From Terriglobia bacterium (GTDB lineage Bacteria; Acidobacteriota; Terriglobia; Acidiferrales; UBA7541), in the NCBI GenBank assembly GCA_020073585.1, contig JAIQEV010000019.1, positions 1 to 64,000 on the forward strand: a DNA stretch of 64,000 nucleotides. The letters run 5' to 3'. Of the stretch, positions 1 through 64,000 are shown piece by piece. Position 1 is the stretch's first letter, and each line of letters starts with the position of its first letter. The translations under genes were made by a program, and so were the position numbers. The notes under the pieces were generated by a model, which was given only the letters and a program-made list of their open reading frames with translations, searched no databases and was not told where the DNA came from.

Positions 1-1
1 G

Positions 2-850
2 CGCAAGGGCACGGCGGACATGGAGATCAGCTCGCTTTCGCCGGACAGCGTACCGGTGCTGGCGCGGCAGGGGCACCTGGAGGTGACGGAGCGGCCGGGC
101 ACGAACTTCACCTACCTGGGATTCAACCTGGAGGATGGGGTGCTGGCGCGGCGCGAGGTGCGGCAGGCGCTGGCGCTGGCCACGGAGCGCGCGGCGCTGA
201 TCCGCTATTTGCTGCACGGGCAGGCGCGCCTGGCTACGGGAATTTTGCCGCCGAATCACTGGGCGTACACGGGAGACGTGGCTACGTATCCCACGGACGT
301 GGCGCGCGCGGAGAGGCTGCTGGAGGGAGCGGGCTTTCCGCGCCAGGCGAATGGAGTGCGGATGCGCCTGACGCTGAAGACCTCCACGGACGAGCAGGCG
401 CGGCTGATCGGGGCGGCGCTACAGGAGCAGTGGCGGCGCGCGGGGATCGAGCTGGAGCTGCGGCCGCTGGAGTTCGCGACGCTGCTTTCGGACGCGACGC
501 GGGGGAATTTTCAGATCACGCTGCTGCGCTGGGTGGGAGCGAACAACGACCCGGACGTGTTCGAGTTTGTGTTTTCCTCGGCGCGCTTTCCGCCGGAGGG
601 GGCCAACCGCGGGCATTACCGCAACGCCCAGTTCGACGCGCTGGCGGAACGGATCCGCGTGGAGATGGACCGGGAAAAGCGCAAGGCGCTGTGCGCGGAG
701 GCGCAGAGGATACTGGCGGAGGATCTGCCGTATCTGCCGCTGTGGTTTACGGACGTGGTGAGCGTGCACCGGCGGGGGCTGGGGAAGATGGAGCTGTCGC
801 CGACGGGGGATTACGATTTTCTGGCGGGGCTGCGGCCGGGCGGGCGGTAG
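2..850 (+). CDS. ABC transporter substrate-binding protein (SBP_bac_5, oligopeptide type), 5' truncated
   Basis: The frame is open to the left edge of the window, so only the C-terminal ~280 residues are visible; an ATG at 20 is internal. The segment with 'YLGFNL', the paired 'REVRQALALA' helix, 'GILPP' and the terminal 'AQRILAEDLPYLPLWF' is the C-terminal lobe of family-5 extracellular solute-binding proteins (DppA/OppA type), which capture peptides or similar small molecules in the periplasm for an ABC importer. The signal peptide and N-lobe lie outside the window, and no permease or ATPase gene follows downstream; they would have to lie upstream or elsewhere. Family call is strong; the substrate cannot be told. 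Confidence 0.85.
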   Translation, partial: RKGTADMEISSLSPDSVPVLARQGHLEVTERPGTNFTYLGFNLEDGVLARREVRQALALATERAALIRYLLHGQARLATGILPPNHWAYTGDVATYPTDVARAERLLEGAGFPRQANGVRMRLTLKTSTDEQARLIGAALQEQWRRAGIELELRPLEFATLLSDATRGNFQITLLRWVGANNDPDVFEFVFSSARFPPEGANRGHYRNAQFDALAERIRVEMDREKRKALCAEAQRILAEDLPYLPLWFTDVVSVHRRGLGKMELSPTGDYDFLAGLRPGGR

Positions 851-851
851 G

Positions 852-879
852 AAGACGAAATTCGAAAGACGAAATTCGA
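852..879. repeat. 14-bp perfect tandem duplication
   Basis: The unit AAGACGAAATTCGA occurs twice head to tail (852-865, 866-879), directly after the stop codon of the upstream binding-protein gene. It looks like slippage-type filler sequence. Confidence 0.8.
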
Positions 880-1270
880 AATTGGCCGGCGGTAAGGATC
901 ATAGCCTGCTCGTGCTAACGCGACGTGAATTGGCCGGCTGCCCCATACGCTGGTTTTGCGTGTGGGGATTTTGACTTTGACTTACTCTCGATAGAATCGC
1001 ACTTTGAATCCAAATCAACGGCCAGGAAGCCGTATCCCAGCCACTCCATACGACTGCCGGATGCTCTTCTTTTCCCCCTATCCCATCCACTTTTCCACAG
1101 CCTTTTCGAATACCTATTCAGTACACGCTTGACACATGCATTACGCTTATGTTAATACATATTGTGAGTCTCACCCCCTGCTCCAACAGAAGTAGAGCGA
1201 CAGCCCGCTCCGCCATCCCCACCGCTGCCTCTCCGCCCCCTTTCCATGCAAGCTTCCAACCCGAAACAGA

Positions 1271-1389
1271 TTTATCTCTTTTATTTTCATGCTATTCCGC
1301 ACTCTTTGCAACAACGGCGCACACCTATACCTTTCCTTTTCAATACTTTGCGCACTCTTTTCATCGCAACGGGGGGTGTAGGGGTAGGA
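1271..1389 (-). repeat. Dispersed ~120-bp repeat, copy A
   Basis: Read on the minus strand this segment has a C-rich start (CTACCCCTACACCCCCC), then AAAAGAGTGCGCAAA, ATTGA, and about 45 bases later a second AAAGAGTGCGGAATAGCATG followed by A-rich sequence. The same order and spacing appear on the plus strand at 62681-62800. Ungapped blocks of 12-15 bases are identical or nearly so, so the two are diverged copies of one element. Function is unknown; there is no coding potential. Confidence 0.65.
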
Positions 1390-1479
1390 GGGGGTCAAGA
1401 TTCCTCTTCCGTACTAAAACCATCAGCTCCCCAAGTCTGTCCCGGCGCACTAGGCGTATGCCATCGGCCACACCTCTGT

Positions 1480-1528
1480 TTACCGTCTACTGTCTACTAT
1501 TTACTGTCCACTGCTTACTGCCTACCGG
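1480..1528. repeat. Heptanucleotide tandem array (7 x 7 bp)
   Basis: Seven consecutive 7-bp units of consensus YTACTGY run from 1480 to 1528 (TTACCGT, CTACTGT, CTACTAT, TTACTGT, CCACTGC, TTACTGC, CTACCGG). The last unit contains the stop codon of the minus-strand lactate permease gene. Short tandemly repeated heptamers of this kind are known from cyanobacteria and other genomes; a role here is not known. Confidence 0.75.
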
Positions 1529-3072
1529 GTCCAGGCGCCGCCCCAATGGGCGTAGGCGGCGACGATCAGGCCGATCAGGGCGGCCAGGAAGATGCTATGG
1601 CGCAGAACGAAGCGGAAGAGCCGCGCCTCGTCCTCATGGCGCAAGCGCGTGGCGGCCGCGGCCACCGCGATGCTCTGCAGGCTGATCATCTTGCCCATGA
1701 CCCCGCCGCTGGAATTCGACGCCGCCATCAGCACCGGCCCGAGCTGCAGTTGATGCAGCAGCGCGCTGAAAAACGGAAAGAGCCGTCCGGTGGCCACGAA
1801 GGCAAGCCCCAGGGTGGCCGTGGCGCCCGCATAGTTCATCACGAAAGCCAGCGCCAGCACCGCCGCGATGGTCAGCTCGGCGAAGAACAGGTTCTTGGCC
1901 GTCCCGGCGAAGACTTGCGCAATCTGCCCGGGGCGCAGGCGCAGAAAGAGCAGCGCTGCCAGCAGCGCAGCCAAAAGGCACGCGGTTCCCGGCGCCGCGA
2001 GCCAGTGCCAGGCGTAGGTCGCGGCGTAGGGCGCGGGATGGGCGGCGACCGGGGGCATACGCAGCACGCGATTGTGCAGGCCCGGCCAGGCGAAGACGAT
2101 GCTCCAGGCGCTGAGCTTGGCTTTCACCGCGTCCAGTCCCCAGAGCAGGACGAAGACGACCAGCAGCGCGTAGGGCGCCCAGGCCCGCGCGATCTCGATC
2201 GGCGCGCGGCGCGGCGGCGCGGCATTCTCTGCCCCATCGCCCTCCAGGCGGAACACATCCTGTGGATGCCAGACGCGCAGCAGCGCGACCAGGGCGGCAA
2301 TCGCCGCTAGGGAGCTGAGGATGTCGGTCAGTTGCGCGCCGACGTAATTGGAAACCGCGAACTGCGTGGCGGCAAAGGTTACTCCGCAGACTGCGGCCGC
2401 CGGCCACACCCCGCGCAGGGCCTTGCGCCCGCCCATCACCAGAATCAGGTAGGCCGGCAGAAAGAGGGAAACCGGGGCGCAGATGCGGCCCACGGCCGCG
2501 CTCAGGCGGTCCAGCGGCAAGCCGGTGGTGGCAGCCAGCGTGATCACCGGGGTGGCGATCGAGCCGAAGGCCACCGGCGCGGTGTTGGCCAGCAGGCACA
2601 GCGCCGCCGCGTAAAACGGCGAGAAGCCCAAGCCCACGAGCATGGCCCCCGCCACGGCCACCGGGGTGCCGAATCCCGCGGCGCCTTCGATAAAGGCTCC
2701 GAAAGCAAAGGCGATCAGCAGCGCCTGCAGGCGGCGGTCGCGCGCCAAGCCGCCCACGGAATCTTTCAGGATTTCAAATTGCCCGGCGGCATCCGTCAGG
2801 CGAAAGAGGAGAATCGCGGTGAACACCACCCAGCCGATCGGGAAAAGGCCGAACGCCGCGCCATAGGCCGCGGAGCTGAGCATCGCGCCCAGCGGCATGC
2901 GATAGACGGCCACGGCAAGCACCGCGGCGCTCGCCAGCCCGGCCAGCGCGGCGATCCACGCCGGCTTGCGCCGCAGGCCGAGGAGATAGAGAACTACGAA
3001 GATGGGAATGGCGGCGACCAGCGCGGAAAGCCACAGACTGTGCGCAACCGGAGTGTAGTTCTGCTCCCACAT
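1522..3072 (-). CDS. lctP: L-lactate permease (LctP/LldP family)
   Basis: 516 residues, the usual length for the lactate permease family. The N-terminus begins MWEQNYTP and is followed by around a dozen hydrophobic segments; the family region with 'FGAFIEGAAGFGTPVAVAGA' (residues ~125-145) and the C-terminal 'NSSGGVMGKMISLQSIAVA' are the hallmark motifs. It would carry lactate (or glycolate) across the inner membrane with protons. The start is the first ATG, shortly after a 17-bp palindrome. No lactate dehydrogenase gene is adjacent, so it stands alone or follows the small gene at 3175-3405. The 3' end runs into a heptamer repeat. Confidence 0.93.
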   Translation of the reverse strand: MWEQNYTPVAHSLWLSALVAAIPIFVVLYLLGLRRKPAWIAALAGLASAAVLAVAVYRMPLGAMLSSAAYGAAFGLFPIGWVVFTAILLFRLTDAAGQFEILKDSVGGLARDRRLQALLIAFAFGAFIEGAAGFGTPVAVAGAMLVGLGFSPFYAAALCLLANTAPVAFGSIATPVITLAATTGLPLDRLSAAVGRICAPVSLFLPAYLILVMGGRKALRGVWPAAAVCGVTFAATQFAVSNYVGAQLTDILSSLAAIAALVALLRVWHPQDVFRLEGDGAENAAPPRRAPIEIARAWAPYALLVVFVLLWGLDAVKAKLSAWSIVFAWPGLHNRVLRMPPVAAHPAPYAATYAWHWLAAPGTACLLAALLAALLFLRLRPGQIAQVFAGTAKNLFFAELTIAAVLALAFVMNYAGATATLGLAFVATGRLFPFFSALLHQLQLGPVLMAASNSSGGVMGKMISLQSIAVAAAATRLRHEDEARLFRFVLRHSIFLAALIGLIVAAYAHWGGAWTR

Positions 3073-3155
3073 AGGCGACGCGTCCTCCGCGGCTCAGACT
3101 TTCCGGTGCAACTGCTACGGCGGCGTGCTGTTCGTTCGCGCGGATTTTGCACGCG

Positions 3156-3172
3156 TGACCGCAGAGCGGTCA
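3156..3172. repeat. Dispersed 17-bp palindrome, copy 1
   Basis: TGACCGCAGAGCGGTCA: perfect 7-bp arms around AGA. It sits immediately after the stop codon of the 76-aa minus-strand gene and before lctP. Three more copies with the same arms are at 30596, 30623 and 62986. Confidence 0.8.
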
Positions 3173-3174
3173 AC

Positions 3175-3405
3175 TTACGCCGGGCGCGGCCGGCGTTGCG
3201 CGCGCTGGCGCTCCGCCGCCCAGTGCAGGAAACTGCGCAGCGGCGCGCGGTAGCGCCACAGGAGGCGGAAGAATTTGCGCGCGTCGAGATCCGCCGCTTG
3301 CGCACCCAGAAAGGTCTCCAGGCGCCAGCGCAGATACGGGCTGCGCCAGGGGCGCAGGCGGTAGCCGCGCGCCGCCGTCCAGTAGAATCGCAGGCCGTTC
3401 AGCAT
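3175..3405 (-). CDS. Small conserved hypothetical protein (76 aa)
   Basis: A short arginine- and aromatic-rich protein (MLNGLRFYW..., 'GYRLRPWRSPYLRWRLET', 'FFRLLWRYRAPLRSFLHWA'). The composition is that of a real small protein rather than a shadow frame: frequent Trp/Tyr/Leu and an uninterrupted basic amphipathic pattern. Nothing assigns a function. It is co-directional with lctP downstream, separated by a palindromic repeat. Confidence 0.6.
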   Translation of the reverse strand: MLNGLRFYWTAARGYRLRPWRSPYLRWRLETFLGAQAADLDARKFFRLLWRYRAPLRSFLHWAAERQRAQRRPRPA

Positions 3406-3429
3406 GCTTCGCTCAGCTCCGCCGGCGCT

Positions 3430-3942
3430 TCAGGAGGCCGCCGCCGAAATATGCTCGTGCACGATCAGCCACTTTCCGCCGTGCAGCTCCCAGATCAGCG
3501 TGTCGCGGAAATCGGATTCTGTTTTCTTGCCGTCTTTCGCCACTTCGCTGTAGTGCATCGAGACGGTCGTCCAGGCCACGCCGCCGCGCCGCGTCACCCG
3601 CAGATCCTTCCCGGCCGTCAGCGTGCCGCTCACGAGCTTGTCGAAGAATTCCTTTTTCACGCCGTCGTGATATTGCTGCCAGCCGCGATACTGGAAGGGG
3701 GTGACGTCGTAAAAGACCAGCGCGGGATCCTTGGCGTAGAAGACGCCGGGCTTATCGGCATCGCCCGTGCTCCACGCCGCGCACAGATCGTCCACCAGCT
3801 TGCGGAAGGTGGCTTCGTTGGTGGCCTTCTGCTGCGCCTGCGCCAGGCCGATAGTCAGCAAACCCGCCAGGACGGCGCCGAAAACGATCCATATCCAGTG
3901 AAAGCGCCGCGGGCGGGCGGCGAAAGTCGCGTTTTCTCGCAT
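3430..3942 (-). CDS. Secreted NTF2-like (SnoaL/DUF4440-type) protein
   Basis: The likely start is the ATG at 3942, preceded by a purine-rich AGGAGG-type ribosome site; a longer frame up to 3993 has no such site. The 170-residue product has a basic N-terminus, a hydrophobic stretch (~15-35) and an AQA|QQ-type signal peptidase site, then a single NTF2-like fold domain with 'LCAAWSTGD', 'YRGWQQYHDGV' and the terminal strand 'GKWLIVHEHIS'. Such proteins form small cone-shaped dimers; many have no known reaction. The final 'VHEHxS' is typical of the DUF4440/SnoaL-like group. Function is not assignable. Confidence 0.8.
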   Translation of the reverse strand: MRENATFAARPRRFHWIWIVFGAVLAGLLTIGLAQAQQKATNEATFRKLVDDLCAAWSTGDADKPGVFYAKDPALVFYDVTPFQYRGWQQYHDGVKKEFFDKLVSGTLTAGKDLRVTRRGGVAWTTVSMHYSEVAKDGKKTESDFRDTLIWELHGGKWLIVHEHISAAAS

Positions 3943-4068
3943 GGAACTCCTCCTCGTGATTGGAAATCGCCGCTGGCGCCTGCCGCCGCGCAAAGGGCGC
4001 TTTCCGGTGCCGCTACCCTAGTGGGATTTGCTTCGATTTGCAAGATGTATGCAGGCAGTCCGCGCGAC

Positions 4069-4737
4069 TCACAGCGCGGAGCGGCGGACCCAGATGCGGG
4101 TGGTGGCGGGCTTGCCAAGATGGATGGTGCGGCCGGCGGCGCGCAGGGTCATGGTCTCGTCGTACTCGCGCTGGCGCACCGCGACGCGAGTCGCGGGGCG
4201 CAACTGCAGGCCTTCGAGAAATTCGAGAAACCTGGCGTCCTTCTCGTAGACGCAGAGAATTTCGGCCTGCTCGCCGGGCTGCAGATCGGCGAGCAGCACG
4301 GCGCCCTGTTTCCGCAGCTTGGCCACCCCGCCCTGCATGGGCACGCCGTGGGGGCAGACGCTGCGCTTGCCGTAGCGCTTGAGCAGCAGCGCTTCCACTT
4401 CCGGGGAGATGGCGTGCTCGAGGCGCTCGGCTTCGTCGTGGGCCCGCGCCCAGGAAAGGCCGATGACGTCGGTGAGCAGCAATTCCGCGAGCTGGTGGCG
4501 CAGGGCCAGCCGCCCCGCCACCTGACGCCCCTTGCGCGTCAGGTCGATGCGCCCGCTGCGCTCGACGCGCAGATAACCGTCGCGGGTCATGCGCTTGAGC
4601 GCCGCGGTGACCGCCGGGGGCGTCACCCGCAGCTCTTCGGCGAGGCGCGCGCTGATCGGCGTCTGGTTTTCCTCGAGCATCTCCCAGATGGCCTTGAGGT
4701 AATCTTCCTGCGATACGCTGGTTTTTTCGCGGCGCAA
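4069..4737 (-). CDS. DtxR-family metal-dependent transcriptional regulator with FeoA domain
   Basis: 222 residues. Residues ~5-65 form the DtxR winged helix ('EDYLKAIWEM', 'RLAEELRVTPPAVTAALKRM', 'GYLRV'); ~66-135 form the dimerisation/metal domain with candidate ligands in 'LRHQLAE' and 'EAERLEHAIS'; ~150-222 form a FeoA/SH3-like domain, so the protein is of the long DtxR/IdeR/SirR type. It should repress metal-uptake genes in response to Fe2+ or Mn2+. The adjacent gene upstream encodes a phosphatase; no metal transporter is in view, so its targets lie elsewhere. Metal preference cannot be read from sequence. Confidence 0.9.
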   Translation of the reverse strand: MRREKTSVSQEDYLKAIWEMLEENQTPISARLAEELRVTPPAVTAALKRMTRDGYLRVERSGRIDLTRKGRQVAGRLALRHQLAELLLTDVIGLSWARAHDEAERLEHAISPEVEALLLKRYGKRSVCPHGVPMQGGVAKLRKQGAVLLADLQPGEQAEILCVYEKDARFLEFLEGLQLRPATRVAVRQREYDETMTLRAAGRTIHLGKPATTRIWVRRSAL

Positions 4738-4761
4738 ATCCCGCCTCCGCCGCGCAGGGCG

Positions 4762-5199
4762 TCAGCCCTGCGGCGTTTCCCGCTGGCGTCTCAGTTTTTC
4801 GGCGAGCTCCCGGATGCGGCGCTCGATCTCGCCGAAGATTCTCTGATACTGGCCCGCATCCGCGCCATAGGGATCTTCCACGCGCCAGTCCTCGACTTTT
4901 TCCCAGGCGTGAAAGGCCTGCTCCCGCGCGCGCCCGCTCATGTTGATCACCAGGTCGGCGGCGTCCCACAGCGCGGGGGCGAGCGGCTTGGAGTCCAGGC
5001 CCTGCGCGGAGTAGCCGTTGGCCTCGAGCGTGCGCTTGGTCAGCGAGGCCACCGCGCCGAACGGCGAGAGCCCCGCGCTGGCGGCCTCGATGACGTCGGC
5101 GGCGTCCTGGCGGGCAATGGCCTCGGCCATCGGACTGCGGCAGGAGTTGCCGATGCAGATGAACAGCACTTTCACACGGGAGTTCGCTTCAGCGTGCAT
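4762..5199 (-). CDS. Low-molecular-weight protein tyrosine phosphatase / ArsC-like protein
   Basis: 145 residues. The P-loop near the N-terminus, 'VLFICIGNSCRSPMAEA', is the CX5R signature of LMW phosphatases and thioredoxin-coupled arsenate reductases, and the late 'VEDPYG' supplies the general-acid Asp-Pro. The resolving cysteines that define thioredoxin-type ArsC (in 'DLVINMSG' here) are missing, which favours phosphatase over arsenate reductase, although databases often label such genes ArsC. The gene lies 24 bp upstream of the DtxR regulator on the same strand and probably shares its transcript. Confidence 0.82.
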   Translation of the reverse strand: MHAEANSRVKVLFICIGNSCRSPMAEAIARQDAADVIEAASAGLSPFGAVASLTKRTLEANGYSAQGLDSKPLAPALWDAADLVINMSGRAREQAFHAWEKVEDWRVEDPYGADAGQYQRIFGEIERRIRELAEKLRRQRETPQG

Positions 5200-5270
5200 G
5201 GGCGGTCCTGGTGCATCCGACTATAGCGAATTTGGCGCGGCTTGGGTATGCGCGGGCGGCAGGCCGGTGC

Positions 5271-5870
5271 TTACTGGTTGGCGGCGGCGGCCGCGGCCGG
5301 TTCGCGCGACGCGGCCAGTTGCAGGAAAAGCTCGTGCACGGTGGTGTCGGCGGTGAGTTCGGGGTGAAAAGTAGCGGCCAGGATGCGCCCCTGCCGCGCG
5401 AGCACGGGTTTCCCGGCGTATTCGGCGAGCACTTCGACGCCCGCGCCGACGCGCTCGATGACCGGGCCGCGGATGAAGACCATTTCCAGCGGACCGCTCT
5501 TGCCCTGGCACGCGCCGCTGACCACGGCGCTGGCGATCTGCCGCCCGTAGGCGTTGCGCAACACCGTGGCGTCGAGCAGGCCGAGCGAACTCTGCGCGGG
5601 ATTTTGCACCTCGCGCGCCAGCAGGATGGTCCCGGCGCAAGTGCCGAAGAGCGCGCCACCCTCCGCGGCAAAGCGCCGGATGCGTTCCGCCAGCCCCTCT
5701 TCCTCGAGGAACTGCAGCTGCGTGGTGCTCTCTCCTCCGGGCAGGATCAGGCCGTCGCAGCCATCGAGATCCGCGGGCGTGCGCACCAGCGCCGTGGCCA
5801 CGCCCAGCCGCGCGAGCATCGCCGCGTGGGCCTCGAAGTCTCCCTGCACCGCCAGAATCCCGATCTTCAC
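5271..5870 (-). CDS. pdxT: Pyridoxal 5'-phosphate synthase glutaminase subunit PdxT
   Basis: 199 residues. Class I glutamine amidotransferase fold with 'LPGGESTT', nucleophile Cys78 in 'FGTCAG' and the His169/Glu171 pair in 'TFHPEL'. It releases ammonia from glutamine and channels it to PdxS, which makes pyridoxal phosphate from ribose 5-phosphate and glyceraldehyde 3-phosphate. It is 30 bp downstream of pdxS on the same strand, so the two are co-expressed. The C-terminal Ala-rich tail is slightly longer than usual. Confidence 0.97.
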   Translation of the reverse strand: MKIGILAVQGDFEAHAAMLARLGVATALVRTPADLDGCDGLILPGGESTTQLQFLEEEGLAERIRRFAAEGGALFGTCAGTILLAREVQNPAQSSLGLLDATVLRNAYGRQIASAVVSGACQGKSGPLEMVFIRGPVIERVGAGVEVLAEYAGKPVLARQGRILAATFHPELTADTTVHELFLQLAASREPAAAAAANQ

Positions 5871-5900
5871 CGCTTGCTCTCCTGCACTCTTATTACCTGG

Positions 5901-6803
5901 CTACCAGCCGCGCGTCTGGAGCAGGTCTTTCTCGTCGATCTGCCGGATGTCCAGGCCGGGCATGGCTTCGCCCAGTTCCTCGTGCGCTTCGAGGATGGCC
6001 TTGGCATCTTCGAAATGCGTGGTGGCCTTCACCACGGCCTTGGCGCGCACTTCCGGATCGCTGGATTTGAAAATGCCCGAGCCGACGAAGACGGCCTCCG
6101 CGCCCAGTCGCCGCACCAGCGCCGCATCCGCGGGGGTGGCAATGCCGCCGGCCGAGAAATTGGGCACCGGCAGCTTGCCGGTCCTGGCCACCTGGCGGAT
6201 GAGATCGAGCGGGGCGCCGAGTTCCTTCGCTTCCTTCATCAGCTCGTCGTCGCGCATGGTGGTGAGCTTGCGCATCTGGCTGACGATGGTGCGCATGTGC
6301 CGCACGGCCTCGACCACGTTGCCCGAGCCCGCTTCGCCCTTGGTGCGGATCATGGCCGCGCCTTCCGCGATGCGCCGCAGGGCTTCGCCCAGGTTGCGCG
6401 CGCCGCAGACGAAGGGAATGCGGAAATCGTGCTTCCAGATGTGGTTCTCTTCGTCCGCCGGGGTCAGCACTTCGCTCTCGTCAATGAAATCCACTTCCAG
6501 CGCCTGCAGCACTTCCGCTTCGGCCAGGTGCCCGATGCGCACCTTGGCCATCACCGGAATGGTCACCGTGGCCATGATCTCGCGGATCACCTTCACCGAG
6601 GCCATGCGCGCCACGCCGCCTTCCTTGCGGATGTCCGAAGGCACGCGCTCGAGGGCCATCACCGCGCAGGCCCCGGCCTTTTCCGCGATCTCCGCCTGTT
6701 TGGCGTTGGTGACGTCCATGATCACCCCGCCCTTGAGCATTTCGGCGAGGCCCACCTTCACCCGCCAGTCGTTTGCGTTCCCGCTTGCACCCTGTGCCGT
6801 CAT
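5901..6803 (-). CDS. pdxS: Pyridoxal 5'-phosphate synthase lyase subunit PdxS
   Basis: 300 residues, full length. The (beta/alpha)8 PdxS family is evident from '[21 protein letters not shown]', the catalytic lysine in '[10 protein letters not shown]', and '[20 protein letters not shown]'. It condenses a pentose phosphate, a triose phosphate and ammonia (from PdxT) to PLP in the cytoplasm. The start overlaps the end of the upstream thioesterase gene by 4 bp (ATGA), showing translational coupling, and pdxT follows. An upstream MocR-type gene probably regulates this operon. Confidence 0.97.
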
Positions 6804-7306
6804 TCCTTTGCTCCTTTTTTCTTGTCAAATCCAAATTCGCCCATCTTCACTTCGCTGCTGCATCCCAGCTCCGCCAGCGCCGCATCCCGCGGGGCGATGG
6901 CCACGAAGCGCCCGCGCCCGCGCGCCAGCACTCCGCCGGCGGCGTTGCGGATCTCCCCGCGGTGATACATGTTTCTTCCCTTCTCGTCGTCCTGCCAGCC
7001 TTCCACCACGATCTCCTCGTGCACCGGCACGGGCTTGAGATACTCGATCTGCAGCTCGGCGGTCACCGCCCGCGCGTTGCTGAACTTGCAGACCTTGCCC
7101 ATGGCCTCGTCCAGCAGCAGGGCGATGATTCCCCCGTGGGCCATTCCGCCGCCGCCCTGGTAGCGCGCGCCCAGAGTGAAGCGCCCCTGAATTCTGCGCC
7201 GCCGGCCATCCTCTTCGAACGTCAGCTGCATGCCGGCGTCGTTCCCGCCGCCGCAGCCAAAGCAGTGATTCGTCGGTTTCGGTTCCAGCCTCACGATATC
7301 GCCCAA
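6800..7306 (-). CDS. PaaI-family hotdog thioesterase
   Basis: 168 residues with a single hotdog domain: '[14 protein letters not shown]' at the N-terminus, then '[22 protein letters not shown]', the PaaI-type active-site loop and helix, and a strand '[12 protein letters not shown]'. Members hydrolyse acyl-CoA thioesters. The gene sits between the MocR regulator and pdxS and overlaps pdxS by 4 bp, an association with PLP synthesis that is not functionally obvious. The C-terminus is Lys-rich. The substrate is unknown. Confidence 0.88.
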
Positions 7307-7360
7307 GTGTCCCTCGCTTCCCGTTGCTTCCTTACCGGCGTCCGTGCGCGCCCGAATGCC

Positions 7361-8905
7361 TCACACCAACGCCACGCGGCTGCGCTCCGCGCGGCGCACC
7401 CCGCGCTGGCGCTTGCGCATTTCGATGCGCAGCATCTCCGCCAGGGTGTGCACCCCGCGGGCAATGCGCTTCTCGTTCAGCCCGGCAAAGCCCAGCCGCA
7501 ATGTATTCGGCTGCGGGGCCTGCACGTAGAAATAGCGCCCCGGCGCGAAGAGCACTCCGCGCTCCTTCACGTGGATGAGCAGCTCGCTGGCGTCGAACCC
7601 CGGCGGCAGCTCGAGCCAGAAGCACATTCCGCCTTCCGGGCGCGCCCAGCGCACGCCTTCGGGCATGTGCTTGCGCAGGGCCTCGTCCAGCGCCACCAGG
7701 CGCGAGGCGTAGACCTTGCGCATGCGCGCCAGGTGCTTGGCGAACAGGCCGCGGCGCAGAAATTCGGCCAACGTGGCCTGCGCCAACTGGTCGGTGTGCA
7801 GGTCGGTGGTCTGCTTCACCAGGCGCAGGCGCTCGATGGCCGCGGCCGGCGCCACCATCCAGCCCACGCGCAGCCCCGGGAAAGCGACCTTGGCAAAGCT
7901 GTCGATGTGCAGCACCAGGTTGCCGCGGTCCAGTTGCTTGAGCGAGGGAATGCGCTCCTCGCGGGCATGCAGCCGGGCATAGACGTGATCCTCGACGATG
8001 GGCACCTGATGGCGCGTCGCCAGTTCCAGCACCTTGCGCCGCGAAGCCAGGGGCATGGAGGTCCCGGTGGGATTCTGGAAGTCCGGCGTCAGCACCATGA
8101 GCTTCACGCGGTTGGCCGCCAGGGTAGCTTCCAGGGCTTCCACGTCCAGGCCCAGGGCGCTGCCCGGCTCCGCCTGGGTGCGCACCGGCACGCTCAGGCA
8201 GCGGGTGCGCGCGCCATTGAAAATGGCCAGCGCGCCGGGATAGGTGGGGTTCTCGAGAATCACCGAATCGCCCGGGCGCACGAAGGCTTTGCAGATCAGG
8301 TCCAGCGACTGCTGGCAACCGTCGGTGATGAGCAGGTTTTCGTCCTTGGCCGCCAGGCCGTCCTGGCGCAGCAGCTCGAGCAGGGCCTCTTTCAGCGGCG
8401 GGTAGCCGTCCGACGGGCCCAGGTTCAGGACCTCGGTGGCCTCGCGGCGCAGCACGGTGTTCACACAGGTCTGCAGCTCCTCGACCGGGAAGTACTCCTC
8501 CGCGGGGCGGGCCATCACAAAGGAAATGGAATTTTCCGGAGCGGCGGCCGTCAGCCGCGCCAGCGCCTCTTCGCCGCGCTCGTCGGCGAAGAGCAGCTCC
8601 CAGCGGATGCCCGCCGCGCCATTGAGCACCGGAGGCGCGGGCGGAGTGATCTTCAAACCGATGCCCTTGCCGCGGATGAAGGTGCCGCGGCCGACGTGGC
8701 CCTGGATCAGGCCTTCGGCCTCCAGTTCGGCATAGGCGTTGGCCACGGTGGTGCGGTGCACGCCGAGTTGATGGGCGAGTTCGCGGCTGGCCGGGATGCG
8801 GTCGCCGGGGCGCAGGTCCCCGGCATGCACCAGGGCGCGCAGTTGGTCGCGCAGTTGCACATAGAGGGGGACGTGACTCTCGGGTTGCAATTGGAGCGGC
8901 AGCAT
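7361..8905 (-). CDS. MocR/PdxR-type GntR regulator with aminotransferase domain
   Basis: 514 residues. Residues ~8-75 are a GntR winged helix ('PLYVQLRDQLRALVHAG', 'RIPASRELAHQLGVHRTTVANAY'); ~115-495 are a fold-type I aminotransferase domain with the PLP lysine in 'DSFAKVAFPGLRVGW'. MocR proteins sense PLP or amino acid adducts; the PdxR subgroup activates pdxST. Here the gene is the first of a same-strand group leading to pdxS-pdxT, so PdxR is a reasonable guess, though PdxR is usually divergent from its targets. The final ~20 residues are Arg-rich and atypical. Assignment to the MocR family is firm; the target is inferred. Confidence 0.9.
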   Translation of the reverse strand: MLPLQLQPESHVPLYVQLRDQLRALVHAGDLRPGDRIPASRELAHQLGVHRTTVANAYAELEAEGLIQGHVGRGTFIRGKGIGLKITPPAPPVLNGAAGIRWELLFADERGEEALARLTAAAPENSISFVMARPAEEYFPVEELQTCVNTVLRREATEVLNLGPSDGYPPLKEALLELLRQDGLAAKDENLLITDGCQQSLDLICKAFVRPGDSVILENPTYPGALAIFNGARTRCLSVPVRTQAEPGSALGLDVEALEATLAANRVKLMVLTPDFQNPTGTSMPLASRRKVLELATRHQVPIVEDHVYARLHAREERIPSLKQLDRGNLVLHIDSFAKVAFPGLRVGWMVAPAAAIERLRLVKQTTDLHTDQLAQATLAEFLRRGLFAKHLARMRKVYASRLVALDEALRKHMPEGVRWARPEGGMCFWLELPPGFDASELLIHVKERGVLFAPGRYFYVQAPQPNTLRLGFAGLNEKRIARGVHTLAEMLRIEMRKRQRGVRRAERSRVALV

Positions 8906-8988
8906 TGTCTCTCCCGTGCTGCCAATTCTACACCATTTTGGCGGGCGGCAAGAGCCAAATTGTCTCTGCGGCCGCGGGCGGAGGAAGA

Positions 8989-9038
8989 GAAAAGATAACG
9001 CAGAGACGCAGAGGACGCAGAGGGTACGCAGAGAAGAG
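8989..9038. repeat. Purine-rich 'gaaaagataacgc' repeat, copy 1
   Basis: A GAAAAGATAACGC block is followed by imperfect units ACGCAGAGG repeated four times. A second copy with the same leader and ACGCGGAG units lies at 63367-63406. It is in the gap between the MocR gene and the CoA-ligase gene and has no coding potential. Confidence 0.75.
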
Positions 9039-9117
9039 CGGACTCGCCGGGAGGCGCCGACTATAGGCCATTTGGCACATTCTCATCAGGGGCCTTGCGG
9101 AGGATGATCGGGTTGCG

Positions 9118-10785
9118 TCACGCGGGATTTGCGGCACGGAGTTTGAAGCGCTGGATCTTGCCGGTGGGCGTTTTGGGGAGCTCGGGGACGAAGCGCACCT
9201 CGCGCGGCACCTTGTACGGCAGGAGCCGGGCCTTCACGTGCTCGCGGAGCTCGGCGGCCAGCGCGCCCGGGGCCGGCTCTTCCCCGCGCAGCACCACGTA
9301 GGCCACGGCATAGGTCAGCCCCTGCGCGTTGGTGGCTCCCACCACCGCGGCCTCGGCTACCCGCGGGTGCCCAAGCAGCGCGTTCTCGACCTCCGTGGGC
9401 GAAACCCACATCCCCGCGATCTTCAGCATGTCGTCGGCGCGCCCGCAATAGTGGTAGTGCCCGTCGCTGTCGCGCAGGAACTTGTCTCCGGTGACCACCC
9501 ACGGCTCGTCCGCCGCGCCGCCCGGGAGGCGCGCCGGCCCCGGGGGAAGAAACGCCGCGGCGCGCCTGGTCCGCGCCGTCAGCTCGGGAATCCGCCAGTA
9601 CTCGGCGAAGGCGCTGTCTCCGCGCACCCACAGGTTTCCCATTTCCCCGTCGGGCAGGGGCGCGCCCGCATCGTCCACGATGCGCGCCTCGTAGCCCGGC
9701 ACCGGCACGCCGCAGCTGCCCGGTTTGGCCTGCCCCGGGCGGCTGGAGAGGAAGACGTGCAGCATCTCGGTCGAGCCGATGCCGTCGAGAATCTCGAGGC
9801 CGAAGCGCCGCCGGAAGCGCTCGAAGATTTCAGCCGGGAGGGTTTCCCCCGCGGAGACCGCCAAGCGCAGCGAGGAAAAATCAACCTGGGTGCGCGCATG
9901 CTCGGCCTCGCGCAGGATTGCCGCGTACAACGTGGGCACGGCAAAAAACACCGTGGGGCGGCGACGGCGCACCAGTTCCAGCACCGTCTCGACCTGGGTG
10001 CGCTCGGGATTCAGCAGGGTTTGCGCGCCCGCGGATAGCGGGTAATACATGCCATTGCCGAGGCCGTAGGCGAAAAACAGTTTGGAGACCGAGAACAGGA
10101 GGTCGTCTGCGCGCAGGCCGAGCACGCCGTGGGCGTAGTTGCGGCTGGCGGCCAGCATGTCCTTGTGCCGATGGACGGCGGCCTTGGGGGCGCCGCCGCT
10201 GCCCGAGGTATAGAGGAAAAACGCGGTATCGAAGGGCGAGGTCTCCGCCGGCACCAGCCGCTCGCTTGCTCCGCGCAGCCACTCGCGCCAGTGCAGGCAG
10301 CGCACCCCGCGCGTCGCGGCGCGCTCGGCCTCGACAAGGACGAGGGGCATCTGCGGGCGCTCGGCGGAAGCCGGCAGGAACTCCGCCAGCGCGCATCCAT
10401 GCACCAGGGCCACGCGGGGCTCGGCATCGGCGACGTAATGGGCATAATCGGCGGAGCGCGCGAAGGGATTCACCGGCACGGCCACCGCGCCGATCTTGGC
10501 CGCGGCGAAGAAGGCGGCGATGAATTCCGCGGAATCGGGAAGAACCAGCAGGACGCGGTCCCCGCGCGCCACCCCCAGCTCGAGCAGCGCATTGCCGACG
10601 CGGCTGGCCAGCGCCGCCAGTTCGCCGTAAGTCACCTGGCGCGGCTCGCCCACGATGGCGACGCGATGCGCATGGCGCGCCGCCGGCAGATCCAGAAAAT
10701 GCTCCGCTACATTGAACCGCTCGGGAAAGTCCATGAACCGCGCGCCTCTGCCGAGCCCCTCGAGCGGGGGCTCACCGAGCGGCAT
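9118..10785 (-). CDS. Benzoate-CoA ligase family AMP-forming acyl-CoA synthetase
   Basis: About 555 residues from the ATG at 10785, which has GGAG just upstream; an ATG at 10734 (MDFPERFNVAEHFLD) is also possible and matches the usual family start. ANL-superfamily motifs are clear: 'YTSGSGGAPKAAVHRH' (P-loop), 'GIGSTEMLHVFLS', 'VTGDKFLRDSDGHYHYCGRADDMLK' and the C-terminal catalytic lysine in 'TPTGKIQRFKLR'. The overall pattern, including 'FFAYGLGNGMYYPL', fits benzoate/2-aminobenzoate-CoA ligases. It activates an aromatic or related acid with ATP and CoA. No degradation genes are adjacent, so the substrate remains a guess. Confidence 0.87.
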   Translation of the reverse strand: MPLGEPPLEGLGRGARFMDFPERFNVAEHFLDLPAARHAHRVAIVGEPRQVTYGELAALASRVGNALLELGVARGDRVLLVLPDSAEFIAAFFAAAKIGAVAVPVNPFARSADYAHYVADAEPRVALVHGCALAEFLPASAERPQMPLVLVEAERAATRGVRCLHWREWLRGASERLVPAETSPFDTAFFLYTSGSGGAPKAAVHRHKDMLAASRNYAHGVLGLRADDLLFSVSKLFFAYGLGNGMYYPLSAGAQTLLNPERTQVETVLELVRRRRPTVFFAVPTLYAAILREAEHARTQVDFSSLRLAVSAGETLPAEIFERFRRRFGLEILDGIGSTEMLHVFLSSRPGQAKPGSCGVPVPGYEARIVDDAGAPLPDGEMGNLWVRGDSAFAEYWRIPELTARTRRAAAFLPPGPARLPGGAADEPWVVTGDKFLRDSDGHYHYCGRADDMLKIAGMWVSPTEVENALLGHPRVAEAAVVGATNAQGLTYAVAYVVLRGEEPAPGALAAELREHVKARLLPYKVPREVRFVPELPKTPTGKIQRFKLRAANPA

Positions 10786-10929
10786 TGTACTCCGCTCGCC
10801 GTTGCGCGCGAGCGGAAGATAGGTGCAAATTTTTCCGGCGCGCCAGGCGGGCTCACGGCCACACGCAGACGCCACGGCGCACACCCGCAGCGGGCAAACG
10901 CGTGGCTTGCCGCGGAAATTTTGGGAGCG

Positions 10930-11496
10930 TTATCTGGAAGGGTGCGATTCGCCGAGGCGCTTCAGACGGTCGCGCAGGCGGCGCTGCAACATCTGCGGGG
11001 TATTGGGATTGAAGGCCACCAGGTACCACAGCGGCTGGCTGGGGTCCTTGCTCAGCCAGGTCAGCGTGGGGCCGTCGGCGTTGGGATGCCGCGCCACGTT
11101 TTCGCGGATCGCCCCGTAGGGATGGCGCGCCAGCTTGCCCAGGGTCTTGGCATTGGCGCGGGGATGCTCGCTGATCAGGCGCAACAGGTAGTAATCGGTC
11201 TTGGGCGCCTGCTTGACCAGCTTCTCGAGCATCTCCGGCTTGGCTTCCGCGCTCAGCACCAGGGCGATCTTTTCATCCCAGGCGGTGTTGATGACGTTCA
11301 GCTCGCGCGTCCGGGCATGAATCAATTCTTCCAGGCCGCGGCGCTCGGCCTGCTGGCGGGCGATGGGCACGTCGCTGGCTTCGACGGAATCGAGAACGCG
11401 CAGCAGATGCTGGCGCTCGCCGAAAACGATCTGCGAGGTGCGGGGAATGGGCCCGCGCTCTTTTTCGGTGTGTTGGACCAGGTCGGAACGTCTCAT
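10930..11496 (-). CDS. LRV/HEAT-like repeat hypothetical protein
   Basis: 188 residues from the ATG at 11496; the same frame stays open further upstream but only over low-complexity shadow sequence. The C-terminal half has repeated helical units of the type 'LLRLISEHPRANAKTLGKLARHP', 'IRENVARHPNADGPTLTWLSKDP' and 'YLVAFNPNTPQ', which resembles leucine-rich-repeat-variant (LRV) arrays, where each ~24-residue unit pairs two helices. The N-terminal half is charged. This suggests a protein-protein interaction role; no partner can be named. Confidence 0.7.
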   Translation of the reverse strand: MRRSDLVQHTEKERGPIPRTSQIVFGERQHLLRVLDSVEASDVPIARQQAERRGLEELIHARTRELNVINTAWDEKIALVLSAEAKPEMLEKLVKQAPKTDYYLLRLISEHPRANAKTLGKLARHPYGAIRENVARHPNADGPTLTWLSKDPSQPLWYLVAFNPNTPQMLQRRLRDRLKRLGESHPSR

Positions 11497-11683
11497 GGTT
11501 TGGCTGCTCCGGCAGCCAGCTGTGCGGCAGAGCTGGCCAATGCGTGCGTTTGAATTTCCAAGATGACCGATGAACATGCTGCCCGCCCCCGGGGCGTCAC
11601 ACATGGGCCTCACGAAGCGTGTGACAAGGTAAATTATGTTCCGCGCGCGGGGCGGGGTAAAGTTGCGCGCGGTTGCGGTGTGC

Positions 11684-12403
11684 TCAGAGTGGTACTTCCC
11701 GCGGCGGGCGCTTCTGCAGGAAGGGATTCGACTCGCGCTCCGCGCCGATGCTGGTGGCCATGCCGTGCCCGGGATAGACCAGCGTCTGTTCGGGCAGCGC
11801 CAGCAGCTTGCCGCGCAGGGAGCGCATGATCGCTTCGAACGAGCCGCCCCACAGGTCGGTGCGCCCGATGCTCCCGGCAAACAGGGTATCTCCGGCGAAA
11901 AGATGGGGCACGTGCAGCACGCTCTTGCCCGCCGCGCGCGGCAGATAGAGGCACACGCTGCCCGGCGTGTGCCCCGGCGTATGCAGCACCTGCGCTTCGA
12001 AGGGGCCCCAGCGCAGGGCGTCGCCTTCCTTGAGCACCTGGTGGACTTCGCTCAGCTCCGGGGGGCGCACCCCGATCCACGAGGCCTGCACGTCCATCGC
12101 CTGGTAGAGCTCGAGGTCGTCGCGGTGCAGCATCACCGGCGCGCCGGTGACGTCATGGAGCTTTTTCAGCCCGCCGACATGGTCGATGTGCGCGTGGGTG
12201 CTGACGATGGCTTGCACGCGGAGCTTGTGGCGCTGGAGGATCTCGAGGACCTTCTCGACTTCGTCGCCGGGGTCCAGCACCAGAGCCTCGCGCGTGACCG
12301 GATCGCCGAGGATCGAGCAGTTGCACTGCAGCCAGCCCACGGGAAGAACTTCGTGGATCAGCGCTTCACCCGGTGCGTGTGCCGTTGAAGAAGTTTCGCT
12401 CAT
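11684..12403 (-). CDS. Glyoxalase II-like metallo-beta-lactamase-fold hydrolase
   Basis: 239 residues from the ATG at 12403. Metal-binding motifs of the MBL fold are intact: 'THAHIDHVGG' (HxHxDH), 'LHTPGHTPGS', 'FAGDTLFAGSIGRTDLWGG' and 'VYPGHG'. This architecture is the YcbL/GloB-like group that hydrolyses thioesters such as lactoylglutathione analogues. A -10-like TATACT (12411-12416, minus strand) ends seven bases before this ATG and there is no ribosome-binding site, so the mRNA may be leaderless; a GTG at 12427 is the alternative. It is divergent from the ygfZ gene. Confidence 0.9.
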   Translation of the reverse strand: MSETSSTAHAPGEALIHEVLPVGWLQCNCSILGDPVTREALVLDPGDEVEKVLEILQRHKLRVQAIVSTHAHIDHVGGLKKLHDVTGAPVMLHRDDLELYQAMDVQASWIGVRPPELSEVHQVLKEGDALRWGPFEAQVLHTPGHTPGSVCLYLPRAAGKSVLHVPHLFAGDTLFAGSIGRTDLWGGSFEAIMRSLRGKLLALPEQTLVYPGHGMATSIGAERESNPFLQKRPPREVPL

Positions 12404-12481
12404 CGCAAAAAGTATAACATCGGCCACGCTGGAGCCGCGCCGCGCGGAAGCTCGGCCCCTCTGCTAAGATGCCCTTGCGCC

Positions 12482-13594
12482 ATGGATTCGCCCGCCGCCA
12501 ACCCGCCGATGGAGACCCCGCTCGCCGCGATGCACCGCGCGGGCGGCGCAAAGCTGGGCGTGTGGTTCGGCTGCGTTCTGCCCGACCACTTCGGGGAGTG
12601 GCAGGGCGAATACCGGTTCGCCCGCGGCAGCGTCGCGCTGCTCGACAAGAACTACCGAGCGCATCTCTGCTTCACCGGCGCCGACCGCGTGCGCTACCTG
12701 AACGCGCTGCTCACCAACAACATCCGCGACCTGCAGACCGGCCAGGGCAACGCCTCGCTGCTCCTCACGCCCCAGGGCCACATCCTGGCGGAGATCGAAG
12801 TCCAGGCCCTGGCGGACCGCTTGCTGGGCGTATCCTACGCGATGATTCGCGAGCGGCTGATTGCAACGCTCGAAAAATTCATCATTATGGACGACGTCAC
12901 CCTCACCGACGAAACCCAGGTCTGGGGCACGCTGGCCCTGGAAGGTCCGCGGGCCGCGACCGTGGTGAGGGGATTGACGGGCGTGGACATCACCGCGCTC
13001 CCGGAACTAGGACACGCCGAGATACCTTCCGGCAAGCCCGGCTTGTCCGGGCGTCTTGTGCGCCGCTCGCCCGGCGGCGTGGCCGGAGCGGAATTCCTGG
13101 TGCCGCGCGCGCAGCTCGCGGAGTGCTGGGGCGTTCTGCAGCAGGCCGCGCGGGCGGCAGGCGGCGGAGCCGCCGGCTACGCCGCGCTGAACGCCCTGCG
13201 CCTCGAACAGGGCGTGCCCTGGTTCGGCTACGACTTCGGCGAAAAACAGATTCCCCACGAAGCGGGCTTGCAGGAGAGCCACATCAGCTACGTCAAGGGC
13301 TGCTACACGGGCCAGGAGATCGTGGAACGCGTGCGCTCGCGCGGCCAGGTCAACCGGGTGCGCGCCGGATTGCGCTTCGCCGGGGGAGAGCCGCCCGCCG
13401 CCGGCGCGCCGCTGCTGGCCGGCGGAAAGGAAGCAGGCTACGTCACCCGCGCCGCCTTTTCGCCCGCGGCCGGCGCGGTCATCGGCATGGGCTACCTGCG
13501 CCGGGAACACGCCGCGCCCGGAAGCCAACTGGAGTGCGCCGGGCAGGCAGCCGAAGTGATCGCGCTGCCCCTCGCGGCCCCCGCGCGGCCCTGA
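12482..13594 (+). CDS. ygfZ: Folate-binding protein YgfZ (GcvT-like, Fe-S cluster maintenance)
   Basis: 370 residues. Two GcvT-type domains: N-terminal 'GEYRFARGSVALLDKNYRAHLCFTGADRVRYLNALLTNNI' and C-terminal barrel. The YgfZ signature K-G-C-Y-x-G-Q-E is present in 'VKGCYTGQEIVERVRSRGQVNR'. The family binds tetrahydrofolate and helps build or repair iron-sulfur clusters in enzymes such as MiaB. The first ATG is used; a second in-frame ATG nine codons on is possible. A stem-loop with a T tract follows the stop codon. Confidence 0.92.
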   Translation: MDSPAANPPMETPLAAMHRAGGAKLGVWFGCVLPDHFGEWQGEYRFARGSVALLDKNYRAHLCFTGADRVRYLNALLTNNIRDLQTGQGNASLLLTPQGHILAEIEVQALADRLLGVSYAMIRERLIATLEKFIIMDDVTLTDETQVWGTLALEGPRAATVVRGLTGVDITALPELGHAEIPSGKPGLSGRLVRRSPGGVAGAEFLVPRAQLAECWGVLQQAARAAGGGAAGYAALNALRLEQGVPWFGYDFGEKQIPHEAGLQESHISYVKGCYTGQEIVERVRSRGQVNRVRAGLRFAGGEPPAAGAPLLAGGKEAGYVTRAAFSPAAGAVIGMGYLRREHAAPGSQLECAGQAAEVIALPLAAPARP

Positions 13595-13604
13595 CCGCCG
13601 CCCA

Positions 13605-13632
13605 CCCCGGAAAAACCACGCCGGGGCTTTTT
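13605..13632 (+). terminator. Rho-independent terminator after ygfZ
   Basis: CCCCGG and CCGGGG (13605-13610 and 13621-13626) pair around a ten-base A-rich loop and are followed by CTTTTT. The element lies 11 bases after the ygfZ stop codon. Confidence 0.7.
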
Positions 13633-13815
13633 CCCGGAACTGTGTTATTCTTCTCGGGCAGTCGCAAGAAGTCGGATGACCTCATTACCCAGGCTGCTGT
13701 TAAGGCCTGCCTCACCTGACTTTATCCGCTACTTCACTGGGGACGCGAAGCCATCAAGACCCGGACGAGTGTCACGCACCCGCCACCGGCGCTGCTGAGA
13801 AACAAGGAGATCGGA

Positions 13816-14196
13816 ATGAAGAATCTGTTCGTAGGCAATATGAGTTTTCAGACCACGGAAAGCGAATTGCGCGCGCTGTTTGAGCCCTTCGGGCAGATCA
13901 CCCGCGTGCACATCGCCATGGACCGCGAGACCGGGCGGGCCCGCGGCTTTGCTTTCGTGGAAATGAACAACGACGAGGAAGCGGCGAAGGCCATTGCCGC
14001 TCTCGACGGAAAAGAAGTCGGCGGGCGCAACCTGAAGGTCAACGAAGCGCGGCCCAAGGGCGAAGGCGGAGGACGCGGCCCGGGCGGCCCGCGCGGCGGG
14101 TTCGGCGGGGGCAAGGGCGGCGGACGCGGCAACAACCGCTTCTCCAACGAAGATTATCGCGAATCGGCACGGCAGCCGCGCGAACCGCGCTGGTAA
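13816..14196 (+). CDS. RRM-domain RNA-binding protein
   Basis: 126 residues. A complete RNA recognition motif (residues ~2-80) with RNP2 'LFVGNM' and RNP1 'RGFAFVEM', followed by a Gly/Arg-rich tail (~85-115). A strong AAGGAG site precedes the ATG. Single-RRM bacterial proteins of this layout resemble cyanobacterial Rbp proteins and bind single-stranded RNA, often in cold response. A long leader (~180 bp after the previous terminator) is compatible with post-transcriptional control, though no riboswitch was recognised. Confidence 0.93.
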   Translation: MKNLFVGNMSFQTTESELRALFEPFGQITRVHIAMDRETGRARGFAFVEMNNDEEAAKAIAALDGKEVGGRNLKVNEARPKGEGGGRGPGGPRGGFGGGKGGGRGNNRFSNEDYRESARQPREPRW

Positions 14197-14261
14197 CGCC
14201 CGTCTCTGGTTTGCCCTGCTGCGGCGCGGTCCGCAGACACTCGCGCATTCAAGGAGATGGA

Positions 14262-14489
14262 ATGGCAACGAAATCGAAATCCTCGTTTCAGAAGCGCCAG
14301 AAGGAAATGAAGCGCCAGGAAAAGCAGCGCATGAAGGCGGAGCGCCGCGCGCAGAAGAAACTCAGCAACCGCGCGGAACGCGAAGGCGCGCTGCAAGCCG
14401 GCGGGACGGACGCGTCCGCCGGAGGGAGCGAACTGGCCGAAGGGGAAGAACCCGCCGGCGAGAGCGAGCCCCTCGAACCGCAAGCCTGA
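14262..14489 (+). CDS. Small highly charged hypothetical protein (75 aa)
   Basis: The ATG at 14262 follows an AAGGAG site at good spacing. The product starts MATKSKSSFQKRQKEMKRQEKQR and is a Lys/Arg/Gln-rich helix for ~45 residues, then an acidic Gly/Ser/Glu tail. It probably follows the RRM gene on the same transcript (65 bp gap) and its basic half could contact nucleic acid; that is inference. No family function is known to me. Confidence 0.72.
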   Translation: MATKSKSSFQKRQKEMKRQEKQRMKAERRAQKKLSNRAEREGALQAGGTDASAGGSELAEGEEPAGESEPLEPQA

Positions 14490-14508
14490 GCTCGCCGGGC
14501 TTTTCTTT
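14455..14508 (+). terminator. Possible terminator at the end of the 75-aa gene
   Basis: CCGGCGAG (14455-14462, inside the gene end) can pair with CTCGCCGG (14491-14498), followed by GCTTTTCTTT. The loop is long (28 bases), so this is a weaker call than the other terminators. A separate UUCG-tetraloop hairpin, GCTCC-TTCG-GGAGC, lies at 14572-14585. Confidence 0.4.
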
Positions 14509-14609
14509 CCCCGCACGCAGTTCTTCGACTCGACGGAACTTCCCTTCCCGCACGCTGCGCCTCCTCGGACTGCTCCTTCGGGAGCAATCAGAGCCAGGCC
14601 GGGGTGTGT

Positions 14610-15098
14610 TCAGTCGAATTCGCGGCGCGGCGCGGTCTGCTGCGCGCCCACGCGTCCGGCAACGATCTCGGCCTGGAAGTAATTCTCCCCGCGAATGGCG
14701 CAGCCGGCCAGCCGCCGCAGGATGGCGATCTGCCCGATGTGCGTGAGGGCGTCGGCCAGCGGGCCCTGGAAGAGCTTTTCCGGCGGGGCCTGCAACGGCG
14801 CATCGGAAGCGAGATAGCCGTCGAAGGCCTGCAGCGCCGCGAAGAACCGCGCGGTCTCCGCGTTCCACTCGAGGGGGTGCGAGTCGTGCCACTCCTGCTG
14901 GCCGCGCGCCATCGAAAGCGCCCAGGCGAAGAGGTCCCCGAGGTGCGCCAGGATCCGCGCCGGGGTGCGCGCCGTGTCCCCGGCCGAGAAGGACGCGAAC
15001 GATTCCGGGGCGCCGCGCAGCACCTTGCCGCCGCGGTAGGCGATGGTCGCGAGCGTGTGGCGAAGCAGTTGACGTGCGGGATCGGGCGCAGTGGTCAT
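14610..15098 (-). CDS. DinB-like four-helix hypothetical protein
   Basis: 162 residues, all helical by composition: 'ILAHLGDLFAWALSMARG' and 'LADALTHIGQIAILRRLAG' resemble the first and third helices of DinB/YfiT proteins, whose metal site uses three histidines, here possibly His52, one in 'EWHDSHP' and one in 'LTHIGQ'. Such proteins often act as thiol-dependent transferases, notably with bacillithiol, which is of interest because bshB1 is in this window. The link is speculative. Confidence 0.72.
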   Translation of the reverse strand: MTTAPDPARQLLRHTLATIAYRGGKVLRGAPESFASFSAGDTARTPARILAHLGDLFAWALSMARGQQEWHDSHPLEWNAETARFFAALQAFDGYLASDAPLQAPPEKLFQGPLADALTHIGQIAILRRLAGCAIRGENYFQAEIVAGRVGAQQTAPRREFD

Positions 15099-15187
15099 GA
15101 CGGGATCGCTCCTTGTGGAATTTCAGGAATCTGCGGGGTCAATGATGGCAGAAAAAGATGCCGGCCAAAAGGGCGGCATGGCGGAAG

Positions 15188-15727
15188 CTAGGCGATGTTC
15201 AGGGCGCGCTTGAACGAGCCGCGCTCGCTGTCGATCTTCTTCTGCAATTGGAGAACGGCGTAGAGCAGCGCTTCCGGGCGCGGCGGGCAGCCGGGGACGT
15301 AGACGTCGATGGGAATGACCTGGTTGCAGCCCTGCACGATGGCGTAGTTATTGAAGACCCCGCCGGAGGTCGCGCAGGCGCCCATGGAAATCACCCACTT
15401 GGGCTCGGGCATCTGATCGTAAAGCTGCTTCACCACCGGGGCCATCTTCTGGGACAGCCGCCCGGCCACGATCATCAGATCCGCCTGGCGCGGGGAGGGA
15501 CGGAAGACTTCGGCTCCGAAGCGGGCCACGTCGTAGCGCGCCGCGGCCATGGACATCATCTCGATGGCGCAGCAGGCCAGACCGAATCCGAGGGGCCACA
15601 CCGAGCTCTTGCGAGCCCAGTTCACGACCTTGTCGAGCTGCGTGAAGATGATGCCTTCCTCCTGCAGCAGCTTGCCGAAATCGTCCGGCTTGGTCAGCGT
15701 GACGCTCTTACCCAGGGATACGCTCAT
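15188..15727 (-). CDS. nuoB: NADH-quinone oxidoreductase subunit B (orphan NuoB)
   Basis: 179 residues from the ATG at 15727, which has a good AGGAGA site; a longer frame lacks one. All four Fe-S ligands for cluster N2 are present: the pair in '[10 protein letters not shown]', one in 'MGACATSGG' and one in '[10 protein letters not shown]'. NuoB forms part of the quinone-binding interface of complex I in the inner membrane. Unusually, no nuoA, nuoC or nuoD is next to it: the neighbours are a DinB-like gene and an alcohol dehydrogenase. It may be a second copy or a gene split from the main operon. Confidence 0.93.
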
Positions 15728-15843
15728 GGTCTCCTCGTCCCTACAATTCTCGCATACGCCCGTGCTGGAGACAAATTCGGAAATATCCCGTGTGACCCCT
15801 GGCCCCGCGTTGCCATCTCCGGCGCGCCCGGCAACCGCCGCCA

Positions 15844-16872
15844 CTACACCGCCAGGACGACCTTGCCGAACTGTTTGCCCGCATCGAGATAGGCGTGGGC
15901 CTCGGCGCAAGAGGAAAGGGGAAAGACGCGGTCCACCACGGGCTGCAGGCGGCCCTCGGCCACCAGCTTCATGACCGTGTGCAGCTCGCTCTTGCGCCCC
16001 ATGTACGAGCCCAGGAGGGAAAGCTGCCGGCTGAAGAGAAAGCGCAGGTCAATCTTGGCGTCGTAGCCGGTGGTATTGCCGCAAGTGACCAGCCGCCCGC
16101 CGGTGGCGAGGCTGGCCACGCTCTCGTCCCAGGTCGCCGTGCCCACGTGCTCGAAGACCACGTCCACGCCGCGCCGGTTGGTCAGGCGCTTCACCTGCTC
16201 GCGGATCTTCTGCTTCTTGTGGTCAATGACCTCGTCGGCGCCCAGTTCGCGGGCCTTGGCCAGCTTCTCCTCGCTGCCCGCCGTGGCGATCACCCGCGCG
16301 CCGAAGAATTTGGCGATCTGGATGGCCGCGCTGCCCACTCCGCTCCCTCCGCCCAACACCAGCACCTCTTCTCCCGGCTGGAGCTCCGCGCGGGCCACGA
16401 GCATGTGCCAGGCGGTCTGAAACACCAGGGGCACGGCGGCGGCCTGCTCGAACGTAAGATTTTCGGGATACGCCAGGCAGTTGACTTCGGGGCAGCGCAC
16501 AAATTCCGCGCAGCCGCCATCAATCAGGTAGCCGAGATTCGTGAATTCCCGGCATTTGTTGTCGTTGCCGGAAAGGCAAGGCAAACACTTCCCGCAAGTC
16601 ACTCCCGGCGCGAGCACGACCTTCTGCCCCGCCTTGACGCGGGTCACTCCCGCGCCCACCTCGGCGATCTCCCCGGCAACGTCGCTGCCGGGAATGTGCG
16701 GGAGGGGAATGGGCACGCCGGGCAAGCCTCCCCGCACCCAGAGATCGAGATGGTTGAGCGCGCAGGCCCGCACGCGCACCAGCACTTCGCCGGGGCGCGG
16801 CGCGGGCTGCGGCGCATCGCCGTACTGCAGGACTTCCGGACCGCCATGCTGCTGAAAAACGACCGCTTTCAT
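15844..16872 (-). CDS. Zinc-binding MDR alcohol dehydrogenase / quinone oxidoreductase
   Basis: 342 residues from the ATG at 16872 preceded by AGGAG. GroES-like N-domain with '[15 protein letters not shown]', a four-Cys structural zinc lobe ('CGKCLPC', then 'NKC'), and a Rossmann domain with '[18 protein letters not shown]'. It should reduce or oxidise an alcohol, aldehyde or enone with NAD(P)H. The start lies ~110 bp from the divergent xdhC start. Substrate unknown. Confidence 0.9.
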
Positions 16873-16985
16873 GGGCACTCCTGGCGTAAAATGGATTTTA
16901 CGGTAGCACCGCGAAGCGGGAGTGTCCAGAAAGCCGCGCGTTGACACCCGCCAGCGTGCGCCGTAGGCTTGAAATTGGCACACCC

Positions 16986-17810
16986 ATGGACCTGTTCGAA
17001 GAAGTCATAAAGCTGCGGCGCGCGGGCAAGCGCGGGGCGCTGGCCACCATCGTGCACACCAACGGCTCGATCCCCAGCTACGAGAGCTCGCGCATGCTGG
17101 TGCGCGAGGACGGCTCGATCGCCGGGACCATCGGCGGCGGCTGCGTGGAAGCCGACGTGTGGGCCGCGGCGCGCGAGGTGATGCAGAAGGAAACGCCGCG
17201 CAAGATGGTCTTCAACCTGAACCACGACGCCAACTACGACAACGGCCTGATCTGCGGCGGCACCCTGGAGGTTTTTGTGGAGCCCATTCTCCCGCAACCT
17301 GCCGTCTATCTCTTCGGAGGCGGGCACGTTTCCATGGCCCTGGCGCAGGCGGCGCACGCCGCGGGCTTTGCCGTGGGGGTGATCGACGACCGCGAGCAGT
17401 TCGCCAACGCGCAGCGCTTTCCCATGGCCGGCGAGATCTACACGACCTTCGAAGACGCCTTCGCCAAGCTCCAGCCCAACGCCTCGAGCTACCTGGTCAT
17501 CGTCACCCGCGGGCACAAGGAAGACATGCGCTGCCTGGCCTGGGCCGTGCGCACCGAGGCCCGCTACATCGGGATGATCGGCAGCAAGCGCAAGGTGCTT
17601 TCCGTCTACCAGGCGCTCGAAAAGGAAGGGTTCCGCCCGCAGGAGTTCGAGCGCGTCTTCGCCCCCATGGGCCTGGACATCGGCGCGCTCTCCCCGGAGG
17701 AGATCGCCATCAGCATCACCGCGGAACTCATCGCCGTGCGGCGCAACTCCGCGGGTCTCAAGCACAAGAAAGTTTCGCTGGATACCAGCAAGTCGGCGCT
17801 CGCCCGCTGA
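16986..17810 (+). CDS. xdhC: XdhC/CoxF-family molybdoenzyme maturation factor
   Basis: 274 residues. N-terminal XdhC/CoxI motif 'RGALATIVHTNGSIPSYESSRMLV' with 'GTIGGGCVEADV', and C-terminal Rossmann 'YLFGGGHVSMALAQAA' plus 'YIGMIGSKRK'. These proteins bind sulfurated molybdenum cofactor and hand it to xanthine dehydrogenase-type enzymes. The MocA-like gene starts 10 bp downstream, so they form an operon. The target hydroxylase is not in this window. Confidence 0.92.
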   Translation: MDLFEEVIKLRRAGKRGALATIVHTNGSIPSYESSRMLVREDGSIAGTIGGGCVEADVWAAAREVMQKETPRKMVFNLNHDANYDNGLICGGTLEVFVEPILPQPAVYLFGGGHVSMALAQAAHAAGFAVGVIDDREQFANAQRFPMAGEIYTTFEDAFAKLQPNASSYLVIVTRGHKEDMRCLAWAVRTEARYIGMIGSKRKVLSVYQALEKEGFRPQEFERVFAPMGLDIGALSPEEIAISITAELIAVRRNSAGLKHKKVSLDTSKSALAR

Positions 17811-17820
17811 AAGGCCATTC

Positions 17821-18402
17821 ATGCTCGCGGCCGTCATCCTCTCCGGCGGAGAATCCCGCCGCATGGGTTCCCCGAAGGCTTTGCTGCCCTACCAGGGGCG
17901 CCCGTTTCTGCAGCACCTTCTCGACGTCACCCGCCATCCCAAGATCGGCATCCGGCGCATCGTGCTCGGCCCCCATGCCACGGCCATCCTGCAGAACGTG
18001 GCCCTCGATCCCGCGGAACTGGTGGTCAATGCAGACTGGCGGAAGGGCCAGTTGTCTTCGATCCAGGCGGCCCTGCACAGCCTCCCCGAGGGAAGAACCG
18101 ACGGCATGCTCCTATGCCTGGTGGATCATCCGCTGATCAGCGCGGATCTCGTCGCCGACCTGATCAACAGCTTTTACATCACGCGCGCCCCCATCGTCCT
18201 GCCCACGTACTTTGGCCGCCGCGGCCACCCCGTGATTTTTTCCGCCGCGCTCTACCCTGAACTGCTCGCCGCGCCCCTCGAACAGGGCGCCCGGGCGGTG
18301 GTCTGGGCGCACAAGATGGAGATCGCCGAAGTGCCCACCAACGAAGAGGGGATACTCCTGAACCTCAACGATCCGGAAGCTCTGAGAAAACTGACGGGAT
18401 AG
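17821..18402 (+). CDS. MocA-like molybdenum cofactor nucleotidyltransferase
   Basis: 193 residues. GT-A nucleotidyltransferase with N-terminal 'VILSGGESRRMGSPKALLPYQG' (nucleotide binding; LxGGxSxRMGxxK) and 'LCLVDHPLIS' in place of the metal-binding DQP. Pairing with XdhC points to MocA-type activity, adding CMP to molybdopterin for xanthine-dehydrogenase-family enzymes, rather than MobA (GMP). Ten bases separate it from xdhC. Confidence 0.88.
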   Translation: MLAAVILSGGESRRMGSPKALLPYQGRPFLQHLLDVTRHPKIGIRRIVLGPHATAILQNVALDPAELVVNADWRKGQLSSIQAALHSLPEGRTDGMLLCLVDHPLISADLVADLINSFYITRAPIVLPTYFGRRGHPVIFSAALYPELLAAPLEQGARAVVWAHKMEIAEVPTNEEGILLNLNDPEALRKLTG

Positions 18403-18477
18403 CTGAAGGGACGCGCCGGTCTGCGGCAGCGCCGGGGTCTCGCCGGTGGTTCTTCTTTTCTACGTCGGGGATCGCGT

Positions 18478-18834
18478 TCAGGGCATCTGCGCGAAGAGCG
18501 CCGCCAGGGCGTCGCAGGCGAGCTGCGCGGCGTGAAAGGTGGCGCCCGGCAAGCCGCCCAGGGCCGCGGAAATCTCTTCCGCGGTGATCCCGCGGCACTC
18601 GCCCAGCGCTCTCCCCGCCAGGCGCTCGGTCAGGAAGGAACCGCAGGCGATGGCCGTGGTGCAGCCGCGGCAGAGAAAGCGCACTTCCGCGAAGCGCCCG
18701 TCCTCGACGCGCGCCGCCAACCGCAGGACGTCCCCGCACACGGGATTGCTCACTTCGGCGGTGGCCGTCGCGCCGGGCAGTTCGCCCGCGTTGCGCGGGT
18801 TTTTGAAATGGTCGAGAACGGCGTGGCTGTACAT
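18478..18834 (-). CDS. SufU/IscU-like Fe-S cluster scaffold protein
   Basis: 118 residues from the ATG at 18834. It has the three conserved cysteines of the NifU-N fold: 'NPVCGDVL', 'GCTTAIACGSF' and 'AQLACDAL', plus 'DHFKNPRNAGEL' at the N-terminus. IscU/SufU proteins assemble [2Fe-2S] clusters or relay sulfur. No sufS/iscS or sufBCD is adjacent. An extra Cys ('LCRGC') precedes the second ligand. Confidence 0.88.
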   Translation of the reverse strand: MYSHAVLDHFKNPRNAGELPGATATAEVSNPVCGDVLRLAARVEDGRFAEVRFLCRGCTTAIACGSFLTERLAGRALGECRGITAEEISAALGGLPGATFHAAQLACDALAALFAQMP

Positions 18835-18896
18835 CGCGCAAAGTATGGCAACGCCGGCGGAAAACCGCAATGCGCCGCGGCTGCGGGTCAGCGCTT

Positions 18897-19937
18897 TTAG
18901 GGCGCGGTGGTTTTCTTCGCCGGCAGATATTTCTTTTCGATGGAGGCCACGACGACGTAGTTGGGGTCCACCATTTCCGCCAGCCGGATCTTCGCCGTCT
19001 TGGAAAGCAGCTCGTAGGCGTCCTGCTCGGAGAGCCCGTACTCCGCGTGGATCCAGCCCACCAGTTCGGTGAACGCGATGCGCACGGCGTCGTCCACCGG
19101 GCGGTAGATTCCGGTGGTCATGATCTCGCGGTCGTTCTCGAAGCGCGGCCAGTTGATGCTTTTCCCCTTACGCACCTGGACCTGCAGGCGCACGCGGAGA
19201 GGCACTTCGATGGCCGTTCCGGCAATCTCCCCGTCGCCCATGGCCGCGTGCCCGTCCCCGAAATAGAGCAGCGCGCCGGAAACGTTCACCGGCAGGTACA
19301 GGGTATTGCCCGCGGAAACTTCCGGAGCGTCCATGTTTCCGCCGAACTCCGCCGGAACGATCGAGCTGCGCGCCTCCCCGCCCGCCGGGGCCACCCCGAT
19401 GCAGCCGAGAAAGGGATGCAGCGCAATCTTGGTGGTGAATTTGGAATCCAGCGCTTGAAACGTCGCGGTGTTGGAGGCCGGGTCCAGGGGATAGAACCAG
19501 ACGCGTTCAGGCAGCGGCGGATGCAGCATGGCTGTGTAGCTGGTGGCGTTGAGCGCGCCAAAGAGGGGCACCGTCGCGCCGATTCCCTGGCGGCTGGTGA
19601 GCTGCACGTCCAGGATGCGCACCACCAGCGTGTCGCCCGGCTCCGCGCCTTCGATGTAGAAGGGGCCGGTGAGCGGGTTGTCGCCCTTCACCAGCGCCAG
19701 GGTGTCGCCCGGCTTTTGGATGGCGTTGCCGAAGGCATCCAGTGTCGTGGCGTCGATGGTGTCGCCGGGACGCACGCGGGCCACCGGCGGCGCCACGCCG
19801 TAGACGTATTTCACGTTCGCGAGCGTGCCCTCGAAGCGCACCGTCTTCGCTTCCGGCGGCGCCTGCTGGGCCCTGGCCAGGCCGGCGCCGGAAACGGCCA
19901 TCACCGAAAGCACCACGAGCAGCACACCTGGACGCAT
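18897..19937 (-). CDS. Secreted acetamidase/formamidase family protein
   Basis: 346 residues from the ATG at 19937. Residues 1-23 are a signal peptide ending 'GLARAQQ'. The rest is the FmdA/AmdA fold: 'VRPGDTIDATTLDAFGN', 'FYIEGAEPGDTLVVRILDV', 'FLGCIGVAP' and 'LYFGDGHAAMGDGE', where the His/Asp-rich loop carries the metal site. Relatives hydrolyse formamide or acetamide; most acidobacterial homologues are exported and untested. It is 93 bp upstream of nothing else on its strand, downstream of an OprB porin gene. Confidence 0.9.
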   Translation of the reverse strand: MRPGVLLVVLSVMAVSGAGLARAQQAPPEAKTVRFEGTLANVKYVYGVAPPVARVRPGDTIDATTLDAFGNAIQKPGDTLALVKGDNPLTGPFYIEGAEPGDTLVVRILDVQLTSRQGIGATVPLFGALNATSYTAMLHPPLPERVWFYPLDPASNTATFQALDSKFTTKIALHPFLGCIGVAPAGGEARSSIVPAEFGGNMDAPEVSAGNTLYLPVNVSGALLYFGDGHAAMGDGEIAGTAIEVPLRVRLQVQVRKGKSINWPRFENDREIMTTGIYRPVDDAVRIAFTELVGWIHAEYGLSEQDAYELLSKTAKIRLAEMVDPNYVVVASIEKKYLPAKKTTAP

Positions 19938-20029
19938 GAGAAGAGACCTCCGACTGGGGATCGCGCACAAAGACGACAAAGTCCACCACAGCGGCGGCGC
20001 AGAGTCAACACGCGCCAGCAACCGCGCCG

Positions 20030-21463
20030 CTAAAATTTCAGGTGCAGGCGCAGGGAGGGAACGAGCACCGGGCCGCGGTCGCGGTTGTAGCCGGGGTTAT
20101 TGACGTGCTGCAACCCCGCGGAGGCGAAGACGCCGCGCCACAGATGCGCCGTGTAGTAGACCTCGACGATCTGTTCGCGGCCATAGTTCAGGCTGCCATC
20201 CCCGAGCAGAAAACCGCTTCCGCCCAGCGCCAGGTATTGTTGGTGGTCGCGCGAGATGCCGTTGGAAACGAAGGCCACCCCGGCGCGGTCCAGACCGCGC
20301 CGCCAGCGCTTGCCGTTTGCGCCCAGCCCGGCAAGGAGCGTCTGGTCCACCTCGGTATAGGCGTAGGATTCGTGGCGGCCTTCGCTCCAGCCCCAGCGCC
20401 CGAAGACGCCGAGCCAGTCATTCAGGGGCTGCTCGAAATTGACGCCGAAACCGTATTTGACGGTGGTGCGCAGGGGATGCGCGGTAATGTCCGGCACGGG
20501 CGTGCGCCCGGCCAGGAAATTGTCCACCGCCTCGCGGTAGCTTCCCATGTTGGCGTGGTTCACATAGCTGAGCAGGCGGAGCACGCCCCGGCGGCGCGGG
20601 AGCAAGGAGCCGTGCAGCTCGAATTCGACGTTTTCCGAGCGCGCCCGGGCGAGATCCGCGTCGAGGTGAATGCCGTTGGCCACCTTGGGCATCAGTCCTT
20701 CCGCAAAGCGCACGGCCCAGCGCCGGTCGTGGTATTCGAGCATGGCGCCGAAGGTGTAGCCCCGCGTGTCGGCCGCGTAGTCGTAGGCGCCGTTGTTGTC
20801 CACGGTCCAGTTCATGAACTGGAAGTTGCTGTCCGTGCCGTAGGAGTTCAGATCGAAGAAATCGGCCAGGCCGAATTTGCCGAAGCGCAGCTCGAGGCGG
20901 CGCACCGGCAGCTCGCGGAAGAGCGAGAGCGGCGTGCGCTCCGCGGCCAGCTTCTCGTGACTCAGCGCAAAGACCTGATGCCACATCAGCCGCGCCACAT
21001 ACGGCGCCTTGCTCAGCGTGGGATTGCGCACCACGTCGAGATTCGTGAAGCCCGCCAGGCCCAGCGCTTCGCCGAGCCCGTGCCCGCCGGTCTCCTGCAC
21101 AGCGCAGAGCAGCTCCGCGGTGCGGCTGAGCTGGATTCCGGTGTAGAGCGTCAGCACGCGGGAGGTGGCGTTTTGCGCTTGGGGCGAGAGGCTGTTCAGC
21201 CCGGAATACGGCGCGGGGAACGCGGGATGCCACTGCGAGATGAGATTGGCCTGGCCGGAAATCCACCAGCGGCTGGTCTCCGAGTGGGGAAAGATTGTTG
21301 CGGACGGCTCGTCAGCCGGCGCATTCCCGGCGGACGCCGCATCCTCCGTCTGCGCGCTGGAGACGGCGGCGGGCTCCTGCGCCTGTGCCGCTGACGCGCA
21401 CACCCCGGCCGCGACTGCCGAGAGCAGGCAGAGAGCGAGCCAGTGGTGTAGAAAGCGCTTCAT
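20030..21463 (-). CDS. OprB-family carbohydrate porin
   Basis: 477 residues: a signal peptide (1-28, ending 'ASAAQAQ'), a short Ala/Ser linker, then alternating amphipathic strands with 'WWISGQANLISQWHPAFPAPYSG', 'LRFGKFGLADFFDLNSYGTD' and 'DRAGVAFVSNGIS', ending in aromatic Phe as outer-membrane barrels do. OprB-type porins let sugars cross the outer membrane. Together with the acetamidase-like gene downstream on the same strand (~90 bp gap) it may form a two-gene transcript. Confidence 0.88.
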   Translation of the reverse strand: MKRFLHHWLALCLLSAVAAGVCASAAQAQEPAAVSSAQTEDAASAGNAPADEPSATIFPHSETSRWWISGQANLISQWHPAFPAPYSGLNSLSPQAQNATSRVLTLYTGIQLSRTAELLCAVQETGGHGLGEALGLAGFTNLDVVRNPTLSKAPYVARLMWHQVFALSHEKLAAERTPLSLFRELPVRRLELRFGKFGLADFFDLNSYGTDSNFQFMNWTVDNNGAYDYAADTRGYTFGAMLEYHDRRWAVRFAEGLMPKVANGIHLDADLARARSENVEFELHGSLLPRRRGVLRLLSYVNHANMGSYREAVDNFLAGRTPVPDITAHPLRTTVKYGFGVNFEQPLNDWLGVFGRWGWSEGRHESYAYTEVDQTLLAGLGANGKRWRRGLDRAGVAFVSNGISRDHQQYLALGGSGFLLGDGSLNYGREQIVEVYYTAHLWRGVFASAGLQHVNNPGYNRDRGPVLVPSLRLHLKF

Positions 21464-21603
21464 ATTCCCCGCAAGGACGATGTTGAGAGTTGAAACGGCC
21501 GGAAACTACCTGGAAAAGTGTTACGGGCGTGGGCGACTTTAGCCGAAACGCAATCCCGGCAGATTGCAGCGTTACAGCGGACATTCTAAACTGCTTCGCA
21601 GCC

Positions 21604-22395
21604 ATGACCAAAAGAAAAACGACCGAAACTTTGCGGATTGTCTCCCTGGCGCCGAGCGCTACCTCGATCCTGTGCGCCATCGGCGCGAAGAAACTGCTCG
21701 CCGGCGTGACCAAGTGGTGCAAGGAGGTTGCCCCGGTGCAGGGCGTGCCGCAGGTCGGCGACTGCTGGTCGGGCGATCCCGCGGAGATTCTCGCGCTCGA
21801 TCCGGGGCTGGTGATCGGCTCGGTGCCCTACAAACAGGAAACCGTAGCCAAGCTGCTGGAGCAGCCGCTCACCTTTCTGGCCATGAACCCGCGCTCGCTC
21901 GCCGGGATCGAGAGCGACATCCGCCTGCTGGGGCGCATCGTGGACCGCGCGGCCGCAGCCGACAAACTTGCCGCGCGGATGCGCCGCGAATTCGCCGCCC
22001 TGGCGAAACATTCGCAGCGCGCCAAGCACCGCCCGCGCGTGTACTGCGAGTCCTGGCCCAATCCGCGCATCAGTTCCCCGCCCTGGGTGGCGGAGCTGGT
22101 AAAAATCGCCGGCGGCGAAATGGCCATTCCTGCGGGGCAGCGCGTGAGCGACGAGCAGGTCGCCGAAGCGCGGCCGGAGGTAATCGTCCTGGCCTGGGCC
22201 GCCACCGGCGCGAAGGCCAAACCGGCGAAGGCCCATGGCGTCGCGGCCTGGAAGAACATCCCCGCCATCCGCGACAAGCGCGTGTATGTCATTTCCGATG
22301 AGCTATTGAACACGCCGGGGCCGCCGCTGCTCGCAGGCGCGCGCGAACTCTTCCGTATCCTGCACGGATTTCCCGCGCGGCGGGAGAAGGCGTGA
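21604..22395 (+). CDS. BtuF/FecB-type metal- or cobalamin-binding protein without signal peptide
   Basis: 263 residues from the ATG at 21604. Helical-backbone binding protein: 'IVSLAPSATSILCAIGA', 'VGDCWSGDPAEILALDPGLVIGS', 'VYCESWPNPRISSPPWVAELVKIAGG'. The family normally delivers vitamin B12 or siderophore-iron to an ABC importer, but no signal peptide is visible and no permease is nearby, a configuration often seen in stand-alone BtuF-like proteins. I saw no B12 riboswitch box upstream. The stop codon overlaps the Nudix start (TGATG). Confidence 0.87.
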   Translation: MTKRKTTETLRIVSLAPSATSILCAIGAKKLLAGVTKWCKEVAPVQGVPQVGDCWSGDPAEILALDPGLVIGSVPYKQETVAKLLEQPLTFLAMNPRSLAGIESDIRLLGRIVDRAAAADKLAARMRREFAALAKHSQRAKHRPRVYCESWPNPRISSPPWVAELVKIAGGEMAIPAGQRVSDEQVAEARPEVIVLAWAATGAKAKPAKAHGVAAWKNIPAIRDKRVYVISDELLNTPGPPLLAGARELFRILHGFPARREKA

Positions 22396-22817
22396 TGCTG
22401 GTCGTGGCCGCGGTAATCGAGCGCGAGGACCGGCGGCTGCTCATCGGGCAGCGGCGCGCGGCGGACAGCTCCCCGCTCAAATGGGAATTCCCCGGCGGCA
22501 AGGTGCGGCAGGACGAAGAGCCGGAGGCAGCGCTGGCGCGTGAGCTGCGCGAGGAGTTGGGCGTCACGCTGCGCAAGTGCCGGGAGATCGCCCGCGTGCA
22601 GCACACCTACGCAGAGCGGCCGGAGCCGCTGGAAATACGTTTTTTTGCGGTGGCCATTGCCGAAGGGGAGATCATTCCCCGGGTATTCGCGCAGATCGCC
22701 TGGGCGCTGCCGAAGGAACTGGGCAGTTACGATTTTCTGGCGGCGAACCGAGCGCTCATTGCCAATCTCGCCACCGGGCGCATCAAGCCGGCGGAAATCC
22801 TGGCCGCGCAAGCGTAA
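22395..22817 (+). CDS. MutT-like Nudix hydrolase (8-oxo-dGTP diphosphatase type)
   Basis: 140 residues. A perfect Nudix box, G-x5-E-x7-REL-x-EE-x-G, spans 'GGKVRQDEEPEAALARELRE' and continues with ELGV. 'WEFPGGK' and the short 135-140-residue length match MutT/CTP pyrophosphohydrolase enzymes that remove oxidised nucleotides. Its ATG overlaps the upstream stop codon, so translation is coupled. Convergent with aceE. Confidence 0.92.
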   Translation: MLVVAAVIEREDRRLLIGQRRAADSSPLKWEFPGGKVRQDEEPEAALARELREELGVTLRKCREIARVQHTYAERPEPLEIRFFAVAIAEGEIIPRVFAQIAWALPKELGSYDFLAANRALIANLATGRIKPAEILAAQA

Positions 22818-22859
22818 CTTTTTTCATCGCCGCAGGCAGGCATCATTCCGAGGAGCCCG

Positions 22860-25538
22860 CTACGACGTCATCGGGTCGGGCTTATCGGGGTTGATGCCCA
22901 GTTCTTGCGCGGCTTTTTCGAGCAGGGCGCGCTCGATCTGCCCTTCGCGGAACAGCTCGACCAGGGTGGCGTAGGCGACGTGCTTGGCGTCCACTTCGAA
23001 GAAGTCGCGCAGCGACGCGCGGCCTTCGCTGCGGCCGAAGCCGTCGGTGCCCAGCGAGGCCAGGCGCCGCGGCATCCACTTGCTCACCAGATTGGGCAAG
23101 GCCTTCAAGTAGTCGGTGGCCGCGACCAGCACGCCCGGCGCATTGCCCAGGCTCGCGGTGAGGTACGGCACCCGCGGCTTTTCGGCCGGGTGCAGCATGT
23201 TCCAGCGCTCGGCTTCCAGGCCGTCCATGTACAGCGCCTTGTAGCTGGTGACGCTCCAGACGTCGGCGGCTACGCCGAATTTTTCCTCGAGCAGCTCCTG
23301 CGCCTGCAGCACCTCGCGCAGGATCGCGCCGCTGCCGAAAAGCTGCGCGCGCAGCCTGGCGTTCTTCTTCTCCGAGGCGCGGAAGCGGTACATGCCCTTG
23401 AGGATGCCCTCGCGGACGTCGCCGGGCATCGCGGGCATGGCGTAGGGCTCGTTCATCACCGTGATGTAGTAGAAGCAGCTCTCGCCGTCCTTGTACATGC
23501 GCCGGATGCCGTCCTGGAGAATGACCGCGATCTCGTAGGCAAACGCCGGGTCGTAGGCGCGCAGGGTGGGAATGGGCAGCGCGAGGATGTGGCTGTTGCC
23601 GTCCTGGTGCTGCAGTCCTTCCCCGGCCAGCGTGGTGCGCCCCGCGGTGCCGCCGAGCATGAAGCCGCGGCAGCGCATGTCCGCCGCCGCCCAGATCAGG
23701 TCGCTGATGCGCTGCAGCCCGAACATGGAATAGAAGATGAAGAACGGAATGGTGTTGATGCCATGCGTGGCGTAGGCGCTGCCCGCGGCGATGAACGAGG
23801 CCATCGAGCCGGCTTCGGTGATGCCCTCTTCCAGAATCTGCCCGTCCTTGGCCTCTTTATAGTAGAGCAGCGTGTGCACGTCCACCGGCTCGTAGAGCTG
23901 GCCGACGCTCGAATAGATGCCCACCTGGCGGAACAGCGATTCCATGCCGAAGGTGCGCGCTTCATCGGGCACGATGGGCACCACCAGCTTGCCGATCTCC
24001 GGGTCGCGCAGCATCTTGTTGAGCATGCGCACGAAGGCCATGGTGGTGGAAACTTCGCGGCCCTCGCTGCCTTCGAAGAATTCCTTCCACAGCTCGTCCT
24101 GCTGCGCCGCGATGGGCTTGGCGCGCACGCTGCGCTTGGGCACGTAGCCGCCCAGGGCCTCGCGGCGCGCGCGCAGGTACTGAATTTCCGCGCTGTCGTC
24201 CGGCGGACGGTAGAACGGCGCTTCGGCGACGTCGTCATCGCTCAGGGGAATGCCGAAGCGCGAGCGGAACTCGCGCAGTTCCTCTTCGTTGAGCTTTTTC
24301 TGCTGGTGCGAGATGTTTTTGCCCTCGCCGCTCTCCCCCAGGCCGTAGCCCTTGATGGTGCGCGCCAGGATGACCGTGGGCATGCCCTTGTGTTCCACCG
24401 CCGCCTTGTACGCAGCGTACACCTTGCGCGGATCGTGCCCGCCCAGACGCAGACGGCGCAGCGTGTCATCCGAGAGCGGCTCCACCAGCTTGAGCAGCCG
24501 GGGGTCGGAGCCGAAGAAACTCTGGCGCACATACGCGCCGGTGGCCACCACCAGCTTCTGGTATTCCCCGTCCACCGTCTCGCCCATGCGCTGGATCAGC
24601 AAGCCGTCGGTATCCAGCTCGAAGATGGGGTCCCAGTCGCTGCCCCACAGCACCTTGATGACGTTCCACCCCGCGCCGCGGAAGGCCGCTTCCAACTCCT
24701 GAATAATCTGGCCGTTGCCGCGCACCGGGCCGTCCAGGCGCTGCAGGTTGCAGTTCACCACGAAGATCAGGTTGTCCAGCTTCTCGCGCGAGGCCAGGGT
24801 GATGGCCCCCAGCGTTTCCGGCTCGTCCGTTTCGCCATCGCCCAGGAAGGCCCAGACCTTGGCGTCGGTCGCGGGCTTCAGGCCGCGGTTCTCCAGGTAG
24901 CGATTGAAGCGCGCCTGGTAGATGGCCATGATCGGGCTGAGGCCCATGGAAACGGTGGGAAACTCCCAGAAATCCGGCATCAACCAGGGATGCGGGTAGG
25001 AAGAAAGCCCCCCGCCGGGTTTCAGCTCGCGCCGGAAATTCTCCATCTGGTGCACGGAGAGGCGCCCTTCGAGAAACGCCCGGGCATAGATGCCCGGGGC
25101 CGCGTGCCCCTGCAGATAAACGGTGTCGCCCTCGAATTCCTCGCTGCGCGCCCGGAAAAAGTGGTTGAAGCCGACCTCGAACAGCGTGGCCGCGGAGGCG
25201 TAGGTCGAGATGTGCCCGCCGATGTTGTGTTCCACGCGGTTGGCACGCACCACCATGGCCAGCGCATTCCAGCGCACCAAGCTCTTAATGCGCCGTTCGA
25301 TGGCCTGGTCCCCGGGAAAGAGCGGCTGGTTGCGCGGCGGGATGGTATTGCCGTAGGCGGTGCGCGCGGTGAACGGGATCTCCACCCCGGCCAGGTGCGC
25401 ATGGGTGCGCAGGCGCTCCAGGATCTCCCGGGCGACCTCCGGGCCGCTGGCCTGCAGGACCGAGTCCAGCGACTCCAGCCACTCGCGGATTTCTACGTCC
25501 TCCGGGGAAAGCGGGTGCTTTGTGGCGCTATCGTTCAT
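22860..25538 (-). CDS. aceE: Pyruvate dehydrogenase E1 component, homodimeric (AceE)
   Basis: 892 residues from the ATG at 25538. Full-length AceE: 'RANRVEHNIGGHISTYASAA', the thiamine-PP/Mg motif 'GDGETDEPETLGAI' (~residue 230) with 'NCNLQRLDGPVRGNGQ', and 'AFVRMLNKMLRD' in the second domain. It decarboxylates pyruvate and acetylates the E2 lipoyl group. E2 and E3 genes are absent from the window, so this is an isolated E1. A 20-bp palindrome lies 58 bp upstream of the start. Confidence 0.97.
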   Translation of the reverse strand: MNDSATKHPLSPEDVEIREWLESLDSVLQASGPEVAREILERLRTHAHLAGVEIPFTARTAYGNTIPPRNQPLFPGDQAIERRIKSLVRWNALAMVVRANRVEHNIGGHISTYASAATLFEVGFNHFFRARSEEFEGDTVYLQGHAAPGIYARAFLEGRLSVHQMENFRRELKPGGGLSSYPHPWLMPDFWEFPTVSMGLSPIMAIYQARFNRYLENRGLKPATDAKVWAFLGDGETDEPETLGAITLASREKLDNLIFVVNCNLQRLDGPVRGNGQIIQELEAAFRGAGWNVIKVLWGSDWDPIFELDTDGLLIQRMGETVDGEYQKLVVATGAYVRQSFFGSDPRLLKLVEPLSDDTLRRLRLGGHDPRKVYAAYKAAVEHKGMPTVILARTIKGYGLGESGEGKNISHQQKKLNEEELREFRSRFGIPLSDDDVAEAPFYRPPDDSAEIQYLRARREALGGYVPKRSVRAKPIAAQQDELWKEFFEGSEGREVSTTMAFVRMLNKMLRDPEIGKLVVPIVPDEARTFGMESLFRQVGIYSSVGQLYEPVDVHTLLYYKEAKDGQILEEGITEAGSMASFIAAGSAYATHGINTIPFFIFYSMFGLQRISDLIWAAADMRCRGFMLGGTAGRTTLAGEGLQHQDGNSHILALPIPTLRAYDPAFAYEIAVILQDGIRRMYKDGESCFYYITVMNEPYAMPAMPGDVREGILKGMYRFRASEKKNARLRAQLFGSGAILREVLQAQELLEEKFGVAADVWSVTSYKALYMDGLEAERWNMLHPAEKPRVPYLTASLGNAPGVLVAATDYLKALPNLVSKWMPRRLASLGTDGFGRSEGRASLRDFFEVDAKHVAYATLVELFREGQIERALLEKAAQELGINPDKPDPMTS

Positions 25539-26144
25539 GTCCTGGTGTGACCCCTTTGGTTTGGCTACGCAAAGCCTAATTTCGACAGCCAGCGAGTGTT
25601 CAATACGCTGAACACATACAATACACCGCAAATGCCATTCGTGCACCCCCTTCTGCGCCCAGGTGTTCTCTTACTTTGCCGGTCCGCTACTTCCGGCAGA
25701 ATGTGTTGCCCCCTCCGCTCCTCCGTCGAACACAGTTTGCAACGATCATTCCCGGCTTTTCGGTATCCGTATCGCTCCCAGGGCTTCTCCCAAGTTTCGG
25801 AATCCTGCTCGGCATTCCGAGCACGCGAACCGGGATTTCAATTCCGGGGCTGGACTTTCTGCCGACTTACTCTCAGGAAAGTGCCATGAAGTTTCTTTCA
25901 CAGTGCCCAGCATTATTGCCTCTGGAATGCGTTCATGACAGGGCTCCGATGCACGGGCCAATCAATTGGCCGCTGGTCGGAATCCAAACCGCAGAGCTCC
26001 CCATACAGCCTTCTTTTGAGCGAGTTGCTCGGTTTACGAACCAGATTCTCGATTCGCTCAAGCTCCCTGTGTCTCTTACGCGTAAATAAGATTCAGAGGC
26101 CCGCCGGATCGCCTGGGGTCCCAACTCTCACACTCGGAGGAAAC
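25539..26144. other. ~600-bp intergenic region between aceE and the 26-28 kb cassette
   Basis: Base composition falls toward 50% GC. Apart from the aceE operator-like palindrome at its left end, I see no gene, RNA or repeat. Open frames across it have no recognisable protein character. The promoter of the plus-strand cassette should lie in its right part. Confidence 0.6.
25596..25615. promoter_or_regulatory. Operator-like palindrome upstream of aceE
   Basis: GTGTTCAATACGCTGAACAC has perfect 7-bp arms around a 6-bp centre, 58-77 bp upstream of the aceE ATG. A TTGAAC inside it is a possible -35 on the aceE strand, though no good -10 is visible. The layout suits a dimeric repressor or activator of pyruvate dehydrogenase; it does not look like the E. 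coli PdhR box. Confidence 0.6.
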
Positions 26145-26324
26145 ATGCCTTTCGGAAGGAAACTATTTGTGCTCGCGCTCTTGCTCGCATTGGCCGCAAC
26201 ACTCGCGCTTCCCATTGCCTTACAACCACTTGCAACCTATGAGCAGCCGGTTCTACAAAGCGATGGCGGCCTTCCGCCCCCGCCGTCACCCTGGGCGCTT
26301 CCGTCATCCACACAAGCCTCGTAG
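26145..26324 (+). CDS. Small secreted/membrane peptide (59 aa)
   Basis: An ATG with a textbook GGAGG site four bases upstream opens a 59-codon gene. The product has a basic start (MPFGRK), a hydrophobic segment (~7-25, Leu/Ala-rich) and a short Pro/Ser-rich tail ('GGLPPPPSPWALPSS'). It looks like an exported peptide or a single-pass membrane peptide. A strong stem-loop (26348-26376) follows, then a 7-TM gene. No family is known to me; its position first in the cassette suggests a signalling or partner role, which is inference. Confidence 0.68.
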   Translation: MPFGRKLFVLALLLALAATLALPIALQPLATYEQPVLQSDGGLPPPPSPWALPSSTQAS

Positions 26325-26347
26325 CACACGAGGGTTGCAAACCGACC

Positions 26348-26376
26348 GGAGGGAAGGTTTCTTGGACCTTCCCTCC
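26348..26376 (+). terminator. 10-bp perfect stem-loop after the 59-aa gene
   Basis: GGAGGGAAGG pairs fully with CCTTCCCTCC around a nine-base loop. There is no T tract after it, so it may attenuate or stabilise RNA between the peptide gene and the membrane-protein genes rather than terminate outright. Confidence 0.5.
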
Positions 26377-26408
26377 CGCGTCCATGTTAGAATTTCTGGC
26401 TGATAATC

Positions 26409-27170
26409 ATGGTCAGCCAGTTAATTCTCTGGACCTGTAACTCTCTCGAAGCCATTCTGCTCCTGCGAGCGGTTCGCGGAAGATTCTTCGCGAAGTACTC
26501 CCTTTTCTACGCGTATCTCCTCTGGGTATTGCTGCGATCGCTCGCTGGGTTTTACATCATGCTCAGGCATCCGGGGCTGTACCCCACTTTTTATTGGGAT
26601 ACACAATTCTTCGATGGATTGCTGGGTTGCGGGATAATTTTCGAGCTTTACAGGCAGGGTCTCGTCCACTACCCAGGCGCCGCGCGCATGACACGCAATG
26701 TTCTGGCTTTTATTTTTGCCATGGTCATCTCGAAAGTCCTGGCCAATGTGATGTCGGGCCCGGTCCGGTCACCCGCACCAATAGCCTATGACTTGGAACG
26801 ATCTCTCCGGATGGTGCAGTCCATATTTCTAATCGCGCTATTGGCCCTGTTTTACTACTACGTGATTCCACTGGGCAAGAATCTTCGGGGCATGATGCTG
26901 GGCTACGGTTTCTTCCTGGGCACCAGCGTCGTCAATCTGACGTTTCGCACGCAGTTGGGCTCCGGTTTCCACATGTGGTGGGCCTATATTCAGCCGCTTT
27001 CCTACGTTCTCGTTTTGGCCATCTGGTGCCCCGCCTTATGGTCGTATGAGCCGATGCCCTTGCCCGATCCCAAATCGAAGCTCGAATACGATTATCAAGT
27101 GCTTTCACTCGAAACGAAAAAGCACCTGGTCCAAATCCGCAGTTATCTCTCGAAGGCGGCGCTTCCATGA
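26409..27170 (+). CDS. Acidobacterial-type 7-TM hypothetical membrane protein
   Basis: 253 residues with about seven hydrophobic segments and a cytoplasmic-looking tail. Recognisable features are 'LLLRAVRGRFFAKYSLFYAYL', 'PTFYWDTQFF', 'CGIIFELYRQGL' and a C-terminal 'LPDPKSKLEYDYQVLS' helix. I know this pattern as a recurrent uncharacterised family in Acidobacteriota. No catalytic motif is evident. The ATG has no clear ribosome site. It overlaps the next gene by 4 bp, so the two are translationally coupled. Confidence 0.82.
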   Translation: MVSQLILWTCNSLEAILLLRAVRGRFFAKYSLFYAYLLWVLLRSLAGFYIMLRHPGLYPTFYWDTQFFDGLLGCGIIFELYRQGLVHYPGAARMTRNVLAFIFAMVISKVLANVMSGPVRSPAPIAYDLERSLRMVQSIFLIALLALFYYYVIPLGKNLRGMMLGYGFFLGTSVVNLTFRTQLGSGFHMWWAYIQPLSYVLVLAIWCPALWSYEPMPLPDPKSKLEYDYQVLSLETKKHLVQIRSYLSKAALP

Positions 27171-27730
27171 ATTGGCCCGCCATTCTCGTCATTTTTTTCG
27201 GCTTCCTGTCCATCGTATGGATTGGTGCTTCGCTGCTGCGCGGGGGGACCCACTCGGGGAGCACGCGGAACCGGCCGGAAGAACAGACGGCAGTATCCGC
27301 CTTGCGCGCCGAACCGTGCCCCCCTGATGTGGTTGCGCGGGTCTTCGAACGGGGAGACTCGGACTTTATCTCGGGGCAGCACTCTCCTGAGGCTGAGCAG
27401 TTGTTTCGCCGCGAACGGAAGAGACTCGCCTATCTGTGGCTGCGCCACACCCGCCACCAACTCGCCAGCGTCAGACGATTTCATGCCGGGATGGCCCGCA
27501 AAAGCGCGAACCTCAACCCTGCAGTGGAAATCAGGATTGTTTTCGATTGCGCGCTCGTTTCCGGAATGTGCTGGCTGCTGGCCGCCGCCATCTATTTCTT
27601 CGGTCCCGTTCACGCGCGGGGGATGGCTCGCTATACGAGCGAATTGTCCGTGCGACTATGGAGCTTGGCCGGGAAATCCGCGGAGATTCCGCAATCGCCG
27701 CCGGCAGATTTCGCGCGGAGCGGCGGCTAA
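27167..27730 (+). CDS. Hypothetical membrane protein (187 aa)
   Basis: An N-terminal hydrophobic helix (residues ~5-24, 'ILVIFFGFLSIVWIGASLL'), a soluble basic middle part ('EAEQLFRRERKRLAYLWLRHTRHQLASVRRF'), and a second hydrophobic helix (~128-148). It overlaps the 7-TM gene by 4 bp and the next gene starts right after its stop codon, so it belongs to a tight operon. Function unknown. Confidence 0.75.
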   Translation: MNWPAILVIFFGFLSIVWIGASLLRGGTHSGSTRNRPEEQTAVSALRAEPCPPDVVARVFERGDSDFISGQHSPEAEQLFRRERKRLAYLWLRHTRHQLASVRRFHAGMARKSANLNPAVEIRIVFDCALVSGMCWLLAAAIYFFGPVHARGMARYTSELSVRLWSLAGKSAEIPQSPPADFARSGG

Positions 27731-28189
27731 ATGGAAACCAGGATCACACCAATGGCGGTGGAAACCGCGCGCGAGGATCTGCAGAACCGTACTCTGGCAA
27801 AACTCAAGGGGAATTTTGCCCGGCTGATCTATCTCGCCTCGACCCGCGATTACACCACGGGGCGCTATCAGCATGACGGACTGGCGAATGAATTCTCGCC
27901 AGACGCCGCCGCCGCGGCCCTGACGGCCTGCCACCAGGAAATCTTCCAGAGCCTGGCGACGAGTTCCCTCGAGGACTTAGTGGAAGACCTGGAAGTCTAT
28001 GCCCGCTGCAATCAGATAGAAATGAGCGAACTCATCGGCACTTGGGAGAAGCTCCAGCCCTACCGGATCACGCCGCCCATGAATTGCGGTCCCCTGACGG
28101 CGGAGCTCTTTACGTCGAATGTCACTGTCGCCTTGGCAATCTTGCGTTCCCGCCTTCTTCCCCGTGAACGGCATCCACAAGACGCATAG
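27731..28189 (+). CDS. Hypothetical soluble protein (152 aa)
   Basis: Starts directly after the stop codon of the previous gene. A helical soluble protein without membrane segments: 'LAKLKGNFARLIYLASTRDYTTGRYQHDGLA' is the most distinctive part. Its last 68 bp overlap the 3' end of the convergent XRE regulator gene. No function assignable; last gene of the plus-strand cassette. Confidence 0.75.
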   Translation: METRITPMAVETAREDLQNRTLAKLKGNFARLIYLASTRDYTTGRYQHDGLANEFSPDAAAAALTACHQEIFQSLATSSLEDLVEDLEVYARCNQIEMSELIGTWEKLQPYRITPPMNCGPLTAELFTSNVTVALAILRSRLLPRERHPQDA

Positions 28190-28940
28190 CCACCCCGGTT
28201 ACCTGTCCCACGATCTCCGCTTCGGTCCCATACGCGTATTTTTTCACGCTGCAAGGCGATAGCGGGTGAGGGAGCACCAGGAGTTCGTTGCGATTCAGTT
28301 CGCACCAGCCGCACGCATAGCCGTCGCGAAGTTCGACAAAATAGATCGGCCGGTCATATTCCGTCCGCCATTTGCCCGGCTGGATTTTTCTGACTCCCTC
28401 GTCAATCTGAACGAACGAGCCGGGGCGCAGCAGCGGATGGAGGGTAAAATCCTGCAGGCCGATGTACCCGTAGTGCTGGTGCCGCAAGTCCAGGTGCTGG
28501 ATCAGGGAGATCGGAATCTCTCCCCACACCTCCACCATTCGGGACAGCAGGTTTGTGGTGCTGACGCTGAATCCCGGGTCGAAGCGGACGGGAAAAGTTA
28601 CGGTTCGTTCCGGGTCGTGGATTTCAATCGTCGCGCGGGAAGTGTCCCGCGGCGGCATCGCCAGGCGATGTTTCTCGATCTTTTCCAGGTCAATCCCGAA
28701 GAGCAAAAGCAGGTCGGTGAACTTGATCCTGTAAATCACGCTGAGACTGAATAGCTTGAAGATGCTGGGTATGGAGTCGGTGTTTTCGAGCTGGGTGAGC
28801 CACGCATTCGAAATATAATACTCCGGATTGCCCTCGGCCTCGGCGATCTTTTGGCTTTGATCGGCGACTTCGCGCGTGGTGATTCCGATCCGCGAACGTA
28901 ATTCCCGTAGCCGGCCCGCAACGCTCAAGCGAATTCCCAT
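28122..28940 (-). CDS. XRE-family regulator with degenerate S24/LexA-like domain
   Basis: 272 residues. The N-terminal ~80 residues are an XRE helix-turn-helix ('RLRELRSRIGITTREVADQSQ', 'ISNAWLTQLENTDSIPSIFKLFSLS'). The C-terminal ~110 residues follow the S24 peptidase layout: 'HPLLRPGSFVQID', 'RPIYFVELRDGYACGWCEL', 'EAEIVGQVTGVAMRLV'. The position of the catalytic Ser in the 'GDSM' motif holds Phe, so self-cleavage is unlikely. It is convergent with, and overlaps, the membrane-protein cassette and may regulate it. A -10 TATGAT ends six bases from the ATG, which suggests a leaderless mRNA. Confidence 0.82.
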   Translation of the reverse strand: MGIRLSVAGRLRELRSRIGITTREVADQSQKIAEAEGNPEYYISNAWLTQLENTDSIPSIFKLFSLSVIYRIKFTDLLLLFGIDLEKIEKHRLAMPPRDTSRATIEIHDPERTVTFPVRFDPGFSVSTTNLLSRMVEVWGEIPISLIQHLDLRHQHYGYIGLQDFTLHPLLRPGSFVQIDEGVRKIQPGKWRTEYDRPIYFVELRDGYACGWCELNRNELLVLPHPLSPCSVKKYAYGTEAEIVGQVTGVAMRLVDAVHGEEGGNARLPRRQ

Positions 28941-28945
28941 GAAAA

Positions 28946-28975
28946 ATCATACCCCAGGCCATCGGTTCTGGTCTA
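28946..28975 (-). promoter_or_regulatory. Sigma-70-like promoter of the XRE gene, probably leaderless
   Basis: On the minus strand TAGACC (28975-28970), an 18-base spacer and TATGAT (28951-28946) precede the ATG at 28940. Transcription would begin at or within one or two bases of the start codon. Confidence 0.5.
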
Positions 28976-29109
28976 TAAAACGAATGTTTCATCCGAAATG
29001 GATAAAAATGGCGGGAAAGACGCGCGAACGCCGTTACATGCGCCTGCCGTACTGCGGCACGCTCAGGACTATTTGGCGCGCCAACGCTGACGGCTTGTCT
29101 TGACCCCGC

Positions 29110-29349
29110 TCAATCGGACAGCACGCGCTTTTTTCTTAGCGCAACAAACGTTTCAGCAAGAATGAGGAGCAGTGCCCCGGGAATCCGGCAGCGCTGGGAC
29201 GGGTCCCGAACGTTGTCCAGAGTGACGCTATCGTCGTCAGGAAGGCTGCGTATGGTGAACATCGGATCGTTACCGAGATAAATGGTCGCGGTGGAACTCT
29301 TGGCTGGAGCTTCCCTGTCTCTTGGTTCCGTAGAGTGACTACTTGACAT
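29110..29349 (-). CDS. Small hypothetical protein (79 aa)
   Basis: The ATG at 29349 follows GAGGAGGAGGA, a good ribosome site. The product begins MSSSHSTEPRD and has 'ATIYLGNDPMFTIRSLPDDDSVTLDNV' in the middle and a hydrophobic C-terminal helix ('ALLLILAETFVALRKKR'). A longer frame starting at 29463 has no such site. No family recognised. Confidence 0.55.
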   Translation of the reverse strand: MSSSHSTEPRDREAPAKSSTATIYLGNDPMFTIRSLPDDDSVTLDNVRDPSQRCRIPGALLLILAETFVALRKKRVLSD

Positions 29350-29768
29350 GCAACGATGTCCTCCTCCTCGGGTAAGAACAGAACGCGATTGAATGGAACT
29401 CTTCGGACAGGTCTCTTCCGGGCGTTGTCCGACGGCCATGCCCCGCGTATGGTTATTTTCCACGCAATTTTGGCAGGTCCGCGTTTTTTAGCATTCCGCT
29501 TGCAATTGCAACCAGGAACGCCCAGAAGAACCCCGCGGACTTGCTTCGACGGGCGTGTCAGCGACTTTGCGACCAGCGGCCAGGGAATTTAGTGAGCTTT
29601 TGCATCCGCGTTGGACGGTTTGTTGATCCAGACCTCGGTTGCGACCGCTGCTGGCTGGGGTCCTGGCGGACCAAGCGCTCAGGGTGAACGCGATAGGCGG
29701 CAGCGAGAACGGCCAGGAGACCACTTCCTTCGGGCAAGAGCCCGGCGCTTCCAATGGCGCGGGAATCG
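29350..29768. other. ~420-bp intergenic region
   Basis: No gene supported. One feature stands out: a perfect 12-bp palindrome TTGCAATTGCAA at 29500-29511, about 150 bp upstream of the 79-aa gene start. Frames across the right half are shadows of the neighbouring dehydrogenase gene. Confidence 0.55.
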
Positions 29769-30530
29769 CTACAGGGAGCGGCCGCCGTCCACGGCCAGGA
29801 CCTGGCCGGTCATGAAGGTGGCGTGCACCAGGAAGAGCACTCCCGCGACGATGTCCTCGGGGGTGCCGGTGCGGCCCAGGGGGGCTTGGCGGATGTAGTC
29901 GGCTTCCCACTCCGGGGGATCGCCTGGCATGGAGATGGTGCCGGGGGCGATGGCGTTCACGCGGACTTCCGGGGCCAGGGCGCGGGCCAGGCAGCGCGTG
30001 AGCATGATCACCCCGGCTTTGGAGACACTGTAGGGAATGTAGTTCGGCCAGGGCAGCAGGCCGCCCACGGAGGCAAAATTGACGATCACCCCGCGGCGCG
30101 CTTTCAGCAGCGGGGCGGCGGCCTGGGCGCAAAAGAACTGCGCCTTGAGGTTGGTGTCCAGCGCGGTGTCCCAGTGCTCTTCGGTGACGGTGGCGATGCT
30201 GGCGGGAAAGAAGACAGCGGCGTTGTTGACCAGAATGTCCAGGCCGCCGAAGTGCCGCGCGGCTTGCTCGAAGAGGCCGCGGATTTCGGCGGGGTGGCGC
30301 AGGTCGGCGGAGAGAGGCAGCGCGCGGCGGCCCAGGGCCTCGATTTCCGCGGCGGCTTCGCGCGCGGCGGCATCCGCGCCGCGGTAGTGCAGGACCACGT
30401 CGGCGCCCTCGCGCGCCAGGCGCAGGGCGATGGCGCGGCCCAGGCGGCGGCCCGCTCCGGTGACCAGAGCCACGCGGCCCGCGAGCGACTCTTCCTTCTT
30501 GGGGAGGCCGGCTGGCATGTCCATTTGCAT
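29769..30530 (-). CDS. SDR-family oxidoreductase (pteridine reductase/FabG-like)
   Basis: About 253 residues from the ATG at 30530; a GTG at 30545 is in frame too. Classical SDR: 'ALVTGAGRRLGRAIA' (TGxxxGxG; the Arg pair favours NADPH), 'DILVNNAAVF', the catalytic 'YSVSKAG' and 'RVNAIAPGTI'. The 'VVLHYRGADAAA' stretch resembles pteridine reductases. The substrate is not known. It is divergent from bshB1 with two 17-bp palindromes in between. Confidence 0.9.
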   Translation of the reverse strand: MQMDMPAGLPKKEESLAGRVALVTGAGRRLGRAIALRLAREGADVVLHYRGADAAAREAAAEIEALGRRALPLSADLRHPAEIRGLFEQAARHFGGLDILVNNAAVFFPASIATVTEEHWDTALDTNLKAQFFCAQAAAPLLKARRGVIVNFASVGGLLPWPNYIPYSVSKAGVIMLTRCLARALAPEVRVNAIAPGTISMPGDPPEWEADYIRQAPLGRTGTPEDIVAGVLFLVHATFMTGQVLAVDGGRSL

Positions 30531-30595
30531 AGGAAACGTTACCACACCCGCCAGAAAGACGGGCTCGACATGTCGCGCCCCTGCGGGTGGCTTAT

Positions 30596-30612
30596 TGACC
30601 GCTTTGCGGTCA
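30596..30612. repeat. Dispersed 17-bp palindrome, copy 2
   Basis: TGACCGCTTTGCGGTCA, between the SDR gene and bshB1. Same arms as the copies at 3156, 30623 and 62986. Confidence 0.8.
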
Positions 30613-30622
30613 TGCTTACGGC

Positions 30623-30639
30623 TGACCGCTTCGCGGTCA
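30623..30639. repeat. Dispersed 17-bp palindrome, copy 3
   Basis: TGACCGCTTCGCGGTCA, 10 bp after copy 2. It overlaps the place where a -35 box would lie for the TAGAAT (30653-30658) found upstream of bshB1. Confidence 0.8.
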
Positions 30640-30679
30640 CACCTACAGTTGTTAGAATCGGGCCTGCGAGGGAGGAACG

Positions 30680-31396
30680 ATGAAACTCGATCTGCTGGCG
30701 ATTGCCGCGCATCCCGACGACGTGGAGCTGACCTGCGGGGGAACGCTGTTGAAGATGGCGCGGCGCGGCTACAAGACCGGAATCCTGGACCTGACCGCGG
30801 GGGAGATGGGTACGCGGGGCACGCCGGAGACGCGCGCCAAGGAGGCGGCCAAAGCGGGCAAGTTGCTCGGCGCGAAGTGGCGCGGCACGCTGGGCGTGCC
30901 GGATTCCGACGTGCAGCCCAGCCGGGAGAACAAGCTGCGCCTGGCGCAGCAGATCCGCATGCTGCAGCCGCATACCGTGATCCTTCCCTATTGGGAGGCC
31001 CGGCACCCCGACCACTACCATGCCTCCACGCTGGGCTACGAGGCCTGCTTTCTCGCCGGGCTGAAGCAGCTGCCCATCGACGGCGAACCCTTTCGCCCGT
31101 TCAAGATTCTCTACGCCACGGCGTACGCCACCATCCGGCCCGCGTTTGTCGTGGACATCACCGCGGAGTACGAGCAGCGGCGGCGGGCGATCCTGGCGTT
31201 CGCCTCGCAGTTCCGTCCCGGGAAGCGCGCGGCGAAGAGCAGCGTGCACCTGGCGATCGACCGCCTGGAAGAGCAGATGAACCAACTGGCGCGGCACTAC
31301 GGGCAGATGATCGGGGTGCAATACGGGGAGGCCTTCCTGACCAAGGAACCGCTGCAGGTGGAGGACGTGGTGAGGATGCCGGTGCGCTCGATCTGA
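30680..31396 (+). CDS. bshB1: Bacillithiol biosynthesis N-acetylglucosaminyl-malate deacetylase BshB1
   Basis: 238 residues, preceded by a strong GGGAGG site. PIG-L/LmbE fold: the zinc motif 'AAHPDDVEL' near the N-terminus, 'GTRGTPETRAKEA', and 'YWEARHPDHYHAS' with the later zinc histidine. It deacetylates GlcNAc-malate on the way to bacillithiol, a low-molecular-weight thiol. bshA and bshC are not in the window. The C-terminal 'QYGEAFLTKEPL' is typical of BshB1. Confidence 0.93.
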   Translation: MKLDLLAIAAHPDDVELTCGGTLLKMARRGYKTGILDLTAGEMGTRGTPETRAKEAAKAGKLLGAKWRGTLGVPDSDVQPSRENKLRLAQQIRMLQPHTVILPYWEARHPDHYHASTLGYEACFLAGLKQLPIDGEPFRPFKILYATAYATIRPAFVVDITAEYEQRRRAILAFASQFRPGKRAAKSSVHLAIDRLEEQMNQLARHYGQMIGVQYGEAFLTKEPLQVEDVVRMPVRSI

Positions 31397-31407
31397 ACTG
31401 CGGCGGG

Positions 31408-31629
31408 TTAGGAGTCTTCGTCTTCCTGGGCGGGGGTAAAACCGTGCAGCATCTGGCCGTCGCTCTTGCGCTCGACCTTCACGCGGATGAGGGCCTCCTG
31501 CTCGGCCCCGCTCTTGCGCAGCACGGCGACGGTGCTGAGGGCCTCGGAATAGACGCGGGTGACGAGGTAGATTTCGCCCGTTCCGTCCTTCTTCCACAAC
31601 TGGCCAAGTTGAATTTTGCGGACGCTCAT
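31408..31629 (-). CDS. Small conserved hypothetical protein (73 aa)
   Basis: A compact beta-rich protein: 'RKIQLGQLWKKDGTGEIYLVTRVYSEAL', then 'EALIRVKVERKSDGQMLHGF' and an acidic tail. The layout suggests an SH3-like or DUF-type small barrel. Convergent with bshB1, 11 bp apart. Function unknown. Confidence 0.7.
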   Translation of the reverse strand: MSVRKIQLGQLWKKDGTGEIYLVTRVYSEALSTVAVLRKSGAEQEALIRVKVERKSDGQMLHGFTPAQEDEDS

Positions 31630-31804
31630 GGGGTGGATAGATACTCTAGATGCAGGGCCTTAGGCGCGTCAACCTAAACCCCATCCTTTTTGGACACAAC
31701 GCGGGCGGGAAACCTTCCGGGCCGCGCGTACATCTTACGCAGCGGAGGGCCGCACTGGCCCGGGCCGACCCCGCAGGGGGTGTATACTTTCGTCAGAGGG
31801 CGCC

Positions 31805-32929
31805 ATGAAACAACTACTGCGGCATATCACGGGTTTGCTGCTGGCCACCGCGCTATGCGCCGGATCGGCGCTCGCCGCTCCCCAGAGCCAGCCGCCCCAG
31901 GACCAGGGCCAAACGCCAGCGCCGCCGCAACAGCCGGCAACCCCGCCGAAAACACCCCCCGAACAGCCCGTGCCCCAGCAGGCGCAGGTCTCCCCGAAAA
32001 ACTCGAAAGAGGACGTGGAGGCGATCGGGAACCGCAACGTGGGGAAAGGCGTCAATTTCTATTCCCTGGAAAAAGAGATCGCGCTAGGCAAGCAACTGGC
32101 CCAGGAGGTCGAGCGCAGTTCGAAGATGATCGACGACCCGGTGGTCTCGGAGTATGTGGACCGCGTGGGGCAGAACCTGGTGCGCAATTCGGACGCGCGC
32201 GTGCCCTTCACCATCAAGGTCATCGATTCCGACGAGGTCAACGCCTTCGCGCTGCCCGGCGGCTTTTTCTACGTGAACAGCGGCCTGATCCTGCGCGCGC
32301 AGGAAGAGTCCGAACTGGCGGGCGTGATGGCCCACGAAATCTCGCACGTAACCGCGCGCCACGGCACCAAGCAGGCCACCAAGGGCGAAATCCTGCAACT
32401 GGCCACGATCCCGCTGATCCTGCTGGGCCCCGGGGGCTGGGCGGGCTACGGAATCTACCAGGGGCTGAACCTGGCCATCCCGCTGACGTACCTGAAATTT
32501 TCGCGCGACGCGGAGCGCGAAGCCGATTTTCTCGGGCTGCAGTACATGTACAAGGCGGGTTACGACCCCAACGCCTATGTGACCTTCTTTGAGCGCATCC
32601 AGGCCGACGAGCGGCGCCGTGCGGGCACCATCCCCAAGGTATTTTCCTCGCACCCGCCAACCCCCGAGCGCATCGCCATGGCGCAAAAAGAGATCGCGCG
32701 GATTCTGCCGGCGCGCCAGGAATACATTGTCACCACCTCCGAATTCGACCAGGTGAAGGCCCGCCTGCGCAATATCATGTTCAGCCGCAAGACCAAGGAA
32801 AACGAGCCGGGCAAGCCTACTCTGCGCACCCGCACCGAGCAGGAAAAGAACAAGAAGCCGCAGACCACCGGCACGGATCCGGCCGATGACGGGCGGCCCA
32901 CACTCAAGCGCCGGCCGGACTCCCCCTGA
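31805..32929 (+). CDS. Exported M48-family zinc metalloprotease (BepA/YfgC-like)
   Basis: 374 residues: signal peptide (1-24, 'SALAAPQ'), a Pro/Gln-rich linker (~25-65), then an M48 domain with the zinc motif 'MAHEISHVTARHG' and the third ligand in 'READFLGLQYMYKAGY', and a charged C-terminal tail of ~60 residues. BepA/LoiP-type proteases act in the periplasm on outer-membrane protein quality control. No TPR domain follows, unlike BepA. A TATACT at 31783-31788 may be its -10. A clear terminator follows. Confidence 0.92.
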   Translation: MKQLLRHITGLLLATALCAGSALAAPQSQPPQDQGQTPAPPQQPATPPKTPPEQPVPQQAQVSPKNSKEDVEAIGNRNVGKGVNFYSLEKEIALGKQLAQEVERSSKMIDDPVVSEYVDRVGQNLVRNSDARVPFTIKVIDSDEVNAFALPGGFFYVNSGLILRAQEESELAGVMAHEISHVTARHGTKQATKGEILQLATIPLILLGPGGWAGYGIYQGLNLAIPLTYLKFSRDAEREADFLGLQYMYKAGYDPNAYVTFFERIQADERRRAGTIPKVFSSHPPTPERIAMAQKEIARILPARQEYIVTTSEFDQVKARLRNIMFSRKTKENEPGKPTLRTRTEQEKNKKPQTTGTDPADDGRPTLKRRPDSP

Positions 32930-32960
32930 TCCGCCTGTCAGAACAGCTTCTTTGCAACAG

Positions 32961-32996
32961 AAAAAGGGCGGCCTTTGCGGGCCGCCCTTTTTCTTT
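32961..32996 (+). terminator. Rho-independent terminator after the M48 protease gene
   Basis: GGGCGGCC and GGCCGCCC pair across a six-base loop, extended by five A-T pairs (A tract 32961-32965, T tract 32988-32992) and followed by CTTTTC. It is 32 bases after the stop codon; the A/T symmetry could also serve the minus strand. Confidence 0.88.
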
Positions 32997-33062
32997 TCTC
33001 CGGAAGCACGGAACGCTGGCCTGCTGTGGCTTGCGCCTGGGGGAGATTCCGCGGGAAGCGTT

Positions 33063-33530
33063 TCAGTGCAGGGAGTGCTGGCCGCAAGGGACCTCTTCCT
33101 CGGGGAGGAAGAGGCGCGGCTCTTTCGCGCTACCTGTGGTGGGCAGCAGGTCTGTCAACACATGGTCCACGGTGGCGACCGCATCGTCGTAGTGGCGGAG
33201 GCGCGCCTCGCGGTCTTCCAACAGTACGCAATGCCCCAGCGCCGTGAGGGCGCCGCGAATATGGTAATTGAGCTCGGCCACGAGAATGGCTCGTTCTTTC
33301 GCCCGGGCGTGGCATTGGCTCTCATAGAGCGCTGACAGATAGACAAAGAGGAGCAGAGATCCGAGGAGGCCCATGGCCAGGTCATCGAGGATGGTCGCAG
33401 CCCGGGAAATACCAAGCCGCGAAAAGACCAGATTCAGCGTATAGCTCGCGAAACAGAGGATCACACCGGCGCTCACGACCGACTTGATATGTGCGAAGGC
33501 CAACCAGGAGGGCAAACTCTTCTTCGGCAT
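33063..33530 (-). CDS. Membrane protein with an isolated histidine-kinase DHp-like helix
   Basis: 155 residues. Two hydrophobic segments (~15-35 and ~48-68) precede a soluble part in which 'AELNYHIRGALTALGHCVLLED' resembles the H-box of acidobacterial DHp domains ('LNHHVRNAL...'), with the second helix 'DDAVATVDHVLTDLLP'. No ATPase domain follows, so it cannot autophosphorylate by itself. It could be a phosphotransfer or dimerisation partner, or a decayed kinase. Confidence 0.62.
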   Translation of the reverse strand: MPKKSLPSWLAFAHIKSVVSAGVILCFASYTLNLVFSRLGISRAATILDDLAMGLLGSLLLFVYLSALYESQCHARAKERAILVAELNYHIRGALTALGHCVLLEDREARLRHYDDAVATVDHVLTDLLPTTGSAKEPRLFLPEEEVPCGQHSLH

Positions 33531-33585
33531 GGGTCTTTCCCGAGGAAACTTTTCAAGTATATAACGAAATGGAAGGGAAAGCCCG

Positions 33586-33611
33586 CGCCGTTTCCCCGGG
33601 GGAAAACGGCG
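33586..33611. terminator. Strong GC stem-loop between the DUF507 gene and the DHp-like gene
   Basis: CGCCGTTTCCCC pairs with GGGGGAAAACGGCG (one-base bulges). On the minus strand it follows the DUF507 gene at 33645-33947 and may end its transcript, though the T run after it is poor. Confidence 0.45.
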
Positions 33612-33644
33612 TCACTTGGAACGGAAGCGTGGCTGGGTTGCGGA

Positions 33645-33947
33645 CTACGCGCGGCGCTCTTCGGCCTGGTGCGGAACGCCCATGCGGCGCATTTCGTCGG
33701 CGTAATACTTGCGGTAGAGAACGTCCCACTCTTCGCTGCCTTCGAGAATCTCTTTTTTCTGCGAGGTGATCTTCTTGCGGACCTCGGCATCCACCTTTTC
33801 CTCTTCGTGGAGCAGGGCCTGCAGGATGAGCACCACCTGATTGCGGATGGTGTCGCGGTCTTCGATGAATTCCACTTCGCCGCTGGCCACCAGCACGTCG
33901 GTGATCTGGTGCGAGAGGCGGATGATTTTTTCGCGGCTGAGTCGCAT
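33645..33947 (-). CDS. DUF507 family protein (copy 1)
   Basis: About 100 residues, start chosen at MRLSREKI (33947); an ATG two codons upstream is possible. 'LSREKIIRLSHQITDVLV', 'IRNQVVLILQALLHEEEKVDAEVRKKI' and 'EEWDVLYRKYYADEMRRMGV' are typical of DUF507, small helical proteins common in Acidobacteriota and related phyla and usually found as adjacent pairs. Function unknown. Confidence 0.85.
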   Translation of the reverse strand: MRLSREKIIRLSHQITDVLVASGEVEFIEDRDTIRNQVVLILQALLHEEEKVDAEVRKKITSQKKEILEGSEEWDVLYRKYYADEMRRMGVPHQAEERRA

Positions 33948-34022
33948 GCCCATCCCTGAACTGGAAATCACTCTTCCGTCATGGCCCGTTTACCCGGCGC
34001 ACGGCACGCGCCGATCCCGCGC

Positions 34023-34304
34023 TCAGCGCAGGATCAGCTTGCGGTCGCGGGCCAACTGGGCCTTGGCCTTCTTGAACATCTCCTGATAGGAGACGCCGGT
34101 GCGGCGCATCTCGTCCTGGTGCTGGATCAGGATCTCGCGGACCTCGTCGTTGAGGCGGTCCTCGACGCTCAGCTCTTCCTGCATCTTCTGGCGGACGCGC
34201 AGGGCCACCGGCTCGACGGCCTTGGTTTCAATCTGCTCGCTGTCCACCAGGCGCTTGACCACTTCCGTGGCCATGTACGCGACGAAATCTCGAGAGAGGA
34301 GCAT
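34023..34304 (-). CDS. DUF507 family protein (copy 2)
   Basis: 93 residues: 'LLSRDFVAYMATEVVKRLVDSEQIE', 'VRQKMQEELSVEDRLNDEVREIL' and 'QDEMRRTGVSYQEMFKKAK'. A paralogue of the neighbouring protein (33645-33947), with the same helix order and the shared 'EMRRxGV' element; it is transcribed first. The tRNA pair lies just beyond on the other strand. Confidence 0.85.
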   Translation of the reverse strand: MLLSRDFVAYMATEVVKRLVDSEQIETKAVEPVALRVRQKMQEELSVEDRLNDEVREILIQHQDEMRRTGVSYQEMFKKAKAQLARDRKLILR

Positions 34305-34409
34305 GCCACCCGCTTCCTGTGCACCGCAGCAAAGAAGAAAGTTTACTGGCTCAAGCGGGAAAGTGCAAGGAAGGCGGCGGGCCTGGGAATGCGGAGAATT
34401 CGCGGCGCG

Positions 34410-34438
34410 TTGACGGTGTGCGGCGCTTCCTGTACGAT
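34410..34438 (+). promoter_or_regulatory. Sigma-70 promoter of the tRNA-Val/tRNA-Asp genes
   Basis: TTGACG (34410-34415), a 17-base spacer and TACGAT (34433-34438) lie 11 bases before the tRNA-Val 5' end. Five of six and four of six consensus bases with ideal spacing make this the best sigma-70 promoter in the window. Confidence 0.82.
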
Positions 34439-34448
34439 GATGGTGCAG

Positions 34449-34524
34449 GGGCGGTTAGCTCAGCGGTTAGAGCATTCGGTTTACACCCGAAAGGTCGTCC
34501 GTTCGAATCGGACACTGCCCACCA
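34449..34524 (+). tRNA. tRNA-Val (anticodon TAC)
   Basis: 76 bases. Acceptor GGGCGGT pairs with ACTGCCC (one G-T), anticodon stem TTCGG/CCGAA with loop TTTACAC gives TAC, T-arm GTTCGAATC is standard, and CCA is encoded (34522-34524). It reads GUA and, by wobble, other Val codons. 20 bp upstream of tRNA-Asp; the two probably share one transcript. Confidence 0.95.
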
Positions 34525-34544
34525 TCTGTAAAGAATACTTCCGC

Positions 34545-34621
34545 GGGGACGTAGTTCAGTTGGTTAGAACGCTGCCCTGTCACGGCAGAGGTCGCGGGTT
34601 CGAGTCCCGTCGTCCCCGCCA
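34545..34621 (+). tRNA. tRNA-Asp (anticodon GTC)
   Basis: 77 bases. Acceptor GGGGACG pairs with CGTCCCC, anticodon stem CTGCC/GGCAG with loop CTGTCAC gives GTC, T-arm GGTTCGAGTCC is standard, discriminator G, and CCA is encoded (34619-34621). Confidence 0.95.
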
Positions 34622-34700
34622 TTCATCTCCCGGCGCTCCGCGGAAGCCGCTTCTGCCCTCTGATTTTCCGCCGCGGCCAAATCGCCAAGTTTCCGCCAAA

Positions 34701-35201
34701 TTAAACGGCCCCGTCGCCGGATCTCTCCGCGCGGAACATCTCCGCGCCGTCGAAGCTGCGCAGCTTTTCCGCGCGCACGACGAGAATGACGCGGCCGGGG
34801 CTCAGGAAGCGCCGGGTCTCGGCGGCGCGCTGCTCCGGGGTCAGCGGGCGGTCCCAGGTATCGAGATGCACGGAGACCCAGCGGGCGACAAGCTGGGGAT
34901 CGGAGGAAATTTCGGCGCGGCCACGCAGCGTCACCTGGCGCAAACCGCGGTGAAAGCAGAGGGAGACGGCGGGATTGCGGAGGACCGCCTGGACCTTGTC
35001 GCGGTTGGCGGTGGAGGTGAGCATGACGCAGCCGTCGAGCACCACATAGGCCATGGCGCAGGCCACCGGCGCGGGCTCCCGGGTGACTCAGGCGAAGACG
35101 CAGTAGAAGGGCGGGCTCTCGATGAGCTTCCAGGCTTCCGCGTCGCTCAGGCGGTACGGCTCGATGTACTGGCGGTTCCACCAGGCTGGCCGCTCGCTCA
35201 A
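34701..35201 (-). pseudogene. PPOX (pyridoxamine 5'-phosphate oxidase-like) gene interrupted by an in-frame TGA
   Basis: On one frame, a TTG start at 35201 with AGGGAGG upstream opens 'LSERPAWWNRQYIEPYRLSD' and continues to 'ESPPFYCVFA', then a TGA (35090-35088), then 'VTREPAPVACAMAYVVLDG', 'MLTSTANRDKVQAVLRNPAVSLCF' and on to the stop at 34701. Both halves together make one FMN- or F420-binding split-barrel protein of ~165 residues, with the TGA in the first core strand. A TGG-to-TGA change would restore Trp. Either a nonsense mutation, an assembly error or readthrough; nothing supports selenocysteine. Confidence 0.72.
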
Positions 35202-35332
35202 CGATTCCCTCCCTGCCCTTGCGGCGCCGCAGCATCCGCCGAGCGGGTACCCTAGCACACTCCGCGGAATAATCGCACGCCGCAGCACAGCTTGGGGAGA
35301 GTTTCCGGCGTGGAAGGCCGAAAGGCCGGCGG

Positions 35333-35701
35333 TCAGCGCGAGCGCCGGAGCTCTTCAATCCAGCGCACCAGGGTGGTGTAGGAGTTACCTTCGACGTCCA
35401 GGAATTCGAGGCCCATGCCCACGCGCGGCTTGACGGCGCGAACGGTGGCCAGGATCTCCACCTGCTCGCCCTTGAAGATCAGCTTCAAGCGCACGCGCAT
35501 GCGCACGGCGAGAGGGCGGCTGGTGCACACGAAGCATCCGCCCAGGGAAATGTCGGAGGTGATCCCGGTGGAGCGGGACCCCGAATCGAGATCCAGCAGC
35601 TCGGCATTCGCGCTAAAGGCATAGCGAATGGCATAGCGGCGGTCATGGATCGCGGATGCGGCTGAGTTGCGGTCCTCAGTTGGCTGGCCCATGCGAAACA
35701 C
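35333..35701 (-). CDS. PilZ-domain protein (probable c-di-GMP receptor)
   Basis: 122 residues. One PilZ barrel: the Arg-rich 'HDRRYAIRY' supplies RxxxR and 'TSDISLGGCFV' supplies D-x-S-x-x-G; 'GMGLEFLDV' closes the barrel. PilZ domains bind cyclic di-GMP. It is divergent from a second PilZ gene at 35853, next to the chemosensory operon. The start could be the first or fourth codon (MFRMGQ). Confidence 0.88.
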   Translation of the reverse strand: MFRMGQPTEDRNSAASAIHDRRYAIRYAFSANAELLDLDSGSRSTGITSDISLGGCFVCTSRPLAVRMRVRLKLIFKGEQVEILATVRAVKPRVGMGLEFLDVEGNSYTTLVRWIEELRRSR

Positions 35702-35852
35702 CCTGATCGGCCGACGCCCCTGGCAAAGAAGCGCCGGCTAAATCCCGCCGGGCATTTGCGAGATGGGCAAACGCCCCCTCGTCAGCGGCGGGTCGTACAA
35801 AGAACTGTGCTAGTCTCTCCGTGTTGCTTCTCTCTCGATACGAAGACCAACG

Positions 35853-36683
35853 ATGAGCACCGACAAGACTCGTCAAAGCGACCGCGTGGCCCTGCGCGTA
35901 CCGGTGGAAGCCTCCTGGTACAACAGCAGCGGCCAGCCCGTGGCGCAGACCGTGGAAACGCTGCTGATCAGCCGCGGGGGAGCCGTGCTGCGGCTCGCCG
36001 AACAGCTGGCCACCGGGCAGGAAGTGCTCCTGCAGCGGCATATGAGCGACACCGTGTGCAAGACGGCGCACGCCACGGTGGTCACGGAAATCGACCGCGA
36101 TCCCCGGGGCTTCATCTATGCCGTGGCCATCCGCGATCCCCAGCCGGATTTCTGGGACATCGACTTTCCGACGCCCGCGCAGGCCGCGGACGCCCTGGCG
36201 CGCATGCTGATGGAGTGCAGCTTCTGCCGGCGGCGCGAAATCGTGTACCTGAACGAGCTGGAGCTGAAATCGTTCGAAGTGCGCAAGTGCGTGGCGCGCA
36301 TCTGCCGGCACTGCTCCGCGCCTTCCATCTGGACCGAGGCGCGCTCGGAAGAGCGCGGCGGTCCGGAACGCGCCGAGGCCAGCGATCTTTCTTCCCCGGC
36401 AGATCAAGTGCAACCCTCCCGCAACCGGGCGCGCATCAAAGCCCGCGTCCTGGCCTGCATCCGCCGCCGCGGCTTCCAGGAAGAGATCGCCGTGTGCGAG
36501 GACCTCTCGCGCGGCGGCCTGGCGTTCCGCAGCCGCAATCAATACCCGGAAGGCACGCGGCTGGAAATTGCCGTGCCCTTCACGCCGGGCAACAGCGCCA
36601 TCTTTGTGCCCATCCGCATCGTATCCTCGCGGCTGATTCCCGCGGCCGGGCTCTATCGCCACGGCGCGGCCTATCTCAAGTAG
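35853..36683 (+). CDS. Tandem PilZ-like protein with a central CxxC zinc-ribbon
   Basis: 276 residues. N-terminal PilZ-like barrel ('QSDRVALRVPVEA', 'LLISRGGAVLRLAE'), a middle segment with two CxxC pairs ('MECSFCRRRE' and 'ICRHCSAP', ~residues 122-155) that look like a zinc ribbon, and a C-terminal PilZ domain ('RIKARVLA', 'CEDLSRGGLAFRSR'). The first domain's second motif lacks the usual Asp; the second domain is closer to a real c-di-GMP site. Convergent with cheX, suggesting a role in the same behaviour. Confidence 0.83.
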   Translation: MSTDKTRQSDRVALRVPVEASWYNSSGQPVAQTVETLLISRGGAVLRLAEQLATGQEVLLQRHMSDTVCKTAHATVVTEIDRDPRGFIYAVAIRDPQPDFWDIDFPTPAQAADALARMLMECSFCRRREIVYLNELELKSFEVRKCVARICRHCSAPSIWTEARSEERGGPERAEASDLSSPADQVQPSRNRARIKARVLACIRRRGFQEEIAVCEDLSRGGLAFRSRNQYPEGTRLEIAVPFTPGNSAIFVPIRIVSSRLIPAAGLYRHGAAYLK

Positions 36684-36704
36684 CGCGGCACGCGGCACCG
36701 CCGG

Positions 36705-37208
36705 TTATTCCGCAGCCGGCGCGGCAGCGCGTTCCATACGGCGCCGGCGCAGATAGTGCATGGAGATGTTCAGATAGACCTCCCCGCAGGGCGTCTCGAT
36801 GCACAGAACCATGGCTTCGGTATCCGCGCTGCCCGCCAGCCCCACCTCCTGGCCGTGAATCTGCGGAGGGAAGATCTTGAAACGGAATCCCTTGTCATTC
36901 AGGAGCGTGACGGAATTGCCGATGATCATGTTGGCGAGCTCGCAGACGGTCTCGCGAACGACCTGCTCGCTTTCCGGGAGGTCGCTGCCCGCGAGATGAC
37001 TGGCGACTTTCATGGCCACGTCCGGCGCCAGATCGAGAATCACCCGCCCCTCGATCTCGCCCTTGATGAGAATGAGAGCCGCGACGCCCTTGCGGCGATA
37101 GGTCTCCTCATCCATGGAAAGATCCAGGATGTTGGTGGGGGCCTGCAGGGCTTCGGCGAAGACGGCGTCCGCCGCGTTGATAAACGGCTGGATCAGCTCC
37201 ATTTTCAT
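36705..37208 (-). CDS. cheX: CheX-type CheY-P phosphatase
   Basis: 167 residues. CheC/CheX family motif E-x2-N-M-x2-G-N in 'ETVCELANMIIGNSVTLL'; 'INAADAVFAEAL' at the N-terminus matches CheX. CheX homodimers strip phosphate from CheY-P. It overlaps the cheY stop by 4 bp and is the last gene of the minus-strand chemosensory operon. Confidence 0.9.
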   Translation of the reverse strand: MKMELIQPFINAADAVFAEALQAPTNILDLSMDEETYRRKGVAALILIKGEIEGRVILDLAPDVAMKVASHLAGSDLPESEQVVRETVCELANMIIGNSVTLLNDKGFRFKIFPPQIHGQEVGLAGSADTEAMVLCIETPCGEVYLNISMHYLRRRRMERAAAPAAE

Positions 37209-37660
37209 TGGTCGAACTCCTCCCCCGCGGCGACGGGGGCGGCGGAGGCGCTGCCGGCCTCATCGCTCAGGACATAGCGCAGGATTTCGTACAAGCCGTC
37301 GGGCTTGACGGGCTTCTGCACGAAGTGCTTGGCGCCCTTCTGCAGCGCGGCCAGAATGTTTTCCTGATAGCCGACCGAGGAGACCATGATGATGCGGGCC
37401 TCGGCGTGCTGCCTCACGATGCGCTCCACCGCCTCGATGCCTTCCATCTGCGGCATGGTGATGTCCATGAGGACCACGTCGGGCTTGACGCGGTTGTATT
37501 CCGCGATGGCCGTCAAGCCGTCGCCGGCTTCCGCGGCCACCTCGCCGCCGAACATCTCGATCATCTTGATGATGTTCTTGCGCGCGAAGACCGAATCATC
37601 CACTACCAGGTAGCGGACCGGCTGATTGTCTTTTCGAAGCAGAGCGGCAAATTGCGGCAT
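37205..37660 (-). CDS. cheY: CheY-type response regulator of System 1
   Basis: 151 residues. Single receiver: 'YLVVDDSVFARKNI', phospho-acceptor Asp in 'VVLMDITMPQMEG', Ser/Thr switch in 'IIMVSSVGY' and Lys in 'FVQKPVKPDGL'. The Ala-rich tail of ~20 residues carries no motif. A 4-bp overlap with cheX ties it to its phosphatase. It lies 29 bp after cheB. Confidence 0.93.
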   Translation of the reverse strand: MPQFAALLRKDNQPVRYLVVDDSVFARKNIIKMIEMFGGEVAAEAGDGLTAIAEYNRVKPDVVLMDITMPQMEGIEAVERIVRQHAEARIIMVSSVGYQENILAALQKGAKHFVQKPVKPDGLYEILRYVLSDEAGSASAAPVAAGEEFDQ

Positions 37661-37689
37661 GGCCTTCTCCTTATTCCCCAGGCGCCCTT

Positions 37690-38832
37690 TCAGGCGCGCG
37701 AGGAAGAAACAGGTATCCTTCGTTGCGTTTCGTTCTTTTCCGTCTTTTCAACCCCGTCCGTTCTCTCGGAGCTTCGGCGATGGCTTCCGTAGTGGCTGAC
37801 GAGATGCGCGCCGATTCCTTCCAGCGGAACGATGGTCCCCACAAAACCCTTTTCCATGGCCGCGCGGGGCATTCCGCTCACCACGCAACTGTCCTCGCTC
37901 TGCGCGATGGTCGGCCCGCCCGCGTTCTTGATGGCGCCCAGGCCTTCCGCCCCGTCCTCGCCCATTCCGGTCATCAGCAGCCCCACGGCGCTGGGGCCGA
38001 ACTCCTGGGCCACGGCATGAAACAGCACGTCCACCGAGGGGCGATGCCCGTTCACCGGGGGACTGTCGGAAAGCACGGCCATATCGCCGCGGGGCATGCG
38101 GCGGGCCAGGAGATGGCGGTTGCCGGGACAGATGAGCACGCGCCCGGCCAGCAGCAGATCCCCGGAACGCGCCTCGGAAACGTCCAGGGCGCAGCAATCG
38201 TTGAGGCGCTTGGCGAACATTTCCGTAAAGCCTTCCGGCATGTGCTGGACCACCAGGATGCAGGCGGGGAAATCCGCCGGAATCTGCTGCAGGACATACT
38301 GCAGGGCGTTCGGACCGCCGGTGGAAATTCCGATGGCGATGATGCGGTTCGGCGCGGTGGCCGCGCGCTGGCGGCTTTTCTCCACCGGCGGCGGCTCCGC
38401 GGAAACCTGCGCCGCGTTTCTGCGGGCCTTGACGCGGCTGGCCACCTTGATCTTCTGGATCAAGTCCGCGGCGATGGTTTCCAGGCGGCCGGCGGCTGCG
38501 CCTTTCGGTTTGGCGACAAAGTCGATGGCGCCGAAGGCCAGGGCCTTGAAGGTCGAATAAGCGCCCTCGTGGGAGTGCGTGCTGCAGACGATCACCGGAA
38601 CCTGCTGCTCCTTGGTGATCAAGCGCAGGGTTTCCAGCCCGTCCATCCGCGGCATCTCCAGATCCAGCGTGACCACATCCGGGCGCAGCTCCTCGATCTT
38701 CTTCAGGGCAAACGCGCCGTCCATGGCCGTCCCGACCACCTCGATGGAGGAATCCGCTTCGAGAATGCGCGGGATCAGCTTGCGCATCAGCGCGGAGTCG
38801 TCCACTACCAGAACGCGAATGGGTTTGCTCAT
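37690..38832 (-). CDS. cheB: Chemotaxis methylesterase CheB (System 1)
   Basis: 380 residues. Receiver domain ('VLVVDDSALMRKLI', Asp in 'VVTLDLEMPRMDG') and methylesterase with catalytic Ser in 'GISTGGPNAL', His in 'VVQHMPEGFTEMFAKRL' and Asp in 'GMGEDGAEG'. It removes methyl groups from the receptor. Overlaps cheA by 4 bp. A charged C-terminal tail of ~30 residues is unusual. Confidence 0.95.
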   Translation of the reverse strand: MSKPIRVLVVDDSALMRKLIPRILEADSSIEVVGTAMDGAFALKKIEELRPDVVTLDLEMPRMDGLETLRLITKEQQVPVIVCSTHSHEGAYSTFKALAFGAIDFVAKPKGAAAGRLETIAADLIQKIKVASRVKARRNAAQVSAEPPPVEKSRQRAATAPNRIIAIGISTGGPNALQYVLQQIPADFPACILVVQHMPEGFTEMFAKRLNDCCALDVSEARSGDLLLAGRVLICPGNRHLLARRMPRGDMAVLSDSPPVNGHRPSVDVLFHAVAQEFGPSAVGLLMTGMGEDGAEGLGAIKNAGGPTIAQSEDSCVVSGMPRAAMEKGFVGTIVPLEGIGAHLVSHYGSHRRSSERTDGVEKTEKNETQRRIPVSSSRA

Positions 38833-40913
38833 GCGATAGCTCCCAGGGCCGGGGCGCGCGAGAGGCGCGCCAGCACCGCGGACACGTTCAGAATCAGCAC
38901 TACCGTTCCGTCACCGAGAATGGAGGCCCCGCTCACCAGATCGCTGGTGATGATCTCTTCCGGGAGGGCCTTGATCACCAGTTCTTCCTCGCCCACCAGG
39001 CTGTCCACGAGCAGGCCGAAGCGGCGTTCCCCCGCGCCAATGACAATCACAAAGGAGCGCTTGCGCGCCTCCACGGCGTGAATGCGCTCGAGGCTGCTGA
39101 GGCGCACCAGCGACAGGATGTGATCGCGCAACTGCAGAACCTCACGCTGATCCACGCGGTGGATTTCGGACTCGGAAACCCGCGTGATCTCCACCACCGA
39201 AGAGAGGGGCACGGCAAAAAGACGGTTGTTCACGCGGAACATGAGGGCCTGGATGCTCGCCAGGGTCAGCGGCACGCGGAGCTGGATGAGGGTGCCCTGG
39301 CCGAGCTGCGAGGAGACCTGCACGGTGCCCTTCAGGCGGTCGAGCACGCTGCGCACAATATCCATGCCCACGCCGCGGCCGGAAACTTCGGTCACTTCCG
39401 CAGCGGTGCTGAGGCCGGGCTCAAAGATGAGATTGAAGGCCTCGGCGTCGCTGAGACGCTCGGCGTCCGCCGCCGAAAGCAGGCCGCGCGCGACAGCCTT
39501 GGCACGGAGACGCGCGACGTCAATGCCCCGCCCGTCATCGCGCACTTCGGTGACCACCTGCGCGCCCTGGTGGTAGGCGTTGAGAAAGACCGTGCCGCGG
39601 GCGGGCTTGCCGGCGGCCAGGCGCGCCTCGGGGGGCTCGATGCCGTGATCCACGGCGTTGCGCACCAGGTGCGTGATGGGCTCGGCGAGCGCGTCGAGGA
39701 TGCCCTTGTCGAGATCGGTATTTTGCCCGGCCAGCTCGAGGGCCACATCCTTGTTGCACTGCTTGGCGACGTCGCGCACGACGCGCGGGAAGCGGCGGAA
39801 AAGCTGCTCCACGGGAACCATGCGGATCTTCAGAACCGACTTGTGCAGCTCGTCCAGCACGCGCGCCTGAAAGGACAGAGCGTCCAGGAGTTTGGCGTGC
39901 AGGGGGTCGTGGGCGTGCCGCCGGTCGAATTCGACGATGGCCCGGTTCAGCATGGACTTGCCGATGATGAGTTCGCCGACCAGGTTCATCACGGAATCGA
40001 TGCGCGCGGTCTCGACGCGGAGCGTGCTCTCGACCACGGCATTGACCGCGGAAGCGCTGCCGCTGGGGCGCTGCTCCGGTGCGCCCTGCGCGGGGGTCGC
40101 CGCGCCGACGGTCACGGTGGCTTGGGCCTCGAGGAGTTCGCTGAGCAAGTCGTGCTCGGGGGTTTCCGCCGGGGTCGCGCGGGCAATCACCAGGTCCGCG
40201 ACAATCGCGGGAATCTTGCAGCGGCGCGCGATGGCCTCTTCCGTCATCGTGCAGGCGACGGCCGCCTCGATGACTTCCACGGATGCGGCCGCGCTGTTGT
40301 CCTCGGGATGCAGAGCGATGACCGTGCCGATGCCGTGGAGCACGTTGCGTACCAGCTGAAAGGCCGCAGCGCGCATGGCGCTCTGCGGGTCGATGCGCAG
40401 GGCCAGGTTGTACACGTTCTCGCCGCGGTGCAGGGCCTCGGAAATCATCAACTGCTCGTATTCGCTCCAGACGAAGCGCGCGGTCAGCCGGTTATCGGCG
40501 GGCGCGGCGGCGGGAGTGTGCGTCGCGGCCTTCAGGAACTGGCGAATTTGCGCGCGCAGCGGCTCCGTGGAGGGGGGCTCGACATTCTGGCGGTACGCAT
40601 TCAGCAGCGAATCGAACACGTCGGCGGCGGCCAGCACGACTTCCGCAAGCTGCGCGCCGCGGACCTGGCCGATCTCCGGCAACAGCACGTCCTCCAGCTC
40701 GTGCGCCATCTCGCTCAAGCCCAGATAGCCGCAGGCGGCGGAATCGCCCTTCAGCGTGTGCACCACGCGGCGCACGCGGCGAATCACTTCGGGGTCCGCA
40801 GGATGCGTTTCCAGCTCGAGCCCGGCATCGTTCAATGTCTGCAGCAGCTCGTACGCGCTCTCGAAAAAGAGCGCGCGCAGATCCCCGCCGCGATCGTCGA
40901 GCGGATGGCTCAC
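38829..40913 (-). CDS. cheA: Chemotaxis histidine kinase CheA (System 1)
   Basis: 694 residues. P1 Hpt with His52 in 'VVHTLKGDSAACGYLG'; a ferredoxin-like P2 (~155-260, 'YNLALRIDPQSAMRAAAFQLVRN'); dimerisation helices; HATPase with 'LVRNAVDHGIEPPEARLAAGKP' and 'VRDDGRGID', 'GRGVGMDIVRS'; and a C-terminal CheW-like domain. It phosphorylates CheY/CheB. Overlaps cheB and cheR by 4 bp each, so the operon is translationally coupled. Confidence 0.96.
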   Translation of the reverse strand: MSHPLDDRGGDLRALFFESAYELLQTLNDAGLELETHPADPEVIRRVRRVVHTLKGDSAACGYLGLSEMAHELEDVLLPEIGQVRGAQLAEVVLAAADVFDSLLNAYRQNVEPPSTEPLRAQIRQFLKAATHTPAAAPADNRLTARFVWSEYEQLMISEALHRGENVYNLALRIDPQSAMRAAAFQLVRNVLHGIGTVIALHPEDNSAAASVEVIEAAVACTMTEEAIARRCKIPAIVADLVIARATPAETPEHDLLSELLEAQATVTVGAATPAQGAPEQRPSGSASAVNAVVESTLRVETARIDSVMNLVGELIIGKSMLNRAIVEFDRRHAHDPLHAKLLDALSFQARVLDELHKSVLKIRMVPVEQLFRRFPRVVRDVAKQCNKDVALELAGQNTDLDKGILDALAEPITHLVRNAVDHGIEPPEARLAAGKPARGTVFLNAYHQGAQVVTEVRDDGRGIDVARLRAKAVARGLLSAADAERLSDAEAFNLIFEPGLSTAAEVTEVSGRGVGMDIVRSVLDRLKGTVQVSSQLGQGTLIQLRVPLTLASIQALMFRVNNRLFAVPLSSVVEITRVSESEIHRVDQREVLQLRDHILSLVRLSSLERIHAVEARKRSFVIVIGAGERRFGLLVDSLVGEEELVIKALPEEIITSDLVSGASILGDGTVVLILNVSAVLARLSRAPALGAIA

Positions 40914-41815
40914 GTGGCCGCCTCCAGGCGCTGGTAGGCCGTGCCGTTATTCTCGTGGACCATGCGGAATTTGGTGCTCAGCCCGAACAGGCTCTCCGCG
41001 TGCCCCACGAACAGGTAGCCCCCCGGATTCAAGCAGTGCCAGAACTTCTCGATCAGCCGCTTCTGCTCGGCCTCATCGAAGTAGATCATCACGTTGCGGC
41101 ACAGGATGATGTCGTTGCGGCGCGGCAGAAATTCCGTCTTCAGGTTGTGAAAGTCGAACTGCACGAGTTCCTTGAGCGCGTGCTTCACGGCGTATTTGTC
41201 GCCGGCTTTCTCGAAATAGCGCAGCCGTGTGGTGTAGTCCACCGGCTCCATGTGCGTTTCCGAATAGGCGCCTTCCTGCGCGGTGCGCAGCGCCGCGTAA
41301 CTCATGTCCGAGGCCAGCACCTCGAGCTTCCAGGGCGGCGGGATCAGGGGCTTGGGCGAAGGCACCTCGAAGGGCAGCGGATTGCGCAGGTAATAGTAGG
41401 CCAGCGCGTCGCAGAAGAGCATGGCCACGGAGTACGGCTCCTGCCCCGTCGAGCAGCCCGCGCTCCAGACGCGCATCGTCCAGTCGCGGCGCTCCTGCTT
41501 GCGGTGCAGCAGGTCTTCCAGGACCGTCTTCTGCAGCAGATCCAGTTGCGGCTTGTTGCGGAAGAAACTGGTTTCGTTGACGGTCAGATTTTCGAGCAGC
41601 AGCGCCAGCTCCTGCTTGCCTTCGCGGCTGGTGAGCAGCCGGTAGTAGGCGTAGAAGGAGTCCAGTTGGCAGGTTTTCAGGCGGCGCTGCAGCCGGTCTT
41701 TCAGGAAATGGGCGCGGCGCTCATCGAAGTACATTCCGCATTCCTGGTAGATGAGCGTTTGCAGCAGCTTCAATTCGGCGTCGGTCAGCGGAACCTGTGC
41801 GATGACGGTTTCCAT
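40910..41815 (-). CDS. cheR: Chemotaxis methyltransferase CheR (System 1)
   Basis: 301 residues from the ATG at 41815. 'GMYFDERRAHFLKDRLQRRL' N-domain and the SAM-binding domain with 'VWSAGCSTGQEPYSVAM', 'DIILCRNVMIYFDEAEQKRLI' and 'GYLFVGHAESL'. It methylates glutamates of the receptor. Separated from cheW by 55 bp. A longer in-frame start exists but encodes shadow-like sequence. Confidence 0.95.
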   Translation of the reverse strand: METVIAQVPLTDAELKLLQTLIYQECGMYFDERRAHFLKDRLQRRLKTCQLDSFYAYYRLLTSREGKQELALLLENLTVNETSFFRNKPQLDLLQKTVLEDLLHRKQERRDWTMRVWSAGCSTGQEPYSVAMLFCDALAYYYLRNPLPFEVPSPKPLIPPPWKLEVLASDMSYAALRTAQEGAYSETHMEPVDYTTRLRYFEKAGDKYAVKHALKELVQFDFHNLKTEFLPRRNDIILCRNVMIYFDEAEQKRLIEKFWHCLNPGGYLFVGHAESLFGLSTKFRMVHENNGTAYQRLEAAT

Positions 41816-41870
41816 AGGGGATTCCTGGAGCGGTTCCGGCCGTTGGCCGCAGCCCGGGGCAACTGCCCCG

Positions 41871-42347
41871 TCAGCGCATGCTGGCAACGGGTTCCGCGGC
41901 CTCCTCGATGCGCCCGAATTCCGGGCGGTGCAGCAGTTTCGCGATATCCAGCAGAATGATCAGCCGCCCCTTCAGTTTGCCCACGCCGGTCACGTAACCC
42001 GATTCCCCGTCGGAGAACATGTTGCCCGGGGCTTCGATCTCCGATGGCGGAAGCTTCAGCACTTCCGACGCGGAATTGACAATGAGCCCCAGGAGCCGGT
42101 TGTGGAGCTCCACGACGAGAATGCGGTTTTTCTTGTCCGCGCGAATTTCCGCCTGCCCGAAGCGTTTGCGCAGGTCCATCACCGGGATGATCTTCCCGCG
42201 AAGATTGATGACCCCTTCGATCATCTCCGGGGCGTTGGGCACGACGGTGATGTCCGGAACGCGCACGATCTCGCGCACGGCGGAGATGCGCACGCCGTAC
42301 GTCTCGTCCCCGATGCGAAATCCCACTACCTGGAGGTCTTTTTCCAT
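41871..42347 (-). CDS. cheW: Chemotaxis adaptor CheW (System 1)
   Basis: 158 residues. Single CheW domain: 'VVGFRIGDETYGVRISAVREIVRVPDITVVPNAPEMIEGVINLRGKIIPVMDLRKRFG' region and 'GLIVNSASEVLKLPPSEIE'. It bridges the receptor and CheA. Located 28 bp after the mcp gene, on the same transcript. Confidence 0.95.
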   Translation of the reverse strand: MEKDLQVVGFRIGDETYGVRISAVREIVRVPDITVVPNAPEMIEGVINLRGKIIPVMDLRKRFGQAEIRADKKNRILVVELHNRLLGLIVNSASEVLKLPPSEIEAPGNMFSDGESGYVTGVGKLKGRLIILLDIAKLLHRPEFGRIEEAAEPVASMR

Positions 42348-42375
42348 CGCACAAGCTCCGGATACTTCAGGAATG

Positions 42376-44373
42376 CTAGACTTCCGCGTATTCCATGCTG
42401 CGCACCCGCGTCGCTTCGGAATTCTGCCGGGCCTTGGAGTATTCCTGGCGGGCCCGCGGGGCCGCCCGATCGATGGCGAAGCGGTCCATGGAGCTGAGCA
42501 GGTGCCCGGAAAGCTTGAGCATCTGCTCGGCCGCCGCCGAGAGTTCGGTGGAGCTGGAGGCCGACTGCTGCACCAGTTCGCGCATTTTATCCATGGCGCG
42601 CACCACCGCCTGGGCCCCCGAAGCCTGCTCCTCGACCGCGGAATTGATCTCCTGGGTGATTTCCGTGAGGCGGCTGGTGGCCTTGGCGATCTGCGAGGAT
42701 CCCACGGACTGCTCGTTGGTGGCCGCGCCGATCTCCTGCGAGAATTTGTAGACTTCGGTGACCACGTTGGAAATCTTGTGCAGCGCCGAATTCAGATCAC
42801 TGCCGAGCGACAGCCCTTCCTCGACGATGCGCGTGCTGCGCTCCATGTTTTCCACGGCCTGCCGGGCCTCGCGCTGGATGCTTTGGATGAGGTCCGCGAT
42901 TTCCTTGGTGGACTGCGTGGATTTCTCCGCCAGCTTGCGCACTTCGTCGGCGACCACCGCGAAGCCCAAGCCGTGCTCGCCGGCGCGGGCCGCTTCGATC
43001 GCGGCGTTCAGCGCCAGCAGGTTGGTCTGTTCCGCAAGGTCGTCGATCACTTCGATGATCTTGCCGATGTCGTCGGCGCGATGCCCGAGGACGTTGATGA
43101 TCTCCGCCGAGGTCTGGATGGCCATGTTGGTGCGGTTCAGGCCGTCCGTGGCCTTTTCCATGGTGGCGATGCCCGAGCCGACTTCCTCGCGCGAGCGGTT
43201 GGCGATGTCCAGCAGCACCTTGGCGGTATCCGCCACGCGCTGGATGGAGGTGACCATTTCGTCGATGGACGCCGAAGTTTCCGCGACGCTGGAGGCCTGC
43301 ACCTGGGTATTCTTCACCACGTTCTGCACGTTGATGCTCATCTCGTGCATGGTGCTGGTCACTTCCTCGATCGCCGTCGAGGCCTGCACGCTGACCCGCG
43401 CCGAGTCGCTGGAAGCGCCCGCCACCTGGCTGGAGCCCGAGGAAACCTGCGAGGCGCTTTCCCGGACCTGGCGCACCAGTTGCTGCAAGCCCTCGGACAT
43501 CTGCACGAAGGCGTTGCCGAGCGTGTCGCGCTTGGAGCGCGGCGCCACTTCCACCGTCAGATCCCCGGCCGCCACGGCCATGGAGATCGCCGCGATCTCC
43601 TTGAGATAGGAGACCAGGTTATTGAAGGTCGTGGCCAGGGCCCCGATCTCGTCGTTGCGGTGGATGTCGATATTCTGGTCCAGGTCGCCGGAGTCGCCAA
43701 TCTCCCGCGCCACGGTGATCAGGTGCTTGAGCGGTTCGGAAATGGACTTGGCGGTGTAGTAGGCGGTGCCCATGCCCAGAAGGATGGCCAGGAGCGTGCC
43801 GAAGGTGCTCAAAACAGTGGTGACCGTGGTGGCTCGCGAAGCGGTCTTGGTCATCTCTTGCAAGTTGCTGCTGATATCGTGCGTGGTCTGATCCAGCACG
43901 CTCGAGGACTTCGTCAGCCACGCTCCCGGATCCTTCTGCAGATAGAAAATCTGCAGATCGGAGACGGACGCGTCGCCGGAGTCCACCTGATGGCGCTTGG
44001 CGAGCAGCGGCTTGGCGAAATTTTCGGTCCAGTTCTGTTCGGTGCCTTCGACCTGAATCAGAGCGGAGTGCACCAGGTCGCTATTGGTCTGCGTTTCGCT
44101 GCGCTTGATCAGTTCGCCGAGGTCGGCGATCCCGTGCGTGACTTTCTCCTCATCGCGCGGATCTCCACTCAGCAGAAAATTGTCGAGGTTCACGCGGTTG
44201 GTCATGATCTGGAAGCGCACGGCTTCGATGGCCCGCACGTTGTCCAGCGCCGCCGCGGCATCCGCCCGCACCGCGCGTTCTTTCAGCACGGCCACCGAGT
44301 TCAAAATGAACAGCACGGCCAGAAACGCCAGAATGGCCCCAAAGCCCAGATAGAGTCTCTTTCCGATCCTCAT
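42376..44373 (-). CDS. Methyl-accepting chemotaxis protein with CHASE3-like sensor (System 1)
   Basis: 665 residues from the ATG at 44373, preceded by GGAGGG. TM1 (~8-29), a periplasmic four-helix CHASE3-like domain (~31-182, 'DNVRAIEAVRFQIMTNRVNLDNFLLSGD'), TM2 (~183-205), HAMP (~207-260) and a long signalling coiled coil with the hairpin tip '[20 protein letters not shown]' (~445-465). No C-terminal pentapeptide for CheR docking. First che gene after the tonB-like gene. Confidence 0.95.
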   Translation of the reverse strand: MRIGKRLYLGFGAILAFLAVLFILNSVAVLKERAVRADAAAALDNVRAIEAVRFQIMTNRVNLDNFLLSGDPRDEEKVTHGIADLGELIKRSETQTNSDLVHSALIQVEGTEQNWTENFAKPLLAKRHQVDSGDASVSDLQIFYLQKDPGAWLTKSSSVLDQTTHDISSNLQEMTKTASRATTVTTVLSTFGTLLAILLGMGTAYYTAKSISEPLKHLITVAREIGDSGDLDQNIDIHRNDEIGALATTFNNLVSYLKEIAAISMAVAAGDLTVEVAPRSKRDTLGNAFVQMSEGLQQLVRQVRESASQVSSGSSQVAGASSDSARVSVQASTAIEEVTSTMHEMSINVQNVVKNTQVQASSVAETSASIDEMVTSIQRVADTAKVLLDIANRSREEVGSGIATMEKATDGLNRTNMAIQTSAEIINVLGHRADDIGKIIEVIDDLAEQTNLLALNAAIEAARAGEHGLGFAVVADEVRKLAEKSTQSTKEIADLIQSIQREARQAVENMERSTRIVEEGLSLGSDLNSALHKISNVVTEVYKFSQEIGAATNEQSVGSSQIAKATSRLTEITQEINSAVEEQASGAQAVVRAMDKMRELVQQSASSSTELSAAAEQMLKLSGHLLSSMDRFAIDRAAPRARQEYSKARQNSEATRVRSMEYAEV

Positions 44374-44450
44374 TGCCAAACCCTCCGTTCCTGGCGAAAC
44401 CGCATTTCCCCCCGCTGCTTCGCCGCCATCCCTTGGGGATTGCCTCTCGA

Positions 44451-44795
44451 TTACTCGACCGGACTCTTGAACTCGAATGTCACTACCACCGTCGTCTCTT
44501 CCGTGCCTGGAGCGAACTTCCATTCCTTGACGGCGCTCTGCGCTGCGTTCACCAGCAAGGGGTGGCCGCCGATCACTCGTGAGGTCCGCACCAGCCCATC
44601 CGGCGTGACCACGACCTCCAGTTTGACCTTGCCGGAGATGTTCATGCGCCGAGCAAGTTCGGGATACGTGGGCGCAACTTTGAGACGCACCTTGCGTTTC
44701 TCTTCTTCGACAGACCCCTTCTGCGCAAAGCCCAGCGACGCCGTAAGAAACAAGACCACCACTGCCAACAGGACTCGAATCCGCTTGCTTCTCAT
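44451..44795 (-). CDS. TonB C-terminal-domain periplasmic protein
   Basis: 114 residues from the ATG at 44795 with an AGAGG site. A signal peptide (1-25, 'ASLGFAQKG') is followed by a TonB_C-type fold with 'APTYPELARRMNISGKVKLEVVVTPDGLVR' and 'AAQSAVKEWKFAPGTEETTVVVTFEF'. It is short and has no anchor helix of its own, so a full TonB role is unlikely. As first gene of the chemosensory operon, behind a sigma-54-like promoter, it may couple the cell envelope to that system; that is inference. Confidence 0.83.
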   Translation of the reverse strand: MRSKRIRVLLAVVVLFLTASLGFAQKGSVEEEKRKVRLKVAPTYPELARRMNISGKVKLEVVVTPDGLVRTSRVIGGHPLLVNAAQSAVKEWKFAPGTEETTVVVTFEFKSPVE

Positions 44796-44839
44796 TGCCT
44801 CTGCTTCTCCTCGGGACAGAAAGCACCCGCCCAGAGAAA

Positions 44840-44856
44840 GGCACGTCGAGTGCCAG
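44840..44856 (-). promoter_or_regulatory. Sigma-54-like promoter of the tonB-like/mcp/che operon
   Basis: On the minus strand CTGGCACTCGACGTGCC: full TGGCAC at -24 and GTGC at -12 with ten bases between GG and GC, as sigma-54 requires. Transcription would start near 44828, 33 bases before the tonB-like ATG. A palindromic activator-type site lies ~185 bp upstream. Confidence 0.68.
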
Positions 44857-45005
44857 GCCGCGAAAGGCCGCACCACGGCCGGCGAATTTCCGCAAATCGC
44901 AAACAACCTGTTTCTAAACTGCGAGATAGGCGTAAGGAGCGCCCCGGAAGGCGCTTCCGAAAATTCTTGCAAGCGTCTCAACTGCCCCCCGTAACCCTGC
45001 AATCG

Positions 45006-45020
45006 GTCTCAGCGTGAGAC
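45006..45020. promoter_or_regulatory. GTCTCA-N3-TGAGAC palindrome, site 1 (putative bEBP enhancer)
   Basis: Perfect 6-bp arms, GTCTCA and TGAGAC, around GCG. It lies between the divergent gene sets, ~185 bp upstream of the predicted start of the System 1 operon, and has half-sites on both sides. Confidence 0.65.
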
Positions 45021-45154
45021 GTTCGTGCTGATTCTCGCGGGTGGTTGATTCAGCACCAGGCGTCTCAACTTCGATTGACTCAATTTGAGATACGCAGGTA
45101 GCGTGGAGGTGTTCTGCTTATAGATTGAGACGCACGCAGAGCCCCAGACCCCCT

Positions 45155-47518
45155 ATGCGTGGCACTAAAGCCGTATCGTCTCGCCGTACTCCCCCAGGCC
45201 GGGGAGGCGTACAAGGTGTCCGCACAGCTTCGCGCCGCGCCGAAGAGCTCATGGACCTGGCGCTGGACGCCGTGCAGTCCGGCAATCTTCCGGAGTTCCT
45301 GCGGAAATTCGCCGTGCGCGCCGCGCGCCTGCTGCAGGCCCAGTGGTGCGGCGTGGCCGTTTTCCAAGGCGAAGATGCGGAGCTCTTTTGCACCGATGCC
45401 CCGCGCCGCGAAGCGGACCCGCGCCAGAAACTTCTCGCCCAGGCCATCCTCGCGGCGGCCGAGACGGCGGACGAGATCGCCGTGCGGCCTTGCGATCGGG
45501 CGCTTTTCCCCGCACTGGTGCCAGCGCGAAAGAACCTGGAGACCATTTTCCTGCAGATCGTCTCCGGCGATGGCGAGCGCTTCGGCTGCATCTGCGTCGT
45601 GCGCCCGGCGCAGCTCCTGGACGATTCCGAGCGCCGGCTGCTCCGCGCCCTGGCCTCCCATGCCTCGCTCTCGCTGGTGAATTTCCGGCGCTTTTCGCAG
45701 CTGGAGCGCTCCAAGCGCCAGTGGGTCGAGGACATTGACGCCATCACCGATTACATCGTGGTCCACGACCAATCCTGGAGGATCGTGCGCACCAACCGTT
45801 CGCTGGCTTCGCAGCTCGGTGCGCCGCCCGTGGCCCTGGTAGGCGCGCCCATGAGCCGCTTGCGGCCGATTGCCGGGGAAGACAGCGGGCTTCCCTGCCC
45901 GCTGTGCCGCGATGCGCAGCGCGCCCGCGAGGAATACATGCTGGCGGGCCAGGAGCGCACCTACCTGGTTTCCACTTCTCGCACCCCAGGGGCCGCCGGC
46001 CAGGATGCGCGCACCATTCACGTTCTCCGGGACATCACCGACCGGCTGGAAGCCGAGCGGCGCTACCGCGACCTCTTCAACAGCATCCAGGAAGGATTGT
46101 TCTTTGCCACCCCGGACGGGCAATTCTTGGACGTCAATGACGCCATGGTGCGCATGCTGGGGTACAGCTCGCGCGAGGAGTTGCTGCGCGCCGACGTCAG
46201 CCGCCACCTCTATCCCGATCCGGCTTCGCGGGAACGCGTTTTGCACGCTCTGCGCCAGCAAGGCGTGCTGCGCAATTATGAAGAGACCCTGCGGCGCAAG
46301 GATGCCTCCCTGCTGCATACCCTGCAGAACATCACCGCGGTGCGCAACGCCCAGGGGGAAATCGCCCAGATCCGCGGGCTGATGCTGGACGTGACCGAGC
46401 AGCGCATCTTCCAGGCCCAGTTGCAGCGCGAGCGGGACTTCAACCAGAAGATCCTGAACGCCACGCAGAGCATGATCTTGGTGCTGGACACCGCGGGCCT
46501 CATCACCTACGCCAACCGCCGCTGCTACGACGCCGGCTACCGCGAGAAGGAATTGATCGGCCGCCGCCTGGTGGACTGGGTCGAGCCCGCGCAGCGCCGC
46601 GAATTCGACGAGGCCCTGGGAACCACGGCCCACGGGCAGCAGATGGAAAATCTCGAGCTGCGCATGCGCCGCGGCGACGCCACCCTGGGCCACTTTTCCA
46701 TCAGCCTCAGCCCCATGCGCGACGAGCAGGGCGTGGTCAACAACATTGTCGTGGTCATGACGGACATCACCGACGCGGCCATTCTGCAGGCCAAGCTGGC
46801 GCACTCCGAGAAGATGGCCACCCTGGGCCGCCTGGTTTCCGGCGTGGCCCATGAGGTCAACAACCCCCTGGCGGCAATCCTCGGCTTCACCGACCTGCTG
46901 CTGGAAAATCCCGACCTCCCGGCGGTGGTCAAGCAGGACCTGGAAATCATCCTGCAGGAGACCCAGCGCACCAAGGAGATCGTGCAGGACCTGCTCAGCT
47001 TCGCCCGGCAGCGCACCGCGCGCCGCGAAGCGGTGCATCTCAACGCCGTGCTGCGGCAGACCCTCAAGCTGCGCAGCTACGATTTCGCCAGTCACGGCGT
47101 GGAAGTCCGCGAGACCCTGCAGGAGCATCTCGATCCCGTGCTGGGCGACGCGCAGCAGCTCCAGCAAGTCTTCATGAACATCCTGAACAATGCCTATGAC
47201 GCCGTGCAGGAAACGCAGCGTCCCGGGCAGATCGAAATTCGCAGCTCCCGGCGGGGCCCAGACATCGAAGTGGCCATCAGCGACAACGGCACGGGCATTT
47301 CCGATCCCGAGCGCATTTTCGATCCCTTCTTCACCACCAAGCCGGTCGGCAAAGGCACGGGCCTGGGCCTGAGCATCTGTTACGGGATTGTGCGCGCCCA
47401 CGGCGGCGAGATTCAGTGCTGGAATAACGCCGCGGGCCAGGGCAGCACCTTTGCGGTGCGCATCCCCGCCGCCGCGGCCGCGCTTCTTTCGGCAACCGCG
47501 ATGGAGGCCGGGCGATGA
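45155..47518 (+). CDS. GAF/PAS sensor histidine kinase (NtrB-like)
   Basis: About 787 residues from the ATG at 45155; a TTG at 45125 or an ATG at 45251 is also possible and none has a good ribosome site. GAF-like domain (~50-180), three PAS domains ('AITDYIVVHDQSWRIVRTN', 'LFNSIQEGLFFATPDGQFLDVND', 'ILNATQSMILVLDTAGLITYAN'), then DHp with 'GVAHEVNNPLAAILGF' and HATPase with 'NILNNAYDAV', 'DNGTGIS' and 'GKGTGLGLSICYGIV'. No membrane segment, so a cytoplasmic sensor. It overlaps the next gene by 4 bp and is the likely kinase for the NtrC-type regulator. Confidence 0.92.
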   Translation: MRGTKAVSSRRTPPGRGGVQGVRTASRRAEELMDLALDAVQSGNLPEFLRKFAVRAARLLQAQWCGVAVFQGEDAELFCTDAPRREADPRQKLLAQAILAAAETADEIAVRPCDRALFPALVPARKNLETIFLQIVSGDGERFGCICVVRPAQLLDDSERRLLRALASHASLSLVNFRRFSQLERSKRQWVEDIDAITDYIVVHDQSWRIVRTNRSLASQLGAPPVALVGAPMSRLRPIAGEDSGLPCPLCRDAQRAREEYMLAGQERTYLVSTSRTPGAAGQDARTIHVLRDITDRLEAERRYRDLFNSIQEGLFFATPDGQFLDVNDAMVRMLGYSSREELLRADVSRHLYPDPASRERVLHALRQQGVLRNYEETLRRKDASLLHTLQNITAVRNAQGEIAQIRGLMLDVTEQRIFQAQLQRERDFNQKILNATQSMILVLDTAGLITYANRRCYDAGYREKELIGRRLVDWVEPAQRREFDEALGTTAHGQQMENLELRMRRGDATLGHFSISLSPMRDEQGVVNNIVVVMTDITDAAILQAKLAHSEKMATLGRLVSGVAHEVNNPLAAILGFTDLLLENPDLPAVVKQDLEIILQETQRTKEIVQDLLSFARQRTARREAVHLNAVLRQTLKLRSYDFASHGVEVRETLQEHLDPVLGDAQQLQQVFMNILNNAYDAVQETQRPGQIEIRSSRRGPDIEVAISDNGTGISDPERIFDPFFTTKPVGKGTGLGLSICYGIVRAHGGEIQCWNNAAGQGSTFAVRIPAAAAALLSATAMEAGR

Positions 47519-47913
47519 GCGTCAGCGCCGCAGCCCGCGCTTCCCTGCCCATCCTGCTGATCGAGGACGAGGCTGCGGTGACCGCGTTCGTGCGCGCCGC
47601 TCTGGAACGCCGCGGCTACTCGGTCGTGCCCGTCTCCTCCGGCGTGGAAGGCCTGCAGCAGCTCGCGCACGGCGGTTACAGTGGCGTGATTTCGGACATT
47701 CGCATGCCCGGCAGCGTCAACGGCGCCGAAGTGCACGCCTGGATCCGCCGGAACCGCCCCGACCTGGCGGCGCGCATCATTCTGATCAGCGGGGACACCG
47801 CCAACAGCGAAACCCAGGAACTGCTCGGCAACAGCGGCACGCCCTGCATCGAAAAGCCTTTTCGAGTCCAGCACCTACTTTCTGTCGTGGAGAAGACCTT
47901 CGGGAAACCATGA
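47515..47913 (+). CDS. Single-domain response regulator
   Basis: 132 residues, one receiver: 'ILLIEDEAAVTAFVRAAL', Asp in 'GVISDIRMPGS', Thr/Ser region 'IILISGDTA' and Lys in 'CIEKPFRVQHL'. All key residues are present. It overlaps both the kinase gene before it and the NtrC-type gene after it by 4 bp, so it is probably a phosphate sink or output of the same kinase. Confidence 0.92.
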   Translation: MSVSAAARASLPILLIEDEAAVTAFVRAALERRGYSVVPVSSGVEGLQQLAHGGYSGVISDIRMPGSVNGAEVHAWIRRNRPDLAARIILISGDTANSETQELLGNSGTPCIEKPFRVQHLLSVVEKTFGKP

Positions 47914-49343
47914 GCGACGACCTGAAAATCCGTTTATTGATTGTGGACGACGAGCAGAGCATCCGCCGCCTGTGCATGACCATCGGGCAAACCCTCGGAT
48001 TTACCTGCTCCGAGGCGGAGAGCGCGGAGGCCGCCCTGGCCAAGCTGGACACCGCCACCCCCGACCTGATTCTCACCGACCTCAAGCTGCCCAGCCTCTC
48101 CGGCGTGGAACTCCTGCGCCAGGCGCGCGCCATTCTGCCGCGCACCGAGGTGGCCATCATGACCGGGCACGGCTCGATCGAATCGGCGGTGGACGCCATG
48201 AAGATCGGCGCCTACGACTACATCGAGAAGCCCTTCCGCGTCGAGAAGCTGCGCCTGCTGTTGCAGCGCATGGCCGAAAAGGTGCGCCTGGTCGCGGAAA
48301 ACCAGTTTCTGCGCGAGCGCGTAAATACCGAAGAGAGCCTGGGCGGCATCGTCGGCGCTTCGGCCAAGATCCAGGACGTGCTGCGCATGATCTCGCGCCT
48401 CCAGGATTCGCGCACCCCGGTGCTGATCTTCGGCGAGAGCGGCACGGGCAAGGAACTGGTGGCCCGGGCCATTCATTTCCGCGGTTCCCTGGCCCAGACC
48501 CCCTTCGTCGCCGTGGACTGCGGCTCCCTGGTGCCCACGCTGATGGAAAGCGAGCTCTTCGGCTATGAGAAGGGCGCCTTCACCGGGGCCATCAAGTCCA
48601 AGGCCGGGCTCTTCCAGGCCGCCAATGGCGGCACCATTTTCCTCGACGAGATCGGGGAGCTGCCTCTGGAGATGCAGGCAAAACTCCTGCGCGTTCTCCA
48701 GGAAAAGGAAGTGCGGCCCGTGGGCAGCAACGACCGCGTGTCCACCGACGTCCGCGTCATCGCCGCGACCAACCGCGACCTCGAAGCCGCCTATCGCGAC
48801 GGCACCTTCCGCAAGGATCTCTATTTCCGCTTGAATGTCGTGACCGTGCACATCCCCTCGCTGCGCGAGCGCCGCTCGGACATCCCCATGCTCGTGCACC
48901 ATTTTCTGGACCGCTACGCCCCCGGCGAAAACGTCCAGGTAACTTCCGCGGCCATGAAGAGTCTGCTGCAGTACGACTGGCCGGGCAACGTTCGCGAACT
49001 GGAGAACTGCGTCGCCCGCGCCGTGACCCTCGGTGACCACCTCACCATTGATAGCGGCGACCTTCCGCCGGCCATCCGCTCCGAGCAGGCCTCCGCCGAC
49101 GGAAGCGGCGCCGCGGCGTCCGATGCCGCCGCCCTGTCCACCATGGCCCTGGCCGAAATGGAGCGCATGACCATCCTGCGCGTCTTCGAACAGGCGCGCG
49201 GCGACAAAGCCCTGGCTGGCAAGATGCTCGGCATCAGCCGGGCCACGCTCTATCGCAAGCTGAAACGTTACAATATTGGGGTGAAGTCCGCCTCCGAGGG
49301 TCCGGCCGTCGCCAATCCGGCGTCTCAGGCTGCCTCGCACTAA
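47910..49343 (+). CDS. NtrC-family sigma-54-dependent response regulator
   Basis: 477 residues. Receiver (~5-120; Asp in 'LILTDLKLPSLSG', Lys in 'YIEKPF'), AAA+ domain with Walker A 'GESGTGKE' (175-182), the sigma-54-contacting GAFTGA loop (222-227) and 'GGTIFLDEIGELP', then a FIS-type helix-turn-helix ('KALAGKMLGISRATLYRKLKRYNI'). It should bind upstream sites and drive sigma-54 promoters when phosphorylated, probably by the kinase two genes upstream. Its likely targets are the GTCTCA-N3-TGAGAC sites around it. Shares a 4-bp overlap with the receiver gene. Confidence 0.95.
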   Translation: MSDDLKIRLLIVDDEQSIRRLCMTIGQTLGFTCSEAESAEAALAKLDTATPDLILTDLKLPSLSGVELLRQARAILPRTEVAIMTGHGSIESAVDAMKIGAYDYIEKPFRVEKLRLLLQRMAEKVRLVAENQFLRERVNTEESLGGIVGASAKIQDVLRMISRLQDSRTPVLIFGESGTGKELVARAIHFRGSLAQTPFVAVDCGSLVPTLMESELFGYEKGAFTGAIKSKAGLFQAANGGTIFLDEIGELPLEMQAKLLRVLQEKEVRPVGSNDRVSTDVRVIAATNRDLEAAYRDGTFRKDLYFRLNVVTVHIPSLRERRSDIPMLVHHFLDRYAPGENVQVTSAAMKSLLQYDWPGNVRELENCVARAVTLGDHLTIDSGDLPPAIRSEQASADGSGAAASDAAALSTMALAEMERMTILRVFEQARGDKALAGKMLGISRATLYRKLKRYNIGVKSASEGPAVANPASQAASH

Positions 49344-49397
49344 TCTCCCGCAGCCTGTGGAAATATCTTCGCGTGTGCTGATGCGTGAGACGCCGGC

Positions 49398-49412
49398 GTG
49401 TCAGCCTGAGAC
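49398..49412. promoter_or_regulatory. GTCTCA-N3-TGAGAC-type palindrome, site 2
   Basis: GTGTCAGCCTGAGAC: one mismatch to the perfect palindrome at 45006. A further TGAGACG lies at 49386-49392 and the two make an overlapping near-palindrome TGAGACGCC-GGCGTGTCA (49386-49403). It is ~115 bp before the predicted start of the next operon. Confidence 0.6.
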
Positions 49413-49493
49413 GCGTGAGCCACGCTCTTCCCCACGGGCTTATGTAAGCTCCGCTCTTTCAATTAGTTAAAGATTTTATCCCCACCGCAAACT

Positions 49494-49510
49494 TTGGCGC
49501 GCAGCGTGCA
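49494..49510 (+). promoter_or_regulatory. Sigma-54-like promoter before the PilZ-like gene
   Basis: TTGGCGCGCAGCGTGCA: TTGG and GTGCA with ten bases between GG and GC; six of seven -24 bases match TGGCACG. Start predicted near 49521, upstream of the gene at 49605/49626. Confidence 0.65.
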
Positions 49511-49604
49511 CTCTTCTTTGCGGCGCCTCTGCGTCCAGCCTGGCTCCGTGTGTTTGGAGCCCGGCCCGGCGACAGGCGGCGCGATACCTAAGGCGAGAGA
49601 ACAC

Positions 49605-49955
49605 GTGAAACGCTCGGGTGGGGTCATGGTCGCGGACGCCGCACGCACTTGTGCGGAACAGTTGGCGCGCTTTTTTCCACGCGCCCTGCCGGTGCGCATT
49701 CCGGTACGGATTACCGCCTTGCGCCCGGGCCAGGCACGTCTCCAGGAACGCATCGTCGTCGAGTACAGCGCCAGCGAGCACGCCATCTTCGTCTGCACCC
49801 TGCCCCTCGAGTTCGACGACCGCGTCAGCGTCGAACCCCAAGGCGCCGGAAAAGCGGCCGAGGCCGAGGTGATCGCGGTGCAATACCACGAAGGTGCGAA
49901 GGCCGTAGCCATACGTTTTCTCAAAGGCTCTTGCGATTGGATGGTGCAGCCGTGA
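49605..49955 (+). CDS. PilZ-like small protein
   Basis: About 116 residues from a GTG at 49605; an ATG at 49626 is an alternative. A single beta-barrel-like domain: 'PVRIPVRITALRPGQARLQERIVVEYSA' then 'CTLPLEFDDRVSVEP' and the closing strand 'AVAIRFLKGSCDWMVQP'. The fold pattern is PilZ-like, but the D-x-S-x-x-G motif is not present, so c-di-GMP binding is doubtful. It overlaps the next gene by 4 bp (GTGA). Confidence 0.7.
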   Translation: MKRSGGVMVADAARTCAEQLARFFPRALPVRIPVRITALRPGQARLQERIVVEYSASEHAIFVCTLPLEFDDRVSVEPQGAGKAAEAEVIAVQYHEGAKAVAIRFLKGSCDWMVQP

Positions 49956-51421
49956 CCACTGCTTCCAAAACTTTGCCTCCGCCGGCCGGCAAGCCGGCTC
50001 CCCGCGCCAATCCGGCGCGCGACAGGCAGTGGGCCGAAGCCCGCTCGCTCTTCCCCATCTACACGGCCATCGCCAGACAGGTCGGCATCAAGCCGCTGTT
50101 CGGCCCGGACAAGACCGCTCTTCCGGAAACCGTCAGCCCCGAAATCTTCGATCAGGTCACCGTGTGGCTGAATACCGTGGATACCCAGGTGCAAGTGCAC
50201 CAGCTTCGCCACCTGCTGCAGATGACCTCGCTGAACGCCAACGAAGGCGGCCTGCGCGCCATGATCCTGCGCCACCTGCGCAAGACCATCAAGTCCGACA
50301 CCGACCGCCACAAGATCGACTTTCTGCTGGTGCAGTATTTCGCGCTGTGCGCCCCGCCCAAGATCTATCACGCCAAGATCGAGCTCGAGGACGTGGCCCA
50401 GGTGATGAAGCCGGTCCTGGGCGAAGCCGACGCCGCCCCCCTCGAATGGTGCGCGCCCCTCGAAACCATCATCGCAACTCTGGGCACGCTGCGCAGCCTC
50501 CGCGAAATGCTGAAAACCAATTTCATCGAGCAGGGCCGCCGCGTGAAGGATTCCGCCGGCAACATGTTCTACGATCCCTCCGCCCTGCTGGCCTTCATCC
50601 GCTTCAATTTCATGCTGCGCCGCACGCTGATCGAGCTGATGCACGCCGACCTGGCGGCCATCCGCACCGGCCTCACGCAGATGGAAGCCGCCCATGTGCG
50701 CACGGTGGACTGCACGCAGTTCGGCCTGAGCGCCTCCGAGCCGCTGGCCAAGATCCGGCAGATCGCCGACGAATGGAAGCAGCCCTTTCAGAAGGACTAC
50801 ACCGAGCGCACCGTCAACCAGGGCTTTGAAAAACTGCTGGCCCTGCGCAACGACGTCGAGCGCGCCCTGGCTGGCGTAAGCGGCAAACCCGCTCCCGCAG
50901 CCGCCGCACCCGCTGCGAAAACCGCCCCGCCGGCGGCCAAGCCCGCCGCGCCCCAGAAAACCCCGCCGCCGCCCGCCCCGGCCGTGCGCCAGGAAAAGCC
51001 CGCCGCAGCGCCCGTCCCCGCGCTGGATTTCGAGACCTGCATGGAGAAGATCTGGGAGCAGCTCATCGCCGCGCCGCCCACCCGCGGCCGCTCGATGACC
51101 ACCATCACCCTGGGCACCGCCCGGGTGCTCTTGCCCTCCTGGGAAGTCACCGCCTTTGTCAGCGAAGACGGCCCCTCGGCCGAAGATCTGCGCCGTGCGG
51201 TGGTGGCCCGCGCGCTGGTTACGGCGGCCCTGGAAGCCGCCAAGGAAACCGGGAACGCCTCCAGCCTCGAGCGCGCCATCAGCATCGCGCGCGTCGAAGC
51301 TTCCCGTCTGCAGGAGCGCGTGGATATCGCCAAACAGGCGAAAGACACGGAAGTCGCGGTCAACCTGAGCATGAGCACGAAGCGGCTGCTCTCCGCGCTG
51401 GATGAAGCGGAGAAGCTGTAG
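49952..51421 (+). CDS. Large hypothetical protein of the chemosensory cluster (489 aa)
   Basis: Starts with GTG overlapping the previous stop codon. Residues ~20-300 are helical and rich in charged residues ('VTVWLNTVDTQVQVHQLRHLLQM', 'IRHLRKTIKSDTDRHKIDFLLVQYF'), ~305-350 are a Pro/Ala/Lys linker, and ~355-489 hold a second helical part with 'DFETCMEKIWEQLIAAPPTRGR' and a coiled-coil-like end. No known domain recognised. Position within the che genes suggests a scaffold or pathway-specific component. Confidence 0.8.
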   Translation: MTTASKTLPPPAGKPAPRANPARDRQWAEARSLFPIYTAIARQVGIKPLFGPDKTALPETVSPEIFDQVTVWLNTVDTQVQVHQLRHLLQMTSLNANEGGLRAMILRHLRKTIKSDTDRHKIDFLLVQYFALCAPPKIYHAKIELEDVAQVMKPVLGEADAAPLEWCAPLETIIATLGTLRSLREMLKTNFIEQGRRVKDSAGNMFYDPSALLAFIRFNFMLRRTLIELMHADLAAIRTGLTQMEAAHVRTVDCTQFGLSASEPLAKIRQIADEWKQPFQKDYTERTVNQGFEKLLALRNDVERALAGVSGKPAPAAAAPAAKTAPPAAKPAAPQKTPPPPAPAVRQEKPAAAPVPALDFETCMEKIWEQLIAAPPTRGRSMTTITLGTARVLLPSWEVTAFVSEDGPSAEDLRRAVVARALVTAALEAAKETGNASSLERAISIARVEASRLQERVDIAKQAKDTEVAVNLSMSTKRLLSALDEAEKL

Positions 51422-51474
51422 ACGCCGGCACTCCCGGCATTGCGCCGGACATTCGATGGGGAGCGGGACCTTCG

Positions 51475-52158
51475 TTGCGAGACGCCAACGTCGTCATTCT
51501 TACCGATGAAACCGATTTCGCGCGCCTGCTGACGGCGTGCTGGCAAGGCGAGCGCCAGATGCCGGCCCTGACCGTCCTGAGCAGCGAGCTGTGGAAGCGC
51601 CAGCAACGGCCCTCTTGCGACCTGGTGGTGATCGGGCCGCTGCGCGACGCCAACCTCGCCGCCATCCTGCACACTCTGGACTCCGTCGCGGCGGTGATTC
51701 TCTGCGTCCAGGGCGATCCGCGGGAACTCGGCGAGCTGCGCGCGCGCTATCCCCGCCTGGTGCACATTCCTTTGCGCGAAGACTGGGCCCAGACGGTCCT
51801 GCTCGTCGCCGGGGAATCCCTGCGGCGCACGGAAGCTCTGCGCCAGGCGCGGCACTCGCAGCGCGCGGCTGCCGAGAACGCCTCGCACGCCACCCTCGGC
51901 CGCTACATGCTCGACATGCGCCACAGCGTCAACAATGCCCTGACCAGCGTCCTGGGCAATGCGGAATTGCTGCTGCTCGAGCCCGGCCAGCTCAGCACTC
52001 AATCCCTCGAGCAGATCAAGACCATGCACAGCATGGCCTTGCGCATCAACGAAATCATGCAGCGATTCTCATCGCTGGCGAGCGAGATGCGGGAGACTGA
52101 GAAAGCATCTCAGGGTGAGACGGAAGCCACCCCGGCGGGGAGATCCGGGCGGCGCTGA
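51475..52158 (+). CDS. Pseudoreceiver-DHp protein without ATPase domain
   Basis: About 227 residues from a TTG at 51475 with a GGAG-type site upstream. The first ~120 residues have receiver-like topology, but the phospho-Asp position is Gly in 'CDLVVIGPLRD'. Residues ~135-205 are a DHp helical hairpin with the H-box 'MRHSVNNALTSVLGNAELLLL'. No HATPase follows, so it can at most accept or pass phosphate, or act as a dimer hub. Its 3' end contains enhancer-like site 3. Confidence 0.75.
   Translation: MRDANVVILTDETDFARLLTACWQGERQMPALTVLSSELWKRQQRPSCDLVVIGPLRDANLAAILHTLDSVAAVILCVQGDPRELGELRARYPRLVHIPLREDWAQTVLLVAGESLRRTEALRQARHSQRAAAENASHATLGRYMLDMRHSVNNALTSVLGNAELLLLEPGQLSTQSLEQIKTMHSMALRINEIMQRFSSLASEMRETEKASQGETEATPAGRSGRR
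52107..52121. promoter_or_regulatory. GTCTCA-N3-TGAGAC-type palindrome, site 3
   Basis: ATCTCAGGGTGAGAC: one mismatch to the perfect palindrome. It lies inside the end of the pseudoreceiver-DHp gene and ~150 bp before the predicted start of the cheY-cheW-mcp run. Confidence 0.55.
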
Positions 52159-52237
52159 GGGGCCGCTGCTTTCTTGTATCTCTTGTATTGTCAAGCACTT
52201 CCGAGCGATGGCACAAAACGGCGAATGAGTGCCGTCC

Positions 52238-52254
52238 CTGGTCGCCGACGTGCT
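52238..52254 (+). promoter_or_regulatory. Possible sigma-54-like promoter before cheY of System 2
   Basis: CTGGTCGCCGACGTGCT: YTGG and GTGCT with ten bases between GG and GC. The weakest of the three; start predicted near 52266, 26 bases before the GTG at 52292. Confidence 0.45.
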
Positions 52255-52291
52255 TCTCTACTGTGCGGATTTCTCTCAGGAGTTGGTGCGC

Positions 52292-52654
52292 GTGGACAAG
52301 AAAATCCTGATCGTGGACGACTCGCCGTCGCAGGTGCGCCTCATGCAGGACCTGCTGGTGCATGAGGGTTACCGCCCCGTCGGCCTGAGCGACCCGCTCA
52401 AGGTCGAGGAAACCATCACCAGCGAGCGTCCCTGCGTCATCCTCCTGGACGTGGTCATGCCCGACCGCAACGGCTTTCAACTTTGCCGCGAGCTGAAAAG
52501 CAACGCGCAGTTCCGCGGCATCCCGGTGATTCTGGTGACCTCCAAGGGCACCGCCAGCGACAAATTCTGGGGCCAGCAGCAGGGCGCGGACGATTACATC
52601 ACCAAGCCTTTTACGCGCGAAGAGCTGTTGCGCGCGGTTCGGCGGTTTGCATGA
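52292..52654 (+). CDS. CheY/PilH-like response regulator
   Basis: About 120 residues from the GTG at 52292, nine bases after AGGAG. Single receiver: 'ILIVDDSPSQVRLMQDLL', Asp in 'VILLDVVMPDRNG', switch residue in 'VILVTSKGT' and Lys in 'YITKPFTREEL'. 'FQLCRELKSN' and 'DKFWGQQQGADDYITKPF' are typical of twitching-type PilG/PilH regulators. Overlaps cheW by 4 bp. Confidence 0.92.
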   Translation: MDKKILIVDDSPSQVRLMQDLLVHEGYRPVGLSDPLKVEETITSERPCVILLDVVMPDRNGFQLCRELKSNAQFRGIPVILVTSKGTASDKFWGQQQGADDYITKPFTREELLRAVRRFA

Positions 52655-53208
52655 GCGACCTGACCAGCCATTTCGAGCAGCGCGAAGACGGCTACCAGCT
52701 CACCCCGGTATCGGGCGAAGCGGACGCTGGCGATCTGCTGGAAGCCGCCGGGCCTCTCGAGCACAGCCCGCCCGAGCAGCAGCACTGCGTCTTTCGCAGC
52801 GGACGCGAGCGCTTCTGCCTGCCGGTGCTGGACGTGGAAGAGGTGGTCGAGTTTCCGATGGTCACGCGGCTACCGCTGGGGCCCGCGTACCTGATGGGTA
52901 TTTTCAATCTGCGCGGGGCCATCGTGCCGCTGATTGATATCGCCATGACCGAAGGCCGCCGTCCGGGTCTTCTGCCCAAGCACGTGGTGGTCGCTTCGCT
53001 GCGCGGCGACGCCCATCACGAGGATGTGCGCATCGGCATCGCCGCCGACGAAGTCGTCGGCACCTATTCCGCCGCCGCCGACGCCATGCTCGAACACGCG
53101 CCGGAAAACGTGCCGCACTGTATCGGCATGCTCCGGCACGACGACCGCCTGGCGCTGATGATCGATTTGCGGCGCCTGCTCGAGGTTTTTCCGGGGCCCG
53201 CAATCTGA
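52651..53208 (+). CDS. cheW: CheW-type adaptor of System 2 (PilI-like)
   Basis: 185 residues. An N-terminal extension of ~40 residues precedes the CheW domain: '[23 protein letters not shown]', '[18 protein letters not shown]', '[19 protein letters not shown]'. Overlaps cheY by 4 bp. It should connect the mcp that follows with the hybrid CheA. Confidence 0.92.
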
Positions 53209-53275
53209 GCGCATTTGCACAGGGGATGGATGGCGGCCCGGGGGACGGGCGCCAATTGGGAAACTGGAGGAAGTC

Positions 53276-54718
53276 ATGAAAGGTCGTTTGAGTTCCACAA
53301 TCTGGATGCTGATCCTGTGGACCGGAGTGGCGCTGTTCGGCGTTCTGCTGCTCGCCTATCACGCGGGGCGCACCGCCGGCGGGGCCGCTATCTTCGAGTT
53401 CGGCTCCATGTCCGGGGGCGCCGGCGGGGTGGTGCTGGTCGCCGCGCTGCTGGCCCTGGGCACGACGCTGGCGCTGGCCATGCTCCTCGGCAAGCGCATC
53501 CTCACGCCGGTGCAGGATCTCGCGGAATTTTCCGAGCGCCTGGCCGTCGGCGATCCCCGCGCGCGCATCGAAGTCGCCGGCAACGACGACCTCGGCTATA
53601 TCGCGGAGAACCTCAACCGCGCCGTCCTGCGGGTCTCCAAGGCCACCTCGAATCAGGAAGCCAGTGAACTGCTGCAGCGCAGCATCACCGACCTCCTCGC
53701 GGTCATCAACCAGGTGGCCCGCGGCGACCTGACGCTGCGCGGCAAGGTCACCAACGACGCCCTCGGCAACGTGGTGGACTCCATCAACTACATGCTCGAC
53801 AACTTCTCCAAGGTCCTCGAGCGCGTGCGCAAAGCGGCCATGGAAGTCAGCGGCAGCGCCCACAACATTCTCACCGCCGCCGACGAGATGCAGGCCGGCG
53901 CCACCCAGCAGGACCAGGAAATCACCAACACCTCCTCGGCCGTGGAAGAGCTCACGGTCTCCATGAAGCAGGTGTCCAACAACGCCGAAGCCAGCGCCGA
54001 AGCCGCGCGCCGCGCCCTGGACGCCGCCGAACAGGGCAACCGCGCCGTGCGCGACACCCTCGAAGGCATGCAGCGCATCCGCGCCTCGGTGCAGGCCACC
54101 GCCAAGAAGATCAAGTCTCTCGGCGACCGCTCCCTGGAAATTTCCGAAATCATCAACGTCATTAACGACATCACCGAGCAGACCAACCTCCTGGCCCTCA
54201 ACGCCGCCATCGAGGCGGCCCGCGCCGGAGAAGCCGGCCGCGGTTTCGCGGTCGTCGCCGACGAAGTCCGCAAACTGGCCGAGCACTCGCGCAGCGCCAC
54301 CAAGGACATCGCCGCGCTCATCAAGGCCATTCAAGCCGAGACCAACGAGGCCGTGGTGGTCATGGAGGAAGGCACCAAGGAAGTCGAAGGCGGCGCGCAG
54401 CTCGCCGATCAGGCCGGACGCGCCCTGGACGCCATTTCCAGCGTGGTCCGCCAGTCGGCCGAACTGGTCCAGGAAATTTCCCTGGCTTCCAAACAGCAGG
54501 TGCGCGGCACGGAAGGTGTCGCCCACGCCATGCAAATCATTTCCGGAATCACCCGCCAGACTTCGCAGGGCGTCCGGCAAACGGTCAGCACCGTCAGCCA
54601 GCTCGTGAAACTCAACGATCAGCTCAACGAAGCGCTGGCGCAGTTCCGCGCGCCCGGCAACAAGTCCGCCGCCGGGGAAGCCCCCGAGCCGGCAGTCCCC
54701 GCGGGCGCGTTCCGGTAA
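53276..54718 (+). CDS. PilJ-like methyl-accepting protein without a large sensor domain
   Basis: 480 residues, AGGAAG before the ATG. Two membrane helices (~9-28 and ~50-72) enclose a periplasmic loop of only ~20 residues, so there is no external sensor. HAMP-like and coiled-coil regions lead to the hairpin tip '[20 protein letters not shown]' (~300-320). The N-terminal half has '[26 protein letters not shown]', as in PilJ. It probably senses through membrane, cytoplasmic or partner cues. Confidence 0.92.
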
Positions 54719-54769
54719 AACAACAACCCCCTGCCCTGGTGAGGAAGCCAGCGCGGAAACGTGCCGACC

Positions 54770-55654
54770 ATGACCGAACACCAGAATCCGACGCCGGAAT
54801 TGACGGACCACGAGCTGTCCGAGATCCGCTTGCTGATCGAGGAACGCACCGGGATCCATTTCGACGCCTCGCGCCTGCGCTTCGTCTCCCTCCGCGTGCG
54901 CGAACAGATGCAGCACAAGGGCTTTGCCCGCGGTTCCGACCTGCTGCGGGCCGCGCGCCGCTCCAACGTGGAATACGAGGGGCTGCTCGAGCGCCTGCTC
55001 ACCCAGGAAACCTCCTTCTTCCGCTATCCCGCGGTGTACGACGCGCTGCGCAAGCGCGTCCTCCCCGAGCTGCACGTCAAGAAATTCTGGAACAATCCGC
55101 GGACCTTGCGCGTCTGGAGCGCGGGCTGTTCCACCGGCGAAGAGCCCTACTCCATCGCCATCACCATCGCCGAAACCCTCAATTCCGCGGAAGCCTGGAA
55201 CATCGAGATCATGGCCACGGACGTGGGCCGCCAGGCCCTGAAGATCGCCGAGACCGGAATCTACAACGGCCAGAGAATCGCCAGCGTCACTCCCGACCAG
55301 CTCGCGCTGCACTTCACCACCACCCCCGCGGGCTGCCAGGTAAGGCCGCGCATCCGCAAGATGGTCACCTTCGCGCAGATGAACCTGGCCTCGGCCGTCT
55401 ACATGGGCCGCATGGACCTGATCTTCTGCATGAACGTCATGATCTATTTCAGCGAAGAGCGCCGCCGCGCTCTCATCCAGCGCTTCTACGACACGCTGGA
55501 ACCCGGCGGATACCTGCTCCTCGGGCACTCCGAGTCGCTGTCCAAGATTCCCGTGAAGTTTCAGGCCATCGTGCTGAACGAATGCATTCTGTACCGCAAG
55601 CCGGCCCCGGGCGATCAGCCGCAGCCGGAGCTGGTAACGGAGGGCCGCGCGTGA
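54770..55654 (+). CDS. cheR: CheR-type methyltransferase of System 2
   Basis: About 294 residues from the ATG at 54770; a GTG at 54761 is also open. 'IRLLIEERTGIHFDASRLRF' N-domain and the SAM domain with 'VWSAGCSTGEEPYSIAI', 'DLIFCMNVMIYFSEERRRALI' and 'GYLLLGHSESL'. Overlaps the cheA start by 4 bp (GTGA). It should methylate the PilJ-like receptor. Confidence 0.94.
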   Translation: MTEHQNPTPELTDHELSEIRLLIEERTGIHFDASRLRFVSLRVREQMQHKGFARGSDLLRAARRSNVEYEGLLERLLTQETSFFRYPAVYDALRKRVLPELHVKKFWNNPRTLRVWSAGCSTGEEPYSIAITIAETLNSAEAWNIEIMATDVGRQALKIAETGIYNGQRIASVTPDQLALHFTTTPAGCQVRPRIRKMVTFAQMNLASAVYMGRMDLIFCMNVMIYFSEERRRALIQRFYDTLEPGGYLLLGHSESLSKIPVKFQAIVLNECILYRKPAPGDQPQPELVTEGRA

Positions 55655-58644
55655 GCATTCCCGAACGCGAAGCCGTCGAGCTCTTTCTCCAGGAAGCCTC
55701 GGAGCACCTGCAGTATCTGCGGGAGTACTCCAGCATTCTCGGGGAGACCGGCGTGCAGCGCGAGGACATCGAGCGCCTGTACATCGCCGCGCACACCCTC
55801 GCCGGCACCTCGGCCAGCTACGGCTTTCCGCGCTTCTCGGAAATCGCCGGGAAGCTCGCGCATATTTTCCAGTACGCGCTCAACGCCCCGCTGGGCTCGG
55901 ATCTCTACGGGCCGCTCACCGAATTCCTCTCCGACGCCATCTCCCTGCTGGAAAGCAACCTGCTGGAGATCAGCGACACCGGCAACGAGGTCTCCGACGA
56001 CATCGCGGCCTTCAAGGAGCGCTATCGCTTCGCCTTCCCCACCGAGCCGCCGCCGCTCAACCTGCAGGCCGAGACGCAACGCGAACCGGCGCCCTCCATC
56101 GCGCAGGCCTACGAAGCGGAAGAGCGCGCCGCCACCGGTTCCTATTTCGACCGCTTGCCGGCCGATGACGAGATTCCCGCGGAAATTCTGGAATTCTTCC
56201 AGCCGGAAGCGGAAGAGCATTTGCAGATCATCAGCGATTGCCTGCTGGCGCTCGAGGGCGCGCACAATCCGGAAGAGATCAACCGCCTGTTCCGCGCCAT
56301 TCACACCGTGAAGGGTTCCGCGGCGCAGGTCGGACTGCGCCGCCTGGGCGCCATCGCCCACCGCATCGAGGACCTCGTCGGGCGCCTGCGCGACGGCCTG
56401 CTCGAGTCCTCCCCCGCCGTCGTGGACGTTTGCCTGGAATCCGTGGACGTCCTGAAAAAGACCCTGCACCAGCAGTGGACCGGCGAAGCCGACATGCGCG
56501 CCGGCGTGGATGCCCTGCTCGCGCGCGTGGCCGAATTTGCTCCCGAAGAGGCCGAAGAAGACGAGGCCGCGCCGGCCGCCGCGACTCCCGCGCCCGCGGC
56601 GGAAAACACGCCCGCCGCGGCCGCCGGGACGCCGGCGCCGCGCCAGCCCAAGAAGTCCACGGCGCAGAGCCAGCACGCGGCGAAGTCCGTGCGCATTTCG
56701 CTGGGCCGCCTGGACCGCTTGATGAACAACGTCGGCGAGCTGGTGATCAACCGCACCCGCATGGTCGGCCGCGTCGGAGAGCTGCAGAAGCTCGTGGACA
56801 CCCTGGGCTTCTCGAAGGAACGCCTGCACGGCAAAGTCACCGAGTTCCAGGAAAAATACGAATTCAACCGCGTCAGCTCCGCGCGCCTGGCCACCTCCTT
56901 CCCCGGCGCCCGCGGCGGCGCGCCGTCCCCGGACCAGTTTTCCGCCTCCGCGGCGGGCGACAAGTCCTCCTTCCTCTCGGACTTCAGCGAGCTGGAAATG
57001 GACCGCTACGACGACGTCAACATCCTCTCGCGCTCCATGACCGAGATTTCCGCCGACGTGAACGAAGTGCTCTCGCAGCTCGAAGGCTTCATCGGCCGCG
57101 TCGAAGGAGACATCGACGAATTCACCAAGCTCGCGCACCGCCTGCAGGATGAAATTACCGCCGCGCGCATGGTGCCCATCGAGACGCTCTTCTCGATGCT
57201 CACCCGCGCCGTGCGCGACGCTGCCAAATCCGCCCGCAAACTCGTGGACATGGAGATGACCGGCGGAGATACCGAGCTGGACAACAACATCATTCAGCAG
57301 ATTGCCGACCCCCTGGTGCACCTGGTGCGCAACGCCGTGGCCCACGGCATCGAGTCCGCCGAGGAACGCGCCGCCGCGGGGAAACCCGAAACCGGAAAGG
57401 TCTTCCTGCGCTCGTATCATCGCGGCAATCACATCTACATCGAGGTCGGCGACGACGGCGGCGGGATCAACTACGAGCGCGTGAAGCAAAGCGCGATCGA
57501 CCGCGGGCTGGTCTCGCCGGAAACCGCGGGGCGCCTGACGGAGCGCGACCTGCGCGAGATGCTCTTCCACCCGGGCTTTTCCACGGCCTCCGCCAAGACC
57601 GAGCTGGCCGGGCGCGGGGTGGGCCTGGACGTGGTGCGCGCCAATCTCACCGCGCTCAACGGCGAAATCGAAATTCACAGCAAACAGGGCGAAGGCACGC
57701 GCTTCACCCTCAAGGTGCCTCTGACCCTGATCATCTCTCCGGCGCTTTTCGTGCGCTGCGGCACGGCCATCTTCGCGCTGCCGCTGGCCGTCGTCGAGGA
57801 GATCCGCCGCCTGCGCGCGGACGAAATCGAGGATGTCGGCGGCAAGCTGCTGACCAAGGTGCGCGACGTCGTCACCGAAGTCGTGCGCCTCGATTCCTAT
57901 CTGGGCCTGCCGCCCCTCGAGCCCATCAACGGCTATTTCCGCATGGTGGTGGCCAATACCGGCGACCGCCAGATCGGCCTGGTCATCGAAGAGGTCCTGG
58001 GCAAGGACGAAATCGTCATCAAGAACCTGGGCGAGTATCTGCGCCGCGTGAAGCTCTTCTCCGGCACCACCATCGCTCCGGACGGCAGCCTCATCCTGCT
58101 CATCGACCTCAACCGCATGATCGCCAGCGAGCCCAGCGAGCGCCGCTCCGTGCAGGTCAGCGCCAGCGCCGCGCGCGTCTTCGCGCCGGGCTCCGCGGCC
58201 ATCGCCCGCGGCTCCATCCCTTCCGACGCCATCGACCGCGTGCAGCAGGAGCGCGTGGTGGTCATCGTGGACGATTCCATCAGCGTGCGCAAATTTGTCG
58301 GGCGCATGCTGGAGAAGGCCGGCTATCGCGTGAAACTTGCCTCCGACGGCCTGGAGGCCGCCGAACTCATCGCCCAGCAGGGTTGCCACCTGGTCATCAC
58401 CGACCTGGAAATGCCGCGCATGACCGGCTACGAGCTGATGGCGCAACTGCGCCAGAGTCCTTCGACGCGGCGCATCCCGGTGATGGTCGTGACTTCGCGC
58501 GCGGGCGCCAAGCACCGCGACCGCGCCATGAAAGAAGGCGCCGTGGCCTTCCTGACCAAGCCCGTGCAGGAGGATCAGTTGATCCATGCGGTCGAGCAGT
58601 TGATTGGCGCCGATGCGCAGCAGCATGCGGTGCCGGTGGCGTGA
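55651..58644 (+). CDS. cheA: Hybrid CheA with two Hpt domains and a receiver (ChpA/PilL-like)
   Basis: 997 residues from a GTG overlapping the cheR stop. Hpt1 with His48 in 'AAHTLAGTSASYG' (Lys replaced by Ala); Hpt2 with His218 in 'AIHTVKGSAAQVG'; an Ala/Pro linker; dimerisation and HATPase ('LVRNAVAHGIESAEERAAAGKP', 'GRGVGLDVVRANL'); CheW-like; and a C-terminal receiver with Asp918 in 'LVITDLEMPRMTG' and Lys in 'FLTKPV'. This layout matches kinases of twitching or alternative chemosensory systems. It is transcribed with cheR before and cheB after. Confidence 0.94.
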   Translation: MSIPEREAVELFLQEASEHLQYLREYSSILGETGVQREDIERLYIAAHTLAGTSASYGFPRFSEIAGKLAHIFQYALNAPLGSDLYGPLTEFLSDAISLLESNLLEISDTGNEVSDDIAAFKERYRFAFPTEPPPLNLQAETQREPAPSIAQAYEAEERAATGSYFDRLPADDEIPAEILEFFQPEAEEHLQIISDCLLALEGAHNPEEINRLFRAIHTVKGSAAQVGLRRLGAIAHRIEDLVGRLRDGLLESSPAVVDVCLESVDVLKKTLHQQWTGEADMRAGVDALLARVAEFAPEEAEEDEAAPAAATPAPAAENTPAAAAGTPAPRQPKKSTAQSQHAAKSVRISLGRLDRLMNNVGELVINRTRMVGRVGELQKLVDTLGFSKERLHGKVTEFQEKYEFNRVSSARLATSFPGARGGAPSPDQFSASAAGDKSSFLSDFSELEMDRYDDVNILSRSMTEISADVNEVLSQLEGFIGRVEGDIDEFTKLAHRLQDEITAARMVPIETLFSMLTRAVRDAAKSARKLVDMEMTGGDTELDNNIIQQIADPLVHLVRNAVAHGIESAEERAAAGKPETGKVFLRSYHRGNHIYIEVGDDGGGINYERVKQSAIDRGLVSPETAGRLTERDLREMLFHPGFSTASAKTELAGRGVGLDVVRANLTALNGEIEIHSKQGEGTRFTLKVPLTLIISPALFVRCGTAIFALPLAVVEEIRRLRADEIEDVGGKLLTKVRDVVTEVVRLDSYLGLPPLEPINGYFRMVVANTGDRQIGLVIEEVLGKDEIVIKNLGEYLRRVKLFSGTTIAPDGSLILLIDLNRMIASEPSERRSVQVSASAARVFAPGSAAIARGSIPSDAIDRVQQERVVVIVDDSISVRKFVGRMLEKAGYRVKLASDGLEAAELIAQQGCHLVITDLEMPRMTGYELMAQLRQSPSTRRIPVMVVTSRAGAKHRDRAMKEGAVAFLTKPVQEDQLIHAVEQLIGADAQQHAVPVA

Positions 58645-58651
58645 ACGGACA

Positions 58652-59782
58652 ATGAGCGCAAACGCTGACAAGAAGATTCGCGTCCTGATCGTCGACGATT
58701 CCACCTTCATGCGCAAGGTGCTGGAGACCATTTTCAACGGCGAGCCGAATTTCCAGGTGATCGGCCAGTGCAAGGACGGCCAGGAAGCGGTGGCTCTGGC
58801 GGAGTCCCTGCAGCCCGATGTCATCACCATGGACATCAACATGCCGCACATGAACGGCCTGCAGGCCACCGAAAAGATCATGTCCTCGAACCCGCGGCCG
58901 ATCGTAATCGTCACCTCGGAATCGAAGGAAGGCGCCGGCGGAACGCTGCGCGCGCTGGAACTCGGCGCGATCGAATTCGTTTCCAAGCCCTCGAGCGGCA
59001 TAGACCTGGACATGAACAGCGTCAAGGAAGACCTGCTGCGCAAAACGCGCATGGCCTCCAAGGTCCGCGTGGTGCGCACGGTGGCCCGCGCGAAACCCGC
59101 ATCGGCGCCGGCCAACGGCGTAGGCGGCGCCGCAAAATTTGGGGCGGGCGCGCGGCCGGCTCTGGCGGGCTCCGCGGACCAGCGCTTTCCCGTCGTGGTC
59201 ATCGGCGCGTCCACCGGGGGGCCGGCCACGGTGATGCGTCTGGCGCCCGGCTTTACGCGCGACTTCCCTGCTGCGGTGGTCCTGGTGCTGCACATGCCGC
59301 AGGCGTTTACGACCCAGTTCGCGGCGCAGCTTGCGGAATTCACCGGCATCCGCGTGAAAGAAGCCGAACACAATGAAGCGCTGCAGACCGGCACGCTGTA
59401 CGTCTGCCCCGGCTCGAAGCACATGCGGGTCACGCCGGCGGGCCGCGTGCAACTGGACGACACCAGCGGGCGCATCAACGGCTATCTGCCGTGCATCGAC
59501 GTCACCATGGAAAGTATCGCGGCCTACGCCGGAGCGATGACCATCGGCGCGGTCCTCACCGGAATGGCCGGCGACGGCGCACAGGGCGCCAAAGCCATCC
59601 GGACGGCGCGCGGTCTGGTCCTGGCGCAGGACGAGGCCACCTCCGTGATCTTCGGCATGCCGGCGGAAGCGATCAAGCTGAACGTCGTGGACCAGGTTCT
59701 GCCGATTGACGACATTTACGGGGCCATCGAGAAGCGCGTCATCGCCCTGACCCGCGCCACGCCGGTGGGAGCGCGCGGATGA
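58652..59782 (+). CDS. cheB: Chemotaxis methylesterase CheB (System 2)
   Basis: 376 residues from the ATG at 58652. Receiver ('VLIVDDSTFMRKVL', Asp in 'VITMDINMPHMNG', Lys in 'FVSKPSS') and methylesterase with Ser in 'GASTGGPATVM', His in 'VLHMPQAFTTQF' and Asp in 'GMAGDGAQGAKA'. It begins 7 bp after cheA and overlaps the next gene by 4 bp. Confidence 0.95.
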   Translation: MSANADKKIRVLIVDDSTFMRKVLETIFNGEPNFQVIGQCKDGQEAVALAESLQPDVITMDINMPHMNGLQATEKIMSSNPRPIVIVTSESKEGAGGTLRALELGAIEFVSKPSSGIDLDMNSVKEDLLRKTRMASKVRVVRTVARAKPASAPANGVGGAAKFGAGARPALAGSADQRFPVVVIGASTGGPATVMRLAPGFTRDFPAAVVLVLHMPQAFTTQFAAQLAEFTGIRVKEAEHNEALQTGTLYVCPGSKHMRVTPAGRVQLDDTSGRINGYLPCIDVTMESIAAYAGAMTIGAVLTGMAGDGAQGAKAIRTARGLVLAQDEATSVIFGMPAEAIKLNVVDQVLPIDDIYGAIEKRVIALTRATPVGARG

Positions 59783-60393
59783 ATTTTGCGTCACAGCCTG
59801 CCGCCAAGGGCCGGGTGATCCGCCCGGAACAGATGATCCTGTTCCGCATCGGCAGCCAGCTTTTTGCCATCTCCGCCAGCGTGGTGCAGGAGATTCGCAG
59901 CGCGGACAGCATCGGCAGCGCGGCGGCGGACATACAGCAGCCGGGGCTGCGCAAGGTCCGCTCGCTCGTGCGCCGCGGGCGGCGCACGCTGTACATCGTG
60001 CATGGCGGGACGCTCTTCGGACTGCCGCCTTCGCAGGCGGCCTTGGTTTTCCTGTTCCGCAATCGCCGTGCCGCGCTGCTGGTGGATGCCATCGACCGCA
60101 TGGCGGCGATCACGCGGCTGCAAGCGGTGCCGCAGTCTTTTTGCCACGAGGAGCGCAACTGGTATCGCGGCTTCGTGGCCATGGAAAATTCCGTGATTCC
60201 GGTGGTGAATCCCGACGGCCTGCTGCTGGCGCAGGAAATCGCCCAACTGGACGCCGCCGCCGAAACCGCTTCCGCGGAAAATGCCGCAGCGGATCCGATC
60301 GGCGGGGAAAACGAATTCCCGGAGAGCGGCATTCCGGAAGACGCCGCCAGGGAATATTCCGCGGAAAACGCGGACGGGCGGAACCCGGCATGA
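59779..60393 (+). CDS. CheW-like protein with acidic tail
   Basis: 204 residues. Residues ~15-150 follow the CheW fold ('QMILFRIGSQLFAISASVVQEIRSAD', 'LVDAIDRMAAITRLQ', 'YRGFVAMENSVIPVVNPDGLL'), but the canonical N-L-R-G turn is absent ('HGGTLFGLPP'). A Glu/Ala-rich tail of ~55 residues follows. Overlaps the next gene by 4 bp. Probably a divergent adaptor. Confidence 0.8.
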   Translation: MNFASQPAAKGRVIRPEQMILFRIGSQLFAISASVVQEIRSADSIGSAAADIQQPGLRKVRSLVRRGRRTLYIVHGGTLFGLPPSQAALVFLFRNRRAALLVDAIDRMAAITRLQAVPQSFCHEERNWYRGFVAMENSVIPVVNPDGLLLAQEIAQLDAAAETASAENAAADPIGGENEFPESGIPEDAAREYSAENADGRNPA

Positions 60394-60869
60394 ACGCGAC
60401 ACTCGAAACCGGCGCGCAGTCTTTCGTGCTCCTGCGGCTCGGCGACCGGCAGTTTGCGCTGCCGGCCGAGCGCATTGCGGAGCTGGTGCCGGCGAGCCGC
60501 GTCTTCCATTTCCCGCACCACACGCCGCAACTCGAAGGCGTGATTCTGCGCCGCGGGCGCATCGTGCCGGTCTGCGACGTTTCGGAAACGCTCACCGGGC
60601 GGCGCATGTCCAGCCGCCGCCTCTATCTCCTGGCGCTGCGGCACTACGCCGCGGGCCTGGAAACCGTGGCCATCCCGGTCACCGGCGAGTGCGAGCTGAT
60701 CACCACGGAGATGACCGCCGCGGAAGGCGAGCATCCGCCGCACGTGCAGGGCTGGCTTTCCAACGCCGGAAACGTCATCGAAGTGCTGCAACTGGACCAT
60801 CTCATCCCCGGACCCGAGTTGCCGGCGACCGCGGATGGCGCCGCGCTTGCGCGGGAGGTCCGGCCATGA
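60390..60869 (+). CDS. CheW-type adaptor (second)
   Basis: 159 residues. 'FVLLRLGDRQFALPAERIAELVPAS', 'LEGVILRRGRIVPVCDVSETL' and 'VEVLQLDHLIPG'-like end define a CheW domain; the canonical NLRG becomes ILRRG. Overlaps its neighbours by 4 bp on both sides. Third CheW-type protein of System 2. Confidence 0.85.
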   Translation: MNATLETGAQSFVLLRLGDRQFALPAERIAELVPASRVFHFPHHTPQLEGVILRRGRIVPVCDVSETLTGRRMSSRRLYLLALRHYAAGLETVAIPVTGECELITTEMTAAEGEHPPHVQGWLSNAGNVIEVLQLDHLIPGPELPATADGAALAREVRP

Positions 60870-61639
60870 GCCTGCCCGGACGCGCGGCCAAGATTCTGCT
60901 GATTGACACGAACGTCTATTTCGCGAAGCGCCTGGGTGACGCGCTGAAGCACGAAGGCTTCGATGTTGTGAGCTCCACACAGCCGGCCTATGCCCTCACC
61001 ATGCTCGAATACGACACACCTTCGGCGATTCTGTGCGCCACGAACCTGCGCGAGATGGGGGCCCTGGAAATCGCGCAGATCGTCCATGCCGATCCGAAAA
61101 ACGCCGCTCTGCCGGTCATCGCGCTGGGCGACGGCAACCAGCGCGCCCTGATGGAGGCCTTCCAGGCGGGCTGCGAGGACTACATCGACCGCAAGCGCAG
61201 CCCCGCGGTCATCGCCGCGCACATCAAGAGCCTCCTGCTCAGCAAAGTCGAGGGCTTCCAGCCCACGCAGATGCTGCCGCAGGCCGATACCAGCCTCAGC
61301 GGCAGCCTCACGCACCACGATCTTCCCGGCGTGATCCAGCTTCTGGTGCAGGCGCGGCAGACCGGGGCCCTGCACATCAACGCCACGGGGCTCGACGGGG
61401 TGATGTTCTTCGATGCCGGAGAGATCAGCCACGCAGAGTGCGGCGCGCTGTTCGGCGATGAAGCCGTCATCCACATACTGAAGAGCTGCGTGCAGAACGG
61501 AGAGGGCGTGTACAAGTTCCTGTACGGCTCGAGCTCCGGGCAGCGCACGGTTCTGCGTTCCTCGACCGACTTGATGCTCGACGCCATGCGCGAGTTCGAC
61601 GAGAGCCAGCGCGACATGGCAGACAAGGAAGCGCAATGA
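60866..61639 (+). CDS. Pseudoreceiver-DUF4388 (PATAN) protein
   Basis: 257 residues. Receiver-like N-domain (~1-120) in which the phospho-Asp is replaced by Ala ('AILCATNLREMG') and the Lys region reads 'YIDRKRSP', so it is not a normal phosphoacceptor. Residues ~140-250 are a DUF4388/PATAN domain ('LSGSLTHHDLPGVIQLLVQARQTGALHI', 'GVMFFDAGEISHAECGALFGDEA'). PATAN proteins work in pilus or polarity control in cyanobacteria and myxobacteria. It overlaps its neighbours by 4 bp on both sides. Confidence 0.85.
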   Translation: MSLPGRAAKILLIDTNVYFAKRLGDALKHEGFDVVSSTQPAYALTMLEYDTPSAILCATNLREMGALEIAQIVHADPKNAALPVIALGDGNQRALMEAFQAGCEDYIDRKRSPAVIAAHIKSLLLSKVEGFQPTQMLPQADTSLSGSLTHHDLPGVIQLLVQARQTGALHINATGLDGVMFFDAGEISHAECGALFGDEAVIHILKSCVQNGEGVYKFLYGSSSGQRTVLRSSTDLMLDAMREFDESQRDMADKEAQ

Positions 61640-62439
61640 GCGAAACGTACACCTTGCCGCCCGCCGCCGATCCCGGCGGGAAACGCTCGCCGACCGTCTA
61701 TTTCATCGACGACAGCGCCACCATGCGCGAAGTGATCAAGATCGCCTTCCGCAAGGAGAACATCCACGTCATCACCTGCGCGGACGCCGCTTCGGCCCTG
61801 GCGCAGTTCGAAGCCGAGCCTCCCGACGCGGTCATCACCGACGTGATCATGCCGGATCAGGACGGCTATTCGGTGTGCAGCCAGATCAAGGAGAATCCGC
61901 TGTACAGCGCGACGCCGGTGCTGCTGATGTCCGGGGTGGTCAACAAGAGCGTGGCCGACAGGGCCGTGGCCGTGAAGGCTGACGAATTGATCCGCAAGCC
62001 CTTTCAGCCGCAGGAGCTGATCGCCCGGGTGAAGGCGTTTCTGTCTCCGGGGGAAGCGCCAGCCGCGCCGCACCCGACCGCGCACGCACCCGCGCAAACG
62101 CCCCACGCGCTGAGCAATCTTTTCGCGCCGCCGCCCGCGTATGCCCCTGCGCCTCCGCCGCCGCCCGCGCACGCGGGCGAATCGGCCTGGCCCCGCGCCC
62201 TCGCGGACGCTTTCTCGCACGCTCCGGCAGCCGCGCCGCCGGCTGCCCCGCAGCGCCCGGCGAGCATCCCCATGCCGCAGCGCCCGACCGCGCCGGCGGG
62301 CCATGAGGTCCAGCGACTGCGCTCGGAAATCATGCGCCTGGAGATGCTGGTGAGAAAGCTGCAGACCGAGCTGCAGATCGAGCGCGAATACAATCAGACG
62401 CTGGAACAGCACATCCACACCCTGCAGGAATCGCTGTAG
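61636..62439 (+). CDS. Response regulator with C-terminal coiled coil
   Basis: 267 residues. Receiver (~15-130: 'VYFIDDSATMREVIKIAF', Asp in 'VITDVIMPDQDG', Ser in 'LLMSGVV', Lys in 'IRKPFQPQEL'), a Pro/Ala-rich linker (~135-220), and a C-terminal coiled coil ('EVQRLRSEIMRLEMLVRKLQ'). All phosphorylation residues are present, so this is the probable output. Last gene of System 2. Confidence 0.88.
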   Translation: MSETYTLPPAADPGGKRSPTVYFIDDSATMREVIKIAFRKENIHVITCADAASALAQFEAEPPDAVITDVIMPDQDGYSVCSQIKENPLYSATPVLLMSGVVNKSVADRAVAVKADELIRKPFQPQELIARVKAFLSPGEAPAAPHPTAHAPAQTPHALSNLFAPPPAYAPAPPPPPAHAGESAWPRALADAFSHAPAAAPPAAPQRPASIPMPQRPTAPAGHEVQRLRSEIMRLEMLVRKLQTELQIEREYNQTLEQHIHTLQESL

Positions 62440-62680
62440 TCCTCGCTGCCGGAGGGCGGGCGTCGCCATGGCGTTTGCGGCGCCGATTTCCATCTGGAGA
62501 TCCGGAGCCGCGGCGGCGAAGGCGCGCCGATCTGCATGGCCATCCCCGAAGTGGTCTCCCCGCTGCAGACCGTAGGAAGGCAGGCGGAACGCCGCGAGCT
62601 TCCCTGAAAAGAAACGAGTTGGAGGAGTTTCGGCAGAGAGACTTTTTCCAAGAAAAAGATTTTGGGTAGAGGGAGCAAGG

Positions 62681-62800
62681 CTACCCCCACCCCCCGTGTT
62701 TTTAGCAAAGAGTGCGCAAAAGATTGATTTATTGGGAGTTGTGTTGCGCTGTGTGCGAAAGAGTGCAAAAGAGTGCGCAAGAGTATGAAACGAAAGAATT
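62681..62800 (+). repeat. Dispersed ~120-bp repeat, copy B
   Basis: CTACCCCCACCCCCCGT, then AAAGAGTGCGCAAA (62707-62720), ATTGA, and AAAAGAGTGCGCAAGAGTAT (62767-62786) followed by A-rich sequence. Order, spacing and orientation match the minus-strand copy at 1271-1389. Confidence 0.65.
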
Positions 62801-62985
62801 TTAAGTCGTGTAGATTTCCGTTGATACGAAAGAGTGCGGAAGTGCTGATTCTGGAGGGGTTGTGGGAGGGAGAAGGAGTGTTGCTTGGCGAGCGATGGCA
62901 CGGACAAGGGGCGAAATCCTATCTCCTCCGCGCCAGAGACGAATGAGAGTATAGCCCATCCGGTAAACATGGTCAATTGCATATG

Positions 62986-63002
62986 TGACCGCAAAGCGGT
63001 CA
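62986..63002. repeat. Dispersed 17-bp palindrome, copy 4
   Basis: TGACCGCAAAGCGGTCA, same arms as copies 1-3; the flanking GTG...ACAT also resembles copy 1. Confidence 0.8.
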
Positions 63003-63273
63003 ACATAGTTTACTGGTATTCGAATGGTGCGGCGAAGCGGATTCGGGGGATGGGGAGGGCAGCTAAGAGAAAAACCTCACTCCTGCCCCGCAAACCCAAC
63101 CGGGGCGCAAGAAACACGCTCCGTAAAGGCATCCGGAACGCAACGAACACGCTTCGCAGGAACGGGGCACCCCGACCTTGCTAGGTCATTAAGTTTGCGC
63201 CACCCGCCTGCGTTCCATACTGTACGGAAGGGTATTCGAATGGGCTGAGGAACAGTGGCCGAATGCGGCCGGG

Positions 63274-63461
63274 GTGAATAAAACCCAAGAGGCCCATGCG
63301 TAGAATCGACGCATGGGGCGCCCGCACTGGCCGAATGAGATTTGAGAAAGAGTGGAGCAAGGGAGAGGAAAAGATAACGCGGAGACGCGGAGAGCGCAGA
63401 GCGGAGGTGTTCGAATGCGATCGTGGTGAAGAAAACCAAAGAGTCCCACGCGTAAAATCGA
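63274..63461. repeat. Pair of diverged 36-bp direct repeats
   Basis: 63274-63309 and 63426-63461 match at 31 of 36 positions (GTGAA-AAAAC-...-AAGAG-CCCA-GCGTA-AATCGA). A GAATG-rich flank precedes both. Their spacing is 152 bp with the purine repeat in between. Confidence 0.7.
63367..63406. repeat. Purine-rich 'gaaaagataacgc' repeat, copy 2
   Basis: GGAAAAGATAACGCGGAGAC then GCGGAGA-GCGCAGAGCGGAG; same leader and unit pattern as 8989-9038. Confidence 0.75.
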
Positions 63462-63885
63462 AGGGCACCCGCGGATTTGAATATCCAGCTTGTCCGGTAA
63501 TCCGACTTACCGAGAGTTAGCCGCGTGGTCGAGTAGTCCGTTCACTAGTGATAAGGATTTGCCGACAGCGTCTAACGCACAGCCTCGGGCAGATCGAGTC
63601 GACAATAGCTTCCGAGTAGGCGACCACTCGTCCAGAATTATGCGATCCGCTGCGCCCTGATGAACGGTGTCCGGGTTACCACATATACGGGTAGCGCGTT
63701 TCTCGGGGCTCAATGTTGACCGTGACGAAGATCACAGGCACGACTGCATCAGTGGTGTATACAAACATTATGTTGGCAGGGAGGGCAAACGGACAGGTCT
63801 AGGCCCGTTGTGTTCAGATCACGCACGAAGCAGGAGATCAAGCCTGTAGGTAGCAACTAACTGCGCAATGAATTTGCAGCTGGAA

Positions 63886-64000
63886 TGGTTGGACGCCCAA
63901 GGGGGGCGCATGTTGATCTGGGTGAAGAGGCTGTCGATGACCTGCTCCCCTCAATCCGCAGGGAAGTGTATATGATTCTGCGGAATGAGGAGGAGTGTGA
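63886..64000 (+). CDS. Possible partial protein at the right edge
   Basis: From an ATG at 63886 (open back to a stop at 63859) the frame runs out of the window with plausible protein sequence, including 'GAHVDLGEEAVDDLLPSIRR' and 'EVYMILRNEEEC'. No ribosome site is clear and no family is recognised. Only ~38 residues are visible, so this is tentative. Confidence 0.35.

Follow-up and report, generated by a model that had tools for sequence, protein, structure and literature searches.

A five-gene module of a Terriglobia bacterium, in which a short precursor with an export-type N-terminus is encoded next to a seven-helix membrane protein, appears to be a bacterial peptide-signalling system that has not been described before. 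The module lies at positions 26145–28940 of the window (the whole stretch of 64,000 nucleotides that was analysed), and all five open reading frames, encoding the peptide precursor, the membrane proteins TM7 and MP, the soluble protein SOL, and the XRE regulator, are present (Table 1). The cassette described in the earlier note, with its 59-residue exported peptide and 68-bp SOL/XRE overlap, is borne out by these reading frames, and the recurrence of the seven-helix family in Acidobacteriota also holds, the gene set being found across the phylum. We put the probability that this is an autoregulated secreted-peptide module acting through TM7 at roughly 0.55. No acidobacterial peptide/seven-helix module was found in the open-access literature searched; a Pfam search of the window module genes gave no enzyme match, and PADLOC and PHROGs returned nothing convincing for the module proteins other than the peptide.

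Table 1. Genes and intergenic elements of the module in the window.
Feature	Position	Strand	Description
Peptide precursor gene	26145..26324	+	59 aa, ATG after CTCGGAGGAAAC; export-type N-terminal segment
TM7	26409..27170	+	253 aa, seven-helix membrane protein, candidate peptide receptor
MP	27167..27730	+	187 aa membrane protein; 4-bp overlap with TM7
SOL	27731..28189	+	152 aa soluble all-helical protein; abuts MP
XRE regulator	28122..28940	-	272 aa; convergent, 68-bp antisense overlap with SOL
GC-rich hairpin, peptide-TM7 gap	26348..26376	+	terminator-like stem; T-run absent here
Extended -10-like element TGTTAGAAT	26385..26393	+	upstream of TM7

The order TM7, MP, SOL and a convergent XRE is found again in relatives, and XRE is syntenic with the membrane genes, a linkage that the earlier note had left to be checked. 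SOL and XRE overlap tail to tail by 50–128 bp in 36 of the 37 SOL-bearing loci among L061–L100, the overlap length being 2 mod 3 in every overlapping case; in the exception, L090, the two genes are separated by a 34-bp gap with the phase unchanged. The XRE gene of L064 carries an in-frame TAG. The gap between the peptide gene and TM7 folds with z = −2.9 relative to dinucleotide shuffles in the window, and z falls below −2 in 41 of 55 loci (mean −2.85, same shuffles; one of 56 loci was left out for too long a gap). In 44/56 loci the pattern TGnTAnn[AT]T lies no more than 70 nt from the TM7 start, compared with 3.7% of shuffles; judged from sequence, the TGTTAGAAT element is probably the own promoter of the TM7-MP-SOL operon. 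A single-protein TM7 search of genome contigs returned zero relatives, and the XRE alignment gave 370; the 80 best of these were kept. The TM7 profile matches 131/200 genomes of the class, many remote members lacking SOL.

The peptide gene is a regular neighbour of TM7. By one fixed rule it is present upstream of TM7 at 49 of 65 usable loci (7 of 72 TM7 loci, with less than 300 bp upstream, were left out), whereas 1300 shuffles gave none and 2156 windows elsewhere gave two. Some precursors had been inspected before the rule was fixed; it holds at 32/38 loci seen beforehand and at 17/27 unseen loci. The peptide gene is thus present at most orthologous loci; its absence was one of the outcomes that the earlier note had singled out as damaging to its proposal. 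At six usable loci (L097, L134, L136, L141, L146, L199) no precursor is visible even by eye, and four others (L088, L089, L098, L190) carry short leaderless proline-rich ORFs instead, also by eye. Presence of the peptide goes with the full gene set: among later loci it was found in 14/16 with both SOL and XRE beside TM7 compared with 4/16 without both (Fisher P ∼0.001, loci treated as independent). The latter group includes three loci with XRE but without SOL (L295, L301, L308), and 8 of 40 loci (L278, L280, L282, L285, L286, L288, L289, L294) had been dropped as duplicates beforehand; with duplicates kept and all loci with enough upstream sequence counted, the figures for the later set are 11/18 and 11/20. 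TM7 also occurs without SOL, where the peptide is mostly missing. Conversely, XRE and SOL are found without TM7 in 11 loci, some at contig ends, and no such peptide was found near these.

The window precursor contains a single copy of a proline-rich core, LQSDGGLPPPPSPW. Elsewhere, tandem cores are seen in 24 of 56 precursors, with up to six per precursor; the 56 comprise 49 identified by the rule and seven by eye (L075, L085, L140, L149, L163, L174, L193), and the repeat-word test was passed by 25, one of which, L148, has a proline run only. The tandem repeats usually diverge at synonymous codons: 11 and 4 of 12 codons differ synonymously in the repeated words of L069, and 5–7 of 9 in those of L143. 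The compared words are protein-identical by construction, so that the result lies in the codon differences. This divergence suggests selection to maintain every copy. Between the window peptide and its nearest relative, L061, 45/58 residues are identical (dN 0.139, dS 0.477), and dN is lower than dS in 11 of 11 hand-chosen precursor pairs. No convincing family match was found for the peptide; the L086 precursor scored 22.3 bits (cut-off 19) against TIGR04294 (H-X9-DG-CTERM, NCBIfam), with a best stretch of 8 residues, which we attribute to a chance resemblance in the DG motif.

These data bear on two other explanations. A small ORF lying by chance next to a conserved four-gene operon would be in keeping with the missing family match, and is made extremely improbable by the counts over the controls, the low dN relative to dS, and the synonymous divergence between copies. 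The precursor could instead remain uncleaved, its N-terminal segment, which could be an anchor, holding it in the membrane while the periplasmic proline-rich tail acts on TM7 of its own cell, perhaps as part of envelope sensing. Small membrane proteins that regulate larger ones are known, but precursors that repeat a nearly identical core two to six times in tandem, with synonymous changes, better suit separate released peptides, and we consider such a tethered regulator improbable.

TM7 shows seven hydropathy peaks with positive-inside loops, and its topology is predicted to be N-out/C-in. It matches no known family: the window protein has no Pfam match, kinases are absent among the Pfam matches of 37 TM7 members, and a PDB sequence search was empty. 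In fold comparison GPCRs top the lists (best Z 13.0, rmsd 4.6, 211 aligned residues; Foldseek E 0.08 or worse); such scores are within reach of helical bundles and by themselves do not establish GPCR homology. In MP, hydrophobicity peaks twice, around residues 15 and 133, and no known family was found for it; kinship between TM7 and MP was considered and dropped, as profile comparison gave no relation. The PDB sequence matches of SOL are weak and unrelated, and its model resembles no solved fold clearly, the best Z being 4.6.

The mature part of the peptide co-varies with TM7 and not with MP, SOL, or XRE. The partial rank correlation with TM7 is 0.384, reached in 0/300 permutations, compared with 0.059 for MP, −0.161 for SOL, and −0.173 for XRE (shared ancestry ignored throughout), and the signal part of the peptide gives only 0.024 with TM7. 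Five of the 56 precursors were left out of this test (partner gene missing or precursor ≤40 aa), and 1/56 of one other test. Co-variation of this kind fits a toxin and its immunity protein as well, and a small exported peptide adjoining a polytopic membrane protein is also what the main rival calls for, namely a bacteriocin that inhibits related cells, with TM7 (together with MP) providing immunity and XRE and SOL regulating production. Judged by eye, however, many cores are rich in proline and open with an acidic DG, rather than being cationic or amphipathic as is usual for membrane-active peptides; no transporter or modifying enzyme is present among the module genes, and MP, SOL, and XRE, which accompany TM7, would be unnecessary for immunity alone. 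We regard the bacteriocin as unlikely, though worth keeping in view.

The XRE regulator consists of an N-terminal HTH and a C-terminal half that aligns with S24 (LexA/CI). HTH_31 is matched in 31 of 36 XRE members at E ≤0.5 (best 9.1e-6), the window protein alone giving a weak HTH score of 0.003, below the cut-off; PDB sequence matches of XRE are of the HTH type only. The C-terminal half aligns with S24 at an hhalign probability of 81% (E 1.2e-5, single comparison). It shares this architecture with the LexA/CI repressors but misses their catalytic Ser-Lys pair: the Ser column is Thr in 30/36 members and the Lys column Trp in 36/36. XRE would therefore switch through partner binding rather than self-cleavage.

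Of the 54 regions examined upstream of peptide genes (two of 56 left out), 25 contain a perfect 6-4-6 palindrome compared with 2.7 expected, about ten of them coming from close relatives; 22 of the 25 sit 80–140 nt before the peptide start, and by inspection the arms partly track the XRE recognition helix. The exact form GGTTGGN4CCAACC has 12 hits in 12 genomes, eight at examined peptide genes and a ninth ∼430 bp before a TM7 fragment. Away from peptide genes exact operators are not commoner than a control pattern (3 vs 8), while sites with two mismatches give 110 vs 59 control forward hits in six genomes. In the window, the peptide gene shows no clear operator: the best candidate within the usual interval has 2 mismatches in 6, and the only perfect palindrome lies further away, at −189, with unlike arms. 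Judged by its conservation in relatives, the palindrome that precedes many peptide genes is probably the XRE site. Such an operator would make the peptide the main visible output, which would suit the bacteriocin as well.

Under the favoured reading of an autoregulated signalling module, the N-terminal signal of the precursor would direct its export, and a protease would release the short proline-rich cores from it. TM7, by its linkage and co-variation, would be the partner that recognises the core, its state being relayed via MP and SOL to XRE, which would bind the palindrome conserved before the peptide gene and control that gene, closing a feedback loop. No exporter, protease, or downstream regulon was identified. 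The likeliest use of such a circuit would be cell-to-cell or self sensing through the peptide, and since modules within one genome bear different cores, their circuits would stay apart. The earlier note had wavered between peptide signalling and membrane stress; cross-genus linkage, multi-copy cores, selection, co-variation with TM7, and the probable operator favour the former, the latter having gained no support, and we infer that the peptide acts as a signal.

Peptide signalling through membrane receptors has been described mainly in Gram-positive bacteria, where it proceeds via kinases; cytoplasmic TPR proteins make up, to our knowledge, the remaining peptide receptors. Receptors of the AgrC/ComD type are polytopic histidine kinases encoded with a secreted peptide, and TM7 is likewise a polytopic membrane protein encoded with one, but differs from AgrC/HPK10 in its 253 residues and missing kinase match. 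HisKA_7TM (PF16927) is a bacterial sensor with seven helices as well, but TM7 has no kinase, PF16927 matches 0/37 TM7 members at E ≤0.5, and TM7 aligns with 11 acidobacterial HisKA_7TM domains at an hhalign probability of only 0.3%. The fungal α-factor/Ste2 pair combines an exported tandem-copy precursor with an N-out/C-in seven-helix receptor. The module resembles it in both respects, as far as TM7 topology is predicted, and shares seven helices and that predicted orientation with the GPCR superfamily at large, to which it has no PDB sequence match; it differs in having no G protein, the partners being MP, SOL, and XRE. More tentatively, and with rather less confidence than the signalling role itself, the module may be what the pheromone-receptor pair of fungi is, in bacterial form, with tandem-copy secreted peptides, a stand-alone receptor of GPCR-like topology, MP and SOL leading to a non-cleaving S24-like XRE, and parallel channels with different cores in each genome. 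RRNPPA systems (Rap-Phr, PlcR, NprR, AimR) have exported propeptides, which may hold up to six mature-peptide copies, next to the gene of a receptor that is a cytoplasmic TPR protein, described for Firmicutes (PMC9765709). Compared with that account, the module likewise has a propeptide, exported as judged from sequence, encoded beside the candidate receptor gene and sometimes multi-copy; unlike it, the receptor candidate linked to the peptide spans the membrane with seven helices, and Pfam TPR matches are absent from the window SOL and from all 36 XRE members.

If the favoured reading is true, the module would be a novel type of peptide system in bacteria, widespread and with a stand-alone seven-helix receptor candidate. 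The short defined cores can be synthesised and tested directly, and since complete modules, peptide included, are present in genomes assembled into one to four contigs (L309, L310, L312, L313), tractable strains may exist.

The five-ORF arrangement claimed for this region in the earlier note was borne out, with the ORFs positioned as described.

Features of the peptide module and its downstream flank
Feature	Position	Strand	Description
Module	26145-28940		five ORFs
Peptide	26145-26324		CDS of 59-aa precursor, predicted to be exported
TM7	26409-27170	+	seven-helix membrane protein
MP	27167-27730	+	membrane protein
SOL	27731-28189	+	soluble helical protein
XRE	28122-28940	-	regulator
Downstream ORF	29110-29463	-	117 aa; 72% identity in L061, the nearest relative; no Pfam match

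In the window, TM7 shares its last 4 bp with MP, MP directly abuts SOL, and XRE runs antisense to SOL with a 68-bp overlap. None of the window's module proteins reached a Pfam or NCBIfam cut-off. The source genome, assembled in 113 contigs and acidobacterial judging by its relatives, carries a second module on contig 34 (L096), made up of XRE, SOL and TM7, a peptide gene with two core copies and a weak match to MP. With the source genome counted in, XRE matches are present in 43 and TM7 matches in 35 of 61 genomes. The order TM7>MP>SOL> <XRE was seen again in close acidobacterial relatives; in other loci TM7 and MP are inverted relative to SOL and XRE. The tail-to-tail SOL-XRE overlap occurs in 36/37 SOL-bearing loci, spanning 50-128 bp and always 2 mod 3 in length. 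An alignment search of genome_contigs returned 370 XRE relatives, and every title among the best 80 is Acidobacteriota or a subgroup of it. SOL matched in at least 10 of 297 genomes sampled from the phylum and the TM7 profile in at least 131 of 200 genomes of the class, both lower bounds because about a dozen candidates were scored per genome.

Short genes upstream of TM7, to which the earlier note had drawn attention, recur. The precursor rule required a ribosome site, 25-140 aa, a hydrophobic N-terminus with K/R, four prolines within ten residues of the tail and an end within 450 bp of TM7. By this rule, fixed after inspection of some of the loci, a precursor is present in 49/65 unique loci, against 0/1300 shuffled regions and 2/2156 windows elsewhere in the same loci; among loci unseen when the rule was fixed, the count is 17/27. 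The rule was next run on 40 further loci, from which 8 duplicates were taken out. A precursor was found in 14/16 loci with SOL and XRE beside TM7 and in 4/16 where the two were not both seen (Fisher P ~0.001, loci treated as independent).

The mature core, proline-rich and in some precursors tandemly repeated, is variable among loci, with a DG...P.PP pattern common to many. Several remote members have a different core with two cysteines; in these modules (L249, L252, L254-L257, L299, L302, L303, L309, L310, L312-L314) a short exported peptide with at least two cysteines, often CxPC-like, replaces the DG...PPP core. L259 encodes a precursor with five tandem AANMPVFPTPPAVKT-like units followed by duplicated TM7-like genes, and its stretch has no SOL or XRE match. 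The repeat-word test was passed by 25/56 precursors, and tandem cores of two to six copies are present in 24/56. Synonymous codon differences are frequent between exactly repeated core words (11 and 4 of 12 codons in L069, 5-7 of 9 in L143, 4-6 of 8 in L164), which suggests that each copy is maintained by selection. The near absence of codon differences in L075 (0 of 9) and L147 (0, 0 and 1 of 12) suggests recent duplication there. The window and L061 peptides are identical at 45/58 residues (dN 0.139, dS 0.477), with values similar to those of TM7 (dN 0.113, dS 0.420), and each of the 11 precursor pairs compared has a lower dN than dS.

Co-variation was analyzed in the 51 of 56 loci with all genes present. 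Once the other genes are accounted for, similarity between mature parts follows that between TM7 proteins (partial 0.384, 0/300 permutations, shared ancestry uncorrected), and the result is similar in 55 loci with MP left out. In the same 51 loci the mature part does not track MP (partial 0.059, 65/300 permutations), SOL (-0.161) or XRE (-0.173), nor does the signal part track TM7 (0.024). TM7 shares its operon with MP, so linkage alone is a poor explanation of the peptide-TM7 co-variation, in which shared ancestry is uncorrected. The signal part, unlike the mature part, correlates with MP (partial 0.169, 0/300 permutations, 51 loci); MP might have a role in peptide export or processing.

The AlphaFold2 model of TM7 is a seven-helix bundle with a C-terminal helix (pLDDT 82.8). 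Seven hydropathy peaks, together with mean K+R of 2.35, 3.51, 2.11 and 6.92 (the long tail) in inside loops and 0.03, 1.05, 0.57 and 1.46 in outside segments, predict an N-out/C-in topology. GPCRs head the fold comparison (Z 13.0, rmsd 4.6; best Foldseek E 0.08); homology is not claimed, because helical bundles can give such scores. Profile comparison with HisKA_7TM found no relation.

HTH matches are clear across the XRE family. The C-terminal half aligned with 20 S24 domains from relatives (probability 81%, E 1.2e-5, single comparison). In 36 XRE proteins, the catalytic Ser column holds Thr in 30, Arg in 4, Met in 1 and Ser in 1, and the Lys column is Trp in all; so XRE is probably a non-cleaving S24-like regulator. 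XRE relatives also lie divergent to long XRE-profile genes (L099, L100, L177, L182, L185, L186, L189, L194, L197), with open frames up to ~640 aa and, in several cases, two XRE-like halves; these nine stretches have neither SOL nor TM7 matches.

The peptide-TM7 gap contains a strong hairpin (z < -2 versus shuffles in 41/55 gaps) and an extended -10-like element lies near TM7 in 44/56 loci versus 3.7% of shuffles, suggesting that peptide and TM7 are transcribed separately. In the 220 nt preceding the peptide, a perfect 6-4-6 palindrome, the probable XRE operator, occurs in 25/54 regions versus 2.7 expected; 22 of the 25 lie 80-140 nt before the peptide start, about ten of these from close relatives. 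By inspection, arm sequence and XRE recognition helix correspond in part (GGTTGG/ISNAWLTQIE, GTTCCG/HISRLADIE, GTTCAG/ISAARLAQIE), although the arms GGTCGG, GCTCGG and GCTTCG are likewise paired with ISNAWLT-type helices. In 12 genomes, exact GGTTGG sites number 12 versus 8 for the reversed control; 8/12 are at examined peptide genes and one (G012 C38) is ~430 bp before a TM7 fragment. Exact GTTCCG sites in 12 genomes number 13 versus 5 for the control, with 3/13 at examined peptide genes and 2/13 within paralogue modules. With two mismatches allowed, six genomes give 110 forward sites versus 59 for the control, so further targets are possible. One-mismatch operator-like sites TGCTTGGTTTCCCAACCA at L237 (1037), L088 (406) and L239 (3176) lie at, or shortly before, small genes that resemble one another and contain KRKPYARPSF, PAS-like by eye. 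The window peptide has no clear operator: the best candidate in the usual interval has 2 mismatches, and the single perfect palindrome, at -189, has arms unlike the others. In one group of loci, the distance of the palindrome to a TAGGCT element, judged by eye, weakly suggests an activator position.

We infer that the module is a signalling system, autoregulated and acting through TM7, with a probability of about 0.55; a bacteriocin-immunity system is the chief rival. Counted against signalling, 11 of the loci retrieved, a few of them at the end of a contig, have XRE and SOL but no TM7 (L124, L172, L178-L181, L183, L184, L187, L192, L198), and near these no peptide of module type was found; some XRE genes adjoin a double-XRE gene instead (L099, L100, L177, others); and many remote TM7 genes are without SOL. 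These observations limit the signalling reading to that strength. Known-family membership is limited to the HTH and S24-like half of XRE, the other module parts lying outside, and no known peptide system passed the membership tests. We thus regard the module as new as a system, while its logic is familiar: an exported peptide, a membrane partner and feedback on the peptide gene.
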